DNA of 64,000 nucleotides, taken from positions 2,790,001 through 2,854,000 of the forward strand of contig NZ_CP139368.1 in assembly GCF_034120055.1 (NCBI RefSeq). Reading direction: 5' to 3'. The notes below the pieces were generated by a model. The model was not told the origin of the DNA. It did not search any database and was given only the letters and a program-made list of their open reading frames with translations. The position numbers and the translations under genes are program-made. Below are positions 1 through 64,000 of this stretch, piece after piece (position 1 is the first letter of the stretch; every line of letters begins with the position of its first letter). This DNA is from Microbacterium rhizosphaerae (GTDB lineage Bacteria > Actinomycetota > Actinomycetes > Actinomycetales > Microbacteriaceae).

Positions 1-370
1 GGAAGTACGTGCCCGCGAAGAACGCGCGCCCGTCCGGGGTCGTGAAGACGCTGAGCGGCCAGCCGAGGCTGCGGGTGAACGCGCTCGCTGCGGCGAGGTA
101 GGCGTCGTCGACCTCCGGATGCTCCTCGCGGTCCACCTTGACGCTGACGAACCCGTCGGCGAGTTCCGCGGCGATCTGCGGATCGGAGAACGACTCCCGC
201 GCCATCACGTGGCACCAGTGGCAGGTGGAATACCCGATCGACACGAACACCGGGACGGCGCGCCGCCGCGCCTCGGCGAAGGCCTCCTCGCCCCACGGGA
301 ACCACGCGACGGGATTGGTCGCGTGCGCCCTGAGGTAGGGGCTCGCCGAGGTCGCGAGACGCTGGTTCAC
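1..370 (-). CDS. DUF255 thioredoxin-domain protein (partial, C-terminus off the left edge)
   Basis: This is the N-terminal 123 codons of a YyaL/spermatogenesis-associated-protein-20-like protein. Translating the minus strand from GTG at 370 gives an N-terminus with [18 protein letters not shown], then the hallmark [14 protein letters not shown] and [12 protein letters not shown], all diagnostic of the DUF255 thioredoxin-like fold. Members of this family usually carry a long glycosidase-like alpha/alpha toroid after this domain, which would lie beyond the window. The cellular role of the family is poorly defined; a cytoplasmic thiol-redox or sugar-related function is usually assumed. The GTG lies 10 nt after the stop of the aldo/keto reductase gene, so the two are probably one transcript. 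I chose this start because it sits directly before the conserved N-terminal block. Confidence 0.9.
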
Positions 371-380
371 GGCACCCGGC

Positions 381-1229
<849 letters not shown>

Positions 1230-1258
1230 GGAGGGCGCCCCCTGGTGCGGGCGGGCGA

Positions 1259-1264
1259 TACGAT
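1259..1264 (+). promoter_or_regulatory. Leaderless -10 element for hrpA
   Basis: TACGAT followed by 8 nt and the GTG start codon of hrpA. The AKR and hrpA promoters lie back to back in 55 bp. Confidence 0.5.
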
Positions 1265-1272
1265 CGAAGGCT

Positions 1273-4200
1273 GTGTCCGCCGCCGAACCCCTCATCACAT
1301 ACCCGCCGGAGCTGCCCGTCAGCGCCGCGCGGGACGAGATCGCGCGCGCGATCCGCGACCACCAGGTCGTGATCGTCGCCGGTGCGACCGGGTCGGGCAA
1401 GACGACGCAGCTGCCGAAGATCTGCCTCGAGCTCGGCCGCACGACGATCGCGCACACGCAGCCCCGCCGCATCGCGGCGCGCACGATCGCAGAGCGCATC
1501 GCGGAGGAGCTGCATACTCCCCTCGGCGGCATCGTCGGCTACAAGGTGCGCTTCACCGACAAGGTGTCGGCCGACACGCGCGTCGCGCTCATGACCGACG
1601 GCATCCTGCTCAACGAGATCCACCGCGACCGGATGCTGCGCCGCTACGACACGATCATCGTGGACGAGGCGCACGAGCGGTCGCTGAACGTGGACTTCCT
1701 GCTCGGCTACCTCCGGCGCCTGCTCCCGAAGCGACCGGATCTCAAGGTCGTCATCACGAGCGCGACGATCGACCCGGAGAGCTTCGCGAAGCACTTCGCG
1801 GATGCCGCCGGCCGACCCGCACCCATCATCGAGGTGTCGGGCCGCACCTACCCGGTCGAGATCCGCTACCGCGGCGGCGACGACGAGTCCGCCGAGGGGG
1901 ACGAGGGCGGCGACGCCGGCCGAGACGACGTCGACGGCATCCTCGGCGCCCTCCGCGAGCTGGACCGCGAGCCCGCGGGCGACGTCCTCGTCTTCCTCCC
2001 CGGCGAGGCGGAGATCCGGGATGCCGCGGATGCCGTGCGCGGCATGTACGCGAAGGATGCCGCGCCCACCGAGGTGCTCCCGCTCTACGGCCGGCTCTCC
2101 GCCGCCGAGCAGCACCGGGTGTTCGAGCGTCCCTCGACAGGCTCGGGAACCAGGATGGCGGGTGTGCGCCGCCGGGTCATCCTGTCGACGAACGTCGCCG
2201 AGACGAGCCTCACGGTGCCCGGCATCCGGTACGTGGTCGACACGGGTACCGCGCGCATCTCGCGGTACAGCAATCGCAGCAAGATCCAGCGACTGCCGAT
2301 CGAGGCCATCTCGCAGGCGTCGGCGCAGCAGCGGTCGGGCCGCGCGGGCCGCACGGCGCCCGGCATCGCGATCCGTCTGTACACCGAGGAGGATTTCGAC
2401 CGGCGTCCGGAGTTCACGGAGCCGGAGATCCTGCGCACGAGCCTCGCGAGCGTCATCCTGCAGATGCTCTCGCTCGGGTTCGGCGACATCCAGGCGTTCC
2501 CGTTCCTCACTCCTCCGGACTCGCGCGGCGTCAAGGCGGCGTTCGACCTGCTCATCGAGCTCGGCGCGGTGTCGGCTCGGCACGGTGCCCGCGATGGCCG
2601 CGATGGCGGTGCCGCCGGCGGCGGCCAGCACACCCTCACCGACACCGGGCGTGAGATCGCCCGGCTGCCGATCGATCCGCGCTTCGCCCGCATGCTGATC
2701 GAGGCGCGCCGCACCGGGGTGCTGCCCGCGGTGCAGGCCATCGTCGCGGGCCTGTCGATCCAGGACGTGCGCGAGCGGCCCGAGGACCGCCGCGAGGAGG
2801 CCGACCGGCTGCACGCGCGCTTCACCGACCCGACGAGCGACTTCCTGACGCTCCTGAACCTCTGGAACCACCTCCAGGAGCAGCAGCGAGAGCTCGGGTC
2901 GAGCGCCTTCCGCCGCCTGTGCCGGGCGGAGCACCTCAACTACGTGCGCGTGCGCGAATGGTTCGACGTGCACCGGCAGCTCCAGACGCTCATCCGCGGC
3001 CCCGAGCGGCGCAGCGGCGAGACGACGGCGGAACCGGATGCGGTGCACCGCGCGATCCTCGCCGGGCTCCTGTCGCACATCGGCATCGTGGACGAGCGGT
3101 CGTCCGGTGCCGCCCGCGGCCCCGCGAGCAAGGGCAAGCCGGTCCGGCCCGTCACGCAGTACCTCGGCGCGCGGGGCGCGCGGTTCGCGATCTTCCCCGG
3201 TTCGGGTCTGCGCCGGTCTCCGAGCGCGTCGCGGGGTCAGCCCGCGGCCGTGATGGCCGCCGAGCTCGTCGAGACGAGCCGGCTCTTCGCCCGCACCGTC
3301 GCGGCGATCGACCCCGCGTGGGCGGAGCCGCTGGCGGGCGACCTCGCGAAGCGGCAGCTGAGCGACCCGCACTGGTCGAAGGATGCGGGGGCCGCCGTGG
3401 CCGCCGAGAAGGTGACGCTGTTCGGCGTCGAGATCGTGCCGCGGCGCCGCGTGCAGCTCTCCCGCATCGACCGCCCGCTCGCGCGCGAGATGTTCATCCG
3501 GCACGCGCTGGTCGAGGAGGAGTGGGATCCGACCCGCCTGGACAAGCGGCTGACGGCCTTCGCCCGCCGCAACCTCGAACTGCGCCACCGGCTCGAGAAG
3601 ATCGAGGAGCGCCAGCGTCGCCGCGACATCCTCGCCGGCGACGAGACGGTGTTCGCGTTCTACGACGCACGCATCCCGGCCGACGTGTTCGACGTGCGCT
3701 CGTTCGAGGCCTGGTGGAAGGACGCGCAGCCCCGGACGCCGCGCCTGCTCGACATGTCCGAGGCCGACCTCGCAGAGGATGCATCCCGAGCCGACGAGCG
3801 CGAGTTCCCCGCGCGCTGGCGCCAGGGCGACCAGGTGCTCTCGCTCGCCTACCGGTTCGAGCCGGGAGCCCCCGACGACGGCGTGACGGTCGTCGTGCCG
3901 ATCGCGCTGCTGCAGCAGCTGAGGCCGGACGGCTTCGACTGGCAGGTGCCCGGCATGCGCGACGAGCTCGTCACGGGTCTGCTGCGCGCCCTGCCGAAGG
4001 CGATCCGGCGGCATGTCGTGCCTGCGGCGGACTGGGCCGCGAAGCTGTCCGAGGAGCTGAAGGGCGCGGGCCCGGAGTCGCACCGGGGGCTGCCGCCGCT
4101 GACGCTGCGCGCCGCGCTGGCCGCCCGCATCCAGCGCGTCGCGAACCAGCCCGTGACCGCCGACGACTTCGAGCTCGATCGGGTGCCCGAGCACCTGCGG

Positions 4201-5250
4201 ATGTCGTTCCGCGCGCTCGACGAGCGCGGTCGTCCCGTCGCGTCGGGCCGCGATCTTGCGGAACTCCAGGAGCGCCTCTCGGAGAGATCGCGCACCGCCG
4301 TGCAGAAGACGCTCACCCGGGCGACGCCGCCGTCGGCGATGCGTCCGACGGTGCCGTCGGCGGGCCCATCCGCCTTCGCCGAGCGCACGGGTCTGACCGC
4401 GTGGGATCTCGACGAGCTGCCCCGCGTCGTCGACACCAGGGTGGCCGGTGGCGTCGTGCGCGGCTACCCGGCGCTCGTCGACGAGGGCTCCACGGTGGCG
4501 ACCCGCATCGAGGCGACGCCCGCGGCCGCCGAGCGCGCGACGGCCGCCGGCGTCCGTCGTCTCGTGCTGCTCGCCGTGCCGTCGGCTGCTCCCTACGTGC
4601 TCGAGCACCTCACGTCCGCGGAGAAGCTCGCCCTCGCGGCATCCCCCTACCCGTCCGCGAAGGCGCTCATCGAGGACGCGCGCGTGGCGGTGGCGGATGC
4701 TGTCATCCGCCGGATCGCGCCGTCCGGCGTCGTGCGCACGACGGCCGAGTTCGCGGCCGTGCGCGACGCGTTCTCGGCCGCAGCCGTGGACGAGGTCTTC
4801 GCGTGCGTCTCGCTGGCGGCCCGCATCCTGACCCGCTCGCGAGACGTCGAGCGCGCGGTGAAGGCGCAGACGAGCATGGCGCTCATCGGCCCGCTCGGCG
4901 ACATCCGCGCGCAGCTCGGGGGACTCGTCTTCCCCGGGTTCGTCTCCCGCACGGGGGTCGAGCGCCTGCAGCACGTGCCGCGGTACCTCGAGGGCGCGAT
5001 CGTCCGACTCCAGGGCCTGGCCGACAATCCGGGACGCGACCGCGCCTGGATGACCGAGTTCGAGCGCGCCACGACCGCCTTCACCGACGCCGGAGGCGGC
5101 ATCCCGCCCGCGCCCGGCGCACCGGGACACCTCGTCCACGCGCGCTGGCTCCTGGAGGAGTACCGCGTCAGCCTGTTCGCGCAGCGCCTGGGCACGGCGG
5201 AGCCGGTGTCGCTCCCGCGCATCCTGAAGACGCTGACGCAAGGGGGTTGA
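1273..5250 (+). CDS. hrpA: ATP-dependent RNA helicase HrpA
   Basis: A 1325-residue DEAH-box RNA helicase, close to the usual ~1300 residues of HrpA. Walker A GATGSGKTT is at about residues 38-46, the DEAH box (IIVDEAHERSL) at 131-134, SATIDPESF is motif III, and NVAETSLTVPGI plus QRSGRAGRTAPG are motifs V and VI. After the helicase core come the HA2/ratchet and OB regions and the long C-terminal DUF3418 region typical of HrpA. The enzyme acts on RNA in the cytoplasm; in other bacteria HrpA is linked to mRNA processing and rescue of stalled ribosomes. The GTG start follows a -10 hexamer and has no SD. Residues ~287-293 (PSTGSGT) come from a short dispersed repeat inserted in frame between the helicase motifs, a position where homologues are normally shorter. 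Confidence 0.95.
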   Translation: MSAAEPLITYPPELPVSAARDEIARAIRDHQVVIVAGATGSGKTTQLPKICLELGRTTIAHTQPRRIAARTIAERIAEELHTPLGGIVGYKVRFTDKVSADTRVALMTDGILLNEIHRDRMLRRYDTIIVDEAHERSLNVDFLLGYLRRLLPKRPDLKVVITSATIDPESFAKHFADAAGRPAPIIEVSGRTYPVEIRYRGGDDESAEGDEGGDAGRDDVDGILGALRELDREPAGDVLVFLPGEAEIRDAADAVRGMYAKDAAPTEVLPLYGRLSAAEQHRVFERPSTGSGTRMAGVRRRVILSTNVAETSLTVPGIRYVVDTGTARISRYSNRSKIQRLPIEAISQASAQQRSGRAGRTAPGIAIRLYTEEDFDRRPEFTEPEILRTSLASVILQMLSLGFGDIQAFPFLTPPDSRGVKAAFDLLIELGAVSARHGARDGRDGGAAGGGQHTLTDTGREIARLPIDPRFARMLIEARRTGVLPAVQAIVAGLSIQDVRERPEDRREEADRLHARFTDPTSDFLTLLNLWNHLQEQQRELGSSAFRRLCRAEHLNYVRVREWFDVHRQLQTLIRGPERRSGETTAEPDAVHRAILAGLLSHIGIVDERSSGAARGPASKGKPVRPVTQYLGARGARFAIFPGSGLRRSPSASRGQPAAVMAAELVETSRLFARTVAAIDPAWAEPLAGDLAKRQLSDPHWSKDAGAAVAAEKVTLFGVEIVPRRRVQLSRIDRPLAREMFIRHALVEEEWDPTRLDKRLTAFARRNLELRHRLEKIEERQRRRDILAGDETVFAFYDARIPADVFDVRSFEAWWKDAQPRTPRLLDMSEADLAEDASRADEREFPARWRQGDQVLSLAYRFEPGAPDDGVTVVVPIALLQQLRPDGFDWQVPGMRDELVTGLLRALPKAIRRHVVPAADWAAKLSEELKGAGPESHRGLPPLTLRAALAARIQRVANQPVTADDFELDRVPEHLRMSFRALDERGRPVASGRDLAELQERLSERSRTAVQKTLTRATPPSAMRPTVPSAGPSAFAERTGLTAWDLDELPRVVDTRVAGGVVRGYPALVDEGSTVATRIEATPAAAERATAAGVRRLVLLAVPSAAPYVLEHLTSAEKLALAASPYPSAKALIEDARVAVADAVIRRIAPSGVVRTTAEFAAVRDAFSAAAVDEVFACVSLAARILTRSRDVERAVKAQTSMALIGPLGDIRAQLGGLVFPGFVSRTGVERLQHVPRYLEGAIVRLQGLADNPGRDRAWMTEFERATTAFTDAGGGIPPAPGAPGHLVHARWLLEEYRVSLFAQRLGTAEPVSLPRILKTLTQGG
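2129..2151 (+). repeat. Dispersed short palindromic-like repeat inside hrpA
   Basis: The 17-bp core CCCTCGACAGGCTCGGG is identical, on the opposite strand, to a copy in the clp gene at 22527-22550. It can fold into an imperfect hairpin and is read in frame as PSTGSGT in both proteins. It looks like a miniature REP-type element tolerated within coding sequence. Confidence 0.65.
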
Positions 5251-5366
5251 CCGCAGGCTCATGCGGCACCACGCTCGGAGACACCGGCGATCCGATGGTC
5301 CTCGACCTCGACGTCCACGACAGCGAGAAGGGAATGCAGCGACCGCCTGACGCGGTTGCGCCCACC

Positions 5367-6320
5367 ATGGCACGCGCGATCCAGTACACCGAATTCGGCG
5401 GACCCGAGGTCCTCACGCTCGTCGACATCCCGGACCCCGAGCCCGGGAAGGGGGAGGTGGCGGTCCGCGTGGAGGCGGTCGGCATCAACCCGGTCGAGTG
5501 GAAGCAGCGCTCGGCGCTACGCGACACGGGGCGGATCACGTCGCCCCGCAGGCCCGGCTCCGACGCCGCCGGTGTCGTCACCGCCGTCGGCAAAGGCGTG
5601 GAGGGCCTGCGCGTCGGGGAGCCGGTCGTCGTCTTCCTGGCGACGGGCACCTACGCGACCGATATCGCCGTCCCCGCCTCGCACGTGCAGCCGCGACCTC
5701 CGGCCGTGTCGGCGGCGGAGGGCGCGGCCCTCGGCATCCCGGTCGGCACGGCCTACCAGACCGTGCGCTCGCTCGCGGTCGGCCCGGGCGACACGCTGCT
5801 GATCCACGGCGGCTCGGGTGCCGTCGGCCAGGCGGCGATCCAGTTCGCCCGGATGTGGGGCGCCACGGTCGTCGCGACGACCTCCGCTCGCCGCGCGCAG
5901 CGCGTGCAGGACCTCGGCGCCACGCCGGTCGGCTACGAGAGCGAGGGCCTGGAGGACCGCATCCTCGCCGCCGCCCCGCAGGGCATCACGGCGGCCATCG
6001 ACATCGCCGGCACCGACAAGGCCATCGAGGCCTCGCTCGGGCTCGTCCGGGATCACGGGCGCATCGCGACCCTCGTGCGGGGGGCGGATGCTGCGCGCCT
6101 CGGCATCCGGGCCTTCTCGGGCGGCTCCCCCGAGCCGCTCACGCCGCTCGAGCTGGCGTGGCGCGCCGAGGCGATCCCGGTCGCGCTCGCGCTCATGGCC
6201 CACGGCGCGTTCGCCGTCGAGCTCGGGCCGTCCTATCCGCTGGCCGAGGCGTCCGAGGCGCAGCGGATCGTGCAGTCGGGCGTCGACGGGAAGGTCGTCC
6301 TGCTGCCCTGGGGCGATTAG
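5367..6320 (+). CDS. NADP-dependent zinc-free quinone-oxidoreductase-like protein (MDR superfamily)
   Basis: A 317-residue medium-chain dehydrogenase/reductase. It begins with ARAIQYTEFGGPEVL, the usual start of this subfamily, followed by VGINPVEWKQRS in the GroES-like domain and the nucleotide-binding loop LIHGGSGAVGQAAIQFA. Structural-zinc cysteines are absent, as in quinone oxidoreductases. It is expected to reduce quinones or enones with NADPH in the cytoplasm; the substrate is unknown. Upstream in-frame ATGs exist at 5295 and 5334 and the frame is open far upstream, but the family N-terminus fits the ATG at 5367. Its TAG stop overlaps the stop of the convergent sulfurtransferase by 2 nt. 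Confidence 0.88.
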   Translation: MARAIQYTEFGGPEVLTLVDIPDPEPGKGEVAVRVEAVGINPVEWKQRSALRDTGRITSPRRPGSDAAGVVTAVGKGVEGLRVGEPVVVFLATGTYATDIAVPASHVQPRPPAVSAAEGAALGIPVGTAYQTVRSLAVGPGDTLLIHGGSGAVGQAAIQFARMWGATVVATTSARRAQRVQDLGATPVGYESEGLEDRILAAAPQGITAAIDIAGTDKAIEASLGLVRDHGRIATLVRGADAARLGIRAFSGGSPEPLTPLELAWRAEAIPVALALMAHGAFAVELGPSYPLAEASEAQRIVQSGVDGKVVLLPWGD

Positions 6321-7159
6321 GCCCCGGGCTCGGCGCCCGTCGCGACGGGCATGCCCGGAGTGTGGGACCACGCGCTCCACGAACCCGGGTAGACCGTGAC
6401 GTCCACGCCCGCGATCTCTCCGGCCAGAGCGGTGTGCGCCGCGGTGACGCCCGACCCGCAGTACGCGGCGACCGGGACCGCCTCGGTCGCGCCGATCGCG
6501 GCGAACGCGGCGCGCAGCTCCTCGCGTGAGCGGAACCGTCCACGCTCGAGCAGCGTGGCAGCGGGCAGGTTCACCGCGCCGGGGACGTGCCCCGCGATCG
6601 GGTCGTACGGCTCCACCTCGCCGCGGTAGCGCTCGGCCGCGCGGGCGTCGATGAGCACCCCCGACTCCGGCCAGCGGGCCGCCCCGGCGGTGTCGACGAC
6701 GCCCTCGGTCGGCTCGTTCACCACGACGTCGCCCGGCTCCGGGACGACGTCACCCTTCTCGAGCGGGAGCCCGGCCTCGGTCCAGGCGGTGATCCCGCCA
6801 TCGAGCACGCGGACGTCGGCGACGCCCCCCTGTCGCAGCAGCCACCACGCGCGGGCGGCCGCCACGGAGTTGTAGTCGTCGCACACGACGACGGTGTCGC
6901 CGGTGTCCACTCCCCACCGTCGGGCGGCCGCCTGCAGCACGCCGGGCGCCGGCAGGGGGTGGCGCCCGTCCTCCGGACGGCCGTGCGTCGACAGCTCGGT
7001 GCCCATGTCGATGTACACGGCGCCGGGGATGTGGCCGGCGAGGTACAGCTGACGCCCGTCGTCCCGAGCGAGGTCCCACCGGGCGTCGAGGACGCGCGGC
7101 GGGGTGTCGGAGGCGAGGAGGGCGGACAGCTCGGCGGCGGAGACGATGGGCGATGGCAT
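6317..7159 (-). CDS. Sulfurtransferase (thiosulfate / 3-mercaptopyruvate type, two rhodanese domains)
   Basis: A 280-residue tandem-rhodanese protein. The N-terminal inactive domain carries VLDARWDL and YLAGHIPGAVYID; the C-terminal catalytic domain has LIDARAAERYRGE and the active-site loop CGSGVTA with nucleophile Cys234. This loop sequence is the one seen in many bacterial sulfurtransferases of the SseA/rhodanese group, which move sulfane sulfur from thiosulfate or mercaptopyruvate to thiols or cyanide. It diverges from the O-acetylhomoserine sulfhydrylase gene, a sensible sulfur-metabolism pairing. The ATG at 7159 follows CAGGAT plus a 6-nt spacer, consistent with leaderless expression. 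Confidence 0.92.
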   Translation of the reverse strand: MPSPIVSAAELSALLASDTPPRVLDARWDLARDDGRQLYLAGHIPGAVYIDMGTELSTHGRPEDGRHPLPAPGVLQAAARRWGVDTGDTVVVCDDYNSVAAARAWWLLRQGGVADVRVLDGGITAWTEAGLPLEKGDVVPEPGDVVVNEPTEGVVDTAGAARWPESGVLIDARAAERYRGEVEPYDPIAGHVPGAVNLPAATLLERGRFRSREELRAAFAAIGATEAVPVAAYCGSGVTAAHTALAGEIAGVDVTVYPGSWSAWSHTPGMPVATGAEPGA

Positions 7160-7230
7160 CCTCCCATCCTGCCCGCAACAGTTCGACACACGCCCTGGGC
7201 TGCGCAGGGCGTCGGCCCGACAATGGGTGG

Positions 7231-8574
7231 ATGCCCGATTCGACCGACTGTCCCGCGCCCGCGAGCTCCTTCGCGACGGCGCAGATCCAGGCCGGGTACG
7301 CCGCGGGGGTCGCGCAGCACACGTCGGTCCCCCCCATCTACCAGTCGAACGCCTTCGAGTTCTCGTCGCTGAGCGAGGCGCGCGACCTGTTCGCCCTGCG
7401 CCGCGACGGCAACATCTACTCCCGGGCGGCCAACCCGACGGTCGCGGTGTTCGAGCAGCGCGTCGCGGCCCTCGAGGGCGGCATCGGCGCGGCCGGCGTG
7501 GCCTCGGGCCAGGCGGCTGTGGCGGTCGCGCTGCTCGCACTCGCGAAGTCCGGCGAGCACATCGTCGCGGCGCGCCAGCTCTACGGCGGCACGATCGACC
7601 TGCTCGCCGACACCTTCGTCGACTGGGGCATCGAGACGACCTTCGTCGACCAGCACGACATCGACGCGTGGCGCGCCGCGGTGCGGCCTACGACCCGGGC
7701 GCTGTTCGGGGAGTCGGTCACGAACCCGAACGCCGAGGTGCTCGACGTGCGCGCGGTGGCCGACGTCGCGCACGAGGCGGGCGTGCCGCTCGTGATCGAC
7801 AACACCGTCGCGACCCCGTTCCTGCAGCGCACGAAGGACTTCGGCGCCGACATCGCGGTGCACTCCGCCACCAAGTTCCTGGGCGGCCACGGCACGTCGC
7901 TCGCGGGAGTCGTCGTCGACCTCGGCACGTTCGACTTCTCGGCCGAGCCGGAGCGCTGGCCGCAGCTGAACGCGCCCTACCAGCGCGTCCCCGGCGGCAC
8001 GCTCGTGGAGCGCTACGGGAAGACCGCCTCCCCGTACATCGCGCTCGTGAAGACAAAGTACGTGCACGACCTCGGCCCATCGCTGTCGGCGTTCAACGCC
8101 TTCCAGCTGTTGCAGGGCATCGAGACGCTGGATCTGCGGATGCGGCGGCACAGCGCCTCCGCGCTGGTCGTCGCCCGCTTCCTCGACACCCATCCCGCTG
8201 TGGCTCGGGTGAACCACCCCGGCCTGGAGTCGAATCGCGGCTACGCCGCCGCGCAGACGTACCTGCCGCGGGGCGCCGCATCCGTCTTCTCCTTCGACCT
8301 GCGCTCGACAGGCGATCCCGAAGCTGACTTCGCGCTGGTCGAGCGGGTCATCGGCGCCCTCGAGATCGTGCGTCTCGTCGCGAACATCGGCGACGCACGC
8401 ACCCTGGTCGCGCACCCCGCGTCCATGACGCACAGCCACATGCCGCCCGCGATGCTCGCCGAGGCCGGCATCACGTCGACGACGGTGCGGCTGTCGGTCG
8501 GCCTCGAAGACGCCGACGACGTCATCGCCGACCTCGACCGCGCCCTCGCCGTGGTGCTCACCGCCGTCGGCTGA
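7231..8574 (+). CDS. metY: O-acetylhomoserine aminocarboxypropyltransferase / cysteine synthase
   Basis: A 447-residue PLP enzyme of the Cys/Met metabolism family. It shows the MetY-type start [20 protein letters not shown], the phosphate-binding [14 protein letters not shown], and the PLP lysine in [13 protein letters not shown] (Lys215). The length of about 430-450 residues and the long insert before GGTLVERYG distinguish MetY from the shorter MetB/MetC. It makes homocysteine (or cysteine) from O-acetylhomoserine (or O-acetylserine) and sulfide in the cytoplasm. The start at 7231 was preferred because the family N-terminus begins soon after and GACAAT lies 6 nt upstream, matching the local leaderless pattern. 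I see no SAM riboswitch in the 71-bp gap to the sulfurtransferase gene. Confidence 0.93.
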
Positions 8575-8592
8575 GCCCCCGTCCGACCCCGA

Positions 8593-8598
8593 TAGGCT
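8593..8598 (+). promoter_or_regulatory. Leaderless -10 element for the Gfo/Idh/MocA gene
   Basis: TAGGCT then a 7-nt spacer and ATG; no ribosome binding site is visible. Confidence 0.5.
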
Positions 8599-8605
8599 CG
8601 GCGAC

Positions 8606-9586
8606 ATGACCGGCCTTCGATGGGGAATCCTCGCCACGGGCGGAATCGCCCACGCCTTCACCCGCGACCTGCGCACCGCTGGACTCGACGTCGCGGCGGT
8701 GGGCTCACGACGGAGGGATGCGGCGGACGCCTTCGCCGGCGAGTTCGACATCCCTCGCGCGCACGACTCGTACAAGGCCCTGGTGGAAGACCCGGGCGTC
8801 GACATCGTCTACATCGCCACGCCGCATCCCTCGCACGCCGGCAACGCGATCCTCGCCCTCGAGCACGGCAAGCACGTCATCGTCGAGAAGCCGTTCACGC
8901 TCACCGGCGCCGAGGCCGAGCGCGTCCGCGACGCCGCCCGCTCCGCGGGCCTGCTCGCCATGGAGGCGATGTGGACGCGCTATCTGCCGCACATCCAGCG
9001 CGTGCGCGAGCTCGTCCGCTCCGGCGCCCTCGGCGAGGTTCGCACGGTGTTCGCCGACCACACGCAGAAGATCTCGTCGGACCCGGCCCATCGCCTCAAC
9101 GCGCTCGAGCTCGGCGGTGGCGCGCTGCTCGATCTCGGCATCTACCCGATCTCCTTCGCCTGGGACATGCTCGGGGCGCCGACGGCGATCACCGCGCAGG
9201 CGCGCCTGTCCGAGACGGGCGCCGACACCGAGGTGGCGACGATCTTCACGCATGCATCCGGTGCGCTGTCGACGTCGGTCTCGTCATCCCGGGCGGTCGG
9301 CCCGAACACCGCCCACATCGTCGGCGACGAGGCGCGCATCGATATCGACCGCGTGTTCTACAGCCCCACGACGTTCCGGCTCACACGTCCGGACGGCGAG
9401 GTCGCCGAGGTCTTCGAATCGCGCGTCGACGGCCGCGGCATGCAGTTCCAGGCTCTCGCCGCAGAGCGGATCATCGCCGAGGGCCGGCGGGACAGCGACC
9501 TCCTCCCCCTCGACGAGACCGTCGCGATCATGCATGCCCTCGACGCCATTCGCGCGCAGATCGGCGTGACATACCCGCAGGAGTGA
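8606..9586 (+). CDS. Gfo/Idh/MocA family NAD(P)-dependent sugar/cyclitol dehydrogenase
   Basis: A 326-residue cytoplasmic oxidoreductase. The Rossmann start WGILATGGIAHAFTRDL binds NAD(P), and IVEKPFTLTGAEAERV contains the family EKP signature with the catalytic lysine. The C-terminal alpha/beta domain has LGGGALLDLGIYPISFAWDM, carrying the conserved GGGALxDxGxY block. Members oxidise or reduce sugars, inositols and related compounds. The gene lies 28 bp upstream of the ROK regulator and two sugar ABC importers, so it probably processes one of the imported carbohydrates (inference from context). Confidence 0.9.
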   Translation: MTGLRWGILATGGIAHAFTRDLRTAGLDVAAVGSRRRDAADAFAGEFDIPRAHDSYKALVEDPGVDIVYIATPHPSHAGNAILALEHGKHVIVEKPFTLTGAEAERVRDAARSAGLLAMEAMWTRYLPHIQRVRELVRSGALGEVRTVFADHTQKISSDPAHRLNALELGGGALLDLGIYPISFAWDMLGAPTAITAQARLSETGADTEVATIFTHASGALSTSVSSSRAVGPNTAHIVGDEARIDIDRVFYSPTTFRLTRPDGEVAEVFESRVDGRGMQFQALAAERIIAEGRRDSDLLPLDETVAIMHALDAIRAQIGVTYPQE

Positions 9587-9602
9587 ATCAGGATCGGCGG
9601 AG

Positions 9603-9608
9603 TACAGT
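9603..9608 (+). promoter_or_regulatory. Leaderless -10 element for the ROK regulator
   Basis: TACAGT, a 6-nt spacer, then GTG. The ROK gene can therefore be transcribed separately from the dehydrogenase gene upstream. Confidence 0.5.
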
Positions 9609-9614
9609 GACTCT

Positions 9615-10805
9615 GTGGCACGCGGGAACATTCCGCCCGGTTCTCAGACATCGCTGCGCGAGGCAAACCGGGCGCGCCTGGTCGAGTCGCTCAAACGACA
9701 TGGGCGACTGACCCAGGTCGAGCTTGCCGGAAACACGGGCCTCTCCCCCGCCACGGTCTCCAACATCGTCAAGGAGCTGACGGCCTCCGGACTGCTGCAC
9801 ACCTCGAACATCACGTCGCGCAACGGCCGCCGGGCGACCCTCGTGTCGCTCGCGCGCGAGCTCGGCCTCGTGGCCGGCGTGCACTACAGCTCGCGGCAGC
9901 TGCACATCGCCATCGCCGACGCGACGCGGACGATCGTCACCCAGAGCTCCCTGCCCCTGCCCCTCGACCATCGGCACGATGCCGAGCTCGACCGCCTGAG
10001 CCTGCTGCTCGGCGACATGATGGAGTCGCTCGGCGGCAGCGTGAACGACCTGCTCGCCGTCGGCCTCGCCCTGCCCGCCCCCGTCGACCAGCGCACGGGC
10101 ATGGTCTCGACGCCGGGCCTCCTGCGCGGATGGGAGGGCATCGACGTCGCCGAGAGCCTCACCGCCCGCATCGGCCGCCCCGTCTTCGTCGACAGCGAGG
10201 CCAATCTCGGCGGACTCGCCGAGGCGCGCGAGGGTGCCGCCCGGGACGCCGCATCCTCCGTCTACATCCGCGTCGGTCACACGATCAGCGCCGGCCTCGT
10301 CATCGGAGGCGACCTGTTCCGCGGCGTCAACGGCAAGGCCGGCCAGATCGGCCACGTGACGATCGACGAGAACGGCCCGATCTGCCGGTGCAGCAACCGC
10401 GGGTGCCTCGAGACATACGCCGCCGGGCCTGCTCTCCTGTCCCTCTTCCCACCGGGCGAGGGAATGCAGCGCCTCAGCGACCTCATCCAGGCCGCCGACG
10501 GCGGCGACGGGCGCTCGCATCGCGTGATCGCGGATGCCGGTCGCCACATCGGCATCGCCGCGGCGAGCCTGTGCAACCTCTTCGACCCCGAGCTCATCGT
10601 CATGGGCGGCGACCTCGCGCAGGCGGGCGAGATCCTGATGGCGCCGATGCGGCATTCGCTCGAGCGCACGGCGCTGACCTCCGCGAACGGGCTGCCCGAG
10701 ATCGTCGGCACGACGTTCGGCGAATGGGCCGAGACCCGAGGTGCGATCGCCGTGGCGCTCGACCATGTCACCGTCGATGCCGACGTGGTCCCGGCCACCG
10801 CGTAG
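9615..10805 (+). CDS. ROK family transcriptional regulator (NagC/XylR type)
   Basis: A 396-residue sugar-responsive DNA-binding protein. The N-terminal winged helix-turn-helix reads LTQVELAGNTGLSPATVSNI (about residues 35-55). The C-terminal ROK kinase-like fold carries GHVTIDENGPICRCSNRGC, the zinc-binding CxCxxxGC block. ROK regulators of this size repress sugar uptake or catabolic genes and release DNA on binding a sugar or phospho-sugar. The tandem ABC importers directly downstream are the likely targets. The last codon region overlaps the promoter of the next gene: the TAG stop is part of a TAGCCT hexamer. Confidence 0.93.
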   Translation: MARGNIPPGSQTSLREANRARLVESLKRHGRLTQVELAGNTGLSPATVSNIVKELTASGLLHTSNITSRNGRRATLVSLARELGLVAGVHYSSRQLHIAIADATRTIVTQSSLPLPLDHRHDAELDRLSLLLGDMMESLGGSVNDLLAVGLALPAPVDQRTGMVSTPGLLRGWEGIDVAESLTARIGRPVFVDSEANLGGLAEAREGAARDAASSVYIRVGHTISAGLVIGGDLFRGVNGKAGQIGHVTIDENGPICRCSNRGCLETYAAGPALLSLFPPGEGMQRLSDLIQAADGGDGRSHRVIADAGRHIGIAAASLCNLFDPELIVMGGDLAQAGEILMAPMRHSLERTALTSANGLPEIVGTTFGEWAETRGAIAVALDHVTVDADVVPATA

Positions 10806-10808
10806 CCT
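10803..10808 (+). promoter_or_regulatory. Leaderless -10 element overlapping the ROK stop codon
   Basis: TAGCCT begins with the TAG stop of the ROK gene, followed by CGAAGG and the ATG of the binding-protein gene. CGAAGG could also act weakly as a ribosome binding site. Confidence 0.45.
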
Positions 10809-10814
10809 CGAAGG

Positions 10815-11885
10815 ATGCCGATCCGGAACAGGGCGCACAGGCTGGTGCGCACGGTCGCCCTCGCCGGGGCGGCCGTTCTGGCATCCGCGGGGCTCGCGGG
10901 ATGCAGCGCGCGGCCTGCCGCCGACGGCACCATCGCGCTCCTGCTGCCCGAGGCGAAGACCGCGCGCTACGAGACGTTCGACAGACCGCTCTTCGAGGAG
11001 CGCGTGAAGCAGCTCGGCCACTACTCGGTGCTGTATTCGAACGCCGATCAGGATGCGGCGGCCCAGAAGCAGCAGGCCGAATCGGCGCTCGCCGCCGGGG
11101 CCGACGTGCTCGTCCTCGATCCCGTCGACTCGAAGGCGGCGGCGAGCATCGTGAGCTCCGCGCGCGCGCAGAACGTGCCCGTGATCTCCTATGACCGGCT
11201 GATCTCCGGCGGCGGCCTGTCGTACTACGTGTCGTTCGACAACGAGAAGGTCGGCAAGCTCCAGGCGACGGCCCTCGTCGAGGCGATGCGCGCAGCGGGC
11301 AAGCCGAACGGCGGCATCCTCATGGTCAACGGATCGCCGACGGACAGCAACGCCAAGCTCTTCCGCACGGGCGCGCACAGCGTCATCGACCGCAGCGGGC
11401 TGACCGTGCTCGCGGAGTACGACACCCCGGACTGGAGCCCGGACAAGGCGCAGTCGTGGGTCGCCGGGCAGATCGCCCAGTACGGAGACCGGATCGCCGG
11501 GGTGTACGCCGCGAACGACGGCGTGGCCGGAGGGGCGATCGCCGCGTTCAAGGCCGCGGGGATCTCGCATCCTCCTTTCGTCACCGGCCAGGACGCCGAG
11601 CTCGCCGCGGTGCAGCGGATCGTCGCGCGCGATCAGTACATGACGGTGTACAAGGCGATCAAACCCGAGGCGTTCACGGCGGCCGAGGCCGCCGTCGACC
11701 TCATCAAGGGCAGGAAGGTGACGGCGCCCCTGTCGACGGACGGCACGCCGACGACGCTGCTGAACCCGGTTCCGGTCCGGGTGGACGACATCGACGCGAC
11801 GGTGATCGCCGACGGGTTCTGGACGGCAGCCGACATCTGCACGCCGGCGTACGCCGCTCAGTGCGCCCAGGAGGGCATCCGATGA
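10815..11885 (+). CDS. Sugar ABC transporter substrate-binding lipoprotein (CUT2, importer A)
   Basis: A 356-residue periplasmic-binding-protein-like lipoprotein. A Sec signal (basic start RNRAHRLVR, hydrophobic ALAGAAVLASAG) ends in the lipobox LAGC, so the mature protein would be tethered by a diacylglyceryl cysteine outside the membrane. The mature part has ALLLPEAKTARYETFDRPLF, DVLVLDPVDSKAA and VISYDRLI, typical of the ribose/xylose/fructose type-I binding-protein fold. Close to a paralogue of the binding protein at 14144 (shared YYVSFDN block). Its TGA overlaps the ATG of the ATPase gene. The sugar is not identifiable; xylose- or fructose-like ligands fit the family. Confidence 0.92.
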   Translation: MPIRNRAHRLVRTVALAGAAVLASAGLAGCSARPAADGTIALLLPEAKTARYETFDRPLFEERVKQLGHYSVLYSNADQDAAAQKQQAESALAAGADVLVLDPVDSKAAASIVSSARAQNVPVISYDRLISGGGLSYYVSFDNEKVGKLQATALVEAMRAAGKPNGGILMVNGSPTDSNAKLFRTGAHSVIDRSGLTVLAEYDTPDWSPDKAQSWVAGQIAQYGDRIAGVYAANDGVAGGAIAAFKAAGISHPPFVTGQDAELAAVQRIVARDQYMTVYKAIKPEAFTAAEAAVDLIKGRKVTAPLSTDGTPTTLLNPVPVRVDDIDATVIADGFWTAADICTPAYAAQCAQEGIR

Positions 11886-12739
11886 AGGCCTCGCAGCCTC
11901 CGCGCCGCACGCGCGTGCTCACCATGACGGGCATCGGCAAGCACTTCGGCGCCGTGAAGGCGCTGACCGACGTCGACTTCTGGGTCAACGAGGGCGAGGT
12001 CGTCGCGCTGGTCGGCGACAACGGCGCCGGCAAGTCGACGCTCGTGAAGGTGCTCGCGGGCGTCCACCCGCCCGACGCGGGCAGCATCGAGTTCGACGGC
12101 GAGGTCGTGGAGATCGGATCGCCGGCGGACGCGCAGGATCTCGGCATCGCGACCGTCTTCCAGGATCTCGCCCTGTGCGACAACCTCGACGTCGTCGCGA
12201 ACCTCTGGCTCGGCCGCGAGATGCTCGACGGACGCTTCCTCGACGAGGTCGAGATGGAGCAGCGCACCTGGACGCTGCTGCGAGAGCTGTCCGCGCGCCT
12301 GCCCTCCGTGCGGACGCCGGTCTCGACGCTCTCGGGAGGTCAGCGCCAGACGGTGGCGATCGCGCGCTCGCTCATCGGCGATCCGCGGGTCGTCATCCTC
12401 GACGAGCCGACCGCGGCGCTCGGCGTCGCCCAGTCGGCGGAGGTGCTGAACCTCATCGAGACGCTGCGCGAGCGCGGGCACGGCGTCATCCTGATCAGCC
12501 ACAACATGGCCGACGTGCTGGCTGTCGCCGACCGCGTCGTCGTGCTGCGGCTCGGACGCAACAACGGCGTGTACAACGTGGTCGACGTCACGAGCGAGAC
12601 GCTCATCGCGGCCATCACAGGCGCGATGGATCACTCGCACCTCCCGCAGACCAGGCCCCCGGTGACCAAGACCCCGGACAACGTCATCGATCTGCCCGCG
12701 AAAGGCGCGCGGCGTCCGCGCAGGAAGGGCGACGCATGA
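11882..12739 (+). CDS. Sugar ABC transporter ATP-binding protein (single-domain, importer A)
   Basis: A 285-residue ABC ATPase that powers the CUT2 importer from the cytoplasmic face. Walker A is GDNGAGKST, the Q-loop region FQDLALCDNLDVV, the signature LSGGQRQTVAIAR and Walker B VVILDEPTAALG, followed by the switch His in ILISHNM. Classical CUT2 ATPases carry two fused nucleotide-binding domains (~500 residues); this one has a single domain, as in FrcA-type systems, so it must dimerise. The start overlaps the previous stop (ATGA), and its own stop overlaps the permease start in the same way, showing translational coupling. A basic tail (RRPRRKG) ends the protein. Confidence 0.94.
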   Translation: MKASQPPRRTRVLTMTGIGKHFGAVKALTDVDFWVNEGEVVALVGDNGAGKSTLVKVLAGVHPPDAGSIEFDGEVVEIGSPADAQDLGIATVFQDLALCDNLDVVANLWLGREMLDGRFLDEVEMEQRTWTLLRELSARLPSVRTPVSTLSGGQRQTVAIARSLIGDPRVVILDEPTAALGVAQSAEVLNLIETLRERGHGVILISHNMADVLAVADRVVVLRLGRNNGVYNVVDVTSETLIAAITGAMDHSHLPQTRPPVTKTPDNVIDLPAKGARRPRRKGDA

Positions 12740-13965
12740 CCGGCTCCACGGATGTCGACGACGATCGGATGCTGAGCGCCGGCGCCATCCGCCGCGGTGC
12801 GGGGCTGCTGGTCGCCCGCGTGCGGGGCGGTGACTTCGGATCGCTGCCGGTCATCGTCGGCCTGTTGATCATCTGGACGATCTTCCAGTCCTTGAACCCG
12901 GTCTTCCTCTCGAGCAAGAACCTCGTGAACCTCACGATGCAGTGCGCCGCCGTGGGCACCATCGCACTTGGCGTCGTGCTCGTCTTGCTCGTCGGCGAGA
13001 TCGACCTTTCGGTCGGGTCGGTCTCCGGCCTCGCGGCCGCGATCCTCGCCGTGACGCTCGTCGAGCTGCGGTGGAACCTCGTCTTCGCCATCGCGGCGGG
13101 GCTCGTCGCGGGGCTTCTCGTCGGCCTGCTGTACGGCTTCCTCTACACGAAGTTCGGCCTGCCGAGCTTCGTCATCACGCTCGCGGGGCTCCTCGGCTTC
13201 CTCGGACTGCAGCTGCGCGTGCTGGGCGACACCGGCTCGATCAACCTGCCGTACGACTCGTGGATCGTGCAGTTCGCGCAGCAGATGTTCCTGCCGCCGT
13301 GGGCCTCCTACGTCGCCGTGGCGATCACCGCGGCGTCGTACGGCTGGTTCCTGCTGCGCCGATCCCGGCGCAGGCTGGCGGCGAACCTCGATAGCCAGAG
13401 CCTCCTCGAGATCGGCGTGCGGACGGGCGGCTTGCTCGTGTTCCTCGCGCTCGTCGCGTGGTACCTGAACCTGTCGCGCGGGGTCGGCGTGATGTTCCTG
13501 TTCTTCCTGGTGCTCGTGGTCGCCATGAACATCGCACTGACGCGCACCCGCTGGGGACGATCGGTGTATGCCGTGGGCGGCTCCGAGGAGGCGGCTCGGC
13601 GGGCCGGCATCCGCGTCCGCCGGATCTACTACTCGGTGTTCGCCCTGTGCTCGATGTTCGCCGCGCTCGGCGGCATCCTCGCGGCCGCCTGGCTGGGCGC
13701 CGCCAACCAGAGCTCCGGCGGCGGCGACACCAACCTCAACGCCATCGCCGCGGCGGTCATCGGCGGGACGAGCCTGTTCGGCGGCCGGGGCTCCGCCTAT
13801 TCGGCCCTGCTCGGGATCATCGTCATCCAATCGGTGTCCTCGGGCCTGACCCTGCTGAATCTCGACGCCTCCGTCCGGTTCATGGTCACCGGCGTCGTGC
13901 TCGCGCTGGCCGTCATCGTGGATGCGCTCTCACGCAAGACCCGCGCGGCGACCGGCCGCGCCTGA
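12736..13965 (+). CDS. Sugar ABC transporter permease (CUT2, importer A)
   Basis: A 409-residue integral membrane protein of the BPD_transp_2 family with about ten hydrophobic segments. The GEIDLSVGSVSGLAAA stretch is the conserved loop of ribose/xylose-type permeases, and GGSEEAARRAGIRV is the cytoplasmic motif that contacts the ATPase. A central segment (residues ~200-255) adds extra membrane helices relative to RbsC, as in XylH/FrcC-like permeases. It ends the first importer operon; no clear terminator follows before the second importer. Confidence 0.93.
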   Translation: MTGSTDVDDDRMLSAGAIRRGAGLLVARVRGGDFGSLPVIVGLLIIWTIFQSLNPVFLSSKNLVNLTMQCAAVGTIALGVVLVLLVGEIDLSVGSVSGLAAAILAVTLVELRWNLVFAIAAGLVAGLLVGLLYGFLYTKFGLPSFVITLAGLLGFLGLQLRVLGDTGSINLPYDSWIVQFAQQMFLPPWASYVAVAITAASYGWFLLRRSRRRLAANLDSQSLLEIGVRTGGLLVFLALVAWYLNLSRGVGVMFLFFLVLVVAMNIALTRTRWGRSVYAVGGSEEAARRAGIRVRRIYYSVFALCSMFAALGGILAAAWLGAANQSSGGGDTNLNAIAAAVIGGTSLFGGRGSAYSALLGIIVIQSVSSGLTLLNLDASVRFMVTGVVLALAVIVDALSRKTRAATGRA

Positions 13966-14143
13966 GCCGTCTTCCCGGCCGTTCGGCGGCGACTTCTTGC
14001 GTTCACAGGCCGAACGCTGAATCGCCGTTGCCAAAGCGTTACGTTCAAGACTTGACGACAGTGGTCCGCGCGAACGAGGATCGCCTACGAGCAATGTTGC
14101 GACTCCTTTCTGGGGAGAGCAGTTCAACGATGAAAGGCAAGAG
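13966..14143 (+). promoter_or_regulatory. Intergenic regulatory region before the second sugar importer
   Basis: This 178-bp gap contains an inverted repeat GTTCGGC (13981-13987) / GCCGAAC (14009-14015), an AACGC ... GCGTT pair (14013-14017 and 14036-14040), and a TTGACG -35-like hexamer at 14052 without a convincing -10 at standard spacing. The end holds a weak purine-rich ribosome binding site before ATG 14144. It is the most likely place for ROK control of the second importer, but the operator itself is not proven by eye. Confidence 0.35.
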
Positions 14144-15217
14144 ATGAAGAAGCGTTCCATCCTCGCGGTGGCAGCCCTCACGGGTGCGGCCGCGGTCATG
14201 CTGGCCGGGTGTTCCGGCACGGGCTCCGGCGGCTCGTCCGCGACGAGCTCCGGTGCGGCCGCCGGCAAGCGCGCGTGCGTGATCCTGCCGGACGCGGCCT
14301 CGTCGCCCCGCTGGGAGAACTTCGACCGCAAGTACCTGCAGGACGGCCTGACGGCTGCCGGTTTCCAGGCCGACATCCAGAACGCGCAGGGCGACACCAA
14401 CAAGTACTCGACCATCGCCGACCAGCAGATGAGCAAGGGCTGCGGCGTCATGCTCCTCGTCGACTACAACGGCGCAGGCGCGGGTGTGGCGTCGAAGGCC
14501 AAGGCCCAGGGCATCCCGGTCATCGCCTACGACCGCCCCATCTCGGGCGCGGACTACTACGTGTCGTTCGACAACACCAAGGTCGGCGAGCTCGAGGGCC
14601 AGTCGATCGTCGACGGCCTGAAGGCGGCCGGCAAGGACCCGGCGACCGCCAAGGTCGTGTACATGGGCGGCGACCCGACCGACGGCAACGCCAAGATGTT
14701 CCACGATGGCGCCAACCAGGCGATGTCGGCCGCGGGCATCAAGCCGGCGGCGGAGCCCCCGGGGGTGTGGGACCAGGCCAAGTCGCAGACCAACTTCGAG
14801 CAGGCGCTGACCTCGCTCGGAGGGCACGTCGACGCGGTGTGGGTCGCCAACGACACCAACGCGGCCGGCGTCATCAAGGTCCTGCAGAACAACAACCTGA
14901 AGGGTGTGCCGGTCTCCGGCCAGGACGCCAGCACGGCGGGCCTGCAGAACGTCCTGCTGGGTTGGCAGACGGCCACGGTCTACAAGCCCGTCAAGGAGGA
15001 GGCGACCGCTGCGACGGCCCTCGCAGTGGCGCTGCTGAAGGGCCAGAAGCCGAGCGTCGACAAGAAGCTGGCCGACGGCACCCCGTACGTCGCCGTCACG
15101 CCGCAGCTGGTCGGCCCGAACGACGTCGAGAAGGTCGTGCAGGCGGGTGACGCGTCCGCGTCCGACCTCTGCACCGGCGACGTCGCCGCCGCCTGCGCGA
15201 AGTACGGCGTCAAGTAA
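14144..15217 (+). CDS. Sugar ABC transporter substrate-binding lipoprotein (CUT2, importer B)
   Basis: A 357-residue lipoprotein with a clean signal peptide (MKKRSILAVAALTGAA, lipobox LAGC) and a Gly/Ser linker (residues ~23-42) before the sugar-binding fold. VIAYDRPISGADYYVSFDN and GGDPTDGNAKMFHDGANQ mark the type-I fold and match the importer A protein in order, so the two are paralogues. Its first codons MKKRS use AAG AAG CGT, a translation-friendly start. The long leader and the downstream hairpin suggest it is the highly expressed member of the operon. Ligand unknown. Confidence 0.93.
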   Translation: MKKRSILAVAALTGAAAVMLAGCSGTGSGGSSATSSGAAAGKRACVILPDAASSPRWENFDRKYLQDGLTAAGFQADIQNAQGDTNKYSTIADQQMSKGCGVMLLVDYNGAGAGVASKAKAQGIPVIAYDRPISGADYYVSFDNTKVGELEGQSIVDGLKAAGKDPATAKVVYMGGDPTDGNAKMFHDGANQAMSAAGIKPAAEPPGVWDQAKSQTNFEQALTSLGGHVDAVWVANDTNAAGVIKVLQNNNLKGVPVSGQDASTAGLQNVLLGWQTATVYKPVKEEATAATALAVALLKGQKPSVDKKLADGTPYVAVTPQLVGPNDVEKVVQAGDASASDLCTGDVAAACAKYGVK

Positions 15218-15226
15218 GGGGAAAGT

Positions 15227-15263
15227 GCCGAAGGCGCCGCGTCGTTGACGCGGCGCCTTCGGC
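15227..15263 (+). terminator. Intra-operon hairpin after the binding-protein gene
   Basis: A perfect 17-bp stem with a GTT loop, arms GCCGAAGGCGCCGCGTC and its complement, 9 nt after the stop codon. No T-tract follows, so it probably acts as a partial terminator or mRNA stabiliser that raises binding protein over ATPase/permease. Confidence 0.6.
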
Positions 15264-15306
15264 CGCCCCGGTACATTCCGTACATCCGAACCGCAAGGAA
15301 GCGAGC

Positions 15307-16095
15307 ATGGCAGAACCGATCATCCAACTGCGCGGCGTGAAGAAGTCGTTCGGACCGGTCAGCGTCCTCAAGGGCGTAGACCTCGTCGTCCGTCCGGGCA
15401 AGGTCACGGCGCTCGTCGGCGACAACGGCGCCGGCAAGTCCACTCTCATCAAGGGTCTGGCAGGCGTCCAGCCGTACGACGAGGGTGAGATCCTCATCGA
15501 CGGCACGCATCAGCCGCTGCACTCCCCGCGCGAAGCGCAGGGCCTCGGAATCGAGGTCGTGTACCAGGACCTCGCCTTGTGCGACAACCTCGACATCGTC
15601 CAGAACATGTTCCTCGGCCGTGAGGAGACCTCGACGGGTACGTTCGACGAGGGTCGCATGGAGCGCGACGCGTCGGACGCCCTCCGCTCGCTGTCCGTGC
15701 GCACCGTCAAGTCGGTACGACAGAAGGTGTCGTCGCTGTCCGGCGGGCAGCGCCAGACCGTGGCGATCGCGCGCGCGGTCCTGAAGAAGGCGCGCGTGGT
15801 CATCCTCGACGAGCCGACCGCGGCCCTCGGCATCGCGCAGACCGCGCAGGTGCTCGACCTCGTCAAGCGCCTCGCCGGCCAGGGCGTCGCGGTCATCATC
15901 ATCAGCCACAACCTGGCCGACGTCTTCGAGGTCGCGGACGACATCGCCGTCCTCTACCTCGGCCAGATGGTCGCCCAGGTCGACGCCGACAAGACGAGCC
16001 GCGACGACGTCGTGGGCTACATCACCGGTACCAAGACGATGACCGGCGCCCCGGTCATCGACACCACCGCGATCGCGACGGGAGGAGCGCAATGA
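15307..16095 (+). CDS. Sugar ABC transporter ATP-binding protein (single-domain, importer B)
   Basis: A 262-residue ABC ATPase, paralogous to the one at 11882. It has Walker A GDNGAGKST, Q-loop YQDLALCDNLDIV, signature SGGQRQTVAIARAV, Walker B VVILDEPTAALG and switch-His region IIISHNLADV. Again only one nucleotide-binding domain is present, so a homodimer must drive transport. A good GGAAGCGAGC ribosome binding region precedes the ATG. Its TGA overlaps the ATG of the permease. Confidence 0.94.
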   Translation: MAEPIIQLRGVKKSFGPVSVLKGVDLVVRPGKVTALVGDNGAGKSTLIKGLAGVQPYDEGEILIDGTHQPLHSPREAQGLGIEVVYQDLALCDNLDIVQNMFLGREETSTGTFDEGRMERDASDALRSLSVRTVKSVRQKVSSLSGGQRQTVAIARAVLKKARVVILDEPTAALGIAQTAQVLDLVKRLAGQGVAVIIISHNLADVFEVADDIAVLYLGQMVAQVDADKTSRDDVVGYITGTKTMTGAPVIDTTAIATGGAQ

Positions 16096-17360
16096 CCACC
16101 ACGGAACGCACCGAGGCGGCCCCTGACCCGCTGTCGAGCGACCTCATCGGCAGCGGCGTCGAGGGCGGCCTCGGCGACCAGATGTCGGCGTGGTGGCAGC
16201 GCGTGCGCGGGGGCGACATGGGATCGCTTCCCGCCATCGGCGGCTTCGTCGTGCTCAGCATCCTGTTCACGATCCTGAGCCCGTACTTCCTCACGGCCGG
16301 CAACTTCGCCAACCTGATCAACCAGGCGGCCACGCTCGTCATGCTCGGCATGGCGCTCGTCTTCGTGCTGCTCCTCGGCGAGATCGACCTCTCGGCGGGC
16401 GTCACGGGCGGCGTCGGCATGGCGATCTTCGTCGTGCTGGTGGATGTCGCCCACTGGAACTGGGTGCTCTCGCTCGTCCTCGCGTTCGTCTTCGGCATCG
16501 CGACCGGCGCCCTGATCGGCTTTCTCGTGGCGCGCGTCGGCATCCCGTCGTTCGTCGTGACGCTGGGTCTGTTCCTCGGCTACCAAGGTGTCGCGCTGTC
16601 GGTGATCGGCTCGGGTGGGCTGTACCGCATCCAGGTTCCCGCGCTCATCGCCCTCCAGAACGGGAATCTCCCCGTCTGGGCCGGCTGGGCGATGCTCGCG
16701 ATCATGCTGGCGATCTCCGCCGGGACGTCGTTCTGGGACCGCGCTCGGCGCACCCGCGCCGGCGTGCCGAACCGTGCGATCTCGCTCCTGTGGATCAAGC
16801 TCGCCGTGATCCTGGTCCTCGGCGGGGTCGTCGTGTACATCCTGAACCTCGACCGCTCGCAGTCCGTGGTCCCCGTCCAGGGCGTGCCGATCGTCGTTCC
16901 GGTGGTGCTCGTCATCCTGTGGGTCGGCACGTTCGTGCTCGACCGCACGAAGTACGGCCGCTACATCTACGCGATCGGCGGCAACGCCGAGGCCGCCCGC
17001 CGCGCGGGCGTCAAGGTGCGCTGGATCAAATGGTGGGCGTTCGTGTGCTGTTCGACGCTGGCCGTCTTCGCGGGACTGCTCAGTGCGACGCGCGTCGGCT
17101 CGGTGGATGCCTCAGCCGGCCGTGACATCGTGCTGAGCGGTGTCGCCGCGGCGGTCGTCGGCGGCGTCAGCCTGTTCGGCGGCAAGGGGCGTCTCATGAA
17201 CGCCGCCGTCGGTGCGCTCGTCATCGCGGTGATCACGAACGGCCTGGGTCTGCTCAACCTGCCGGCGGGTGTGAACTTCGTCGTGACCGGCGTCGTGCTG
17301 ATCCTCGCCGCCACGGTGGACGCGCTCTCGCGGCTGCGATCCGGCGGAGCGAGAATCTAG
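16092..17360 (+). CDS. Sugar ABC transporter permease (CUT2, importer B)
   Basis: A 422-residue multi-pass permease, paralogue of the importer A permease. GEIDLSAGVTGGVGMA is the conserved substrate-pathway loop; GGNAEAARRAGVKVRWI is the ATPase-coupling motif; GVSLFGGKGRLMNAAVGAL lies in the last third. Residues ~1-45 form a hydrophilic cytoplasmic tail. The gene ends the second importer operon and is followed by a strong palindromic terminator shared with the convergent DNA ligase gene. Confidence 0.93.
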   Translation: MTTTERTEAAPDPLSSDLIGSGVEGGLGDQMSAWWQRVRGGDMGSLPAIGGFVVLSILFTILSPYFLTAGNFANLINQAATLVMLGMALVFVLLLGEIDLSAGVTGGVGMAIFVVLVDVAHWNWVLSLVLAFVFGIATGALIGFLVARVGIPSFVVTLGLFLGYQGVALSVIGSGGLYRIQVPALIALQNGNLPVWAGWAMLAIMLAISAGTSFWDRARRTRAGVPNRAISLLWIKLAVILVLGGVVVYILNLDRSQSVVPVQGVPIVVPVVLVILWVGTFVLDRTKYGRYIYAIGGNAEAARRAGVKVRWIKWWAFVCCSTLAVFAGLLSATRVGSVDASAGRDIVLSGVAAAVVGGVSLFGGKGRLMNAAVGALVIAVITNGLGLLNLPAGVNFVVTGVVLILAATVDALSRLRSGGARI

Positions 17361-17386
17361 CGGAGCTCACAGCGGCTCACAGTTGA

Positions 17387-17424
17387 CGAAGGCGCCGGGC
17401 GGATGCATCCGCCCGGCGCCTTCG
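17387..17424. terminator. Bidirectional palindromic terminator between importer B and DNA ligase
   Basis: A perfect 38-bp palindrome centred on ATGCAT, arms CGAAGGCGCCGGGCGGATG and its complement, placed between two convergent genes. It shares the CGAAGGCGCCG arm with the hairpin at 15227. Confidence 0.7.
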
Positions 17425-17444
17425 CGTCTCGCGAAGTCTGAGCG

Positions 17445-18968
17445 TCAGCCGCGCAGCAGCGCCCGCAGGCTCTGGATGGTGTCGGCCTCGTCGGGGCGCT
17501 TGTCGGATCGATAGCCCTTCACGCGGGCGAAGCGCAGCGCGACACCGCCCGGGTAGCGGGATGACCGCTGCACGCCGTCGATCGCGATCTCGACCACGGT
17601 GATCGGGCGCACGTGCACCGCGTACGCGGAGCGGTGCGTCTCGATCGTCGGGAAGTGCTCGGTCTGCCACCGCAGCGTCGCATCCGTCAGTCCCTTGAAG
17701 GTCTTGCCGACCATGACGAACCCGCCCGGCTCGCCGAACTCGCCCTCGGGATCGCGTGCCCCGAGGTGCAGATTCGACAGTTGGCCGGTGCGCCGACCCG
17801 AGCCCCACTCCACGGCCAGGACGACGAGGTCGTAGGTGAGGACGGGCTTGACCTTGAGCCAGCTCTTGCCACGACGCCCGGCGGCGTACGGCGCGCCGAC
17901 GCCCTTGACCATGACGCCCTCGTGGCCCGCCGCGAGCGCCTCGCGGGAGAACTCCTCGGCGCGCTCGGGGTCGTCGGTCACGATGCCGGGCATGACCGAC
18001 TCCCCCGCGATGGCGGACAGCAGCGCGCGGCGCACCGACAGCGGCTCGTCGATGAGGTCGCGGCCGTCGAGATGCAGGATGTCGAAGAACCACGGTCGCA
18101 ACGCGATGGCAGCCGCGGTCTCGGAGCCGAACCGCGCCATGGTGTCCTGGAACGGCCGGGGGCCGCCGTCCTCGTCGAGCGACAGCGTCTCGCCGTCGAG
18201 GATCGCCCTGTCGACGGGGAGAGCGCGAGCCGCCTCGACGATCTCCGGCACGCGGTGCGTGATGTCGGCGAGACTTCGTGTGAAGACGTGCACGTCGGCG
18301 CCGTCGCGGTGCACCTGGATGCGGGCGCCGTCGAGCTTGTACTCGACCGAGCTCTCGCCCGCCTCGGCGATCGCTGCGGCGACGGATGACGCGGTCCCCG
18401 CGAGCATCGGGAGCACGGGCCGCCCGACCACGAGTCCGATGGCCTCCAGCGCCTGCGCCGATGCGGTCAGGGCGACGACGGCCGTCTCGCCGAGATCGCC
18501 GGAGAGCATCGCCGCCCGGCGAACGGCATCCGCCGGGCGGTCCGCGGCGCGCGCGATCGCCTCGAGCAGGACGCCCTCGAGCGCTCCGGTGCGCAGCTCG
18601 CCGAGGATGACCCGGGAGAGGAAGTCCCACTCCTGCGGCGTCGCCCGCTCGGCCAGATCGCGCAGCGTGGCCGACCGCTCGGCGGCGGACCCGGGCCCGC
18701 CATGCGCGGCCAGCGCGTCGAAGGCCTCGTCGACGTCGGACAGCGTCAGGGTCGGCGTGTTCGCGTGCTCGGCGTCCAGCGAGAACACCCCGCGCCACCC
18801 CACGCCGACGCGGCCCTGCCGGGGATTCGCGGTGAGCAGTCCGATCGCGATGGGGATCTCGTCCGGCTGCAGCTCGCGCAGCAGCCCCGCGAGCGCGTCG
18901 GATTTGGCCAGTCGCGACCGCGTGGCACCCACGACGGAGACGGTCGCGACCACCTCTGCCAGCAGCAT
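17445..18968 (-). CDS. lig: ATP-dependent DNA ligase
   Basis: A 507-residue ATP-dependent DNA ligase (LigB-like). The adenylation motif EYKLDGARIQVHRDG contains nucleophile Lys211; other ligase motifs are VFTRSLADITHRVPE, ILDGETLSL, GHEGVMVKG and SWLKVKP. An N-terminal DNA-binding domain (residues ~1-190) precedes the nucleotidyltransferase domain and an OB-fold ends the protein. Actinobacteria use NAD-dependent LigA for replication, so this enzyme is probably an accessory repair ligase. No Ku or LigD partner is nearby. The gene is the last of a three-gene run with two LLM oxidoreductases, separated by only 3-4 nt. Confidence 0.93.
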   Translation of the reverse strand: MLLAEVVATVSVVGATRSRLAKSDALAGLLRELQPDEIPIAIGLLTANPRQGRVGVGWRGVFSLDAEHANTPTLTLSDVDEAFDALAAHGGPGSAAERSATLRDLAERATPQEWDFLSRVILGELRTGALEGVLLEAIARAADRPADAVRRAAMLSGDLGETAVVALTASAQALEAIGLVVGRPVLPMLAGTASSVAAAIAEAGESSVEYKLDGARIQVHRDGADVHVFTRSLADITHRVPEIVEAARALPVDRAILDGETLSLDEDGGPRPFQDTMARFGSETAAAIALRPWFFDILHLDGRDLIDEPLSVRRALLSAIAGESVMPGIVTDDPERAEEFSREALAAGHEGVMVKGVGAPYAAGRRGKSWLKVKPVLTYDLVVLAVEWGSGRRTGQLSNLHLGARDPEGEFGEPGGFVMVGKTFKGLTDATLRWQTEHFPTIETHRSAYAVHVRPITVVEIAIDGVQRSSRYPGGVALRFARVKGYRSDKRPDEADTIQSLRALLRG

Positions 18969-18971
18969 CCG

Positions 18972-19868
18972 TCACCCCTCGATGAGCCGGGCGACCTCCC
19001 CGGCAGAGCCGTAGAAGTGGGCGAGGTCGGCGTCGCGGGTGGGCAGCAGGATGACGGCATCCACCCCGGCGTCGAAGAAGGCCCGCGCGCCGTGCGCGAC
19101 ATCCTCGGGGTCGCCGGCGAGGAAGCGCTGGTCGACATCCGCCGCAGGCTCCTCGCCGAAGACCGCCCGCGCCCGGGATGCGGCGTCCGCACCGAAGGCG
19201 GTCTGCACGTACGCGACGATGTCTATTGCGCCGTCGCGGGCGACGATGTCTATTGCGCCGTCGTGCGCTCTCTCCCGGCCCGCACGTACGGCCGCGACCG
19301 CCGTCGCGATCTCGGCGGGCGTGTGCCGGCTGTCGAGCACGACTCCCTGCGCGAGCTCCCCGGCGAGCGCCAGCGTCTTCGGACCCTCCGCCGCCGCATA
19401 GACGACCGGCGGGTCGGCGGGCGGCCAGCCGAGCGTCACGTCGTCGAGGGACACGTACCGGCCGGAGACGCTCACGGTCTCGCCCGCCAGCAGGCTCCGC
19501 AGTGCCGGGAGGTACTCGCGCATGAGCGTCAGCGGCGATGCGACGCGGGCGCCGATCTGCCCCATCCAGGACTGGACGCCGTGTCCCATGCCGGGCAGGA
19601 TCCGCCCGGGGAACAGCCGCGCGACCGTCGCGATCTCCATCGCGCTCGTCGCGACGTTGCGCATCGGCATGGGAGAGATCCCGACTCCCACGCGCAGATT
19701 CTGGGTCGAGGCGAGGGCGACGGATGCCGCGGCATACGCCGAGTGGACGAAGCAGTCCTCCCACAGCCACAGCTCGCCGAGTCCCGCCGCCTCGGCGGCG
19801 CGAGCCGCGACCGGGAGGTCCTCGGGCGGATACCAGTGCGGAACGAAGATGGCGCCGATGCGAGTCAT
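18972..19868 (-). CDS. LLM-class flavin/F420-dependent oxidoreductase
   Basis: A 298-residue luciferase-like monooxygenase-fold protein. It begins TRIGAIFVPHWYPPEDL and has GVGISPMPMRNVATSAMEIA and GMGHGVQSWMGQIG, typical of the TIM-barrel LLM family; cofactor FMN or F420 cannot be settled from sequence. Residues around 219-236 contain DGAIDIVA twice, caused by a 27-bp in-frame tandem duplication (19213-19263). The duplication lies in a surface-like variable region and leaves the frame open. It sits 4 nt after the second LLM gene and 3 nt before the ligase gene, so all three are one operon. Confidence 0.88.
   Translation of the reverse strand: MTRIGAIFVPHWYPPEDLPVAARAAEAAGLGELWLWEDCFVHSAYAAASVALASTQNLRVGVGISPMPMRNVATSAMEIATVARLFPGRILPGMGHGVQSWMGQIGARVASPLTLMREYLPALRSLLAGETVSVSGRYVSLDDVTLGWPPADPPVVYAAAEGPKTLALAGELAQGVVLDSRHTPAEIATAVAAVRAGRERAHDGAIDIVARDGAIDIVAYVQTAFGADAASRARAVFGEEPAADVDQRFLAGDPEDVAHGARAFFDAGVDAVILLPTRDADLAHFYGSAGEVARLIEG
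19213..19263 (-). repeat. 27-bp in-frame tandem duplication in an LLM oxidoreductase gene
   Basis: GCGACGATGTCTATTGCGCC plus CGTCG (plus-strand reading) occurs at 19213 and again at 19240. The copies are identical over 24 nt, indicating a recent slippage event that adds nine codons. Confidence 0.9.
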
Positions 19869-19872
19869 GTGC

Positions 19873-20640
19873 TCACTCTGCCAGGCGCGCCGCGGCCTGC
19901 ACGAAGGACACGTAGTCCTCGACGTCGTCCCCCGCGACGATCGCCCGCAGCACGACCTCGTCGACCGCCGCGCGGTACTCCGCGACGCCGGTGCCGAAAG
20001 TGTCCGCATCGAGCACCGTGCCCGCCGCCGCGATGCCGAGGCGGTCGAAGTTCGCCCGATAGTTCGGGTAGGAGGCGTAGCGGTCGACCTCGGTCTGCAG
20101 CTTCGGGCCGGCCGCCGCATCCACAGCCGTCCGCACGTAGAGGGCGACGTGGGCGTCCGCCGAGACGCCGTGCGCCTCTGCCGCCTGCGCGGCCGCGATG
20201 TCCGGGGTGAGCCAGCTGAGGAGCGGTCCCTGCCCCGCGGTCACCGCGACCTCGCGCATCCTGGGGCCCAGTGCCCCGACGAGCACGCGCGCCGCGGTCT
20301 GCTCGCGCAGCCGGACCGCGGCGTCCGTCACGAGAGCCAGAGCCCCGGCGCGCGCCTGTCCGGAGCCGATCCCGAGGACGAGCCGCTCCTGCGGCAGCGA
20401 CGCGATCGGCCCGGTGAGCGACGCGACCGGCCGCCGGTCGACCGCGATGACGCCGGTCGCGAGCACGAGGCGCTCGGTGACCTTCGCGGCCGCGGCCAGG
20501 GCGGCGAGGGCATCGCCCCCGGGCGTGTCGTTCACCCAGAGGGCATGGAAGCCCGCGGCCTCCACCGCCCGGGCGATGCGACCGATGGCGTCGGGACCCA
20601 GAACACCCGCCACACCGATGGAGACTCGTGCATCCGTCAT
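19873..20640 (-). CDS. LLM-class flavin/F420-dependent oxidoreductase
   Basis: A 255-residue luciferase-like oxidoreductase, shorter than its neighbour. Family features are IGRIARAVEAAGFHALWVND near the start, VLATGVIAVDRRPVASLTG, and LVLGIGSGQARAG. The ATG at 20640 was chosen over one 18 nt upstream because the protein core starts right after it and CATGCT lies 6 nt before it. It is first in the LLM-LLM-ligase operon and diverges from the DUF72 gene. Substrate unknown. Confidence 0.85.
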   Translation of the reverse strand: MTDARVSIGVAGVLGPDAIGRIARAVEAAGFHALWVNDTPGGDALAALAAAAKVTERLVLATGVIAVDRRPVASLTGPIASLPQERLVLGIGSGQARAGALALVTDAAVRLREQTAARVLVGALGPRMREVAVTAGQGPLLSWLTPDIAAAQAAEAHGVSADAHVALYVRTAVDAAAGPKLQTEVDRYASYPNYRANFDRLGIAAAGTVLDADTFGTGVAEYRAAVDEVVLRAIVAGDDVEDYVSFVQAAARLAE

Positions 20641-20711
20641 GCTTCGAGCATGCCCCATCCCCCGAGCGCAAGGGGCCTGACAGTCTCGCCCGGAGGGCGC
20701 AGGGTGGAGGG

Positions 20712-21434
20712 ATGGCGCACATCGGCACCTCCGGGTGGAGCTACGAGCACTGGGAGGAGGCGCTCTACCACGGCGTCGCGACAGGACGGCGCCTGCAGGT
20801 CTATGCGCAGGAGTTCGACACCGTCGAGCTGAACGCGAGCTTCTACCGCTGGCCCTCCGACGCGCGCTTCGCGGCGTGGCGCGACCAGCTGCCCGCGGGG
20901 TTCGAGGTGGCGGTCAAGGCGCCGCGGGGACTCTCGCACTCACGCCGGCTGCGCGACCCGGCCGAGTGGATCTCGCGGATCGAGCGGGGCCTGCGCGCGC
21001 TGAGCGACCGCCGCGGGCCGCTCCTCGTGCAGCTGCCGCCCACGATGGAGCGCGACGACGATCGGCTCGACGTCTTCTTGAGCATGCTCGCGGGCTGGAC
21101 CCGTCCCGCGGTCGAGTTCCGGCATGCGAGCTGGAACGACGAGGACGTCTTCGCGATCCTGGAGCGCCACGGCACGGCGTACTGCATCATGAGCGGCGCG
21201 GGGCTTCCGACGGTTCTGCGGGTCACCGGCGCACTGGTCTACGCGCGGCTGCACGGCCCCGATCAGGAGCGGCTGTACCGCGGCAGCTACTCCGACGACG
21301 AGCTGCGCGAATGGGCGCGGCGCATCCGGGAGTGGGAGGCCGCCGGTCACGACGTCTACGTGTACTTCGACAACGACGAGGCCGGGCACGCCGTGCGCAA
21401 TGCGCGCACGCTCATCGCGATGCTCGCCGGATAG
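20712..21434 (+). CDS. DUF72 (YecE-like) protein
   Basis: A 240-residue TIM-barrel protein of the DUF72 family. Characteristic blocks are HIGTSGWSYEHWEEALY at the N-terminus, YAQEFDTVELNASFYRWP, VAVKAPRGLSHSRRL, VEFRHASWNDEDVF and VYVYFDNDEAGHAVRNA near the C-terminus. The family is widespread and its biochemical role is not established. GGTGGAGGG just before the ATG can serve as a ribosome binding site; CAGGGT is also 6 nt upstream, so both initiation modes are possible. Confidence 0.92.
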   Translation: MAHIGTSGWSYEHWEEALYHGVATGRRLQVYAQEFDTVELNASFYRWPSDARFAAWRDQLPAGFEVAVKAPRGLSHSRRLRDPAEWISRIERGLRALSDRRGPLLVQLPPTMERDDDRLDVFLSMLAGWTRPAVEFRHASWNDEDVFAILERHGTAYCIMSGAGLPTVLRVTGALVYARLHGPDQERLYRGSYSDDELREWARRIREWEAAGHDVYVYFDNDEAGHAVRNARTLIAMLAG

Positions 21435-21440
21435 CGCGAA

Positions 21441-21470
21441 GCCCCGGGGCCGGTCGTCCGACCCCGGGGC
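21441..21470. terminator. Hairpin between convergent DUF72 and clp genes
   Basis: GCCCCGGGG (21441-21449) pairs with CCCCGGGGC (21462-21470), extended by CGG/CCG after one mismatch, with a short TCGT loop. No T-tract. Confidence 0.6.
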
Positions 21471-21482
21471 CTGTCGCACTCG

Positions 21483-24026
<2,544 letters not shown>

Positions 24027-24040
24027 GTATCCTCCTGAAA

Positions 24041-24061
24041 CTTGAGCGTGCTGCTGTCAAG
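24041..24061 (-). promoter_or_regulatory. HAIR element (HspR operator)
   Basis: On the minus strand CTTGACA-N7-GCTCAAG, matching the actinobacterial HspR inverted repeat CTTGAGT-N7-ACTCAAG with correct 7-nt spacing. It lies directly upstream of the clp ribosome binding site, so bound HspR would block transcription or initiation. The left arm also contains TTGACA. Confidence 0.75.
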
Positions 24062-24112
24062 TTCAACGACGGACCGCGTGAGGTATTCCCGAGGGATGTC
24101 CGAACCCCTCCC

Positions 24113-24118
24113 TAGCCT
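24113..24118 (+). promoter_or_regulatory. Leaderless -10 element for the VOC gene
   Basis: TAGCCT, spacer GGATGC, ATG: the same arrangement as the aldo/keto reductase promoter. Confidence 0.55.
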
Positions 24119-24124
24119 GGATGC

Positions 24125-24511
24125 ATGACACAAGAGACCGCGATGGACTGGCGTATCGAGCTGATCTTCGTGCCCGTGACCGACGTCGACGTGGCGAAGG
24201 AGTTCTACACGAGGATCGGGTTCCATCCCGACCATGACCAGACCCCGTTCGAGGGCCTGCGGTTCGTGCAGATGACCCCTCCCGGCTCGGCGTGCTCGAT
24301 CGCGTTCGGCACCGGACTCGGGATCGACCTCGAACCCGGCAGGCAGAACACGATCCAAGTGGTCGTTCCGGACGCCGACGAGGCCCTGGCGCACCTGCGC
24401 GCTGCCGGCGTCGAGGCGGACGGCGTCGACGACCAGGCATGGGGGCGCTTCGTCACCTTCCGCGATCCCGACGGCAACCGCTGGACGCTGCAGCAGCTGC
24501 CGCCGCGCTGA
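24125..24511 (+). CDS. VOC family (glyoxalase/bleomycin-resistance-like) protein
   Basis: A 128-residue single-module vicinal-oxygen-chelate protein. RIELIFVPVTDVDVAKEFYT and the end RFVTFRDPDGNRWTLQQL are the standard first and last strands of the fold. The metal-ligand positions of true glyoxalases are not fully conserved, so the activity is open. It diverges from the clp gene; the HAIR element lies about 64 bp upstream and could in principle influence it too. Confidence 0.85.
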   Translation: MTQETAMDWRIELIFVPVTDVDVAKEFYTRIGFHPDHDQTPFEGLRFVQMTPPGSACSIAFGTGLGIDLEPGRQNTIQVVVPDADEALAHLRAAGVEADGVDDQAWGRFVTFRDPDGNRWTLQQLPPR

Positions 24512-24637
24512 GGTCGCTGTTGAGTCGGCGCCATGCGCCCTCCGCGTCCTAGCTGCGGCTGCACGGGGTGTCAAGGGACGTGAGATCCGCCTGATTCCGT
24601 TCGATACTCGATACGCCGAACGAACGAGAGGGGCGAT

Positions 24638-24928
24638 ATGAGCGACGTCGCGAACAGCGGACAGGTTCCGCAGGGGGACCTCCGCGGGGCGGACATGTCC
24701 TGGCCCGACACGGATCTTCCGGGCCAGCCCCGAGAGCCGGAGATCCCCGCGCAGCCAGGCGCGCCGGTCGAGCCGGGCCTACCGGTCGGGCCGAGCGAGC
24801 CGGCGATGCCGGTGGAGCCGGGTCCTCCGAGCCCCGACGAGCCCCTGGCACCGAATCCGGACGAGCCGCTCGCGCCGAACCCGGACGAACCGCTCGCGCC
24901 GAACCCCGACGAGCCCACGCTGCCCTGA
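24638..24928 (+). CDS. Small acidic proline-rich repeat protein, unknown function
   Basis: A 96-residue protein, with a good GAGAGGGGCGAT ribosome binding region before ATG. About a quarter of the residues are proline; the C-terminal half carries three copies of an eight-residue unit like PDEPLAPN, preceded by degenerate PxxPxxP stretches. It has no signal peptide, membrane segment or globular domain and is probably disordered. I do not recognise a family. It stands alone between the VOC gene and the convergent nhaA gene, with a terminator right after it. Confidence 0.6.
   Translation: MSDVANSGQVPQGDLRGADMSWPDTDLPGQPREPEIPAQPGAPVEPGLPVGPSEPAMPVEPGPPSPDEPLAPNPDEPLAPNPDEPLAPNPDEPTLP
24833..24904 (+). 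repeat. 24-bp tandem coding repeat (three units)
   Basis: Three successive 24-bp units encode PDEPLAPN; the second and third differ at a single base, the first is more diverged, indicating stepwise expansion. Confidence 0.85.
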
Positions 24929-24931
24929 TGC

Positions 24932-24965
24932 CCTCCTCGGGTCGCCCGCATGGCGGCCCGAGGAG
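24932..24965. terminator. Bidirectional hairpin between the Pro-rich gene and nhaA
   Basis: CCTCCTCGGGTCGCC (24932-24945 region) pairs with GGCGGCCCGAGGAGG ending at 24965 around a CGCAT loop, a near-perfect 15-bp stem between convergent genes. Confidence 0.7.
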
Positions 24966-24967
24966 GT

Positions 24968-26758
24968 TCACTCGCGCACGGTCTGCCGGGACGCCTCGAG
25001 CACGCGGATGAGCGTGCCGGAGTCGTACGCGCCGAGGTGCCGCTTCCCGCCGATGAAGAACGTCGGCGTGGAGTGCAGGTCCATCAGCTCGGCATCCATC
25101 CGGTCATCCTCGACCCGGCGCGCCGCCTCCGGCGAGCGCAGGTCGACGATGAACCGCTCGACGTCCAGGCCGAGCTCGTGCGCGTATCTGCACAGGTCGT
25201 CGGGCTCGAGGTGGTCCTGCGAGGCGAACAGCACGGGTCCGTAGTCGAAGAAGCGTCCCTGCATCGCCGCCGCCTCTGCGGCGACGGCCGCCGCCGTCGC
25301 ATGCGGGTGCACGCGGTCCAGCGGCAGATGCCGGTAGACCCAGCGCACCTCGTCGCCGAAGTGCGCGAGCACCGCGTCGACCGAGCCGGTGGCACGGCTG
25401 CAGAACGGGCACTCGAAGTCCGCATACTCGACGATCGTCAGCGGGGCGTCCACCGGACCGCGGATGTGGTCGCGCGCCGGGTCGACGGGCCGGTTCAGCT
25501 TCGCGCCCACGGCTCGCGGAGGCCGCACCCGATCACCGACGCGGAGCACCGTCCAGCCGATCGCGAACGCGAGGACGGATGCGACGAGCACCCCGACGCG
25601 CGCGAGGTTCTGCGTGTGCGGGTCGGAGATCGCGACGGGCACGAGGAACAGTGCGATCGTGAAGCCGATGCCGCTGAGGGCCGCGCCGCCCGCGATGCGC
25701 GTCATGCCGAGGCCCGGCGCGAGCTCTCCGAGGCGGAGCCGGCGCAGGAGGGCCGTGATCCCGGTGATGCCGACGAACTTGCCGACGACGAGGGCGACGA
25801 CGATCCCCCACGTGACCGGGGAGGCGGCGGCATCCATCAGCGTCTGCGGGTCGAGGGGCACGCCCGCGTTCGCCAGCGCGAAGATGGGCAGCACGCCGAG
25901 GGCGATGTAGGGGCGCCACGCGGCGTCGAGCCGCTCGTTGATCGAGAGCGAGTCGCGCACGCTCCGCGCGAGCGCCGAGGCGTAGTAGACGTTGGGCGAC
26001 TCGCGGAACGCCTGGGTGAGCTCCGCGGCGCGCTCCACGTCGCGGCGCCGCGGCGGGAAGACCGGGATGAGCAGCGCGACGGCCACACCGGCGAGAGTGG
26101 GATGCACGCCCCCCAGCAGCACCAGCACCCACAGCGCCGTGCCGAGCACGGCGTACGAGAAGCCGCGACCCTCCGGCAGGAAGCGCACGAGCGCGATCGC
26201 GACCATGCACACGCCGGCGAGGACGAGCGGCAGCAGCTGGACCCCGCCGCTGTAGAACAGGGCGATCACCGCGAGCGCGCCGATGTCGTCGACGACCGCG
26301 AGGGCGAGGAGGAACGTCCGCAGGCGCGCCGGGAAGACCGGGGCGATCAGGGCCAGAGCGCCGATGAGGAATGCGGTGTCGGTCGAGATGACGACTCCCC
26401 AGGCGTGCGCCTCGCCCGTCCCCGCCGTGATCGCGACATAGAGGAGGGCCGGCACGATCAGTCCCGCTGCGGCGGCGGCCGCGGGAAGCACCGCCCGCCG
26501 CGGCGATGCGAGCTCGCCGATCGTCAGCTCGCGCTTGACCTCGAGGCCGACGAGGAAGAAGAAGAACGTCATCAGTCCTTCGTTGACGAGCCCGTGGACG
26601 GTGAACGTCCACGTCGCTCCGCCCACGCCCAGCCGCACCGGCGTCTCCCAGAAGTGGGCGTATCCGTCGCCGGGCAGGTTCGCCCAGATGATCGCGACGA
26701 CCACGGCGCCGAGCATCAGCCCTGCGGACAGCCGGTCGCCCCGACGCTTGTTCGACAT
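24968..26758 (-). CDS. nhaA: NhaA Na+/H+ antiporter fused to a DsbA-like thioredoxin domain
   Basis: A 596-residue protein. Residues ~1-420 are an NhaA antiporter with about eleven membrane segments; FFFLVGLEVKRELTIGEL and LALAVVDDIGALAVIALFY carry the conserved ion-binding aspartates (VVDDIGA), and HPTLAGVAVALLIP is typical. Residues ~430-596 are a DsbA/thioredoxin-fold domain with active site ECPFCSRATG and the cis-Pro loop STPTFFIGG. NhaA expels Na+ in exchange for protons; the redox tail is known as a fusion in some actinobacterial NhaA proteins, but its function is unclear. The start codon is only 24 bp from the divergent fusion gene and fits leaderless expression (TAGCCT, 7 nt, ATG). 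Confidence 0.92.
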   Translation of the reverse strand: MSNKRRGDRLSAGLMLGAVVVAIIWANLPGDGYAHFWETPVRLGVGGATWTFTVHGLVNEGLMTFFFFLVGLEVKRELTIGELASPRRAVLPAAAAAAGLIVPALLYVAITAGTGEAHAWGVVISTDTAFLIGALALIAPVFPARLRTFLLALAVVDDIGALAVIALFYSGGVQLLPLVLAGVCMVAIALVRFLPEGRGFSYAVLGTALWVLVLLGGVHPTLAGVAVALLIPVFPPRRRDVERAAELTQAFRESPNVYYASALARSVRDSLSINERLDAAWRPYIALGVLPIFALANAGVPLDPQTLMDAAASPVTWGIVVALVVGKFVGITGITALLRRLRLGELAPGLGMTRIAGGAALSGIGFTIALFLVPVAISDPHTQNLARVGVLVASVLAFAIGWTVLRVGDRVRPPRAVGAKLNRPVDPARDHIRGPVDAPLTIVEYADFECPFCSRATGSVDAVLAHFGDEVRWVYRHLPLDRVHPHATAAAVAAEAAAMQGRFFDYGPVLFASQDHLEPDDLCRYAHELGLDVERFIVDLRSPEAARRVEDDRMDAELMDLHSTPTFFIGGKRHLGAYDSGTLIRVLEASRQTVRE

Positions 26759-26765
26759 GTGCGCA

Positions 26766-26775
26766 AGGCTACAGA
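26766..26775. promoter_or_regulatory. Overlapping divergent leaderless -10 elements
   Basis: On the minus strand TAGCCT (26771-26766) lies 7 nt before the nhaA ATG; on the plus strand TACAGA (26770-26775) lies 7 nt before the GTG at 26783. The two hexamers share two base pairs, so the promoters should exclude each other. Confidence 0.5.
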
Positions 26776-26782
26776 ATCAGGT

Positions 26783-29632
26783 GTGCCCGAGACCGAATCG
26801 CTCGTCCAAGCGCCGCCGCCGGAGATCTCACCGGACGAGGCTGCCGATCTCGCCGCCGCACTGTTCGGTGTCACCGGCTCCGCGCGGCCGCTCGGCAGCA
26901 ACCAGGACCTGAACTTCGTGATCGACGACGGCGTCGCGCCGCGGCTCCTGAAGATCGCCAACCCGGCCACTCCGGCCGCGGAGCTCGAGGCGCAGTCTCG
27001 GGCCGCCGCCCGTATCGCCGAGCGCTCCGACGTCCGAGTCCCGATGCCGCACGTCTTCGACGACGGCACCTCGGTGCGGGCCGTGGAGCTCGAGGGCGGC
27101 ATCGCGCACGCGCGGCTTCTCGACTTCCTGCCCGGGCGGACACTCTCGGGCAGCAGGTACCTCTCCCCCGCGGCCATCCGCGCGATGGGACGGCTGGCGG
27201 CATCCGTCGATCTCGCGCTCGCCGGCTTCGCCGACCCGGGCGCCGAGCGGACGAACCAGTGGGACCTCCAGCACGCGCCCGCCGCATTGGCGGCGCTGCT
27301 GCCGTCGGTGGCGGACACCGCGCTGCGCGCCCGGCTGCGCTCGACGGCGGAGTCGGCATGGCGCGCGGTCGCCGTGCACGCCGAGTCGCTGCCCCAGCAG
27401 GTCATCCACGGCGATCTCACCGACGACAACGTGGTGACGACGGATGGGCGCGTGCCCGACGGCGTCATCGATCTCGGCGACCTCGGGCGCACGTGGCGCG
27501 TGGGTGAGCTGGCGATCACGCTGTCGTCGCTCCTGCACCACGACGGCGTCGACCTCCCCGCCGCTCTCGAGGCCGTGCGCGCGTACCACGAGGTGCTGCC
27601 GCTGGCCGATGCCGAGCTCGACGTCCTGTGGCCCCTGCTGGCGCTGCGCGCCGCGGTGCTCGTCGCGAGCGCGCACCATATCCTGCTCACCGACCCGGGC
27701 AACGAGTACGCCGCGGAGAATCTCGCACACGAGGAGCTCATCTTCGAGGCCGCCGTGTCACTCCCGCTCCCCGTCGCCACGGAGCTCGTCCGGCACGCGG
27801 TGGGAGCGGATGCTCCTCCCCTGCGCACGCCGTCAGGACGCCTGATCCGGCCGCGATCCACGCCAGGACTCCTCGACCTCTCCGTCGACAGCGCGCTGCT
27901 CGATGAGGGGCGCTGGCTGGATCCGGATGCCGAGAGCGAGCTGCTGCGGGCGGCGACGGCTGAGCACCCCGTCGCGACGCGGTTCGGCGAACCGCGTCTG
28001 ACCCGGTCCCGTCCGTACGCCCACGACGGGCCGGCGAACGTGCCGCTCGGGCTGGACTTCGCGGTGCCCGAGCCCGTCGCGCTGCAGGCGCCATGGGACG
28101 GCGTGGTCGACCTGTCCGGGGATCTCGTCGCCGGCGGCCTGCGCCTCCGCCTTCGTGGTGCGAGCGACGTCGTGGCCGGTCCCGTGCGCGAGGGCGAGGT
28201 CTTCGCCGAGGTCGTCGACGTCGTCACGATCTCGCTCGTCGCCGACGGCGTCGACGTCCCCGAGTTCACGACGGCGGCACTCGCCCCGGCCTGGCGCCCG
28301 TTCGTCGCCGATCCCTCCCCGCTGCTCGGGCTTCCGCCGGCCGCGATCCGCACGTCCGACGCGGGTCGCCTCCTGCACCGGCGCGAGGAGCACGTCGCCG
28401 AGGTGCAGGAGCACTACTTCGACGAGCCGCCGGTCATGCTGCGCGGCTGGCGGGAGCTGCTCGTCGACGAGGACGGCCGCGTCTACGTCGACGCGCTGAA
28501 CAACGTAACGTCGATCGGGCACGCGCATCCGCTGCTCGTCCACAACATCGCCCGGCAGTGGAGCCTTCTGAACACGAACTCGCGGTTCCACTACCCGCAG
28601 ATCGCGGAGTTCGCGGAGCGGCTCGCGGGGCTTCTGCCCGACGGGCTCGACCAGGTCTTCCTCGTCAACAGCGGCTCCGAGGCCGTCGACCTCGCCCTGC
28701 GCCTCGCGCAGGCGCACACGGGCCGGAAGGACGTCGTCGCCGTGCGCGAGGCGTATCACGGCTGGACGTACCTGACGGATGCCGTGTCGACCTCGGTCGC
28801 CGACAACCCGAGTGCGCTCGAGACACGGCCGGAGTGGGTGCACACGGTGGACGCCCCGAACCCGTTCCGCGGGGTGCATCGCGACGACCCGTCGAGGTAT
28901 GCGGTGGATGCGGTCGCCGAGGTCGAGCGCCTCGCCGACGCCGGCACCCCGCCCGGGGCGTTCCTCGCCGAGACGCTGTACGGCAACGCCGGCGGCGTCG
29001 CGCTGCCCGCGGGCTACCTGGAGGCGGTGTACGCGGCCGTCCGCGCGCACGGCGGGGTCGCCGTCGCGGACGAGGTGCAGGTCGGGTACGGCCGGTTGGG
29101 TCACTGGTTCTGGGGCTTCGAGCAGCAGGGCGTCGTGCCCGACATCGTCGCGGTCGCGAAGGCGATGGGCAACGGGCATCCCCTCGGCGCGGTCATCACG
29201 ACGCCGGAGATCGCCGCGTCGTACCGGTCGCAGGGGTACTTCTTCTCGTCGGCCGGCGGGTCGCCGGTCTCGTCCGTCGTGGGACTCACCGTGCTCGACG
29301 TCATCCAGTCCGAGGGGCTGCAGCAGAACGCGGCCGAGGTCGGCGGCTACCTCAAGGAGCGGTTGCAGGAGCTCGGCACCCGCCATCCCCTCCTCGCCAC
29401 CGTGCACGGGTTCGGGTTCTATCTGGGCCCCGAGTTCGCCCGTGAGGACGGGGCGCCCGCGACGGAGGAGACGGCGGCGATCTGCGACCGGATGCGGCGG
29501 CTCGGCGTCATCATCCAGCCGACGGGCGACTTCCAGAACGTCCTGAAGGTCAAGCCGCCCATGGTCTTCACACGCGAGAGCGCCGACGCGTTCGTCGACG
29601 CCCTCGACCGGGTGCTTTCTACGGGGTGGTGA
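26783..29632 (+). CDS. Trifunctional fusion: APH-type kinase, M23-like domain, class III aminotransferase/phospho-lyase
   Basis: A 949-residue protein with three parts. Residues ~30-350 form an aminoglycoside-phosphotransferase/choline-kinase fold with catalytic IHGDLTDDN and metal-binding VIDLGDLGR. Residues ~400-475 resemble a degenerate M23/lipoyl-like beta domain (PLGLDFAVPEPVALQAPWDG). Residues ~530-949 are a PLP-dependent class III aminotransferase with VNSGSEAVDLALRLA, VADEVQVGYGR and PLP lysine in VAVAKAMGNGHPLGA. The same kinase and aminotransferase types in animals are hydroxylysine kinase and ethanolamine-phosphate phospho-lyase, so one polypeptide may phosphorylate an amino alcohol and then eliminate phosphate (inference). 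The open frame extends far upstream, but GTG 26783 fits the fold start and the divergent promoter. Confidence 0.9.
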   Translation: MPETESLVQAPPPEISPDEAADLAAALFGVTGSARPLGSNQDLNFVIDDGVAPRLLKIANPATPAAELEAQSRAAARIAERSDVRVPMPHVFDDGTSVRAVELEGGIAHARLLDFLPGRTLSGSRYLSPAAIRAMGRLAASVDLALAGFADPGAERTNQWDLQHAPAALAALLPSVADTALRARLRSTAESAWRAVAVHAESLPQQVIHGDLTDDNVVTTDGRVPDGVIDLGDLGRTWRVGELAITLSSLLHHDGVDLPAALEAVRAYHEVLPLADAELDVLWPLLALRAAVLVASAHHILLTDPGNEYAAENLAHEELIFEAAVSLPLPVATELVRHAVGADAPPLRTPSGRLIRPRSTPGLLDLSVDSALLDEGRWLDPDAESELLRAATAEHPVATRFGEPRLTRSRPYAHDGPANVPLGLDFAVPEPVALQAPWDGVVDLSGDLVAGGLRLRLRGASDVVAGPVREGEVFAEVVDVVTISLVADGVDVPEFTTAALAPAWRPFVADPSPLLGLPPAAIRTSDAGRLLHRREEHVAEVQEHYFDEPPVMLRGWRELLVDEDGRVYVDALNNVTSIGHAHPLLVHNIARQWSLLNTNSRFHYPQIAEFAERLAGLLPDGLDQVFLVNSGSEAVDLALRLAQAHTGRKDVVAVREAYHGWTYLTDAVSTSVADNPSALETRPEWVHTVDAPNPFRGVHRDDPSRYAVDAVAEVERLADAGTPPGAFLAETLYGNAGGVALPAGYLEAVYAAVRAHGGVAVADEVQVGYGRLGHWFWGFEQQGVVPDIVAVAKAMGNGHPLGAVITTPEIAASYRSQGYFFSSAGGSPVSSVVGLTVLDVIQSEGLQQNAAEVGGYLKERLQELGTRHPLLATVHGFGFYLGPEFAREDGAPATEETAAICDRMRRLGVIIQPTGDFQNVLKVKPPMVFTRESADAFVDALDRVLSTGW

Positions 29633-30097
29633 TCACTTCGACCCTCCCGGAGGGCCGACGATGAGCAGCACCGTGAAGAGCGCGACGATGGCGATGAGGA
29701 TGAGGATGCCGAGCGCCCACGGGCGGCGGAGGAACCACCGCATCCATCGGTCGTACCAGGTGTGGTCCCGCGGGTCGGAGGTCTCCTCGAGACGCCAGGC
29801 GCCCTCGAGCCGACGGCTCCGGTGCAGCCAGAGTTCGCTCGGGATGGTGGCGAAGGGGATGACGGCGCTGGCGATCGCGACGGCCGCGGGCCACACCCCC
29901 CAGCGCTGGTTCATGGCGACGAGGATCGCCGTCGCGCCGTAGGACAGGAAGACGAAACCGTGGATGCCGCCCGCCACGGTGACGACGAGCGCGTTGCCCG
30001 TCGCGGCTCTGGCGATGAGCGCGGCGATCAAGAGCGCCCAGGTGATCGCTTCGGCGACCGACAGCGCACGGAACAGGTTGAGGGGGGTTCGGAACAC
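29633..30097 (-). CDS. DUF3817 membrane protein
   Basis: A 154-residue integral membrane protein. NLFRALSVAEAITWALLI and ATGNALVVTVAGGIHGFVFL match the DUF3817 family (three to four membrane segments); a further segment near the C-terminus (ILILIAIVALFTVLLIVG) follows a charged cytoplasmic loop. Function unknown. The GTG start is 7 nt after TAGACT, which lies inside an inverted repeat likely bound by the MarR protein encoded just upstream. The stop codon directly abuts that of the convergent fusion gene. Confidence 0.85.
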   Translation of the reverse strand: MFRTPLNLFRALSVAEAITWALLIAALIARAATGNALVVTVAGGIHGFVFLSYGATAILVAMNQRWGVWPAAVAIASAVIPFATIPSELWLHRSRRLEGAWRLEETSDPRDHTWYDRWMRWFLRRPWALGILILIAIVALFTVLLIVGPPGGSK

Positions 30098-30099
30098 AT

Positions 30100-30135
30100 C
30101 CTTCAGTCTAGCTGAAGGGATTCAGCGATCCTGAA
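30100..30135 (-). promoter_or_regulatory. Twin inverted repeats over the DUF3817 promoter (candidate MarR operators)
   Basis: CCTTCAG-TCTAG-CTGAAGG at 30100-30118 covers the -10 hexamer, and TTCAG-CGATC-CTGAA at 30121-30135 repeats the half-sites 17-18 bp further upstream. Both have the same half-site and a 5-nt spacer, consistent with two dimers of a winged-helix repressor. Confidence 0.5.
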
Positions 30136-30158
30136 GGTCGCCTGGGTGCGACGGTCGT

Positions 30159-30575
30159 TCAGACTCCGAACGGCTGCTCGTGCAGGCCTTCGAGGGCGCG
30201 CGTGAGGTCTGGCGCTCCGGAGGAGAACGCCGCGTCGAGCGCGGCGAGGCGCTTCTCCGCCTCGGCGAGCACCCGCTCCCCCTTGTCCGTGACGCGCAGG
30301 TCGGACGCCGATCCCGCGTGCGCATTCGCGTCGTGGACGAGGGAGTCGTCCTGCAGGGCCCGCACCGCGGTGTGCGCGGTCTGCACGGTGATCTGCGACC
30401 GGCGCGCCAGGTCGCTGAACGAGATGCCGGGCGTCGCGTGGACATGCGCGAGGAGACCGTACTTGCGCGTCGTGAGACCGAGATCCTTCAGCGCCGCGCC
30501 GAGGCGCGCATCCCACACGGCCGAGACCGTCAGCAGAGCGATGACGGGTCCGAAGGGGCGACGCTCGGGAGGCAT
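30159..30575 (-). CDS. MarR family transcriptional regulator
   Basis: A 138-residue winged-helix regulator. The DNA-binding segment is ISFSDLARRSQITVQTAHTA (recognition helix ~ residues 60-75) followed by the wing DLRVTDKGERVLAEAEKRL. MarR dimers repress or activate genes in response to small phenolic or oxidising signals; the ligand is not evident. It diverges from the methyltransferase gene with start codons placed symmetrically in one long palindrome, and lies just upstream of DUF3817, whose promoter has CTTCAG-type repeats. Control of both neighbours plus itself is likely. Confidence 0.88.
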   Translation of the reverse strand: MPPERRPFGPVIALLTVSAVWDARLGAALKDLGLTTRKYGLLAHVHATPGISFSDLARRSQITVQTAHTAVRALQDDSLVHDANAHAGSASDLRVTDKGERVLAEAEKRLAALDAAFSSGAPDLTRALEGLHEQPFGV

Positions 30576-30610
30576 GGCTTCATGGTATCCCCGGGATACC
30601 GTGGAGCCAT
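30574..30610. promoter_or_regulatory. 37-bp near-perfect palindrome spanning both divergent starts (marR / methyltransferase)
   Basis: Centre GGTATCCC-C-GGGATACC (30584-30600), outer arms ATGGCT/AGCCAT; only two mismatched pairs in 18. Each half supplies a TACCNT -10 hexamer 6 nt before the opposite gene's ATG (30575 minus, 30609 plus). A bound repressor would silence both genes at once. Confidence 0.7.
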
Positions 30611-31721
30611 GTCCTCTCCCGCCGCGCACTTCGATGCCGACGCCCTGCGACGCTGGCCCGATCTCGAGGGACCGGACCTCCCGGCGATGGATGCAGCGGA
30701 CCGCCTGATCCTCGAGGAGTGGTCGGCGCTGCGTACCGGATTCGAGGATGTCGTCGTGATCGGCGACGGATACGGCGCGCTGACGCTGGCGGCGGCGGAT
30801 GCGGGCGCCCACGGCATCCGTGTGCATCAGGACGCCCTCGCCGGCGAGCATGCACTCGCCGCGAATGCTGCTCGGTTCGGGCTGCAGGGGTCTTATCGAT
30901 CGATGCCGCTCGATGCGTCGCTGGTCGCCGGCGCACGTGTGGTGCTGCTGCGGCTGCCGCGATCGCTCGACGCGCTGCGCGACATCGCGGGCCTCGTCGC
31001 GGCGCACGCAGCGCCGGACGTGGTCGTCGTCGCCGGCGGACGCCTCAAGCACATGAGCGTGGCGATGAACGATGTGCTGCGGGAGCGGTTCGCTTCGCTG
31101 GATATCTCGCTCGCCCGGCAGAAGTCGCGGGTGCTGATCGCGCGGGGTCCCCACGACGGTGTCGACCCTGTGGCGCGGCGAGCCGTCGTGGACGGGCTCG
31201 TCGTCTGCGCCTACGGCGGCACGTTCGCCGGGCCGACGATCGATATCGGAACGCGGTTCCTGCTCGCGTCTCTTCCGGATCGCCTGCCCGACGAGGTGGT
31301 GGACTTCGCGTGCGGCACCGGCGTGGTCGCCGCGAGCGTCGCGCTGCGGCATCCGTCGGTCCGCGTGTATGCGTCCGACCAGTCTGCGGCCGCCGTTGCA
31401 TCCGCCCGCGAGACGGTCGCCGCGAACGGCGTCGCCGATCGGGTGGACGTGGTGCGGGAGGACCTGCTGTCGTCGCGGGCGGACGGGTCGGCTTCGTTCA
31501 TCGTGCTGAACCCGCCGTTCCACGTCGGCGGAGCGGTGACGGACGACATCGCTCCCCGACTGTTCGCCGATGCCGCGCGCGTCCTGCGCAGCGGCGGGGA
31601 ACTGTGGTGCGTGTGGAACTCGGCATTGCGATACCGGGCCGCACTGGAGCGGATCGTCGGGCCCACCCGGCAGATCGATCGCAACACGAAGTTCACGGTG
31701 ACGGCGTCGACTCGGCGCTGA
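30609..31721 (+). CDS. Class I SAM methyltransferase, RsmC/RlmG-like (rRNA guanine-N2)
   Basis: A 370-residue protein with the duplicated architecture of RsmC/RlmG: a degenerate N-terminal methyltransferase-like half and a catalytic C-terminal half with VDFACGTGVVAASVA (SAM motif I), the acidic VYASDQS loop and the catalytic FIVLNPPFHVGG (NPPF). Enzymes of this group methylate N2 of guanosine in 16S or 23S rRNA. The start ATG at 30609 lies in the shared palindrome and is preceded by TACCGT plus 6 nt. Control of an rRNA methyltransferase by a MarR repressor would be unusual. Confidence 0.85.
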   Translation: MSSPAAHFDADALRRWPDLEGPDLPAMDAADRLILEEWSALRTGFEDVVVIGDGYGALTLAAADAGAHGIRVHQDALAGEHALAANAARFGLQGSYRSMPLDASLVAGARVVLLRLPRSLDALRDIAGLVAAHAAPDVVVVAGGRLKHMSVAMNDVLRERFASLDISLARQKSRVLIARGPHDGVDPVARRAVVDGLVVCAYGGTFAGPTIDIGTRFLLASLPDRLPDEVVDFACGTGVVAASVALRHPSVRVYASDQSAAAVASARETVAANGVADRVDVVREDLLSSRADGSASFIVLNPPFHVGGAVTDDIAPRLFADAARVLRSGGELWCVWNSALRYRAALERIVGPTRQIDRNTKFTVTASTRR

Positions 31722-31834
31722 CGCGCCGCGGACGGAACCCGGCCGTCGGTTGCGCGCGAGCGAACGCCACGAGGAGCACGAAGGAACGAACGAGTGCGGT
31801 CGGATCGCGTGTTGCATGATGAGAATCTATGTTC

Positions 31835-31840
31835 TAGTGT
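31835..31840 (+). promoter_or_regulatory. Leaderless -10 element for the HNH gene
   Basis: TAGTGT, spacer GGATGC, ATG. The surrounding ~40 bp are AT-richer than the flanks, as expected of a promoter. Confidence 0.55.
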
Positions 31841-31846
31841 GGATGC

Positions 31847-33301
31847 ATGTCAAGCGCCGTTAGCTCCGATTCTTCTTCCTCTGGGGAATTCCCGGATGCG
31901 GCGCTGCTCGCGCACCTTTTCGACAGCGTTCTGGAGGACCAGTTCGCGGTGAATCAGCGCTCTGCGGCACGGGCCGAGACGCTGGCCGAGCTGCTGTCGT
32001 TCGCACGGACCCATCCGCACGTCTACGCCTTCACCGAGGATGCAGACGCGGTCGAGATCGCCGAGCGCGCGATTCTGCGCGACGCCGCCCTGCGGTTCGG
32101 CGTCTCCGAGAACACCATCCGGGGCATCGCAGCGACGGCCGAGGCGGCAACGACCAGACTCCCCCGTCTCTGGCGGCGCGCACGCGACGGCTTCGCCGCC
32201 TTCGCGCAGGTCGAGGCAGCGGTATCGCTCCTTCCGGTCATCGGCGACGGGCTGGAAGTCTTGGCGGGGTTCGACACCGAACTCGCGGACGCCGTCGTCC
32301 GCCTCGGGTCGGCCGGATTCCGATCCTTCGCGCATCGCGTCGCTCGACGGCTCTCGCAGGTGCCCCCGGCGATCCGGCATCAGGACGCCGCGGCCCGACG
32401 TCGCGTGATCGTCGATCCGGTCGAGGACGGCATGGCGTGGCTCTCGGCCTACCTCCCCCTCGCCGAGGCCGTGGCGGCGAAGCGCCATCTCACGTCGACC
32501 GCGAAGCACGTGGCGAAGACCGACCGGCGCGGCCGCACGCGTGATCAGATCCGGGCGGATCTTCTTTCGTCATGGCTTCGCGGCGAAGGAACCGCGACAG
32601 CAGTGAAGACCAAGGTGCTCGTCACCATTCCGGTGTCTGCGCTCTCCGGCGCCGCACGCGCGACGGTGCGAGACCGCCCGCACCGCGGCGCGGGTGGTGG
32701 CGCGGGCCCGGATCTGAACGACGGACCACTGCTGGATGCGACGACTCCCCTCGACGACAGCACCGCGGTGACGGCGCTCCTGCGCGAGGGCGCCTTCACC
32801 CGCGTCTTCACGGATCCCGTGACGGGAGTCATCCTCGACATGGACCGCAGGTCACGGAAGGCGACACGAGCCCAAGCCGAATGGCTGACGCTCGCCTATT
32901 CGACGTGCGCGGTGGATGGATGCGAGCACCCGGCCGCCGAGGCGGACATCGATCACTGGCTCGAGTTCCACGGGCCGCAGCGTGGGCGGACGAACATCGC
33001 GAACCTGCATCCGCTGTGCGGGAACGATCACAAACTCGCGAGCCGATCCAGGCTCGTGTACGAGCGTGCCGCTGACGGCGTGGTGCGGGTGCATTCGCCC
33101 GCAGAGGCTGTGCCGGTGCCGACGCCGGTGTCGATGCCAGTGCCGGTTCCGGTGCCGGTGCCGGTGTCGATGCCAGTGCCGGTTCCGGTGCCGTCCGAGT
33201 CGCCGGAACGTATGGAGGACGACCGCGAGGAGATTCGGCGCATCACATCGGCACTCGCCCGTATCGAGCGGCCGATCTACGGAAGTGAGCCGCCGTTCTG
33301 A
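31847..33301 (+). CDS. DUF222 / HNH endonuclease domain protein
   Basis: A 484-residue protein of the actinobacterial DUF222-HNH type. Residues ~1-330 are the helical DUF222 region. The HNH nuclease motif is CAVDGCEHPAAEADIDHW then NLHPLCGNDHKLA, with the zinc-binding cysteines and catalytic His present. The tail holds a run of Pro-Val dipeptides (residues ~425-450) produced by a 36-bp tandem repeat. These genes exist in many copies in actinobacterial genomes and their biological role is unclear; some may be tied to mobile elements. No intron or integrase is seen nearby. Confidence 0.9.
   Translation: MSSAVSSDSSSSGEFPDAALLAHLFDSVLEDQFAVNQRSAARAETLAELLSFARTHPHVYAFTEDADAVEIAERAILRDAALRFGVSENTIRGIAATAEAATTRLPRLWRRARDGFAAFAQVEAAVSLLPVIGDGLEVLAGFDTELADAVVRLGSAGFRSFAHRVARRLSQVPPAIRHQDAAARRRVIVDPVEDGMAWLSAYLPLAEAVAAKRHLTSTAKHVAKTDRRGRTRDQIRADLLSSWLRGEGTATAVKTKVLVTIPVSALSGAARATVRDRPHRGAGGGAGPDLNDGPLLDATTPLDDSTAVTALLREGAFTRVFTDPVTGVILDMDRRSRKATRAQAEWLTLAYSTCAVDGCEHPAAEADIDHWLEFHGPQRGRTNIANLHPLCGNDHKLASRSRLVYERAADGVVRVHSPAEAVPVPTPVSMPVPVPVPVPVSMPVPVPVPSESPERMEDDREEIRRITSALARIERPIYGSEPPF
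33125..33194 (+). repeat. 36-bp tandem repeat encoding the PVPV tail of the HNH protein
   Basis: Two units at 33125-33160 and 33161-33194, identical over 33 nt, each itself built from CCGGTG hexamers. It keeps the frame and is prone to slippage. Confidence 0.9.
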
Positions 33302-33309
33302 GGGGCGGG

Positions 33310-34086
33310 TCAGCAGCCGGGCGCAGTCGGAGCCTCGGCGCAGGTGTGCGCCACCAACGCGGTGTGTGCCTCGTACACCTGGATGCCGGTCGTCATCGGC
33401 GCGCTGCGCACCTGCCCGATCACGGCGACCCACCTACCACTACCCCAGTCGACCGCGGCGTCGTACACGACACGGACGGTGACCGCGTAGGACCCGCGCT
33501 CCCGATACACGTGGCTCGTGGGGGTGGAGGTGAGCTGAGCTTGACGCAGAGAATCCCAGGATGCGCCACCCGTCGACGTCGTCGATCTCGAGCCGTCGCC
33601 GTAGTCGTACTCATACGCGGCGGGCGTGAACCGAACCGCGACGGGATAGTCGAACAGGGTGCCGGTGAGCGCGTGCGTCGGCACGGCGGCGACGAGATTC
33701 GTCGGCGCCCCCACGATGCCGACGCCGTCCGGTTCCACCGTGAGGGTGGGCCGCCGCGGGGTGAAGGCAGCGAGGTCCTCGGCATGCGGGGTCGGGAGCA
33801 CGATGACGCTGTAGGTGTCGCGGCAGGCGATGGTATCGGTGACGCAATCAATGGGGATGGCAGAGGGCGACGGCGTGGGGCGAGGCTTGTTGGTCGTGGT
33901 CTTCGTCGGAGTGTTCTGGTGCGCGCCTTCGCGGGAAGCGCCAACGCTAACTGTCGATCCGTCATTGATTGCGTGACAGGTAGATCCCCACATATCGTTT
34001 CCACCACTACATTCCGAGGCCGTTAAGTGCCCAGCGCCCGAAACTAGACCAGCCGTCATCGCGACTGCGATGATTGCTACTCGCAC
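33310..34086 (-). CDS. Secreted PKD-domain protein, unknown function
   Basis: A 258-residue protein. A short hydrophobic start (AIIAVAMTAGLVSGAG) is a likely export signal; a Thr/Pro-rich linker (residues ~57-77) follows. Residues ~150-225 hold a PKD-like Ig fold with YEYDYGDGSRSTTS and HVYRERGSYAVTVRVVYD. Several cysteines (26, 37, 81, 88 and near the end) could form disulfides outside the cell. The GTG start overlaps the preceding lipoprotein gene by 10 nt, so the two are translationally coupled. The coding DNA at 33.9-34.1 kb is visibly less GC-rich than its surroundings. Confidence 0.75.
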   Translation of the reverse strand: MRVAIIAVAMTAGLVSGAGHLTASECSGGNDMWGSTCHAINDGSTVSVGASREGAHQNTPTKTTTNKPRPTPSPSAIPIDCVTDTIACRDTYSVIVLPTPHAEDLAAFTPRRPTLTVEPDGVGIVGAPTNLVAAVPTHALTGTLFDYPVAVRFTPAAYEYDYGDGSRSTTSTGGASWDSLRQAQLTSTPTSHVYRERGSYAVTVRVVYDAAVDWGSGRWVAVIGQVRSAPMTTGIQVYEAHTALVAHTCAEAPTAPGC

Positions 34087-34622
34087 GCGGGCGGTCCCTC
34101 ACGTCCTGCCACTCGTTCAACTCGATACGCGAAGTCGGTCGACCGATCGGCAACAAGGCTAACGGTGACGGTTTGCGTGGGCACGCGGTCAATGTCCACG
34201 GCCGATGTGCCGTCAGTATTGGTGAGTCTTACCCCGGATACGTCAACACAGGCGGCCAGGTCAACACGCTCTCGATCAGTCGAAACATCGGACGGCTCAA
34301 GAAGCTTGATAATGGATATTCCGTCGATAGTGACCCCGTCTGCGTGATATCTGGAGAGGCCCTTGCGATCCGCTGCATTGGCATCCCCCGTGGTGAGTGC
34401 GAAGACAGGCTCGAACGTCTTGGGATCCGCGAGATCGACCTGGTTCAGGGCATCCACGTAGTCCCGATAGACCTTCTCCGCCGCCGCATAGGCGGCGGCG
34501 TCACTCGTGAACGCGGGCGTCGGAGTCGAAGGCGTGGCCGCAGGGTGGCCGGAGCATCCCGCCACTCCGAACGCGAGCGCACCGGCGACGACCAGGGCGA
34601 GAGCGCGGCGGCGGAACGTCAT
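34077..34622 (-). CDS. Hypothetical lipoprotein coupled to the PKD protein
   Basis: A 181-residue protein with an N-terminal signal RRRALALVVAGALAFGVAGC (lipobox VAGC) and a Pro/Thr-rich spacer, followed by a domain starting DAAAYAAAEKVYRDYVDALN. This resembles the small alpha/beta NTF2-like fold seen in many actinobacterial lipoproteins, but I do not assign a function. The ATG follows TAGGGT plus GGATGG, a leaderless arrangement. Codon use is less GC-biased than in neighbours, consistent with acquired DNA. Confidence 0.75.
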   Translation of the reverse strand: MTFRRRALALVVAGALAFGVAGCSGHPAATPSTPTPAFTSDAAAYAAAEKVYRDYVDALNQVDLADPKTFEPVFALTTGDANAADRKGLSRYHADGVTIDGISIIKLLEPSDVSTDRERVDLAACVDVSGVRLTNTDGTSAVDIDRVPTQTVTVSLVADRSTDFAYRVERVAGREGPPACE

Positions 34623-34628
34623 CCATCC

Positions 34629-34634
34629 ACCCTA
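34629..34634 (-). promoter_or_regulatory. Leaderless -10 element for the lipoprotein/PKD operon
   Basis: TAGGGT on the minus strand, 6-nt spacer GGATGG, ATG. Confidence 0.5.
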
Positions 34635-34660
34635 TGCAAAGCGCATGGACCGCCCCGCCG

Positions 34661-34669
34661 TTATCCACA
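34661..34669 (+). promoter_or_regulatory. Perfect DnaA-box 9-mer (isolated)
   Basis: TTATCCACA, the consensus DnaA box, between the divergent lipoprotein gene and the three-gene unit at 34771. It is single, so not an origin; it may be a titration or regulatory site or chance. Confidence 0.4.
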
Positions 34670-34770
34670 GGCACATCCGCGGACGTGGCTGGCGCCGCCG
34701 TCTCTTGTATCGGCGCGGGCAGAGGAGTACTCCTTCGGGCAGGGGAAGTTTCTCGAACGGTGGGGCAGAC

Positions 34771-37700
34771 ATGGATGCCGACGAGTCGACGCCGAGTAGT
34801 GCTGAGAGGAATCCGGTGCAGTGGCGCATCGGCGGATTCGACCTTTTCGTCGACCTCCGGACGGTCCGCCAGGGCAGGCCCGATCCGGTCGACGGCATCG
34901 TGCGCGGGGTGTCGGGACGGGGCTGGGTGCGCGTCCCGGGAGCACAGCCGACCGTGCTCGAGCCCTCACCGAAGGGGCGGCGCTTCGTGCACGCCGTCGA
35001 AGTCGTCGACCAGGTCGAGCATCCCGACACCGAGGTCGCCGTCGCGGATGCGCAGGCGGTCCGCCCTGGGGCGGCGATCGGCGAGACGGTCACCGTCGCG
35101 TTCGACGCCGACGCCGCGCAACTGCGGGGCATCATCGCCGAGGGCGGCAGCGTGACGGGCTGGCTTCGCACCGACCCGCCGACGTCGCTCGTGGCCGTGG
35201 AGTTCTCGGACCTCGCCGTCGACGTGGCCCATCACGTCGTCGTCGACGGCTCGGTCACCTACCCCATCGCCGGGCTGCTCCCCCCACCGCTGCAGATCAC
35301 CATCGCCGGCTTCACCCTCGTCATCTCGAGGTTCGCGATCTTCCCGGTGCGCGGCTTCCGGGCGGATGCGTCGGTGATCCTGCCGTCGGGAGTGACGGAT
35401 GCCGCCTCCTGCGGCCCCGCGGTCATCGAGCTGGGCAGCATCGCCCTGTCACCCACGGGCGACTACTTCTTCGACGAGCCCGACCGCGGATTCGGACCAT
35501 GGCTGCTCGGCGACACCGGGATGGTCATCGGCGGGACGGGCTTCACGCTCGACCTCAGCCTCACGGCGAGCGCACCCGGCTGGCCGCCGCCGTGGCGCGG
35601 GCTCGTCCTGGTCGACGGCACCGCGACCGGCGAGCAGCATGTCCCCGAACCCTGCAACAGCGGCTACCTGCGCGGAACGTACGCGTTCCACCATGCGACG
35701 ATCGACGCCACGGGACTGGCGGGACTGCTCGAGCTGACGGCGCCGGTGTCGTTCACGGCGCTCAATCCGTTCGGCCAGCCGTTCACCTTCTCGTCGGGTC
35801 AGCTCACCGTGCAGAGCAGCGCGATCGCGTCCGGTGGCTTCGACAACGGACGCACCGACCTGCTGCCGACGGCGGTGCGCGGCAAGAACGGCACGCACAC
35901 CGTGTCGCTCGACCTCACCGCCGTGAGCGTGCAGCCCGACTACAGCCTGTCGGGCGTGCTCGATGCCGGCGGCACCGCGCTCTCGTGGGGCGAGCTCACG
36001 CATCCGGGCGAAGAGGTCCTCGTATGGACGGCGGCGGCCGGGCTCGCCTACCTCTACCTCCCGGGAGGATCGGTCACCTCCTACAGCCCGGTCTCGTCCG
36101 GCAGCTTCGTGAATCCCCCGGTCAACAGCGCCCCGGGCAGCACGCTTCCGGCCCTGGCCGCGGGCGCCGTCTCGGGCGTCACGCTGTGCAACTTCACGGA
36201 CCTCCTGCTGCACACCCCGGATCGGCCCGGCGGGGCGTCCGTCCCATTCGCGCTCGGCCCCGCCTACGGCTGGCTGCGCATCGGCGTCACGGGCGTGGAC
36301 GGCGAGCTGCGGCGCTTCTCCGCGCCGCTGCGCGAGCCGCTCGGCGACCCGGCAGGCACGGGGTACGTGGGCGTCGACTCGTTCAGCGCAACACTGTTCC
36401 AGCAGGACCGCCTCAATCTGCTCGCGGATCTCGTCACGAGCGCAGCCTTCGACTCGCACTTCAGCGGGAGCATCAGCATCCCCGATCCCGTGGACATCGG
36501 CCAACTCCCCTTCGCCGAGATGAAGATCACCTCGACCGCGTGTCTCGTCGGCGGCGATGTCGTGCTTCCGCCGGGAGGCATCCCGCTGCCGCGCTGGGGC
36601 CTGTCTCTCGTGTCGACCTCGACGACCGGGCAGGCCGGGGTCGTGAGCGTGCGCACGGGCCGCATCCTCTTGACGGCGGCAGGCCTTGCCGAGCCCCTGC
36701 ACTTCGCTCGCCCGATCGGCCTGACGTGGGGGGAGATCCTCGCCGACGGGCAGATCGGCGACCTGTTCCTCGACTACAACGACTGGGGTCAGCGCTTCGA
36801 CGGACTCGCCTTCCATCCGCACGAGGTGACCTTGGCCTACCCCTCCGCCACGGAGGCCTACCTGGGAGTGTGGGGATCGGTCACCTTCCCGTTCTTCGGT
36901 GCGCATGCCGTCAATGTGCGCGACGGACTCCCCGACCCGGCGCATCCATCGTTCACCCGCTGGGTCACCGTGCCGCACGATCCGATCACCGCACACGCCG
37001 GACCCACCGATCTGGCCCTCTCGGGCGTCTGGCACGACAGCCAGGGGTCGGTCGCGATCGACGTCGAGTGCCCCATCGACGTCGGGTACGACGAGACCGT
37101 CCAGCGCGGGTTCGCCGGCAGCGGCACCGCCGCGATCGGATGCCTTGGCAACGACGAGCTCCCCACGATCATCACGATCCGCGACGGTGCGAGCGACGTC
37201 CGGTTCACCTCGGGTCAGACGCACGATTTCGCGCTGCCGACCGTCGCTCGCCTCGGCGCCATGTCCGAGATCGCGGGAAGCCTCCGGGTCGAGGGCTTCA
37301 CCGCCTCGAGGATGAACATCTTCGGGATGCTGGAGCAGTCGGCGCAGGTCGGGTGGATCCTCGGCCCCAAGGAGGGCTACGACGTCGAGGTGAACACCGT
37401 CGTGACGGCGACCTCGCTCGATTTCTACGCCTCGGGCGACATGCTCCTCGCGGTCGCGCTCACGCAGGTCGAGGCATCGGCCGTCGTGCACCTGCACGTC
37501 GACTACGCGGCGCAGACGGCCGAGGGCGAGGTGCTCGGCACCGTCTCGGCGTCGTCCGCGTTCAACGGCCTGCAGGGCAGCGGCCAGCTCACGTGGTTCG
37601 TCGGGCCTGGCACGATGTACATGCAGGGCAAGGTCGCCGTCGCGGTGTTCGTCGCGTTCGCGTCGTCCGAGACGCTCGAAGGCGGGTTCTTCGTCGGGTG

Positions 37701-38148
37701 GAACGCCCCCAACGCCGTCGCGTGGGTGCTCGACACGGGCGATTCGCGCTTCAAGATCTCGCGGTCGATGTTCCCGGCCTCGATCACGGGCGTCTACGGA
37801 TACGGCCGGGCGTCGTACACCAAGACGTTCGCCTACGTCGCCCAAGCCGGCGTCGACGTCTTCATCGGCGGTGGCGCCTTCCTCGATCCGCTCTCGGGCG
37901 GTGCGCCGATCGCTCCGTTCGGAGGCGTGCTGCCCTATGTCGTCGCCGCGTGCGGCATCGGCATCCACGGCGAGATCGCGGGTGGCCTCGTGAGCGCCTC
38001 GGCGTGGGCCGAGCTCGCCGTCCGCGGGCCCCTCCCGCTGTACTTCGAGGGCACGTTCGGGCTGTCGGGATGCGTGGCCTGGGTGCTGTGCGCATCCATC
38101 ACCCTCGCCGCCCGCTACACCGCCGACGGCCTCGAGCTGTCGGACTAG
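34771..38148 (+). CDS. Large Gly/beta-rich protein of unknown family (first gene of a three-gene unit)
   Basis: A 1125-residue protein that I do not recognise. After a Ser/acidic start it shows alternating hydrophobic/Thr-Ser-Gly patterns throughout, suggesting beta-rich repeats (for example GYLRGTYAFHHATIDATGLA, SGSISIPDPVDIGQLPF). The last ~220 residues are strikingly Gly/Ala/aromatic-rich with amphipathic segments (GYGRASYTKTFAYVAQAGVD, GIGIHGEIAGGLVSASAWAE) resembling barrel- or solenoid-like sheets. There is no signal peptide, lipobox or clear membrane helix. ATG 34771 is preceded by a weak GGTGGGG site; the frame is open upstream to 34507. The FN3 gene starts 8 nt after the stop, with AGGAG spanning the junction. 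Confidence 0.8.
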   Translation: MDADESTPSSAERNPVQWRIGGFDLFVDLRTVRQGRPDPVDGIVRGVSGRGWVRVPGAQPTVLEPSPKGRRFVHAVEVVDQVEHPDTEVAVADAQAVRPGAAIGETVTVAFDADAAQLRGIIAEGGSVTGWLRTDPPTSLVAVEFSDLAVDVAHHVVVDGSVTYPIAGLLPPPLQITIAGFTLVISRFAIFPVRGFRADASVILPSGVTDAASCGPAVIELGSIALSPTGDYFFDEPDRGFGPWLLGDTGMVIGGTGFTLDLSLTASAPGWPPPWRGLVLVDGTATGEQHVPEPCNSGYLRGTYAFHHATIDATGLAGLLELTAPVSFTALNPFGQPFTFSSGQLTVQSSAIASGGFDNGRTDLLPTAVRGKNGTHTVSLDLTAVSVQPDYSLSGVLDAGGTALSWGELTHPGEEVLVWTAAAGLAYLYLPGGSVTSYSPVSSGSFVNPPVNSAPGSTLPALAAGAVSGVTLCNFTDLLLHTPDRPGGASVPFALGPAYGWLRIGVTGVDGELRRFSAPLREPLGDPAGTGYVGVDSFSATLFQQDRLNLLADLVTSAAFDSHFSGSISIPDPVDIGQLPFAEMKITSTACLVGGDVVLPPGGIPLPRWGLSLVSTSTTGQAGVVSVRTGRILLTAAGLAEPLHFARPIGLTWGEILADGQIGDLFLDYNDWGQRFDGLAFHPHEVTLAYPSATEAYLGVWGSVTFPFFGAHAVNVRDGLPDPAHPSFTRWVTVPHDPITAHAGPTDLALSGVWHDSQGSVAIDVECPIDVGYDETVQRGFAGSGTAAIGCLGNDELPTIITIRDGASDVRFTSGQTHDFALPTVARLGAMSEIAGSLRVEGFTASRMNIFGMLEQSAQVGWILGPKEGYDVEVNTVVTATSLDFYASGDMLLAVALTQVEASAVVHLHVDYAAQTAEGEVLGTVSASSAFNGLQGSGQLTWFVGPGTMYMQGKVAVAVFVAFASSETLEGGFFVGWNAPNAVAWVLDTGDSRFKISRSMFPASITGVYGYGRASYTKTFAYVAQAGVDVFIGGGAFLDPLSGGAPIAPFGGVLPYVVAACGIGIHGEIAGGLVSASAWAELAVRGPLPLYFEGTFGLSGCVAWVLCASITLAARYTADGLELSD

Positions 38149-38156
38149 GAGTCGTC

Positions 38157-40547
38157 ATGGTCGACATCGCGCTGTTGCAGGCCACCTCGGACGGTGTCGC
38201 CGCCGACGGCACGACGCGCATCGCGCTCCGGTGGGAGTCGGTCGGCGAGGCGATCGGATACCGCCTCCACCGGCGCACGCCGGGCGGCGCATCCGTCGTC
38301 CTGGGCGGAGCCGATCCGATCCGGCTCCCGCAATCCGCGACCGAGCTGCGCACAGTGGTGACCCCGGGCACGGTCGAGTGGAACACGATCGCACGCGTCC
38401 TGACGGCCGCGCAGTCTCCACCGCCCGCCGATCCCGACGTGCTGGTCGACCCGGGCGCGGTGTTCGACCGGGGACTGACGGACCTCGAGCGCGCGACCCT
38501 GCAAGCGGCGTCCCAGGCCGACCTCACCGTCGGTCGCGTCGACGGCATCGCGTACATCGACGCCGATGTGACGGCGGGCCAGGAGTACCTCTACGACCTG
38601 ATCGCGGTGCGGGCGCAGGGCGGAGACCTGGTGCTGTCCACCGACGTGGCGGTGACCGCGGGCGTCTTCACCCTGCCCGCGCCACCGTCGGGACTCGTGG
38701 CGCAGCCCGGCGACCGTCGCGTCCTCGTGCTCTGGAATCGCAATCCCCTCGCTGCGACCTTCGTCGTGCAGCGCGCGAGCGCACCGGGCGGCCCGTATCT
38801 GCAGATCGACCCGCAGCCGATCGCATACGACACGACGACGGACATCGACGGCGCCGCGCTCCCCCTGCCGCAGCCCGGATTCCTCGACGTGGGAGCATGG
38901 GCCGCCGACGGCTCCCCGACATCCCGGATGGTCGCGGGCACCACCGTCGACGGACCCGATACCGGCATCACGTACTGGTACCGCGTGGCATCCCGCGACA
39001 CCCTCAACAGGCTCGGGGCGTGGTCGGCTCCGGTCGCGGCGACGCCCGTCAGAAGTCTTCCGCCCCGCGCACCGGACGGGCTGCAGGTGACAGCGACGAC
39101 GGCGGCGGACGGGCTCGCGCTGCAGTGGAACACCGTCGACCGCAACGTCGAGAACCACTGGCTCGTCGACCAGGGGATCCCCGACACGAGCCAGACCAAT
39201 CTCGTCTATCGCGCCGACTCCAGGGAGCAGCTCGAGGACCTCGCGAACCTGCCCGCCCTGCTGGTCGCGACGATCCCGAGCGACCCGTACGACGCGACCA
39301 ACCCGGTGCAGTCCTGGACCGACACGGACCCCGTCCTGATCCCGCCGTATGGCACGAAGCCGTTCTTCTACCGCGTGCGGGTCATGGATGCCGCCGGCAT
39401 CCTGTCCGCGCCATCCGCCGTCATCGGCGCCGCCGTGCCCGATACGATCCCGCCTGGGCCGTCGACGATCACCGGAGCCGAAGGCAAGGCCGACCGCATC
39501 CATGTGGAGTGGAAGCCCAACCCCGAACCCGACGTCGCCGGCTACCAGGTGTGGCGCGGAGTCTGCGACAACGGCTACGTCTACGTGCCCGGAATCTCGC
39601 ACCTCCCGCCCCAGAAGGGCGAGCAGCCTCCTTCGAAGGAGAGCAGGTACCACTGCGACCTGACTCAGGTCGGAGACATCCCGGTCGGGGACGCGCTCGC
39701 CATGATCGCGGCCCACGGCGTCATCGAGTTCGACGACACCACCGTGCCCGCGAACTCCCCGCTCTGCTACGCCTACTGGATCCGCGCGTACGACTTCGCC
39801 GGCAACCTCTACCCGGGCGACGTCCACGGATGCCCGAGGCCCGGCGAGTACCTGTGCGCGGGGCTGCGCGAGAAGACGCCGCCGCAGCTGCCGGTGCTGA
39901 CGGCACTGCGAGCCCGCGACCACGGTGTCGAGCTCGAGTGGATCGGCGCACCCGAGCCCGACCTCCACGCATTCCACATCTACCGGGCCGAGAGCCCGAC
40001 CGATGCGCCCGAGTTCCTCGCGTGCGTGTTCACCGACGGCACGGTCAGCTCGCTCCCGTGGTCGGGGCTGCCGCTGTCGTGCGCGGCCATCCCGGCCGTG
40101 GCCGACCCGCTCTCGGCACACGGCGCCTACGTCGACGCGGACGCCGAGCCCCACCGCATTTTTTGGTACCGCGTCTCGGCGGTCGACTGGCTCGGCAACG
40201 AGAGCAGCGCCGGCGACCTCGCCGCGATCCCGGCAGACAGCACCTTCGCCTACGCCAGCACGGTGCCGGCGACGCCGACGATCCTGCCGCAGGCGATGCC
40301 GCTACCCGACGGATGCGGGCTCGGCGTCTCCTGGGGTCCCCCGTACGACCCCGCAGCCGTGCAGGGCTTCGTCGTCTTCCGCGCTGCCGCTGGCCAGCCG
40401 TTCCGGCAGGTGTCGGGCGTCATCCAGGGCAACGGGTTCGACGACGAGACCGCTCGGCGCGGCGTGGACTACTACTACCGGGTGCAGGCGGTGGATGCGA
40501 CGGGCGCCCTGTCCGAGCCATCCGCTCCCATGCTGCAGCGGTACTGA
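38157..40547 (+). CDS. Multi-fibronectin-type-III protein (second gene of the three-gene unit)
   Basis: A 796-residue protein made largely of fibronectin type III-like repeats. Clear units begin near residues 175, 301, 431, 575 and 702, each with a Pro-rich A-strand and the W/Y core, e.g. IHVEWKPNPEPDVAGYQVWR and VELEWIGAPEPDLHAFHIYR, ending with YWYRV/FWYRVSAVD-type G-strands; the first ~170 residues contain one or two more diverged units. There is no signal peptide or anchor, unusual because bacterial FN3 arrays are mostly extracellular. Such arrays normally serve as spacers or binding surfaces. It sits between the beta-rich protein and the papain-like protein, 8 and 17 nt away. Confidence 0.88.
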   Translation: MVDIALLQATSDGVAADGTTRIALRWESVGEAIGYRLHRRTPGGASVVLGGADPIRLPQSATELRTVVTPGTVEWNTIARVLTAAQSPPPADPDVLVDPGAVFDRGLTDLERATLQAASQADLTVGRVDGIAYIDADVTAGQEYLYDLIAVRAQGGDLVLSTDVAVTAGVFTLPAPPSGLVAQPGDRRVLVLWNRNPLAATFVVQRASAPGGPYLQIDPQPIAYDTTTDIDGAALPLPQPGFLDVGAWAADGSPTSRMVAGTTVDGPDTGITYWYRVASRDTLNRLGAWSAPVAATPVRSLPPRAPDGLQVTATTAADGLALQWNTVDRNVENHWLVDQGIPDTSQTNLVYRADSREQLEDLANLPALLVATIPSDPYDATNPVQSWTDTDPVLIPPYGTKPFFYRVRVMDAAGILSAPSAVIGAAVPDTIPPGPSTITGAEGKADRIHVEWKPNPEPDVAGYQVWRGVCDNGYVYVPGISHLPPQKGEQPPSKESRYHCDLTQVGDIPVGDALAMIAAHGVIEFDDTTVPANSPLCYAYWIRAYDFAGNLYPGDVHGCPRPGEYLCAGLREKTPPQLPVLTALRARDHGVELEWIGAPEPDLHAFHIYRAESPTDAPEFLACVFTDGTVSSLPWSGLPLSCAAIPAVADPLSAHGAYVDADAEPHRIFWYRVSAVDWLGNESSAGDLAAIPADSTFAYASTVPATPTILPQAMPLPDGCGLGVSWGPPYDPAAVQGFVVFRAAAGQPFRQVSGVIQGNGFDDETARRGVDYYYRVQAVDATGALSEPSAPMLQRY

Positions 40548-40564
40548 CGGAGACGAGGCGAAAC

Positions 40565-41992
40565 GTGGGCATCCTCCGGGACTTCGACTACAAGCACGAC
40601 GGCTTCCCGTTCGCGAACTTCGACACGGACACCCTCGACTGGGACACGTACCGACGGACCTACCTGTCGATCTGGCCGACGAACGACGTCGTCGGCGCGC
40701 CGCTCGACGTCGCCTTCTACGCCGCCGCGTTCGAGCACGCCGCGAAACCCGGCCACTGCGTCGGGCTCTCGACACTGGCGATCACGATCTGGCAGCTCGG
40801 TGGATGGTTCGGCTTCAGCTCGCCCGCGAGCTTCTACCTGGGACCGCCGGACACCTACCCCCATCCCGGCCCCGAGAGCGACGATCTGCGCCAGGCCGTG
40901 CACATCCTCCACGGCCGGCAGTTCGACGCCGGCAACGTGACGGACGTGCTGCAGACCGCGAAGGCCGGTCACATCAACGACGGCATGGCCGCCTACGACC
41001 GCGTCGTCGACGGCCTGGCGAGCGGCGACCTGCAGCTCATCTCCATCTCCGACGGGCTCTCCGACGGACACGCCCACTGCCTGCTCCCGTACCGCTGCGA
41101 GACCCTGGCATCGGGAGAGCGCGACATCTACGTCTGGGACTCCGTCCGCCCGTACGCCCTGTTCCCCGACTACTATGACCTCGGCTACAACGTCATCCGC
41201 ATCAACGGCCCCGCCGACTGGACCTACAACCAGAACCCCACCCCCGCCATCAGCGACGCCTACGTCTACGAGGGTGCACACCACGGCTGGCTGTTCGCGT
41301 TCTCGTCGACGGCGGTCCGCAACAAGGGAAGCCAGCCCTTCAGCGTCGGCTTCGCGATGTCGGACCTGTCCTACCTCGTGCTGTCCGGGTCGGCGTCGGT
41401 CGCGCAGATCGAGGACGACGAGGGCAGGCTGCTCTTCGAGACGGATGCCGCAGGCCGGCCGACAGGCTGGCGCACCACCACAGGGCTCGCGGTCCTCCCC
41501 TGGCCCTGGGCGGGCGGATCGGGCTCCGGCTCCGAGCTCTACCTGGTCCACGGTGACGAGACCGCGATCACCGTCCACGTCGACGGCCAGGACTACTCGC
41601 TGCAGCTGGCATCCGCCGGGAGGCTCACCGAGGTCGCCCCCCGCGGCGCAGGGCGCGCGACCGACAGCATCCGCATCGAGCGACGTGGCGCGTCGCACGC
41701 CCTGGAGCTTCGGACCTCCGCGCGCAGCCGCCGATTCGACGTGCGGCATGTCCACCAGCCGGAGCCGGGAGTGTGGGCAGGCGTGCGGGTGCAGGACGCC
41801 CTCGTCACCGACGACGCGGTGCGTGTCGAGCTCGCCGCGACGGCGGACTCCGCCCGGCTCTCCGGCGCACATGCGCGCCGGAAGGTCGACCTCGTTTTCG
41901 AGCGCTTCAGCGACGGGAGACTGTCCTCGTCGACGCTGACGGGCGCCCGGTTCGACCGCGATCACCCCCTGATCGCCACGGCTGAGCAGTGA
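40565..41992 (+). CDS. Predicted papain-like cysteine peptidase (third gene of the three-gene unit)
   Basis: A 475-residue protein with a plausible papain-like triad: Cys65 in PGHCVGLSTLAITIWQ at the start of a hydrophobic helix, His169 in SDGHAHCLLPYRCE on a strand, and Asp192 in IYVWDSVRPY on the next strand. The order Cys-His-Asp and the GHxxxPY then VYDxxxP-like spacing are those of papain-fold peptidases and related transferases. Residues ~260-475 form a beta-rich C-terminal domain with no recognised match. No signal peptide. GTG 40565 is preceded by GGAGACGAGG. Peptidase activity is inferred from motif order only; a transglutaminase-like or inactive fold is possible. Confidence 0.7.
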   Translation: MGILRDFDYKHDGFPFANFDTDTLDWDTYRRTYLSIWPTNDVVGAPLDVAFYAAAFEHAAKPGHCVGLSTLAITIWQLGGWFGFSSPASFYLGPPDTYPHPGPESDDLRQAVHILHGRQFDAGNVTDVLQTAKAGHINDGMAAYDRVVDGLASGDLQLISISDGLSDGHAHCLLPYRCETLASGERDIYVWDSVRPYALFPDYYDLGYNVIRINGPADWTYNQNPTPAISDAYVYEGAHHGWLFAFSSTAVRNKGSQPFSVGFAMSDLSYLVLSGSASVAQIEDDEGRLLFETDAAGRPTGWRTTTGLAVLPWPWAGGSGSGSELYLVHGDETAITVHVDGQDYSLQLASAGRLTEVAPRGAGRATDSIRIERRGASHALELRTSARSRRFDVRHVHQPEPGVWAGVRVQDALVTDDAVRVELAATADSARLSGAHARRKVDLVFERFSDGRLSSSTLTGARFDRDHPLIATAEQ

Positions 41993-42098
41993 GTGGACGA
42001 GTCGGCCGCCGCCGCACCGTGATTCCCGGAGGCGATTCCGGCGGCGAGCCCCGACGCATCGCGCTGCGTCCCCGTGCCGCGTCAGCGTGTGGGACCCC

Positions 42099-42104
42099 TA
42101 CGCT
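42099..42104 (+). promoter_or_regulatory. Leaderless -10 element for the membrane protein at 42111
   Basis: TACGCT, 6-nt spacer GTCGAC, ATG. This favours ATG 42111 over the in-frame ATG at 42087. Confidence 0.5.
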
Positions 42105-42110
42105 GTCGAC

Positions 42111-42521
42111 ATGACGGAAACGCCGGCCCCTGCCCACTTCCGCATCCGCTGGGGCTGGTTCGTCGGATGCATCGCGCTCGGACTGGGCGCCATCGCGATC
42201 GGCGCCCTCGTGGCTCCCGTCGCCGCTCTGCCGGGCTATATCGCGGGAGTCCTGGCGAACGTGGGGACCACCCTGCTGCTGGTCGGCATCGTGCTGCTGC
42301 TCGAGCGGCGGATCGTCGATAGTGCGATTCGCGTGGTCCGCAGCGCCAATGCGCATTCGAACGACGCGATCCGGGCGCAGATCCGGGACCTCGAGGATCG
42401 GCTCGCCGCGGAGTGGGAGTCCGCGACCGCCGAGAACATCGCCGAGAAGAAGGCAGAGACCGCACGGGTGGTCGACGAGTTCACCCAGCGGGTCGTGGAC
42501 GAGGCCACGCCCCACGAGTAG
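42111..42521 (+). CDS. Small membrane protein with two TM helices and a coiled-coil tail
   Basis: A 136-residue protein of unknown function. Two adjacent membrane segments (about residues 17-40 and 45-67) form a hairpin, followed by a charged helical tail (IRDLEDRLAAEWESATAEN then a Lys/Glu-rich stretch) likely to be a cytoplasmic coiled coil. No family is recognised. A 30-codon membrane ORF follows after 7 nt. Confidence 0.7.
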   Translation: MTETPAPAHFRIRWGWFVGCIALGLGAIAIGALVAPVAALPGYIAGVLANVGTTLLLVGIVLLLERRIVDSAIRVVRSANAHSNDAIRAQIRDLEDRLAAEWESATAENIAEKKAETARVVDEFTQRVVDEATPHE

Positions 42522-42528
42522 GGACCTG

Positions 42529-42621
42529 ATGGGGATCAGTGCCGGAGCGTTGGTAGCGGTCTTCGCTGCTCTGTTCGTTGTCCTCGTGGTGGTGTTCCTC
42601 ATCGTTCGACGCAGGCGGTAG
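42529..42621 (+). CDS. 30-residue single-TM small membrane protein
   Basis: MGISAGALVAVFAALFVVLV continues with a hydrophobic run and ends in four arginines, the classic N-out/C-in single-span microprotein pattern. GTAGGGAC upstream can act as a ribosome binding site. It follows the preceding gene by 7 nt, so the two are probably co-transcribed. Function unknown; too short for usual gene callers. Confidence 0.5.
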   Translation: MGISAGALVAVFAALFVVLVVVFLIVRRRR

Positions 42622-42680
42622 TTTCTCGCCGGTCCGGCAAGGGATAACTCCTGTTGCCGTCGCTGGTGGAGCGGGGCAGA

Positions 42681-43196
42681 GTGTCGCACATGTTCGTGGA
42701 TGACTTCGCTCAGCACAGCAAGGTGCTGCACATCATGACGGCGGACTTCGCGCGCGCTGTCCCCGACGAGAGGTGGGATTTCACGCCCGTTCCCCCTGGT
42801 TCGTCGGGCCGGCCGCCCGCTGCGTCTCGGCTGGGTGACGGATTCGGCCCGTTCTCCAAGCAACTCCGACACGTTGTGTGCGTGCGCGGCGTGCACAACG
42901 ACGCGTTGGCCACCGGCAAGCTCGACTGGTCGAAGAAGCATGAGCACTACACCGGCCCGCTGGAACGCGAGCCCCTTCTGGACGCGCTCGAGCACGAGCA
43001 GCAGGAGCTGTTGTCTCTCTTGGCCGAAGCCCATCCCGAGATCACCATCGACTGGGACGGCTTCCCCTTCTCGCTGGCGATGTTCGCCGGCGACTTCGTT
43101 CAGCACGAAGCCATCCATCACGGCCAGTGGAGCGTCTACGCCGCCGTCGCCGGCTTCGATACGCCGCTGAGCTGGCGCCAGTCCTGGAAGCTGTAA
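42681..43196 (+). CDS. DinB-like four-helix metalloprotein
   Basis: A 171-residue protein resembling the DinB/YfiT helical bundle: a His-containing first helix (FAQHSKVLHIMTADF), a second with QLRHVVCVRGVHND, and a C-terminal metal-binding helix FVQHEAIHHGQWSVYAA. The family binds a divalent metal through three histidines; some members are thiol transferases, most are uncharacterised. The start is uncertain: GTG 42681 has GGAG 9 nt upstream, ATG 42690 and TTG 42654 are alternatives. It stands alone, convergent with the TetR gene. Confidence 0.7.
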   Translation: MSHMFVDDFAQHSKVLHIMTADFARAVPDERWDFTPVPPGSSGRPPAASRLGDGFGPFSKQLRHVVCVRGVHNDALATGKLDWSKKHEHYTGPLEREPLLDALEHEQQELLSLLAEAHPEITIDWDGFPFSLAMFAGDFVQHEAIHHGQWSVYAAVAGFDTPLSWRQSWKL

Positions 43197-43263
43197 GCGC
43201 GGCGCAACCGGCATCGGGGCTGCTGACGATTCGGTGACGCCGGAGCAGGCTCGTCCGAGTCCG

Positions 43264-43878
43264 TCAAGCGTCATCTCGCAGGCCGGCCGAGATCAGGTCG
43301 GCGAGTGTGGGCAGGTCGGCGGGATCTGACGGATCGATGTCCGCGTCTGACGCGACATGAGTCGTGCCGCCATCCATTGCGGTGTGGTGGTCATGCAAGG
43401 TCGGGGTCGTGAGGATCGCGACCCAGGCGGTGGCGGCAGCGCGGAGCCGGTGGGCGGCGATCGGATGACGGGTGCTCGCGCGCAGCACCTGCTCGACGAG
43501 GTTCTGCAGCTGACGGCGATAGTCGTGCAGACTCGCGTGCACCTCGGGATGCGTGCGCTGTTCGCGCCAGACGATGACGCGCCGCACGGCTGACTCCGCC
43601 TGCAGGCGGCGCAGCATATGCGAGATGTTGAGCAGTGCACGCGCGGGGTCTCCACGCGCGATGAGTGCGGTGGTGTCGATGGGATCGAGCTCGAGCCGCT
43701 CTCCGACCAATGCGCGAAGGAGGTCCGTCTTGCTGGGGAAGTAGTAGAAGAGCAGCCCCTTGGGCACGCCGGCGGAATCGGCGATCGCCGCTGTCGGCGT
43801 GGCATCGAAGCCGCGCTCGGCGAACAGGCGCTCAGCCGCATCCAGGATGAGTGCCCTGCTCTCCCGGCTTCTGGTCAA
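43264..43878 (-). CDS. TetR family transcriptional regulator
   Basis: A 204-residue repressor. The N-terminal HTH is typical: LILDAAERLFAERGFDAT then AIADSAGVPKGLLFYYFPSK. The C-terminal ligand domain is divergent, so the effector is unknown. The frame begins with TTG at 43878 (TTGACCAGAAGC), with GAGG 8 nt upstream and no better ATG/GTG in frame. It lies 68 nt downstream of the SPW-like membrane gene in the same direction, and a TGACCG-N2-CGGTCA palindrome overlaps that gene's promoter, implying autoregulation of the pair. Confidence 0.88.
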   Translation of the reverse strand: MTRSRESRALILDAAERLFAERGFDATPTAAIADSAGVPKGLLFYYFPSKTDLLRALVGERLELDPIDTTALIARGDPARALLNISHMLRRLQAESAVRRVIVWREQRTHPEVHASLHDYRRQLQNLVEQVLRASTRHPIAAHRLRAAATAWVAILTTPTLHDHHTAMDGGTTHVASDADIDPSDPADLPTLADLISAGLRDDA

Positions 43879-43946
43879 GACGGCATCCTCACACGCGCGA
43901 CTGGGACGGCGGCCTCAGCCGTCGCCCCGGTCTCTCGAACGATGAG

Positions 43947-44306
43947 TCAATGCGGGAGGGTGCGATCGTGCGCGTGCATGGCCGGTCTGATGGCGATCGC
44001 CGCGACGATCGCCGCGACGGCGCCGCCGATCCAGCTGACCCACGCGGGACCCATGTTCGCTCCGCTCGCGTACTGGCCGATCCACGGCGCGATGGCGAGC
44101 AGGATGCCGAGCGCCAGCTGCACGTATTCGGTGGCGACGAGGCCGGGCATGGCCAGGTTCACGACACCGGAAGCGATCAGCAGGATGCCGAGCGTGAGCA
44201 TCCAGGCCATCGAGGCGCCGACGTGCGGCATCACGAACGTCGACAGTGCGACCACGAGGCCGACGCCCACGGCGACCCAGTCCTCCCAACGCATCCATTT
44301 CTTCAT
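43947..44306 (-). CDS. SPW-repeat-like membrane protein
   Basis: A 119-residue four-helix membrane protein: after the polar start MKKWMRWEDW come hydrophobic segments around residues 12-32, 36-55, 60-78 and 88-108. The internal symmetry, with LAIAPWIGQYA and GPAWVSWIGGA at equivalent positions, fits the SPW repeat family, whose role is unknown. GGAGGGAG lies at good spacing before ATG 44306, so an upstream in-frame extension was rejected. It is the first gene of a pair with TetR. Confidence 0.7.
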   Translation of the reverse strand: MKKWMRWEDWVAVGVGLVVALSTFVMPHVGASMAWMLTLGILLIASGVVNLAMPGLVATEYVQLALGILLAIAPWIGQYASGANMGPAWVSWIGGAVAAIVAAIAIRPAMHAHDRTLPH

Positions 44307-44358
44307 TCGACTCTCCCTCCTTCGAAAGGTGATGGCTCCCGATCCGGGGGTCGCCTCA

Positions 44359-44387
44359 ACGATAGATCTGACTGACCGCCCGGTCAA
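44359..44387 (-). promoter_or_regulatory. Sigma-70-type promoter with TetR operator
   Basis: On the minus strand TTGACC (44387-44382), a 17-nt spacer and TATCGT (44364-44359). The inverted repeat TGACCG-CC-CGGTCA (44373-44386) covers the -35 and upper spacer, so the TetR product would block RNA polymerase. This promoter has a leader and SD, unlike the leaderless ones. Confidence 0.6.
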
Positions 44388-44408
44388 CTGGGAGAGATGG
44401 CACGAAAG

Positions 44409-44444
44409 AGGCCCGGACCTGCAGAATTCTGCGGGTCCGGGCCT
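44409..44444 (-). terminator. Terminator after nrdF
   Basis: AGGCCCGGACC (44409-44419) pairs with GGTCCGGGCCT (44434-44444); the interior GCAGAATTCTGC is itself palindromic. On the minus strand it is followed by CTTTC, a weak U-tract. Confidence 0.75.
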
Positions 44445-44481
44445 TTCAGCCGCCCTTGCGGTCGGTGCAGTCCGGGAACTC

Positions 44482-45468
<987 letters not shown>

Positions 45469-47643
45469 TTACAGCGTGCAGCTGACGCAGCCTTCGACCT
45501 CGGTGCCCTCCAGCGCCATCTGGCGGAGGCGGATGTAGTAGATCGTCTTGATGCCCTTCTTCCAGGCATAGATCTGGGCCTTGTTGATGTCACGGGTCGT
45601 CGCCGTGTCCTTGAAGAACAGCGTCAGCGACAGACCCTGGTCGACGTGCTGCGTCGCCGCGGCGTACGTGTCGATGACCTTCTCGTAGCCGATCTCGTAC
45701 GCGTCCTGGTAGTACTCCAGATTCTCGTTCGTCATGAACGGCGCCGGGTAGTAGACGCGACCGAGCTTGCCTTCCTTGCGGATCTCGATCTTCGATGCGA
45801 TCGGGTGGATCGAGCTCGTCGAGTTGTTGATGTACGAGATCGACCCGGTCGGCGGGACGGCCTGCAGGTTCTGGTTGTAGATGCCGTGCTTCTGGATGGA
45901 TGCCTTCAGCTCGACCCAGTCCGACTGCGTGGGGATCGCGTGGCCGGCGAACAGCTCCCTGACCTTCTCGGTCTGCGGGGCCCACTCGGCGTCGATGTAC
46001 TTGTCGAAGAACTCGCCGCTCGCGTACGTCGAATCCCAGAACCCGTCGAACACCTGCCCGCGCTCGATCGCGATGCGGTTCGACGCCGACAGCGCGTGGA
46101 AGAGCACCGTGTAGAAGTAGATGTTCGTGAAGTCGAGGCCCTCCTCCGACCCGTAGTGCACGTGCTCGCGGGCGAGGTAGCCGTGCAGGTTCATCTGGCC
46201 GAGGCCGATCGCGTGCGAGCGGTCGTTGCCGTCCTCGATCGAGCGGACGGACTGGATGTGGCTCTGGTCGCTGACCGCAGTCAGGGCGCGGATGGCGGTG
46301 TCCACGGTGCGGGCGAGGTCGCCGCCATCCATCGCCAGCGCGATGTTCAGCGAGCCCAGGTTGCAGGAGATGTCCTTGCCGATCTGCGCGTACGAGAGGT
46401 CCTCGTTGTACGTCGTCGGGGTGTTCACCTGCAGGATCTCGGAGCACAGGTTCGACATGTTGATCCGGCCCTTGATGGGGTTCGCCCGGTTCACGGTGTC
46501 CTCGAACATGATGTACGGGTAGCCCGACTCGAACTGGATCTCGGCGAGCGTCTGGAAGAACTGGCGCGCGTTGATCTTCGTCTTCTTGATGCGCGGGTCG
46601 TCGACCATCTCGCGGTACTTCTCGCTCACCGAGATGTCGCCGAACGGCACGCCGTAAACGCGCTCGACGTCGTACGGCGAGAAGAGGTACATGTCCTCGT
46701 CGTTCTTGGCGAGCTCGAACGTGATATCCGGCACCACGACGCCGAGCGACAGGGTCTTGATGCGGATCTTCTCGTCCGCGTTCTCGCGCTTCGTGTCGAG
46801 GAACCGCATGATGTCGGGGTGGTGCGCGCTGAGGTACACCGCACCGGCGCCCTGACGGGCGCCGAGCTGGTTCGCGTAGCTGAAGCTGTCTTCGAGCAGC
46901 TTCATCACCGGGATGATGCCGCTCGACTGGTTCTCGATCTGCTTGATCGGCGCGCCGGACTCGCGGATGTTCGACAGCAGCAGCGCCACGCCGCCGCCGC
47001 GCTTGCTCAGCTGCAGCGACGAGTTGATGCCGCGAGAGATCGATTCCATGTTGTCTTCGATGCGCAGCAGGAAGCACGACACGAGCTCGCCGCGCTGCGC
47101 CTTGCCGGTGTTGAGGAACGTCGGCGTCGCGGGCTGGAAGCGCCCCGCGATGACCTCGTCGACGAGCGCCTCGGCGAGCTTCTGATCGCCGGCCGCCAGA
47201 CCGAGCGCCGTCATCACGACGCGGTCCTCGAAGCGCTCGAGGTAGCGCTTGCCGTCGAAGGTCTTCAGCGTGTAGCTCGTGTAGTACTTGAACGCGCCGA
47301 GGAACGTCTCGAAGCGGAACTTCTTGCCGTACGCGCGCTCGTTGAGCCGCTGGATGAACTCGAACGGGTACTGCTCGAGGACGGCCGGCTCGTAGTACTC
47401 CTTCTCGACGAGGTAGTCGAGGCGCTCCTTGAGCGAGTGGAAGAACACGGTGTTCTGGTTCACGTGCTGGAGGAAGTACTCCCGCGCCGCCCGCTTGTCG
47501 GCGTCGAACTGGATCCTCCCGTCGGCGTCGTACAGGTTCAGCATCGCGTTGAGCGCGTGGTAGTCCATGCCCTCGTAGCGCGCATCCGTCTTGAAGTCGA
47601 GCATGGCCTTGTCCTCGGGCGCTGTCACTGCTGCTTCCACCAT
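45469..47643 (-). CDS. nrdE: Class Ib ribonucleotide reductase alpha subunit NrdE
   Basis: A 724-residue catalytic subunit. Key stretches include [29 protein letters not shown] (active-site cysteine region), [20 protein letters not shown] and the C-terminal redox pair GCVSCTL, which NrdH re-reduces. It converts ribonucleoside diphosphates to deoxy forms in the cytoplasm. The ATG at 47643 overlaps nrdI by 19 nt, showing tight coupling. As in other NrdE proteins there is no ATP-cone at the N-terminus. Confidence 0.97.
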
Positions 47644-48062
47644 CGTTCCAATCCGTCGCTCACGCGATCGACATCATGCGGCGTGCCGAAGAGTTCGAGC
47701 CGGTACAAGTGCGGCACATGGCACTTGCGGCTGACGATGTCTCCGGCGAGGCAGAAGTGCTCGCCGAAGTTCGTGTTTCCCGCGGAGATGACTCCGCGGA
47801 TGAGACGTCGGTTCCGTTCGTCGTTGAGGAACCGGATGACCTGCTTGGGGACGGCGCCCTTCTCCTCGCCGCGGCCCTGTCCTCCGCCGTACGTGGGCGT
47901 CACGAGGACGAAGGGCTCGTCGACGACGAGAGGCTGCTCGTCACCCCTGATGGGGATGCGCACCGCGCGCATGCCCAGCTTCTCGATGAACCTCGCCGTG
48001 TTGCCCGACACGCTCGAGAAGTACACGAGCAGCGGCGCGGACGTCATGACCGGCGTGCGCAT
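47625..48062 (-). CDS. nrdI: NrdI flavodoxin-like RNR activator
   Basis: A 145-residue flavodoxin-like protein that supplies oxidant for manganese-cofactor assembly in NrdF. The FMN loop is [18 protein letters not shown], followed by [18 protein letters not shown] and [19 protein letters not shown]. The ATG at 48062 has GGGGCGAG upstream; a second in-frame ATG 15 nt later would also give a full fold. Gene order nrdH-nrdI-nrdE-nrdF is the standard actinobacterial arrangement. Confidence 0.95.
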
Positions 48063-48095
48063 TGCTCGCCCCGCTTCCTGAGCTCCGTCGAACGG

Positions 48096-48329
48096 CTACG
48101 CCAATCGAGCCGCGAGCTCGTCGATCTTGTCGGGACGGAAGCCCGACCAGTGGCCGTCGTCGGTGATCACGACGGGAGCCTGCAGGTACCCCAGGGCCTT
48201 CACCTGCTCGAGGGCGTCGGGGTCCTGCGAGAGGTCGTGGACCTCGTATTCGATACCCTTCGAGTCCAGTGCGCGGTAGGTCGCTGTGCACTGCACGCAA
48301 GCGGGCTTTGTGTAGACCGTGATCGCCAT
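48096..48329 (-). CDS. nrdH: NrdH glutaredoxin-like redoxin
   Basis: A 77-residue electron donor for class Ib RNR. The start ITVYTKPACVQCTATYRALD contains the CVQC redox site at Cys11/Cys14; the cis-Pro loop is QAPVVITDDGHWSGFRPDKI with the WSGFRPD motif that marks NrdH and its thioredoxin-reductase dependence. First gene of the nrd operon, 33 nt before nrdI. Confidence 0.96.
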   Translation of the reverse strand: MAITVYTKPACVQCTATYRALDSKGIEYEVHDLSQDPDALEQVKALGYLQAPVVITDDGHWSGFRPDKIDELAARLA

Positions 48330-48389
48330 GTCGACGTGTTCTCCCCTCGTTCGGTCTGATCTTCCGGCTTTTCCCCCGCCGGAGCACCA

Positions 48390-48437
48390 ATACTACATAT
48401 GGGTACGGACACTGGGAAGCACCACAAGGGCTAGTAG
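48390..48437 (-). promoter_or_regulatory. Candidate tandem NrdR boxes upstream of nrdHIEF
   Basis: Two imperfect palindromes, ATACTACATATGGGTA (48390-48405) and CCACAAGGGCTAGTAG (48422-48437), centred about 32 bp apart, i.e. three helical turns as in known NrdR box pairs. Half-sites CTA/TAG and CACAA/TAGT match the ACACWATATATWGTGT consensus only in part. Located 60-110 bp before nrdH. Confidence 0.45.
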
Positions 48438-48451
48438 TTACATCCGTGTAG

Positions 48452-48588
48452 TTTTCCACCGTCCTCCCCATGTACAACACAGGTTGTCCACCGTTTCATC
48501 CACAACCACCCCATCTCGTCGCGACGCGGGATTCCGCCGATCCGGGGCCTCGAAAGCACCCCCGGAGGCCGTCATCCACAGGTGTGGA
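48452..48588. promoter_or_regulatory. Cluster of DnaA-box-like 9-mers in the nrd / MFS intergenic region
   Basis: The 399-bp gap 48330-48728 has no convincing gene. It contains TTTTCCACC (48452), TTGTCCACC (48484), TCATCCACA (48496 and 48572) and GTGTGGAC (48581-48588, reverse strand), five near matches to the GC-genome DnaA box TTGTCCACA within 137 bp. Together with the NrdR-like boxes this suggests cell-cycle-linked control of dNTP synthesis. The rest of the gap shows no other clear signal. Confidence 0.45.
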
Positions 48589-48716
48589 CGGTACGCCGGG
48601 GTGCCGACATCCGATTTCGCGCTTCCGTGCACGCCCGGCGTGTCGCGCAGCCCCCGCCGTCCGCGCTGACGTCTGCGCCGCCGCCGGCGCTGTCGCGATT
48701 CAGCACCGCCCCGCGA

Positions 48717-48722
48717 TAGCCT
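48717..48722 (+). promoter_or_regulatory. Leaderless -10 element for the MFS gene
   Basis: TAGCCT, spacer CGAGGG, ATG. CGAGGG could double as a poor ribosome binding site. Confidence 0.5.
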
Positions 48723-48728
48723 CGAGGG

Positions 48729-49940
48729 ATGGCGGGCTACCGGGACCTCGTGCGCACTCCCGGGGTCCTTCGCATCATCGCCGCACAGCTGACCGCCCGC
48801 TTCCCGAACGGCATGACGAGCCTCGTCATCCTGCTGCACGTCGAGGGGATCACAGGCTCCTACGGCGCCGCCGGCACCGTGCTGGCGGCCGCGTCGATCG
48901 GCCAGGCCCTGGCGGGACCCGTGACGAGCCGCCTCATGGGCCGGTTCGGGATGCGCCGCGTCATCGCCCTGACGACGCTGGTCTGCGCCGCGGCCCTGAC
49001 GGCGATGGCCTTCTGGATCGCGCCGCTGTACGTGTACATCGTCCTGGGCTTCATCGCGGGCCTGACGACGCCTCCGATCGTCGCCGCGGCCCGCACGATC
49101 TACCCGAAGCTCGTGACGTCGAGGCAGCTGACGGCGCTCTACTCCCTGGACGCGTCGCTGCAGGAGATCATCTGGATCATCGCGCCCGTCCTGATCACCG
49201 TCACGGCGACCCAGTTCGGCACGACCCAGGGCCTCATGCTCGTCGTCGTCATCCTGATCGGCGGCTGCAGCTGGTTCGTCCTGTCCCCCGAGGTCGGGCG
49301 CGTGCGCATCCCGCCGAGCAAGCGGGCGTTCGGCAAGGTGCTGAGCCGTCCGCCGGTGCTGCTGGCCGCGATCATCGGGTTCCTCTTCATCGGATCCTTC
49401 GCGGCGGTGGAGGCGAGCGTGGTCGCGACCTTCAACCACGAGGGCCTCGACGCCGGCATCGTGCTCGCCGTGTTCTCGATCGGCAGCCTCATCGGCGGCT
49501 TCGCCTTCGGCCACCTGCCCATGGGCCCGTGGGCCATGGCGCGCCGCCTCACCGTGGTCGCGATCGGCCTCGCCCTCGCGAGCCTGTGGCTGAACGTCTG
49601 GTGGATCAGCGTCACCCTCTTCGCCGCAGGGATCGGCATCGCGCCTGCTCTCGCCGTCGGCTCGGCCATCACCACCGCGAGCGTCAAGTTCAGCGACACC
49701 GCCGAGGCGTTCGGCTGGACGGGCACGGGCCAGCTCATCGGCGCCGCCGTCGGCTCGGCCGTCGCCGGGTTCCTCATCGACATCACGGGCGGTCCGGCCG
49801 CCGGCTACTGGGCCGCCACGGCCCTCTGCGCGCTCGCCCTCGTCGTCGCGGTGGTGTTCGTCCGGTCGATGCCCGACCTCCGGGTGCGCGGCGCTGCGCC
49901 TCTGCCTGACACGGACGTCATCCGCACCGTCACGCCGTAG
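48729..49940 (+). CDS. MFS transporter
   Basis: A 403-residue major-facilitator protein with about twelve membrane segments and no signal peptide. The segment 2-3 loop TSRLMGRFGMRRVIALTTLV is the GxxxDR/xGRR-type MFS signature in a degenerate form. FTWTGTGQLIG-like residues near 340 (FGWTGTGQLIGAAVGSAVAG) are seen in drug- and sugar-efflux-like families. Substrate unknown. It is followed after 9 nt by an alpha/beta hydrolase gene whose own -10 element overlaps the MFS stop codon. Confidence 0.9.
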   Translation: MAGYRDLVRTPGVLRIIAAQLTARFPNGMTSLVILLHVEGITGSYGAAGTVLAAASIGQALAGPVTSRLMGRFGMRRVIALTTLVCAAALTAMAFWIAPLYVYIVLGFIAGLTTPPIVAAARTIYPKLVTSRQLTALYSLDASLQEIIWIIAPVLITVTATQFGTTQGLMLVVVILIGGCSWFVLSPEVGRVRIPPSKRAFGKVLSRPPVLLAAIIGFLFIGSFAAVEASVVATFNHEGLDAGIVLAVFSIGSLIGGFAFGHLPMGPWAMARRLTVVAIGLALASLWLNVWWISVTLFAAGIGIAPALAVGSAITTASVKFSDTAEAFGWTGTGQLIGAAVGSAVAGFLIDITGGPAAGYWAATALCALALVVAVVFVRSMPDLRVRGAAPLPDTDVIRTVTP

Positions 49941-49943
49941 AGT
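49938..49943 (+). promoter_or_regulatory. Leaderless -10 element overlapping the MFS stop codon
   Basis: TAGAGT starts with the TAG stop of the MFS gene; CGGGCT spacer; ATG 49950. Confidence 0.45.
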
Positions 49944-49949
49944 CGGGCT

Positions 49950-50705
49950 ATGCCGTCACCGCTGGTCCTGCCTCGCCGATCCTGGGGGCACCATCACGCC
50001 GACCGCCGCGCACTGCTCATCCACGGACTGGGCTCCGACGGCGCTCTGATGTGGCGCTACGGCGTCGCCCTCGCGGACGCCGGATGGCGTGCGGATGCCG
50101 TCGACCTGCGCGGGCACGGCTCGGCTCCGCGCGCCCTCGACTGCACCCTGGAGGCGTACGCCGCGGACGTCGCCGAGGTGCATCCCGAGGACGGCGGACC
50201 CTGGGACCTCGTCGTGGCGCACTCCCTCGGCGGCGCGGCTGCGGTCATCACGAGCGCCGACCATCCGCGATGGACGCGCCGGCTCGTGCTCGTCGACCCG
50301 GCCATCCATCTGGACGACGAGGACCGCGAACAGGTGCGCGAGGGGCAGGAGGAGTCGTTCGCCGACCCGAGCGCCGACGCCGTGCGTGCGGCCCACCCGC
50401 ACTGGCACGAGCTCGACATCGAGCTGAAGGCCGCCTCGACGCGCGCGGCGAGCCGGTGGATGGTCGAGCAGACGAGCGAGCAGAACACGACGTGGGACGT
50501 GCGGGGCGCCGCATCCCGTCTCTCCGTCCCGACGCACGTGCTCGGCGCCGACCCGGCCGTCTTCAGCATCTTCACCGGGACCACGGCCGAGGAGGTCCTG
50601 CGCAACCCGCTCGTGACGATGTCGGTCGTCGAGGGCGCCGGACATTCGCTTCATCGCGACCGCCCCGAGGCTGCGATCGATGCGCTGAGGGAGGCCCTGC
50701 GATGA
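49950..50705 (+). CDS. Alpha/beta hydrolase
   Basis: A 251-residue alpha/beta-hydrolase. The oxyanion strand LLIHGLGSDGALMWRYGVAL, the nucleophile elbow VVAHSLGGAAAV (Ser ~91), and the C-terminal VEGAGHSLHRDRPEA with the catalytic His are all present. The substrate (ester, lactone or carbon-carbon bond) is not identifiable. Its TGA overlaps the ATG of the acyl-CoA dehydrogenase gene, so a joint acyl-substrate pathway is likely. Confidence 0.9.
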   Translation: MPSPLVLPRRSWGHHHADRRALLIHGLGSDGALMWRYGVALADAGWRADAVDLRGHGSAPRALDCTLEAYAADVAEVHPEDGGPWDLVVAHSLGGAAAVITSADHPRWTRRLVLVDPAIHLDDEDREQVREGQEESFADPSADAVRAAHPHWHELDIELKAASTRAASRWMVEQTSEQNTTWDVRGAASRLSVPTHVLGADPAVFSIFTGTTAEEVLRNPLVTMSVVEGAGHSLHRDRPEAAIDALREALR

Positions 50706-51856
50706 CGTTCGATCCCGCCGCGATCCTGCCCGACGACCTGCTCGCACGGTTCCGGGAGCGCGCCGCCGTCCACGACCGCGAGAACACGTTCCCGGACGAG
50801 GACCTCGCCGAGCTGAAGGCTGCCGGCTACCTCTCGATCCTGGTGCCTGCGGAGCTCGGCGGCGCGGGACTCGGTCTGGCCGAGGCATCCGTCCTCCAGC
50901 AGCGCCTCGCGGGCGCGGCACCCGCAACGGCCCTCGCCGTGAACATGCACCTCGTCTGGACGGGCGTCGCGAAGGTCCTCGCCGACCGGGGGATCCCGTC
51001 TCTGCGCTTCGTCCAGGAGGGCGCGGTCGCCGGCGAGGTGTTCGCGTTCGGCATCAGCGAGGCGGGCAACGATCTCGTGCTCTTCGGCAGCGACACGGAT
51101 GCGGTGCCCCTCCCCGACGGCGGCTACGTGTTCACGGGCACGAAGATCTTCACCTCGCTCGCGCCCGTATGGACGCAGCTCGGCCTCCACGGCCTCGACA
51201 CCACCTCGCCGGACGGGCCGAAGCTGGTCTACGCGTTCGTCCCGCGCACGGCGGCGGTGAGCACGCGCGACGATTGGGACACCCTCGGCATGCGCGGCAC
51301 GCAGAGCCGGACGACCGAGCTCGGCGGCGTCGTGGCGCTGCCCGACAAGGTCGTGCGTCGCATCGATCCGGGTCCGTCCGCCGACCCGATCGTCTTCGGG
51401 ATCTTCAGTGTGTTCGAGCTGCTGCTCGCGTCGGTCTACACCGGCATCGCGCGCCGCGCGCTGGAGCTGGCGGTGGATGCGGCGACCCGCCGCACCTCGA
51501 AGAAGACGGGGCAGGCGCTGAGCCAGGACCCCGACATCCGGTGGCGCATCGCCGGGATGGGAATCGCCTACGACGCGCTGCCGCTGCAGGTCGCATCGCT
51601 CTGTGCGGACGTCGACGCCGAGGTCGACCACGGGATGCGGTGGTTCCCCCTGCTCTCGGGCGTGAAGCACCGCGCCGTCACCATGGCGAAGCATGTCGTC
51701 GACGAGGCGATGCTCGTCGCGGGCGGGTCGTCGTACTTCACGCGCAACGAGCTCAGCCGCCTCTACCGGGATGTGCTGGCCGGGATGTTCCACCCCTCCG
51801 ACCCGGAGTCGGCGCACTCCACGGCCGCCAACGCCCTGCTCGGGCCTCCGGCCTAG
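50702..51856 (+). CDS. Acyl-CoA dehydrogenase family protein
   Basis: A 384-residue FAD enzyme of the acyl-CoA dehydrogenase fold. ILVPAELGGAGLGLAEASVL is typical of the N-terminal helical domain; AFGISEAGNDLVLFGSDTDA replaces the usual xITEP(G/A)xGSD segment, and DTLGMRGTQSRTTELGGVV is the family middle-domain strand. The general-base Glu position is not obvious, so dehydrogenase versus flavin-monooxygenase-like activity is open. Coupled to the alpha/beta hydrolase by an ATGA overlap; its stop overlaps that of the convergent aminotransferase. Confidence 0.87.
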   Translation: MTFDPAAILPDDLLARFRERAAVHDRENTFPDEDLAELKAAGYLSILVPAELGGAGLGLAEASVLQQRLAGAAPATALAVNMHLVWTGVAKVLADRGIPSLRFVQEGAVAGEVFAFGISEAGNDLVLFGSDTDAVPLPDGGYVFTGTKIFTSLAPVWTQLGLHGLDTTSPDGPKLVYAFVPRTAAVSTRDDWDTLGMRGTQSRTTELGGVVALPDKVVRRIDPGPSADPIVFGIFSVFELLLASVYTGIARRALELAVDAATRRTSKKTGQALSQDPDIRWRIAGMGIAYDALPLQVASLCADVDAEVDHGMRWFPLLSGVKHRAVTMAKHVVDEAMLVAGGSSYFTRNELSRLYRDVLAGMFHPSDPESAHSTAANALLGPPA

Positions 51857-52980
51857 ACGCCCATCCGGTCGAGAGCCGCGGCGAGGCGCGCGACAGCGCC
51901 GTCGACGTCGCCGAGCTTGTCGAGGCCGAACAGCCCGACGCGGAAGGTCGAGAACGTGTCGGGCTCGCCGCAGTGCAGCGGCACGCCCGCCGCCACCTGC
52001 ACGCCCTGCTCCGCGAACCGCGCTCCGGTGCGCAGACCCGGATCGTCGGCGTGCACCACGACCACGCTGGGAGCATCGACTCCGGAGGCGGCCACCGACG
52101 GCAGCCCGCGGGATGCGAGCAGCTCCCGCACGCGGGAGCCCAGCGAGATCTGCGCCGCTCGCAGCTGCTCGAGCCGCCCGGCGGTCTCCACCATCGGACC
52201 GAGGTTGTGCAGGATCGAGTCGGTGGGCATCGTGGCGTGGTACGCGGCCCGGCCGTCGCGGTACGCATCCGAGATCTTCAGCCAGGTGCCGAGATCGACG
52301 GCGAAGCTCGTCGCCGTGCCCGCCTCGACGGCCGCTCGTCCCGTGGCACTCAGCATCACGTAGCCGACGCCGGGGGTGCCGCTCCATCCCTTCTGCGGCG
52401 CGCTCAGCAGCACATCCACGCCGAGCGCGGTCATGTCGACCCACATCGCGCCGGATGCGATGCAATCGAGCACCAGCAGGCCGCCGTTCTCGTGGACCGC
52501 ATCGGCGAGCGCCCGGACGTACTCGTCGGGCAGCAGCATCCCCGCCGCCGTCTCCACATGCGGTGCGAAGACGACCTCCGCGCGCTCCGCGCGGATCGCC
52601 GCGACGACCTCCTCGATGAGCGCCGGCCGCCACGCGGCCTGATGCTCCTCGGAATCGGGCCGCGCTGCGCACACCGTGATGGCCGCGGGGATGCGTGCCG
52701 TCTCGAGGATCTGCGACCACCGGTACGAGAACAGGCCGTTGCGCACGACGACGACGCTGCGACCCGTGGCGATCCGCCGGGCGACGGCCTCCATCGCGTA
52801 GGTGCCGCCGCCGTTGACGAGCGCGACGCTGTCGGCGTGGTAGGTGGTGCGCAGGATGTCGAGCGTCTGCTGCATCGCGCCGATGAAGCGCGCCGACATG
52901 TGGTTCAGGGAGCGGTCGGTGAAGACGACCGAGTACTCCAGCAGTCCGTCCGGGTCGATGTCGTCATGCGGAAGGCTCAT
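51853..52980 (-). CDS. Class V aminotransferase (alanine-glyoxylate / serine-type)
   Basis: A 375-residue PLP enzyme. FTDRSLNHMSARFIGAMQQT is at the start, ALVNGGGTYAMEAVARRI carries the phosphate-binding loop, LLVLDCIASGAMWVDM the PLP aspartate and LLSAPQKGWSGTPGVGYVML the Schiff-base lysine. Relatives transaminate alanine, serine or aspartate to glyoxylate or pyruvate. ATG 52980 is 34 nt from the start of the divergent S9 peptidase gene. Confidence 0.92.
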   Translation of the reverse strand: MSLPHDDIDPDGLLEYSVVFTDRSLNHMSARFIGAMQQTLDILRTTYHADSVALVNGGGTYAMEAVARRIATGRSVVVVRNGLFSYRWSQILETARIPAAITVCAARPDSEEHQAAWRPALIEEVVAAIRAERAEVVFAPHVETAAGMLLPDEYVRALADAVHENGGLLVLDCIASGAMWVDMTALGVDVLLSAPQKGWSGTPGVGYVMLSATGRAAVEAGTATSFAVDLGTWLKISDAYRDGRAAYHATMPTDSILHNLGPMVETAGRLEQLRAAQISLGSRVRELLASRGLPSVAASGVDAPSVVVVHADDPGLRTGARFAEQGVQVAAGVPLHCGEPDTFSTFRVGLFGLDKLGDVDGAVARLAAALDRMGV

Positions 52981-53001
52981 GCGCCCAGCATCCCACGGCG
53001 A

Positions 53002-53007
53002 TAGCGT
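53002..53007 (+). promoter_or_regulatory. Leaderless -10 element for the S9 peptidase
   Basis: TAGCGT, spacer GGCAGG, ATG 53014. Confidence 0.5.
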
Positions 53008-53013
53008 GGCAGG

Positions 53014-55095
<2,082 letters not shown>

Positions 55096-55125
55096 GGGCT
55101 GGTCGCTCCGCGGAGCCGCGGACTC

Positions 55126-57201
55126 TCAGCGCGGCCACTCCTCCACGAGGCGCTGGGACACCCGGAACGCGTTCGCGACGATCGTGAGCGTCGGATTGAC
55201 GGAGCCGTTGGTCGGGTGCAGCGAGGAGTCGCACACGTAGACGCGGCGCGCACCGTGCACCCGTCCGCCGGCATCCGTCGCCGAGGTCTCCGGCGAATCG
55301 CCCATGCGCATCGTGCCGCACGAGTGCTCGCCCGCGGCCGATGCGGTGGCGGGACCGGCCAGCCGGCGGATGCCGCGCACGCCGGCGGCATCCAGCCAGC
55401 GCTCGGCCTGCACCGCCATGCCGTCCTCGACGAGACGCGACGCCGCGTGGACGTTCTTGCGCAGGGCGGCGGCCGGGCGCCCCCAGCGGTCGCGCACCTG
55501 ACTCGCGAGCGTCACCCGCGAGGAGGGCATCGGGATCTCCTGCCCCATGCCGAACACGCCGAACACATGGGCCCGGCCCTCGCGCATCCACTGCTTGTGT
55601 CCCGCACCCCACGCCGGGACGCCTTCGTCGGCCGGGGCCATCGCCGAGGTGAGCGGGAGCAGCCCCATGAGGTCCACGAGCACGCCGCCGCCCCACGGGA
55701 TGCTCGAGGCGTGGACGTGGTCGAGCGTCGCGACGGAGTGCCCCGGCCCGACGAACGGCTTCACGGGCTCGTCGACGGTGCCGACCACCGTCGTGAAGCG
55801 GTGGTCGTGCAGATGCCGTCCGACCTGGTCGTTGCCGATGCCGCTCGCCAGGAGCAGTCGCGGCGTCTCGACGGCGCCCGCGGCGACGATGACGACGTCG
55901 GCGCCGATCGTCAGGCTCACCGGCTGGCTCGAGGCATCCGCCATGATCGCCACGCTCGCCCCGGCTGCGCCGTCGCGAACCTCGACGACCTCGGCATCCA
56001 TGAGCACGTCGCACCCACCGGAGGCCACCGCCCGCGCGATGAAGGTGTTGTGGGCCCCGTTCTTCGCATCGACCGGACACGCGTGGCCGACGCACTGCGG
56101 ACACCGCACGCAGGCGGCCCGTCCCTCCCGCGGCACACTGTTGATCGCGAGGGGAATCGGTCCCCACCCCCAGCCGAGCCTCTCGGCCGCGCGCGAGAGA
56201 AGCTCCCGCGCGGGCTCGGTGCCCATCGCCGGCATCGGATAGCCGGCCGACCGCGGAGTACGCCGGGTGAGCGCACCCTCCTCGCCGGCGACGCCGAGCT
56301 CCCACTCGGCCCGGGTGTAGTGCGGCTCCATCTCGTCGTAGCCGACCGGCCAGTCCGCGAGGCTCGCACCGTCGGGGTTGCCGTATCCGGTGGCCATCGA
56401 GAAGTCCTCGGGGAGGAAGCGCCACGACATCCCCTGCCACAGCCGGGTGCCTCCGCCGAGGGCGTCGGCGTTCAGCCCGTAGAGCCCGGCATCTCCGGTG
56501 CCGTCCACGACCTCGTCGTGGTCCCCGGCCTGGATCAGACGCGGATGCCCGGCTCCCGGGCCGGCGCTCGGCCAATAGACCGCGTTGCGCTTGCCGTGCA
56601 GGTGATCGCCGCGCAGCGCCGAGTTCGGCAGCATCGGGGCGCGCTCCACGAGCAGCACCCGGCGGCCGGCCTCGGTGAGCACCTGCGCCGCCACCCCGCC
56701 ACCGGGGCCGCTGCCGACGATCACGGCGTCATAGCGCGCCGCCACCTCTCGCGGCGCCACGGTGACGGGCATCGAGGGGTCGACGGTCTCCACGCCGGGG
56801 GGGACCGGGCGGTATCCCACCATGTCGAGACCGGCAGGCGTCCGCCCGTCGGCGGCCGCGTAATACCCTTCCCAGCACACCCGGCGCAGCGCTTCGAATC
56901 CGGCGGACCCGGACTCGCCCGCCAGCAGCTCGTCCTGACGTGTCGCCGTGAGCGATGCGAACCCCGCGGACCCATCGGCCGAGGCGGCGTCGTCCAGTCG
57001 CTCGGCGAGGGATGACAGGAGCGGTCGCGCCCACGCGAGGTCCCGATGCGCCGGCCCGGGGTCGGTCAGATAGGCGCCGACTCCGCCGTCCCAGCCCGCC
57101 GGCCACGCGTCGCCCGGGATGATCCGATCGACGGCGGCCCGAAGCGTCGGAAGCGCACGGCGGAATCCGCCGTGCGCCCCCGAGGCTTCACCGTCCGGCA
57201 A
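55126..57201 (-). CDS. GMC-family oxidoreductase with N-terminal gluconate-2-dehydrogenase-3-like region
   Basis: A 691-residue flavoprotein. Residues ~1-150 resemble the small gluconate 2-dehydrogenase subunit 3 (FRRALPTLRAAVDRIIPGD), here fused. The FAD domain starts AVIVGSGPGGGVAAQVLTEA; ACVRCPQCVGHACPVDAKN is a Cys-rich motif typical of sugar-oxidising GMC relatives; the C-terminal HSCGTMRMG and NPTLTIVANA carry the catalytic His/Asn region. Likely a sugar or sugar-acid dehydrogenase. TTG 57201 overlaps the end of the upstream permease gene by 14 nt, so it belongs to the ABC importer operon and probably oxidises the imported sugar. No signal peptide. Confidence 0.88.
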   Translation of the reverse strand: MPDGEASGAHGGFRRALPTLRAAVDRIIPGDAWPAGWDGGVGAYLTDPGPAHRDLAWARPLLSSLAERLDDAASADGSAGFASLTATRQDELLAGESGSAGFEALRRVCWEGYYAAADGRTPAGLDMVGYRPVPPGVETVDPSMPVTVAPREVAARYDAVIVGSGPGGGVAAQVLTEAGRRVLLVERAPMLPNSALRGDHLHGKRNAVYWPSAGPGAGHPRLIQAGDHDEVVDGTGDAGLYGLNADALGGGTRLWQGMSWRFLPEDFSMATGYGNPDGASLADWPVGYDEMEPHYTRAEWELGVAGEEGALTRRTPRSAGYPMPAMGTEPARELLSRAAERLGWGWGPIPLAINSVPREGRAACVRCPQCVGHACPVDAKNGAHNTFIARAVASGGCDVLMDAEVVEVRDGAAGASVAIMADASSQPVSLTIGADVVIVAAGAVETPRLLLASGIGNDQVGRHLHDHRFTTVVGTVDEPVKPFVGPGHSVATLDHVHASSIPWGGGVLVDLMGLLPLTSAMAPADEGVPAWGAGHKQWMREGRAHVFGVFGMGQEIPMPSSRVTLASQVRDRWGRPAAALRKNVHAASRLVEDGMAVQAERWLDAAGVRGIRRLAGPATASAAGEHSCGTMRMGDSPETSATDAGGRVHGARRVYVCDSSLHPTNGSVNPTLTIVANAFRVSQRLVEEWPR

Positions 57202-58081
57202 GCGAGCCGCCGATGCCGCCGACGCTGAAGTACTTGTTCAGGAACGCGAAGACGATGACCGGCGGGATCATCATCACGACCGCCACCGCCATCACGGATC
57301 CCCAGTCGGTGGCGTTCTGCTGGAAGAACGTCTCGAGGCCCTTCGGCAGCGTGTACACGCTCTGGTCCTGCAGGAAGATCAGCGCGATCAGGTAGTCGTT
57401 CCATGCCAGAAGGAACGAGAAGATGGCCGTCGACAGGATGCCGGGCAGCGAGTTGCGCATCACGATCCGCGTGAAGGAGCCGAACACACTCGCGCCATCC
57501 ATCCACGCCGCCTCCTCGAGGGAGATCGGGATGGAGTCGATGTAGGCGGCCATCATCCAGATCGCCACCGACATCGTCGAGCCGATGTAGACGATGGCCA
57601 CACTCGCGAGCGTGTTCGTCAGTCCGAGGACCGAGAAGGTGATGAACAGCGGGATGACCGCTGTGACCACCGGGAGCGACTGGATGACGAACAGGATGAG
57701 CGAGTACCCGGAGACGAGGCGGTTGCGCACCCGCGACAGCACGTAGCCCGCCGGCGCCGCGACCGCCACCGCCACGATGACGGTGGCGAGGGCGACGATG
57801 ATGCTGTTCTGGAGCCACAGCAGCACGTCCGTCTGCGTGAAGACGAACACGTAGTTCGCCAAGGTGAACCCGGTCGCGCTGCTCGTCGACTGGCTGGGCT
57901 GCGTCGAGAGCACCACGACGGCGATGATCGGCGCGATGATCAGGAGGGTGACGACCAGTATCAGCAGGAAGCGCCACCACTTGCCGCGCTGACCCGTGGA
58001 GATGTCCGCCTTGCCGCTCTTGCTGTCCAGCCTCCCGAGCGTCACCGGAGCCTGGGAATCAGCGTGAAGTATCTGGCTCAT
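57188..58081 (-). CDS. Sugar ABC transporter permease (CUT1, MalG-like)
   Basis: A 297-residue permease with six membrane segments. SLEEAAWMDGASVFGSFTRI is the EAA motif that docks the ATPase; AWNDYLIALIFLQDQSVYTL is typical of MalG-like partners. A hydrophilic ~35-residue N-terminal tail precedes the first segment. It overlaps the partner permease gene (ATGA) and the GMC gene downstream. No ATPase gene is in the operon, so a shared MsiK-like ATPase encoded elsewhere is expected. Confidence 0.93.
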   Translation of the reverse strand: MSQILHADSQAPVTLGRLDSKSGKADISTGQRGKWWRFLLILVVTLLIIAPIIAVVVLSTQPSQSTSSATGFTLANYVFVFTQTDVLLWLQNSIIVALATVIVAVAVAAPAGYVLSRVRNRLVSGYSLILFVIQSLPVVTAVIPLFITFSVLGLTNTLASVAIVYIGSTMSVAIWMMAAYIDSIPISLEEAAWMDGASVFGSFTRIVMRNSLPGILSTAIFSFLLAWNDYLIALIFLQDQSVYTLPKGLETFFQQNATDWGSVMAVAVVMMIPPVIVFAFLNKYFSVGGIGGSLAGR

Positions 58082-59061
58082 TCGATGTTCACCTTCTTGA
58101 TCTGGCGGTACAGCACCACGGAGATCAGCACCAGCACGGCTGTCATGATGAACGCGATCGCGGTTCCGATGCCGGTCTGCAGGTTCTGGAACGCGTACTG
58201 GTACGCGAGCACGATGAGGGTGGTGGTCGCGTTGACCGGACCGCCCTGGGTCAGCAGGAAGATCGTCGGGAAGTCGTTCACGCAGAAGATCGTCATGAGG
58301 ATCCATGCGATGTACGTGCTCCGCGAGATCATCGGCAGCGTGATCCCGGTGAACGTCTGCCAGCTGTTCGCCCCGTCCACCCTGGCCGCCTCGTAGACGT
58401 TGGTGTCCACCGACGCGAGCGCCGCCGACATCATCATCATCATGAACGGGAAGCTGATCCACACCTTGAAGACGCACACCAGGATCTGAGCGAGCAGGGG
58501 ATCGCCGAGGAAGTTCACGTTGTCCAGGCCGAACCACGAGAAGAGCACCGGCAGAGGGCTCTGCGGGGTGGCGACCAGCCAGTTCCACGCTGTCGACGAG
58601 ACCACGATCGGCACGATCCACGGCAGCAGGAGCAGGACTTTGAAGACGGTGTTCGCGGGGATACGCGTGCGCAGCAGGAGCGCGAGCCCGAGGCCGACGA
58701 TCCACGAGCCGAAGACGCCGACGATCGTGAAGACCAGGGTGAACTCGGCGGCCTGCCAGAACTGCGGCGACGTCAGAACGGTGACGTAGTTCTGCAGGCC
58801 GACGAAGTCCGCTTCCCACGGCAGCGTCGACGGCGTGCCGTTCTGCAGCGACTGCAGGAATGCATAGATGACGGGGAAGAGATTGAGAAGAACGAGCAGG
58901 ATCAGCGACGGCAGGGCGAACGCGGTCAGCGTCCCCCAGGAACGACCGAGTGTCGTTCGTCCCTGCCGCCCGCGCGGCGAGGGGGTGGCCGGGCCACGCC
59001 CGGCCACCCCCACTCCACGTCTTGCTCTCTTCAGTCCCTCCACGGCGTTCGTCGCTGTCAT
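58078..59061 (-). CDS. Sugar ABC transporter permease (CUT1, MalF-like)
   Basis: A 327-residue permease, six to seven membrane segments. VYEAARVDGANSWQTFTGIT is the EAA loop, and FPTIFLLTQGGPVNATTTL is the conserved CUT1 stretch near the end. The N-terminal ~45 residues are basic and cytoplasmic. It heterodimerises with the 57188 permease and receives substrate from the 59108 binding protein. Confidence 0.93.
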   Translation of the reverse strand: MTATNAVEGLKRARRGVGVAGRGPATPSPRGRQGRTTLGRSWGTLTAFALPSLILLVLLNLFPVIYAFLQSLQNGTPSTLPWEADFVGLQNYVTVLTSPQFWQAAEFTLVFTIVGVFGSWIVGLGLALLLRTRIPANTVFKVLLLLPWIVPIVVSSTAWNWLVATPQSPLPVLFSWFGLDNVNFLGDPLLAQILVCVFKVWISFPFMMMMMSAALASVDTNVYEAARVDGANSWQTFTGITLPMISRSTYIAWILMTIFCVNDFPTIFLLTQGGPVNATTTLIVLAYQYAFQNLQTGIGTAIAFIMTAVLVLISVVLYRQIKKVNIE

Positions 59062-59107
59062 TGCGACTCCCCTCTTTGCGGTCGCGTCACCGGGCGAGAC
59101 TGCCGGA

Positions 59108-60424
59108 TCACGCGGACTCGAGCGCCTTCTGCAACGTAGTCAGGGCGTCCTTCGCGGTCGTGTTGCCGCCGAGGATACTCTGTGCGAACGCGATCATCGG
59201 CTGGGTTCCGTCGACCTTGGTGACGTTGTAGAACACCGTGTTCGATCCCGGCGCACCCCACGTCTTCGAGATGGGCTGCCACGTGTCGATGATCTTCGTC
59301 GCGCTCGGGTCGTCGGCGTAGGCCGCCTGCGCGATCGACTTCAGCGGGGGAAGGCCGATACCGGTCTTCTTCGTCCACAGCGTCTTCATGTTCTGGTAGT
59401 AGTAATTCAGGAACGCCTCCGAGCCAGCGATGCTCGGAGAGTTCTTGAACATGAAGATGTTGTTCGGGAAGTAGAGCGCGCCCTTCTGCCCGGACGGACC
59501 GACCAGCGGATCGCCGACCACCAGTTGGCTGGCCACGTTGGCATTGACGTTCGCCGGCGTGCCGGCGCCGTCCCAGATCATGCCGAAGGCTCCGGCGTTC
59601 ATCTGCGAGTAGGCGTTCGCCGACGTGTACGTGGCGCTGCGGGGGTCGACGTACCCGTTCTTGACGAGGCCGAGCACCCACTCCATCGCCTGGATGTTCT
59701 GGTCCGTGACCACGTTCACGTTCTGGTCCTTGTCGAACAGACCGCCGCCGTTGTTGATCATGTGTGCAACGAGCGTGTGACCGCCGGTGAAGGCACCTGC
59801 ACCCGAGTACGTGCCGTACCCGAACACGCCGATCTTCTTCAGCGCCTTGCAGGCCGCCTCGAAGGAATCCCAGTCGGTGGGCAGCGAGGCGCCCGCCTTG
59901 TCCATGAGCTGCTTGTTGTACCAGTACAGCCGCATGTCGAGGTTGTACGGCACAGCGGCGTAGCCGTTCTTGGTCTTCATCGTGTCGAGCAGTCCCGGCA
60001 GGAAGTCGTCCTTGATGCCGTTCGAGGCCCACACCTTGTTGATGACGTCATCGGCGTAGTGGATCTTGCCCTCCTTCTCGAACAGGAACGCCGTCGTGCC
60101 GCCGCCCGAGCTCACCGACGGGTTGGTGTTGGCGGCCACCGCCGTGGTGAACGTCTGCGTGAAGTTCGCCCACTGGATCTGCTGGTACGACACCGCCGGC
60201 AGGCCGCTCTTGGGCTTGTACGCGGCGACGATGGCCTTGTCCTCCTGCGGGAAGGCCGTCGGGGCGCCCCACGGCATGTTCCAGAACTTGATGGGCTTCG
60301 TGCCGGAGGATGAGGACCCCCCTCCGGCGGAACACGCCGCGAGAAGTGTGCTGGCGGCGGCCGCTCCCGCCAGGCCGATGAAGCCTCGCCGGGTGAAACC
60401 GTTGACCTTGGATTCGGATGTCAT
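59108..60424 (-). CDS. Extracellular sugar-binding lipoprotein (CUT1)
   Basis: A 438-residue solute-binding protein. NGFTRRGFIGLAGAAAASTL with lipobox LAAC is a twin-arginine-like lipoprotein signal. The mature protein has IKFWNMPWGAPTAFPQEDKA, AVPYNLDMRLYWYNKQLMD and ESA at its end, typical of family 1 oligosaccharide-binding proteins. It feeds the two CUT1 permeases; ligand unknown. ATG 60424 has GAAGGGG upstream and is preferred over an in-frame start 66 nt earlier because the signal peptide then begins correctly. Confidence 0.92.
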   Translation of the reverse strand: MTSESKVNGFTRRGFIGLAGAAAASTLLAACSAGGGSSSSGTKPIKFWNMPWGAPTAFPQEDKAIVAAYKPKSGLPAVSYQQIQWANFTQTFTTAVAANTNPSVSSGGGTTAFLFEKEGKIHYADDVINKVWASNGIKDDFLPGLLDTMKTKNGYAAVPYNLDMRLYWYNKQLMDKAGASLPTDWDSFEAACKALKKIGVFGYGTYSGAGAFTGGHTLVAHMINNGGGLFDKDQNVNVVTDQNIQAMEWVLGLVKNGYVDPRSATYTSANAYSQMNAGAFGMIWDGAGTPANVNANVASQLVVGDPLVGPSGQKGALYFPNNIFMFKNSPSIAGSEAFLNYYYQNMKTLWTKKTGIGLPPLKSIAQAAYADDPSATKIIDTWQPISKTWGAPGSNTVFYNVTKVDGTQPMIAFAQSILGGNTTAKDALTTLQKALESA

Positions 60425-60535
60425 CTTGGACCCCTTCTGCACTCGCCTCGGGGGCGGGTGTCTTCGTTCTCCGTCGAACTGCTGGTGCACGGTGCAGCCT
60501 CGCGTCGTGCGGGCACGTCATCGAGGTTGCGATCC

Positions 60536-60564
60536 AGTCTTCAAGGCTTTGTCGTCGTCGTCAA
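60536..60564 (-). promoter_or_regulatory. Possible promoter of the CUT1/GMC operon
   Basis: TTGACG (60564-60559), 17-nt spacer and AAGACT (60541-60536) on the minus strand, giving a leader of about 105 nt. Just upstream is an AT-rich stretch (60565-60590) unusual in this DNA. The 239-bp gap 60425-60663 holds no gene; I could not find a clean LacI-type palindrome. Confidence 0.35.
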
Positions 60565-60663
60565 CATTTATCTTCCATCGTTATGCAACCGCTCCCACGG
60601 GCGGAATTCCGCGCCCGTGTCGACATGACCCGCTCCGGGCCGCGATTTCCGGGCACGAGGCGA

Positions 60664-60939
60664 CTAAGACCGCGTTTCGAAGTCGAACGCCCTGAGCAGC
60701 TCGGCGACGGCCTTCTCGCGCTGTTCGCCGCCGTGCTCGAACATGTGCGAGACGTGGGTGCGCAGGTGGTTCTCGAGGAGGAGCTTGTTCAGCGAGTCCA
60801 GCGCCTTCTGGATCGCGCGGGACTGCCCGATCATGTCCATGCAGTACTCCTCGTTCTCGATCATCCGGGCCAGCCCGCGCACCTGGCCTTCGATGATCGC
60901 CGTGCGGTGCAGGGCGCGCTTCTTGATGTCCTCGATCAC
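60664..60939 (-). CDS. CsoR/RcnR/FrmR-type metal-sensing repressor with Cys-His-His ligand set
   Basis: A 91-residue all-helical DUF156 repressor. RTAIIEGQVRGLARMIENEE is the conserved DNA-facing first helix. CsoR copper sites use Cys-His-Cys; here the aligned residues are Cys33 (EEYCMDMIGQ), His58 and His62 (ENHLRTHVSHM), so the third ligand is His rather than Cys. This departs from both CsoR and the nickel/cobalt sensor RcnR. The ligand could be copper, another metal or an aldehyde. GTG 60939 follows TACCCT plus 6 nt. It diverges from the DUF445 gene; no copper transporter is adjacent. Confidence 0.88.
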   Translation of the reverse strand: MIEDIKKRALHRTAIIEGQVRGLARMIENEEYCMDMIGQSRAIQKALDSLNKLLLENHLRTHVSHMFEHGGEQREKAVAELLRAFDFETRS

Positions 60940-60945
60940 GGGGAC

Positions 60946-60951
60946 AGGGTA
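60946..60951 (-). promoter_or_regulatory. Leaderless -10 element for the CsoR-like gene
   Basis: TACCCT on the minus strand, spacer GTCCCC, GTG. The adjacent run GGGGACAGGGTACC is the kind of G-tract sequence CsoR-family proteins bind. Confidence 0.5.
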
Positions 60952-60980
60952 CCGCCGACCTCGCATGACAGGATGACGGC

Positions 60981-62261
60981 ATGGCGCGCACACCCACCGC
61001 CCTGCTGAGCCCTGCCGATCGCGAACGTCTGCGAGGGCTGCGGATCATGAAGGGCATCGCCCTCGGGGCCCTGATCGCGCTCTCGATCGTCTTCGTCTTC
61101 GCCTTCGCGCTGGAGGGCCGCTACCCGTGGCTGGCGTACGTGCGGGCCGCCGCCGAGGGCGGCATGGTCGGCGCCCTCGCCGACTGGTTCGCGGTCACGG
61201 CGCTCTTCCGCTACCCGCTGGGCATCCGCATCCCGCACACGGCCATCATCCCGACGCGCAAGGACGAGATCGGGCGCACCCTCGGCGAGTTCGTCGAGAC
61301 GAACTTCCTGTCCGGGGAGGTCGTGCGCACGAAGATCCAGGGAACTGCCGTCGCCCGCCGGCTCGGCGAATGGCTGCGGGAGCCCGAGCACGCGGAGCGC
61401 GTCGCCGCCGAGGCATCCGGAGTCGCGGCCGGCATCCTGCGCGCGCTCAGCGACGAGGACGTGCAGGACGTCCTCGCGGGGCTCGCGCGGGAGCACCTCA
61501 TCGCGCCGGAATGGGGGCCGCCCGCCGGCGAATGGCTCGAGCGCGTGGTCGAGGCGGACGCCCACCGCGGCGCGGTCGACCTCGCCCTCGACTCGATCAC
61601 GACGTGGCTGCAGAACAACAAAGCCTCCTTCGACGGCCTCGTCTCGCGCCGGCTGCCGGCGTGGGTTCCGTCGATCGCCCACCGCTTCGTGGACGAGACG
61701 GTGTACAAGGAGGCGCTCACCTTCGCGCACGCCGTGCAGGCCGACCCGCAGCATCCGGCCCGCCGCGCGATCGACGGCTACCTCACGCGCCTGGCCGACA
61801 ACCTGCAGCACGACCCCGCGATGATCGGTCGTGTCGAGGACGCCAAGCTCGCCGTCTTCGACTCCCCCCGCGTGCGCGCGCTCGCGGGCGAGGCGTGGAA
61901 CGCGGCCAAGGCCGGACTGCTCACCTCGCTCGCGGATCCCGAGAGCGGGCTGCGCCGGCGCGGGGCGGAGGCCGTGGCGGAGATCGGCGAGCGGCTGGCG
62001 ACGGATGCCGCGCTCCAGAGCAGGGTCGACACGTGGGTCGCCGGTACCGCGGTGCTGCTCGTCGACCGCTACCGGCACGACATCGCCTCCATCATCACCG
62101 AGACCGTCGAGCGGTGGGACCCGGCGGAGACCACGGAGAAGATCGAGCTCATGGTCGGACGCGACCTGCAGTACATCCGCCTCAACGGCACGATCGTCGG
62201 CGCCATCGCGGGCCTCGGGATCTACACGATCGCGCAGGCCCTCCTGGGCGTGTCGGGCTGA
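60981..62261 (+). CDS. DUF445 membrane-associated protein
   Basis: A 426-residue protein of the DUF445 (YjiN-like) family. One membrane helix near residues 30-53 (ALIALSIVFVFAFALE) is followed by the hallmark VGALADWFAVTALFRYPLGI and IPHTAIIPTRKDEIGRTLGE; a second hydrophobic segment lies at the C-terminus (IVGAIAGLGIYTIAQALL). Long helical domain between. Function unknown. ATG 60981 follows CAGGAT plus 6 nt. Divergent from the CsoR-like repressor, which may regulate it. Confidence 0.9.
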   Translation: MARTPTALLSPADRERLRGLRIMKGIALGALIALSIVFVFAFALEGRYPWLAYVRAAAEGGMVGALADWFAVTALFRYPLGIRIPHTAIIPTRKDEIGRTLGEFVETNFLSGEVVRTKIQGTAVARRLGEWLREPEHAERVAAEASGVAAGILRALSDEDVQDVLAGLAREHLIAPEWGPPAGEWLERVVEADAHRGAVDLALDSITTWLQNNKASFDGLVSRRLPAWVPSIAHRFVDETVYKEALTFAHAVQADPQHPARRAIDGYLTRLADNLQHDPAMIGRVEDAKLAVFDSPRVRALAGEAWNAAKAGLLTSLADPESGLRRRGAEAVAEIGERLATDAALQSRVDTWVAGTAVLLVDRYRHDIASIITETVERWDPAETTEKIELMVGRDLQYIRLNGTIVGAIAGLGIYTIAQALLGVSG

Positions 62262-62269
62262 GCGGGCGG

Positions 62270-62275
62270 TAGCCT
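62270..62275 (+). promoter_or_regulatory. Leaderless -10 element for the gamma-glutamylcyclotransferase-like gene
   Basis: TAGCCT, spacer GGCCCC, GTG 62282. Confidence 0.5.
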
Positions 62276-62281
62276 GGCCCC

Positions 62282-62629
62282 GTGACCGACGCGCCAGTCG
62301 ACCAGCTGCTCTTCTCGTACGGGGACCTCCAGCAGCCGGATGTGCAGCTCGACATCTTCGGGCGCCTCGTCCACGGCGACGTGGACTGGCTGCCGGGGTA
62401 CACGGTCGACTACGTGGAGATCGAGGACCCGCGCGGGACCGACGTCTCCGGCCTGTCGGTGAAGCCGGTGGTGCGCGCCACCGGCAACCGCCTCGACCGG
62501 GTGCCGGGACGCGTGCTGCACCTCACCGAAGAAGAGGTCGAGGCCGTCGACGAGTACCAGGTCGAGCTCTACCGCCGCGAGCGGGTGATGCTCTCCAGCG
62601 GCCACGCGGCGTGGGTGTACGTCCCATGA
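62282..62629 (+). CDS. Gamma-glutamylcyclotransferase-like (AIG2) protein
   Basis: A 115-residue protein of the GGCT/AIG2 fold. LLFSYGDLQQPDVQLDIFGR replaces the usual YGTLxxG signature, and RVLHLTEEEVEAVDEYQVEL holds the catalytic-Glu-like region before YRRERV. Members release 5-oxoproline from gamma-glutamyl amines or have unknown roles. Its TGA overlaps the ATG of the SixA-like gene. Confidence 0.85.
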   Translation: MTDAPVDQLLFSYGDLQQPDVQLDIFGRLVHGDVDWLPGYTVDYVEIEDPRGTDVSGLSVKPVVRATGNRLDRVPGRVLHLTEEEVEAVDEYQVELYRRERVMLSSGHAAWVYVP

Positions 62630-63111
62630 TCCGGCTCGCCCTCGTGCGCCACGCGAAGTCGGACTGGTCGTCGCCCGGCCTCGCCGATCACGATCGGCCC
62701 CTGAACGAGCGCGGCGAGCGGGATGCGCCGGTGATGGCCGCGCGTCTGGCCGGGGAGGGATTCGCCCCCGACGTGATCGTGTCGTCCACGGCCCTGCGGG
62801 CCCGCACCACCGCGCAGGCGTTCGCCGACGAGTTCGGGATGCCGGTGGACCTGCAGCGGCGGCTGTACGCCGCATCCGGCTCGACGCTCCTCACCGCCGT
62901 TTCGGATGCCGGTGCCGCGGGCAGCGCGTCCGTCATCCTCGTCGCGCACAATCCCGGCATCACCGACCTCGCCTACGCCCTCTCGCAGGAGCGCATCCAG
63001 CGTATGCCGACGTGCGCGATCGCCCGGTTCGCCTGGGACCTCGGTACGCAGGAGTGGAGTGCCATCGATTCCGTCGAGCCGGTCGAGTGGAGCCTCGACG
63101 TCCCTCGCTAG
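62626..63111 (+). CDS. SixA-like phosphohistidine phosphatase (histidine phosphatase superfamily)
   Basis: A 161-residue histidine phosphatase. The phospho-acceptor is His9 in LALVRHAKSDW (RHA variant of RHG); the second catalytic His lies in ILVAHNPGITDLAYAL. Size and the RHAKSDW start are those of SixA-type proteins, which dephosphorylate phosphohistidine proteins. Coupled by ATGA to the previous gene; convergent with hutI at 9 nt. Confidence 0.9.
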   Translation: MIRLALVRHAKSDWSSPGLADHDRPLNERGERDAPVMAARLAGEGFAPDVIVSSTALRARTTAQAFADEFGMPVDLQRRLYAASGSTLLTAVSDAGAAGSASVILVAHNPGITDLAYALSQERIQRMPTCAIARFAWDLGTQEWSAIDSVEPVEWSLDVPR

Positions 63112-63120
63112 CCGATTCGG

Positions 63121-64000
63121 CTACGCGATCCGCACACCGTCCTTGTAGACGCTGTCGATCATCGGGACACCCGGCCGGTAGGCCAGGTGCACGCGCGTCG
63201 GCGCGTCCAGCACGACGAGGTCGGCGCGCATGCCGGTGGCGATCGCCCCGATGTCGTCGCGCCGCAGCGCACGGGCGCCGCCCGCGGTCGCCGCCCAGAC
63301 CGCCTCGGAGGGCGTCATCCGCATCTCGCGCACCGCCAGCGCGACCATGAGGGGCATCGAGCTCGTGAAGCACGACCCGGGATTGCAGTCGCTGGCGATC
63401 GCGACGGTCGCCCCGGCGTCGAGGAGACGGCGCGCGTCGGGGTACGGCGAACGCGTGGAGAACTCCACTCCGGGCAGGAGCGTCGCGACCGTGTGCGACC
63501 CGGCGAGGGCGGCCACGTCGTCCTCGCTCAGGTAGGTGCAGTGGTCGACGGATGCCGCCCCCATCTGCACGGCCACCTGCACCCCCTCGCCGGGCCCGAG
63601 CTGGTTGCCGTGCAGGCGCGGCACGAGCCCGTGCTCGATGCCGGCGGCGAGGACTCTGCGCGCTTCGGCCGGGCTGAACGCGCCGGTCTCGCAGAACACG
63701 TCGATGTACTTGGCGTGCGGCGCGACGGCGCGCAGCATCGGTCCCGTCACGAGATCCAGGTAGTCCTCGCGGGCCTCGGCGTACTCGGTGGGCACGACGT
63801 GCGCGCCCAGGAACGTGACCTCGGGCGTGACCTCCGCGGCGAGCCGGGCGGCTCGGGCCTCGTCGTGCACCGTGAGTCCGTAGCCGGTCTTGACCTCGAT
63901 CGTCGTCGTGCCCTGGCGGGCGCACTCGTCGACGAGCCGGCGCAGGTTGCGGCGCAATGCGTCGTCTGAGGCGGCACGCGTCGCGGCGACGGTGCGGCGT
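63121..64000 (-). CDS. hutI: Imidazolonepropionase HutI (partial, N-terminus off the right edge)
   Basis: The C-terminal ~293 residues of HutI, histidine degradation step 3 (hydrolysis of imidazolone-propionate to formiminoglutamate). Reading stays open to the right edge ([20 protein letters not shown]), so the TTG at 63957 is not the start. Amidohydrolase features: [35 protein letters not shown] with a metal-binding His, [11 protein letters not shown] and the catalytic Asp in [18 protein letters not shown]. Other hut genes are not in the window. Confidence 0.94.

Follow-up and report, generated by a model that had tools for sequence, protein, structure and literature searches.

Three adjacent genes in the window, the 64,000-nucleotide stretch of Microbacterium rhizosphaerae DNA analysed here, form a rare, accessory set located in a variable block beside nrdF, and the evidence supports that these genes, referred to as A, B and C, constitute one inherited unit. 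Homologue searches together with the conserved gene order establish that their reading frames are not chance ORFs. Tentatively, we favour an explanation in which this accessory unit has spread horizontally and in which A and B would form an extracytoplasmic assembly accompanied by C, a cysteine peptidase or an acyl-transferase/cross-linking enzyme. The trio is of interest as a co-inherited set with a large A family whose copy in the window has no Pfam match over the cut-off. In those portions of the published literature that were available to the search, no description of the A-B-C trio was found.

Gene layout, rarity and co-inheritance

Open reading frames of 1125, 796 and 475 residues are present on the same strand, as originally predicted (Table 1). 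The gap between A and B is indeed 8 nt (38149-38156), whereas that between B and C is 17 nt (40548-40564) and not 16 nt as first reported. Good Shine-Dalgarno sites had been claimed for all three genes; the one preceding B is clear and those preceding C are fair (GGAG at 40549-40552 and GAGG at 40555-40558), but A is preceded only by a weak GGTGGGG (34759-34765). A 106-nt stretch 3' of C folds no better than its shuffles (z 0.90), giving no indication of an intrinsic terminator, and a promoter and terminator scan of the unit was uninformative.

Table 1. Features of the A-B-C unit, in coordinates of the window
Feature	Position	Strand	Remarks
Gene A	34771..38148	+	1125 aa; beta-type hydrophobic periodicity
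NusA_N-like segment in A (residues 73-111)	34987..35103	+	profile match spans ~63-144
Hydrophobic C-terminal stretch of A (residues 1096-1114)	38056..38112	+	just below TM-like threshold
Shine-Dalgarno-like AGGAG for B	38147..38151	+	overlaps A stop codon
Gene B	38157..40547	+	796 aa; FN3 array, ~six modules by eye, one above the Pfam fn3 cut-off
Gene C	40565..41992	+	475 aa; GTG start at 40565; putative papain-like cysteine enzyme
Cys65 codon of C	40757..40759	+	putative nucleophile; motif GxCxG
His169 codon of C	41069-41071	+	residue not conserved
His171 codon of C	41075..41077	+	putative catalytic His
Asp192 codon of C	41138..41140	+	third residue of putative set; Asn in two homologues
Variable block, methyltransferase gene to nrdF	31722..44481	.	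includes A-B-C and seven other genes

Within the genus, C was found in 1 of 198 genomes, namely its own, and was absent from the 197 others sampled; similarly, A was found in its own genome only, among overlapping samples of 396, 148 and 299 genomes. The methyltransferase gene and nrdF are separated by 12.8 kb here as against 0.04-2.6 kb in eight of the eleven relatives that have both nearby (20 relatives read), and the block contains A-B-C and seven further genes that could be found in none of those 20 relatives within ~15 kb of nrdF. No homologue of C was detected in viral contigs, phages or plasmids, none of A or B in viral contigs and none of A in plasmids. The phage search covered C and a distant A homologue (P0107), which had no match there; another distant A homologue (P0109) had none in plasmids. 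B gave only remote matches, on four plasmids. Its matches on Salinibacter and Euzebya plasmids were set aside as remote, FN3-type similarity only, and amongst 41 of 293 genomes with a B match in the order of genome G644, only G644 itself carries a full-length match (1317.8 bits), the next reaching 55.9 bits over 72 profile positions.

Such rarity in the sampled genomes might suggest decaying or mis-called genes without a joint function. That reading is contradicted by conservation and is extremely improbable: the frames are intact, many near-full-length homologues exist at ~37-85 % identity, and the gene order is conserved.

Order and short gaps recur in both other genomes found through the search with C (loci L002 and L003), and these other carriers of the trio are actinobacteria. 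Identities to the window proteins are 46-57 % for A, 57-59 % for B and, for C, 38-41 % in the main pieces, with a further 44-residue piece at 54.5 %. Linkage of A and B extends further, as 23 of the 96 A homologues lie on contigs of exactly the same size as a contig carrying one of the best 120 of 149 B homologues, against a mean of 0.435 and a maximum of 2 in a shifted control. Named carriers of A-B include Microbacteriaceae VKM Ac-2855 (HQQ80_17700/17705), Phytohabitans aurantiacus and a Nocardioidaceae MAG (U0R80_00620/00625). Three such coincidences link A and C (control mean 0.05, maximum 1), while the two between B and C do not exceed the control maximum of 3. Distances within A and within B are strongly correlated over 24 pairs (r=0.958, a value reached in 0 of 2000 permutations); linkage alone would produce this correlation, and co-inheritance of neighbours is no proof of binding. 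Co-occurrence of the three genes elsewhere, proposed earlier as a check, is borne out by the two loci of identical order and by the many contigs linking A and B. Homologues of the trio do not occur only singly, with the qualification that L002 and L003 were found via C, so they cannot tell how often A-B occurs without C; one distant C relative does stand alone, with neither A nor B on its 7.7-kb contig.

Protein C, a putative cysteine enzyme

A catalytic-type region of approximately the first 245 residues of C is followed by a C-terminal region of ~230 residues. The search gave 26 homologues, the protein's own or a near-identical entry included, and these were aligned in sets of 16 and 26 rows. 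In the larger alignment, in which one fragment lacks the columns concerned, Cys65 and His171 are each present in 25 of 25 homologues, and position 192 is Asp in 23 and Asn in two. The original prediction had placed Cys65, His169 and Asp192 in papain-like order; the cysteine, the aspartate and the order stand, whereas His169, present in 13 of the 25 covering homologues, is rejected as the catalytic residue in favour of His171. Cys65 and His171 are also retained in all nine members of an alignment that includes two distant C relatives, both of which keep the triad. Conservation of these two residues makes the enzyme claim for C directly testable.

No Pfam or NCBIfam family matched C at the thresholds applied, and no informative match was obtained in the PDB, whose sequences gave only 19-20-residue matches to designed 'Cake' proteins besides weak others. 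Across the 26 homologues, Pfam returned only DUF7393 (0.022), BRCA2 (3.7) and RHS_repeat (9.9), each in one member. C represents a putative cysteine enzyme family outside the profile libraries searched. One of its more distant matches (L006, E=1.2e-4) is weak and consistent with the motif; another (L007), covering 28 profile positions, was treated as chance. The best distant relative (L005) is a protein of at least 850 residues (850 when counted from its first start, just ahead of which the contig ends), in which three LGFP repeats are fused to a C-like region. LGFP is named among the repeats of cell-surface proteins (PMC2447325). On the strength of this fusion, the target of C may be A-B itself or something in the envelope or outside the cell, at the place where A-B would reside.

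Proteins A and B and their likely location

A had been described as matching nothing known. This holds for named families, as no Pfam family passes its cut-off in the window protein and NCBIfam, PHROG and PADLOC gave no match, but a NusA_N-like segment has now been found. Amongst the 96 A homologues (own or near-identical entry included), 25 were scanned and 22 of these match PF08529 (NusA_N) at E<=1, the best at 1.1e-5; PF08529 is also among the precomputed domains of one homologue (P0037). Profiles built from A homologues reach the PDB entry of NusA, 1hh2, at E=1.8e-6 and 1.3e-6. A of the window scores 17.9 and 21.6 bits, below the cut-off of 23.8, over profile positions 56-94 of 119, which is a partial domain. 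NusA, to which the detectable homology of A points, is a cytoplasmic transcription factor, and this speaks against an extracytoplasmic A-B assembly.

Alignments of 25 and 66 rows of the 96 homologues were used for further examination of A. Its beta-type periodicity is moderate, at 0.60 of windows when A is taken singly (shuffles: 0.511, sd 0.035) and 0.69 in the alignment; the measure is a weak one, since B, which is expected to be beta, scores 0.58 singly but 0.47 in alignment, with NrdF, the control for alpha structure, at 0.41. Profile self-comparison revealed no long internal repeats. Towards the C-terminus, a 19-residue stretch has a mean hydrophobicity of 1.86, and the conserved Cys1101 and Trp1104 of the A alignments fall within it.

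The description of B as a fibronectin III-like array is confirmed by one module that exceeds the cut-off of PF00041 (fn3; 29.8 bits against 25) and by further modules recognised as internal repeats. B has 149 homologues, own or near-identical entry included, of which the best 120 are listed. Its matches in the PDB include titin, a beta-1,3-glucanase and a carbohydrate-binding protein. The latter two, together with the frequent occurrence of FN3 modules in extracellular hydrolases, would suit a set in which A-B capture a soil polymer or protein for C to break down. We consider this quite improbable, as A, B and C contain no carbohydrate-binding or glycosidase family of Pfam or NCBIfam, a crude scan finds no secretion signals in the window proteins, and no counterpart of the sugar-utilisation-like genes (named by eye) near L002 was seen next to the unit in the window.

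B also matches FN3-bearing phage tail-fibre and head-decoration families (phrog_31, 1.5e-7), a similarity which may reflect FN3 alone. It could point to a released effector or toxin assembly, with A-B as delivery or binding body and C as enzymatic cargo, leaving the cell by lysis or through a specialised machine; a rare, accessory unit of three proteins that includes a putative cysteine enzyme and an FN3 array would fit such a role. This is nonetheless unlikely, given that no toxin family is present among the library matches and no immunity-gene candidate emerged from general searches. Furthermore, the phage-sheath family PF04984 is found in none of the three trio genomes (two of them MAGs, completeness not given) and in 3 of 14 controls, and the trio genomes thus gave no sign of this type of contractile injection system.

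The extracytoplasmic location that we favour for A-B is suggested by some distant relatives of both proteins. In a crude hydrophobicity scan, which is not SignalP and takes a mean of 1.9 over 19 residues as its transmembrane threshold, 8 of the 96 A homologues (six convincing by eye) and 12 of the best 120 of 149 B homologues show signal-peptide-like N-termini. The same scan flags no such N-terminus and no stretch over the threshold in A, B or C of the window. It likewise passes over the N-termini of the other 88 A homologues, of 108 among the 120 listed for B, of every one of the 26 C homologues and of both members in all 23 contig-matched A-B pairs. The prediction that signal peptides are absent from the three proteins is upheld; for membrane anchors it holds by the threshold, but is less certain for A, whose C-terminal stretch comes close to it. 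Since most A and B homologues and all those of C lack a flagged signal peptide, a cytoplasmic role may hold. The unit could then be a defence-like conflict module in which A-B serve as a sensor or scaffold in the cytosol, perhaps in contact with RNA polymerase via the NusA_N-like segment, and C is a protease effector, a reading also consistent with the sporadic distribution of the unit and its position within a variable block. We regard it as rather doubtful, because PADLOC returned no family for A, B or C at E<=0.1, Pfam and NCBIfam revealed neither an NTPase or nuclease nor a known sensor domain in them, signal-peptide-like N-termini do occur in some relatives of A and B, and a C relative is fused to LGFP.

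Under the favoured explanation, the large beta-type A and the FN3 array B would form one extracytoplasmic assembly, and the actinobacterial A, B and C would be set free by lysis or exported along a path that requires no classical signal. If the assembly does leave actinobacterial cells without such a signal, the export route itself would be of interest. A further, likewise rather doubtful view is that A-B is an undescribed two-protein machine, combining a giant beta-type protein that has a built-in NusA-like segment with an FN3 array, occurring with and without signal-peptide-like N-termini in distant bacteria and joined by C in part of the family; it might represent a new secreted or conflict apparatus.

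Comparison with known systems

Two plasmid units of Deinococcus psychrotolerans (L010 and L011) resemble the present unit in that a giant PKD protein is directly followed by an FN3-array gene, whose product aligns to B at 23-25 %. Against the A profile, one giant reaches 81 % probability over 98 columns and the other 6 %. In one unit the remaining gene codes for an OMP-type beta-barrel (PF13505), in the other for a family-less protein, and neither product matches C. With a third gene that does not match C and giants that are weakly A-like (2.0 and 8.6 bits, hmmsearch), these units were rejected as true A-B-C relatives.

In relation to the NusA N-terminal domain (PF08529), ~40-85 residues of A match; A differs in having part of the domain within 1125 residues, with no other NusA domain reported. 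LGFP-repeat proteins share with C the region fused to LGFP in the L005 protein, whereas no LGFP match was obtained for C of the window, which is accompanied by A and B. The papain-like cysteine peptidase superfamily has Cys, His and Asp/Asn in this order (PMC10318531), and C keeps the same order across its family; unlike those peptidases it has no recognised family or structure match and carries the additional C-terminal region. Finally, B resembles FN3 arrays (PF00041) in passing the fn3 cut-off and in its internal repeats, but differs from a generic FN3 spacer in a conservation that extends along the entire protein, an alignment of 23 of the 120 listed homologues showing many invariant columns, and in its linkage to A.

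Joint inheritance of A, B and C

A (a large beta-type protein), B (an FN3 array) and C (a putative papain-like cysteine enzyme) form a real, conserved trio and one unit of the 4.06 Mb single-contig host genome (window at 2790001-2854000). The shared direction and the lengths of the three frames agree with the original prediction, as does the 8-nt gap between A and B; the B-C gap, however, measures 17 nt instead of 16. A search of genome contigs with C found two other loci, L002 (Propionibacteriaceae MAG) and L003 (Actinobacteria MAG), where the order and short gaps are kept, with identities to the window of 46-57 % for A, 57-59 % for B and 38-41 % for C over the main pieces (54.5 % over 44 residues for the first piece of C in L002). 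A and C are both clipped by contig ends in L003 and broken by N in L002. Since both loci were selected through the C query, they are uninformative on the frequency of A-B without C. By eye, L002 is flanked by NUDIX-like, dehydrogenase-like and sugar-utilisation-like genes, which differ from those beside the unit in the window, and hence the unit appears to end with C on the basis of this single other locus with flanks.

For 23 of the 96 A homologues, the longest contig is exactly equal in size to that of a B homologue (120 listed of 149), whereas shifted-size controls average 0.435 such matches and never exceed 2. Together with L002 and L003, these matches bear out the co-occurrence in other genomes that had been proposed as a check. 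There are 3 A-C coincidences (control mean 0.05, maximum 1), while the 2 B-C coincidences show no excess over the control maximum of 3. Over 24 pairs, namely the 23 contig-matched ones and window A with P0123 (98 % identical to window B), the distances between A proteins track those between their B partners (r=0.958, a value reached in 0 of 2000 permutations), which shows joint inheritance as distinct from binding. C diverges fastest in the 3 triples available and B is the most conserved. No description of the trio was found in the literature searched.

Features of the unit, its site and distant C relatives (window coordinates unless a locus is named)
Feature	Coordinates	Strand	Description
A	34771-38148	+	intact frame, 1125 aa
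NusA_N-like segment in A	34987-35103	+	part of NusA N-terminal domain, inside large non-NusA protein
B	38157-40547	+	intact frame, 796 aa
C	40565-41992	+	intact frame, 475 aa, start codon GTG
Variable block	31722-44481		between methyltransferase gene and nrdF; span 0.04 to 14 kb in 11/20 relatives
G181 LGFP/C-like protein	L019:5133-7685 (contig 7)		at least 850 aa, at contig end
G163 C-like frame	L006:1078-1941 (contig 44)		287 aa, C's Cys/His/Asp pattern

Domain content and putative active-site residues

Pfam, NCBIfam, PHROGs and PADLOC give no family match over cut-off for window A, and to this extent the view that it matches nothing known stands; it does not extend to the NusA_N-like segment, matched by 22 of 25 scanned homologues at E<=1 (best 1.1e-5), window A's own match being under the Pfam cut-off. 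The top PDB matches of the A profile (66 of 96 homologues) are NusA structures (1hh2, E=1.8e-6); the host genome's other PF08529 matches lie at 3002313-3002606 of the contig. Hydrophobic periodicity, a weak measure, tends to beta strand over most of A.

B is indeed an FN3-like array, with one module passing the fn3 cut-off and about six modules in all to judge from internal repeats and the spacing of motifs. In PHROGs it matches tail-fibre J and Hoc-like decoration families and in the PDB titin, an Fn3-like protein and a glucanase, all of them FN3-type similarities. Two Deinococcus psychrotolerans plasmids, unnamed1 (L010:4512-13542) and unnamed2 (L011:278-13269), each carry a three-gene set in which an FN3-array protein (25 % and 23 % identity to B) is accompanied by a giant PKD protein (1904 and 3067 aa) and by a protein that is either OMP-type or unassigned; one giant matches the A profile with 81 % probability over 98 columns. 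By analogy, these sets are a possible diderm counterpart of A-B.

No family was found for window C in the same four resources and no informative PDB sequence match, and its 26 homologues gave three uninformative Pfam matches, one member apiece. Of 26 aligned homologues, all 25 that cover the sites keep Cys65 and His171 (the remaining one is a fragment); at position 192, 23 carry Asp and 2 carry Asn. Cys65 and Asp192 of the predicted Cys65/His169/Asp192 set are thus retained, whereas position 169 (His in 13, Ala in 11, Asp in 1) is rejected as the putative catalytic His in favour of His171. C is plausibly an enzyme. A distant relative from genome G181 (E 5.9e-24, model positions 14-290) has three LGFP repeats followed by a part aligning along the length of C; such repeats are described in cell-surface proteins (PMC2447325). 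Its gene adjoins, by eye, an ABC-transporter-like gene pair, and neither A nor B was seen on this 7.7-kb contig. A weaker relative from genome G163 retains the same Cys, His and Asp; by eye, its frame sits between dihydrolipoamide-dehydrogenase-like and lipoyl-synthase-like frames.

Rarity and the site beside nrdF

Among 198 genomes sampled in the genus, C occurs in a single one, its own, and among 396 of the phylum in 4 (its own and three distant or weak matches). In overlapping samples of 396 phylum, 148 relative and 299 family genomes, A is confined to its own genome, and full-length B is found in one of 293 genomes of the order of G644, namely G644 itself. Missing C partners may reflect divergence, as the C search detects close relatives only. 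Viral contigs gave no match to any of the three, plasmids none to A or C, and phages none to C. Some homologues are labelled Actinobacteria and one of B Casimicrobiaceae.

The site was compared in 20 relatives with strong nrdF matches, taken from the best-ranked of 123 matching amongst 129 genomes such that ~15 kb beside nrdF was readable. At E<=1e-8, A, B, C and the seven other genes of the block are absent from this stretch in all 20. The methyltransferase gene lies within it in 11 and was not found there in the other 9; its distance from nrdF is 0.04-2.6 kb in eight relatives and 5.8, 8.8 and 14.0 kb in three, and 12.8 kb in the window. The site is variable, resembling a gene-gain site beside nrd genes, where A-B-C was most likely gained. 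GC of the three genes (0.70-0.71; GC3 0.90-0.92) is close to the window's 0.70, and the unit thus does not stand out as foreign in its base composition.

Proposed cellular location and comparison with known systems

A crude hydrophobicity scan, not SignalP, flags no signal-peptide-like N-terminus in window A, B or C, in line with the original prediction. The accompanying claim of no membrane anchors holds at the TM-like threshold of 1.9, with a near-miss of 1.86 at residues 1096-1114 close to the C-terminus of A; this stretch is conserved in alignments of A homologues, and membrane contact is therefore possible. The lack of signal-like N-termini here, along with the NusA-like segment, would suit a cytoplasmic conflict module, a reading we consider less likely. 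By the same scan, signal-peptide-like N-termini are flagged in 8 of 96 A homologues (6 convincing by eye), in 12 of the 120 B homologues listed (of 149) and in 0 of 26 for C; none falls amongst the 23 contig-matched A-B pairs. The longest contig is 9687 bases for flagged A P0118 and 9688 bases for flagged B P0232, a 1-base difference that may be coincidence, and the pair was left out of the linkage count. Considering the joint inheritance, these distant A and B forms and the LGFP-fused C relative, most likely A and B would form one extracytoplasmic assembly, and C would be a thiol enzyme whose target is either this assembly or something close by in the envelope.

As for known systems, A, itself a large non-NusA protein, carries a segment corresponding to part of the NusA N-terminal domain, and C shares with papain-like peptidases the canonical order of Cys-His-Asp/Asn (PMC10318531).
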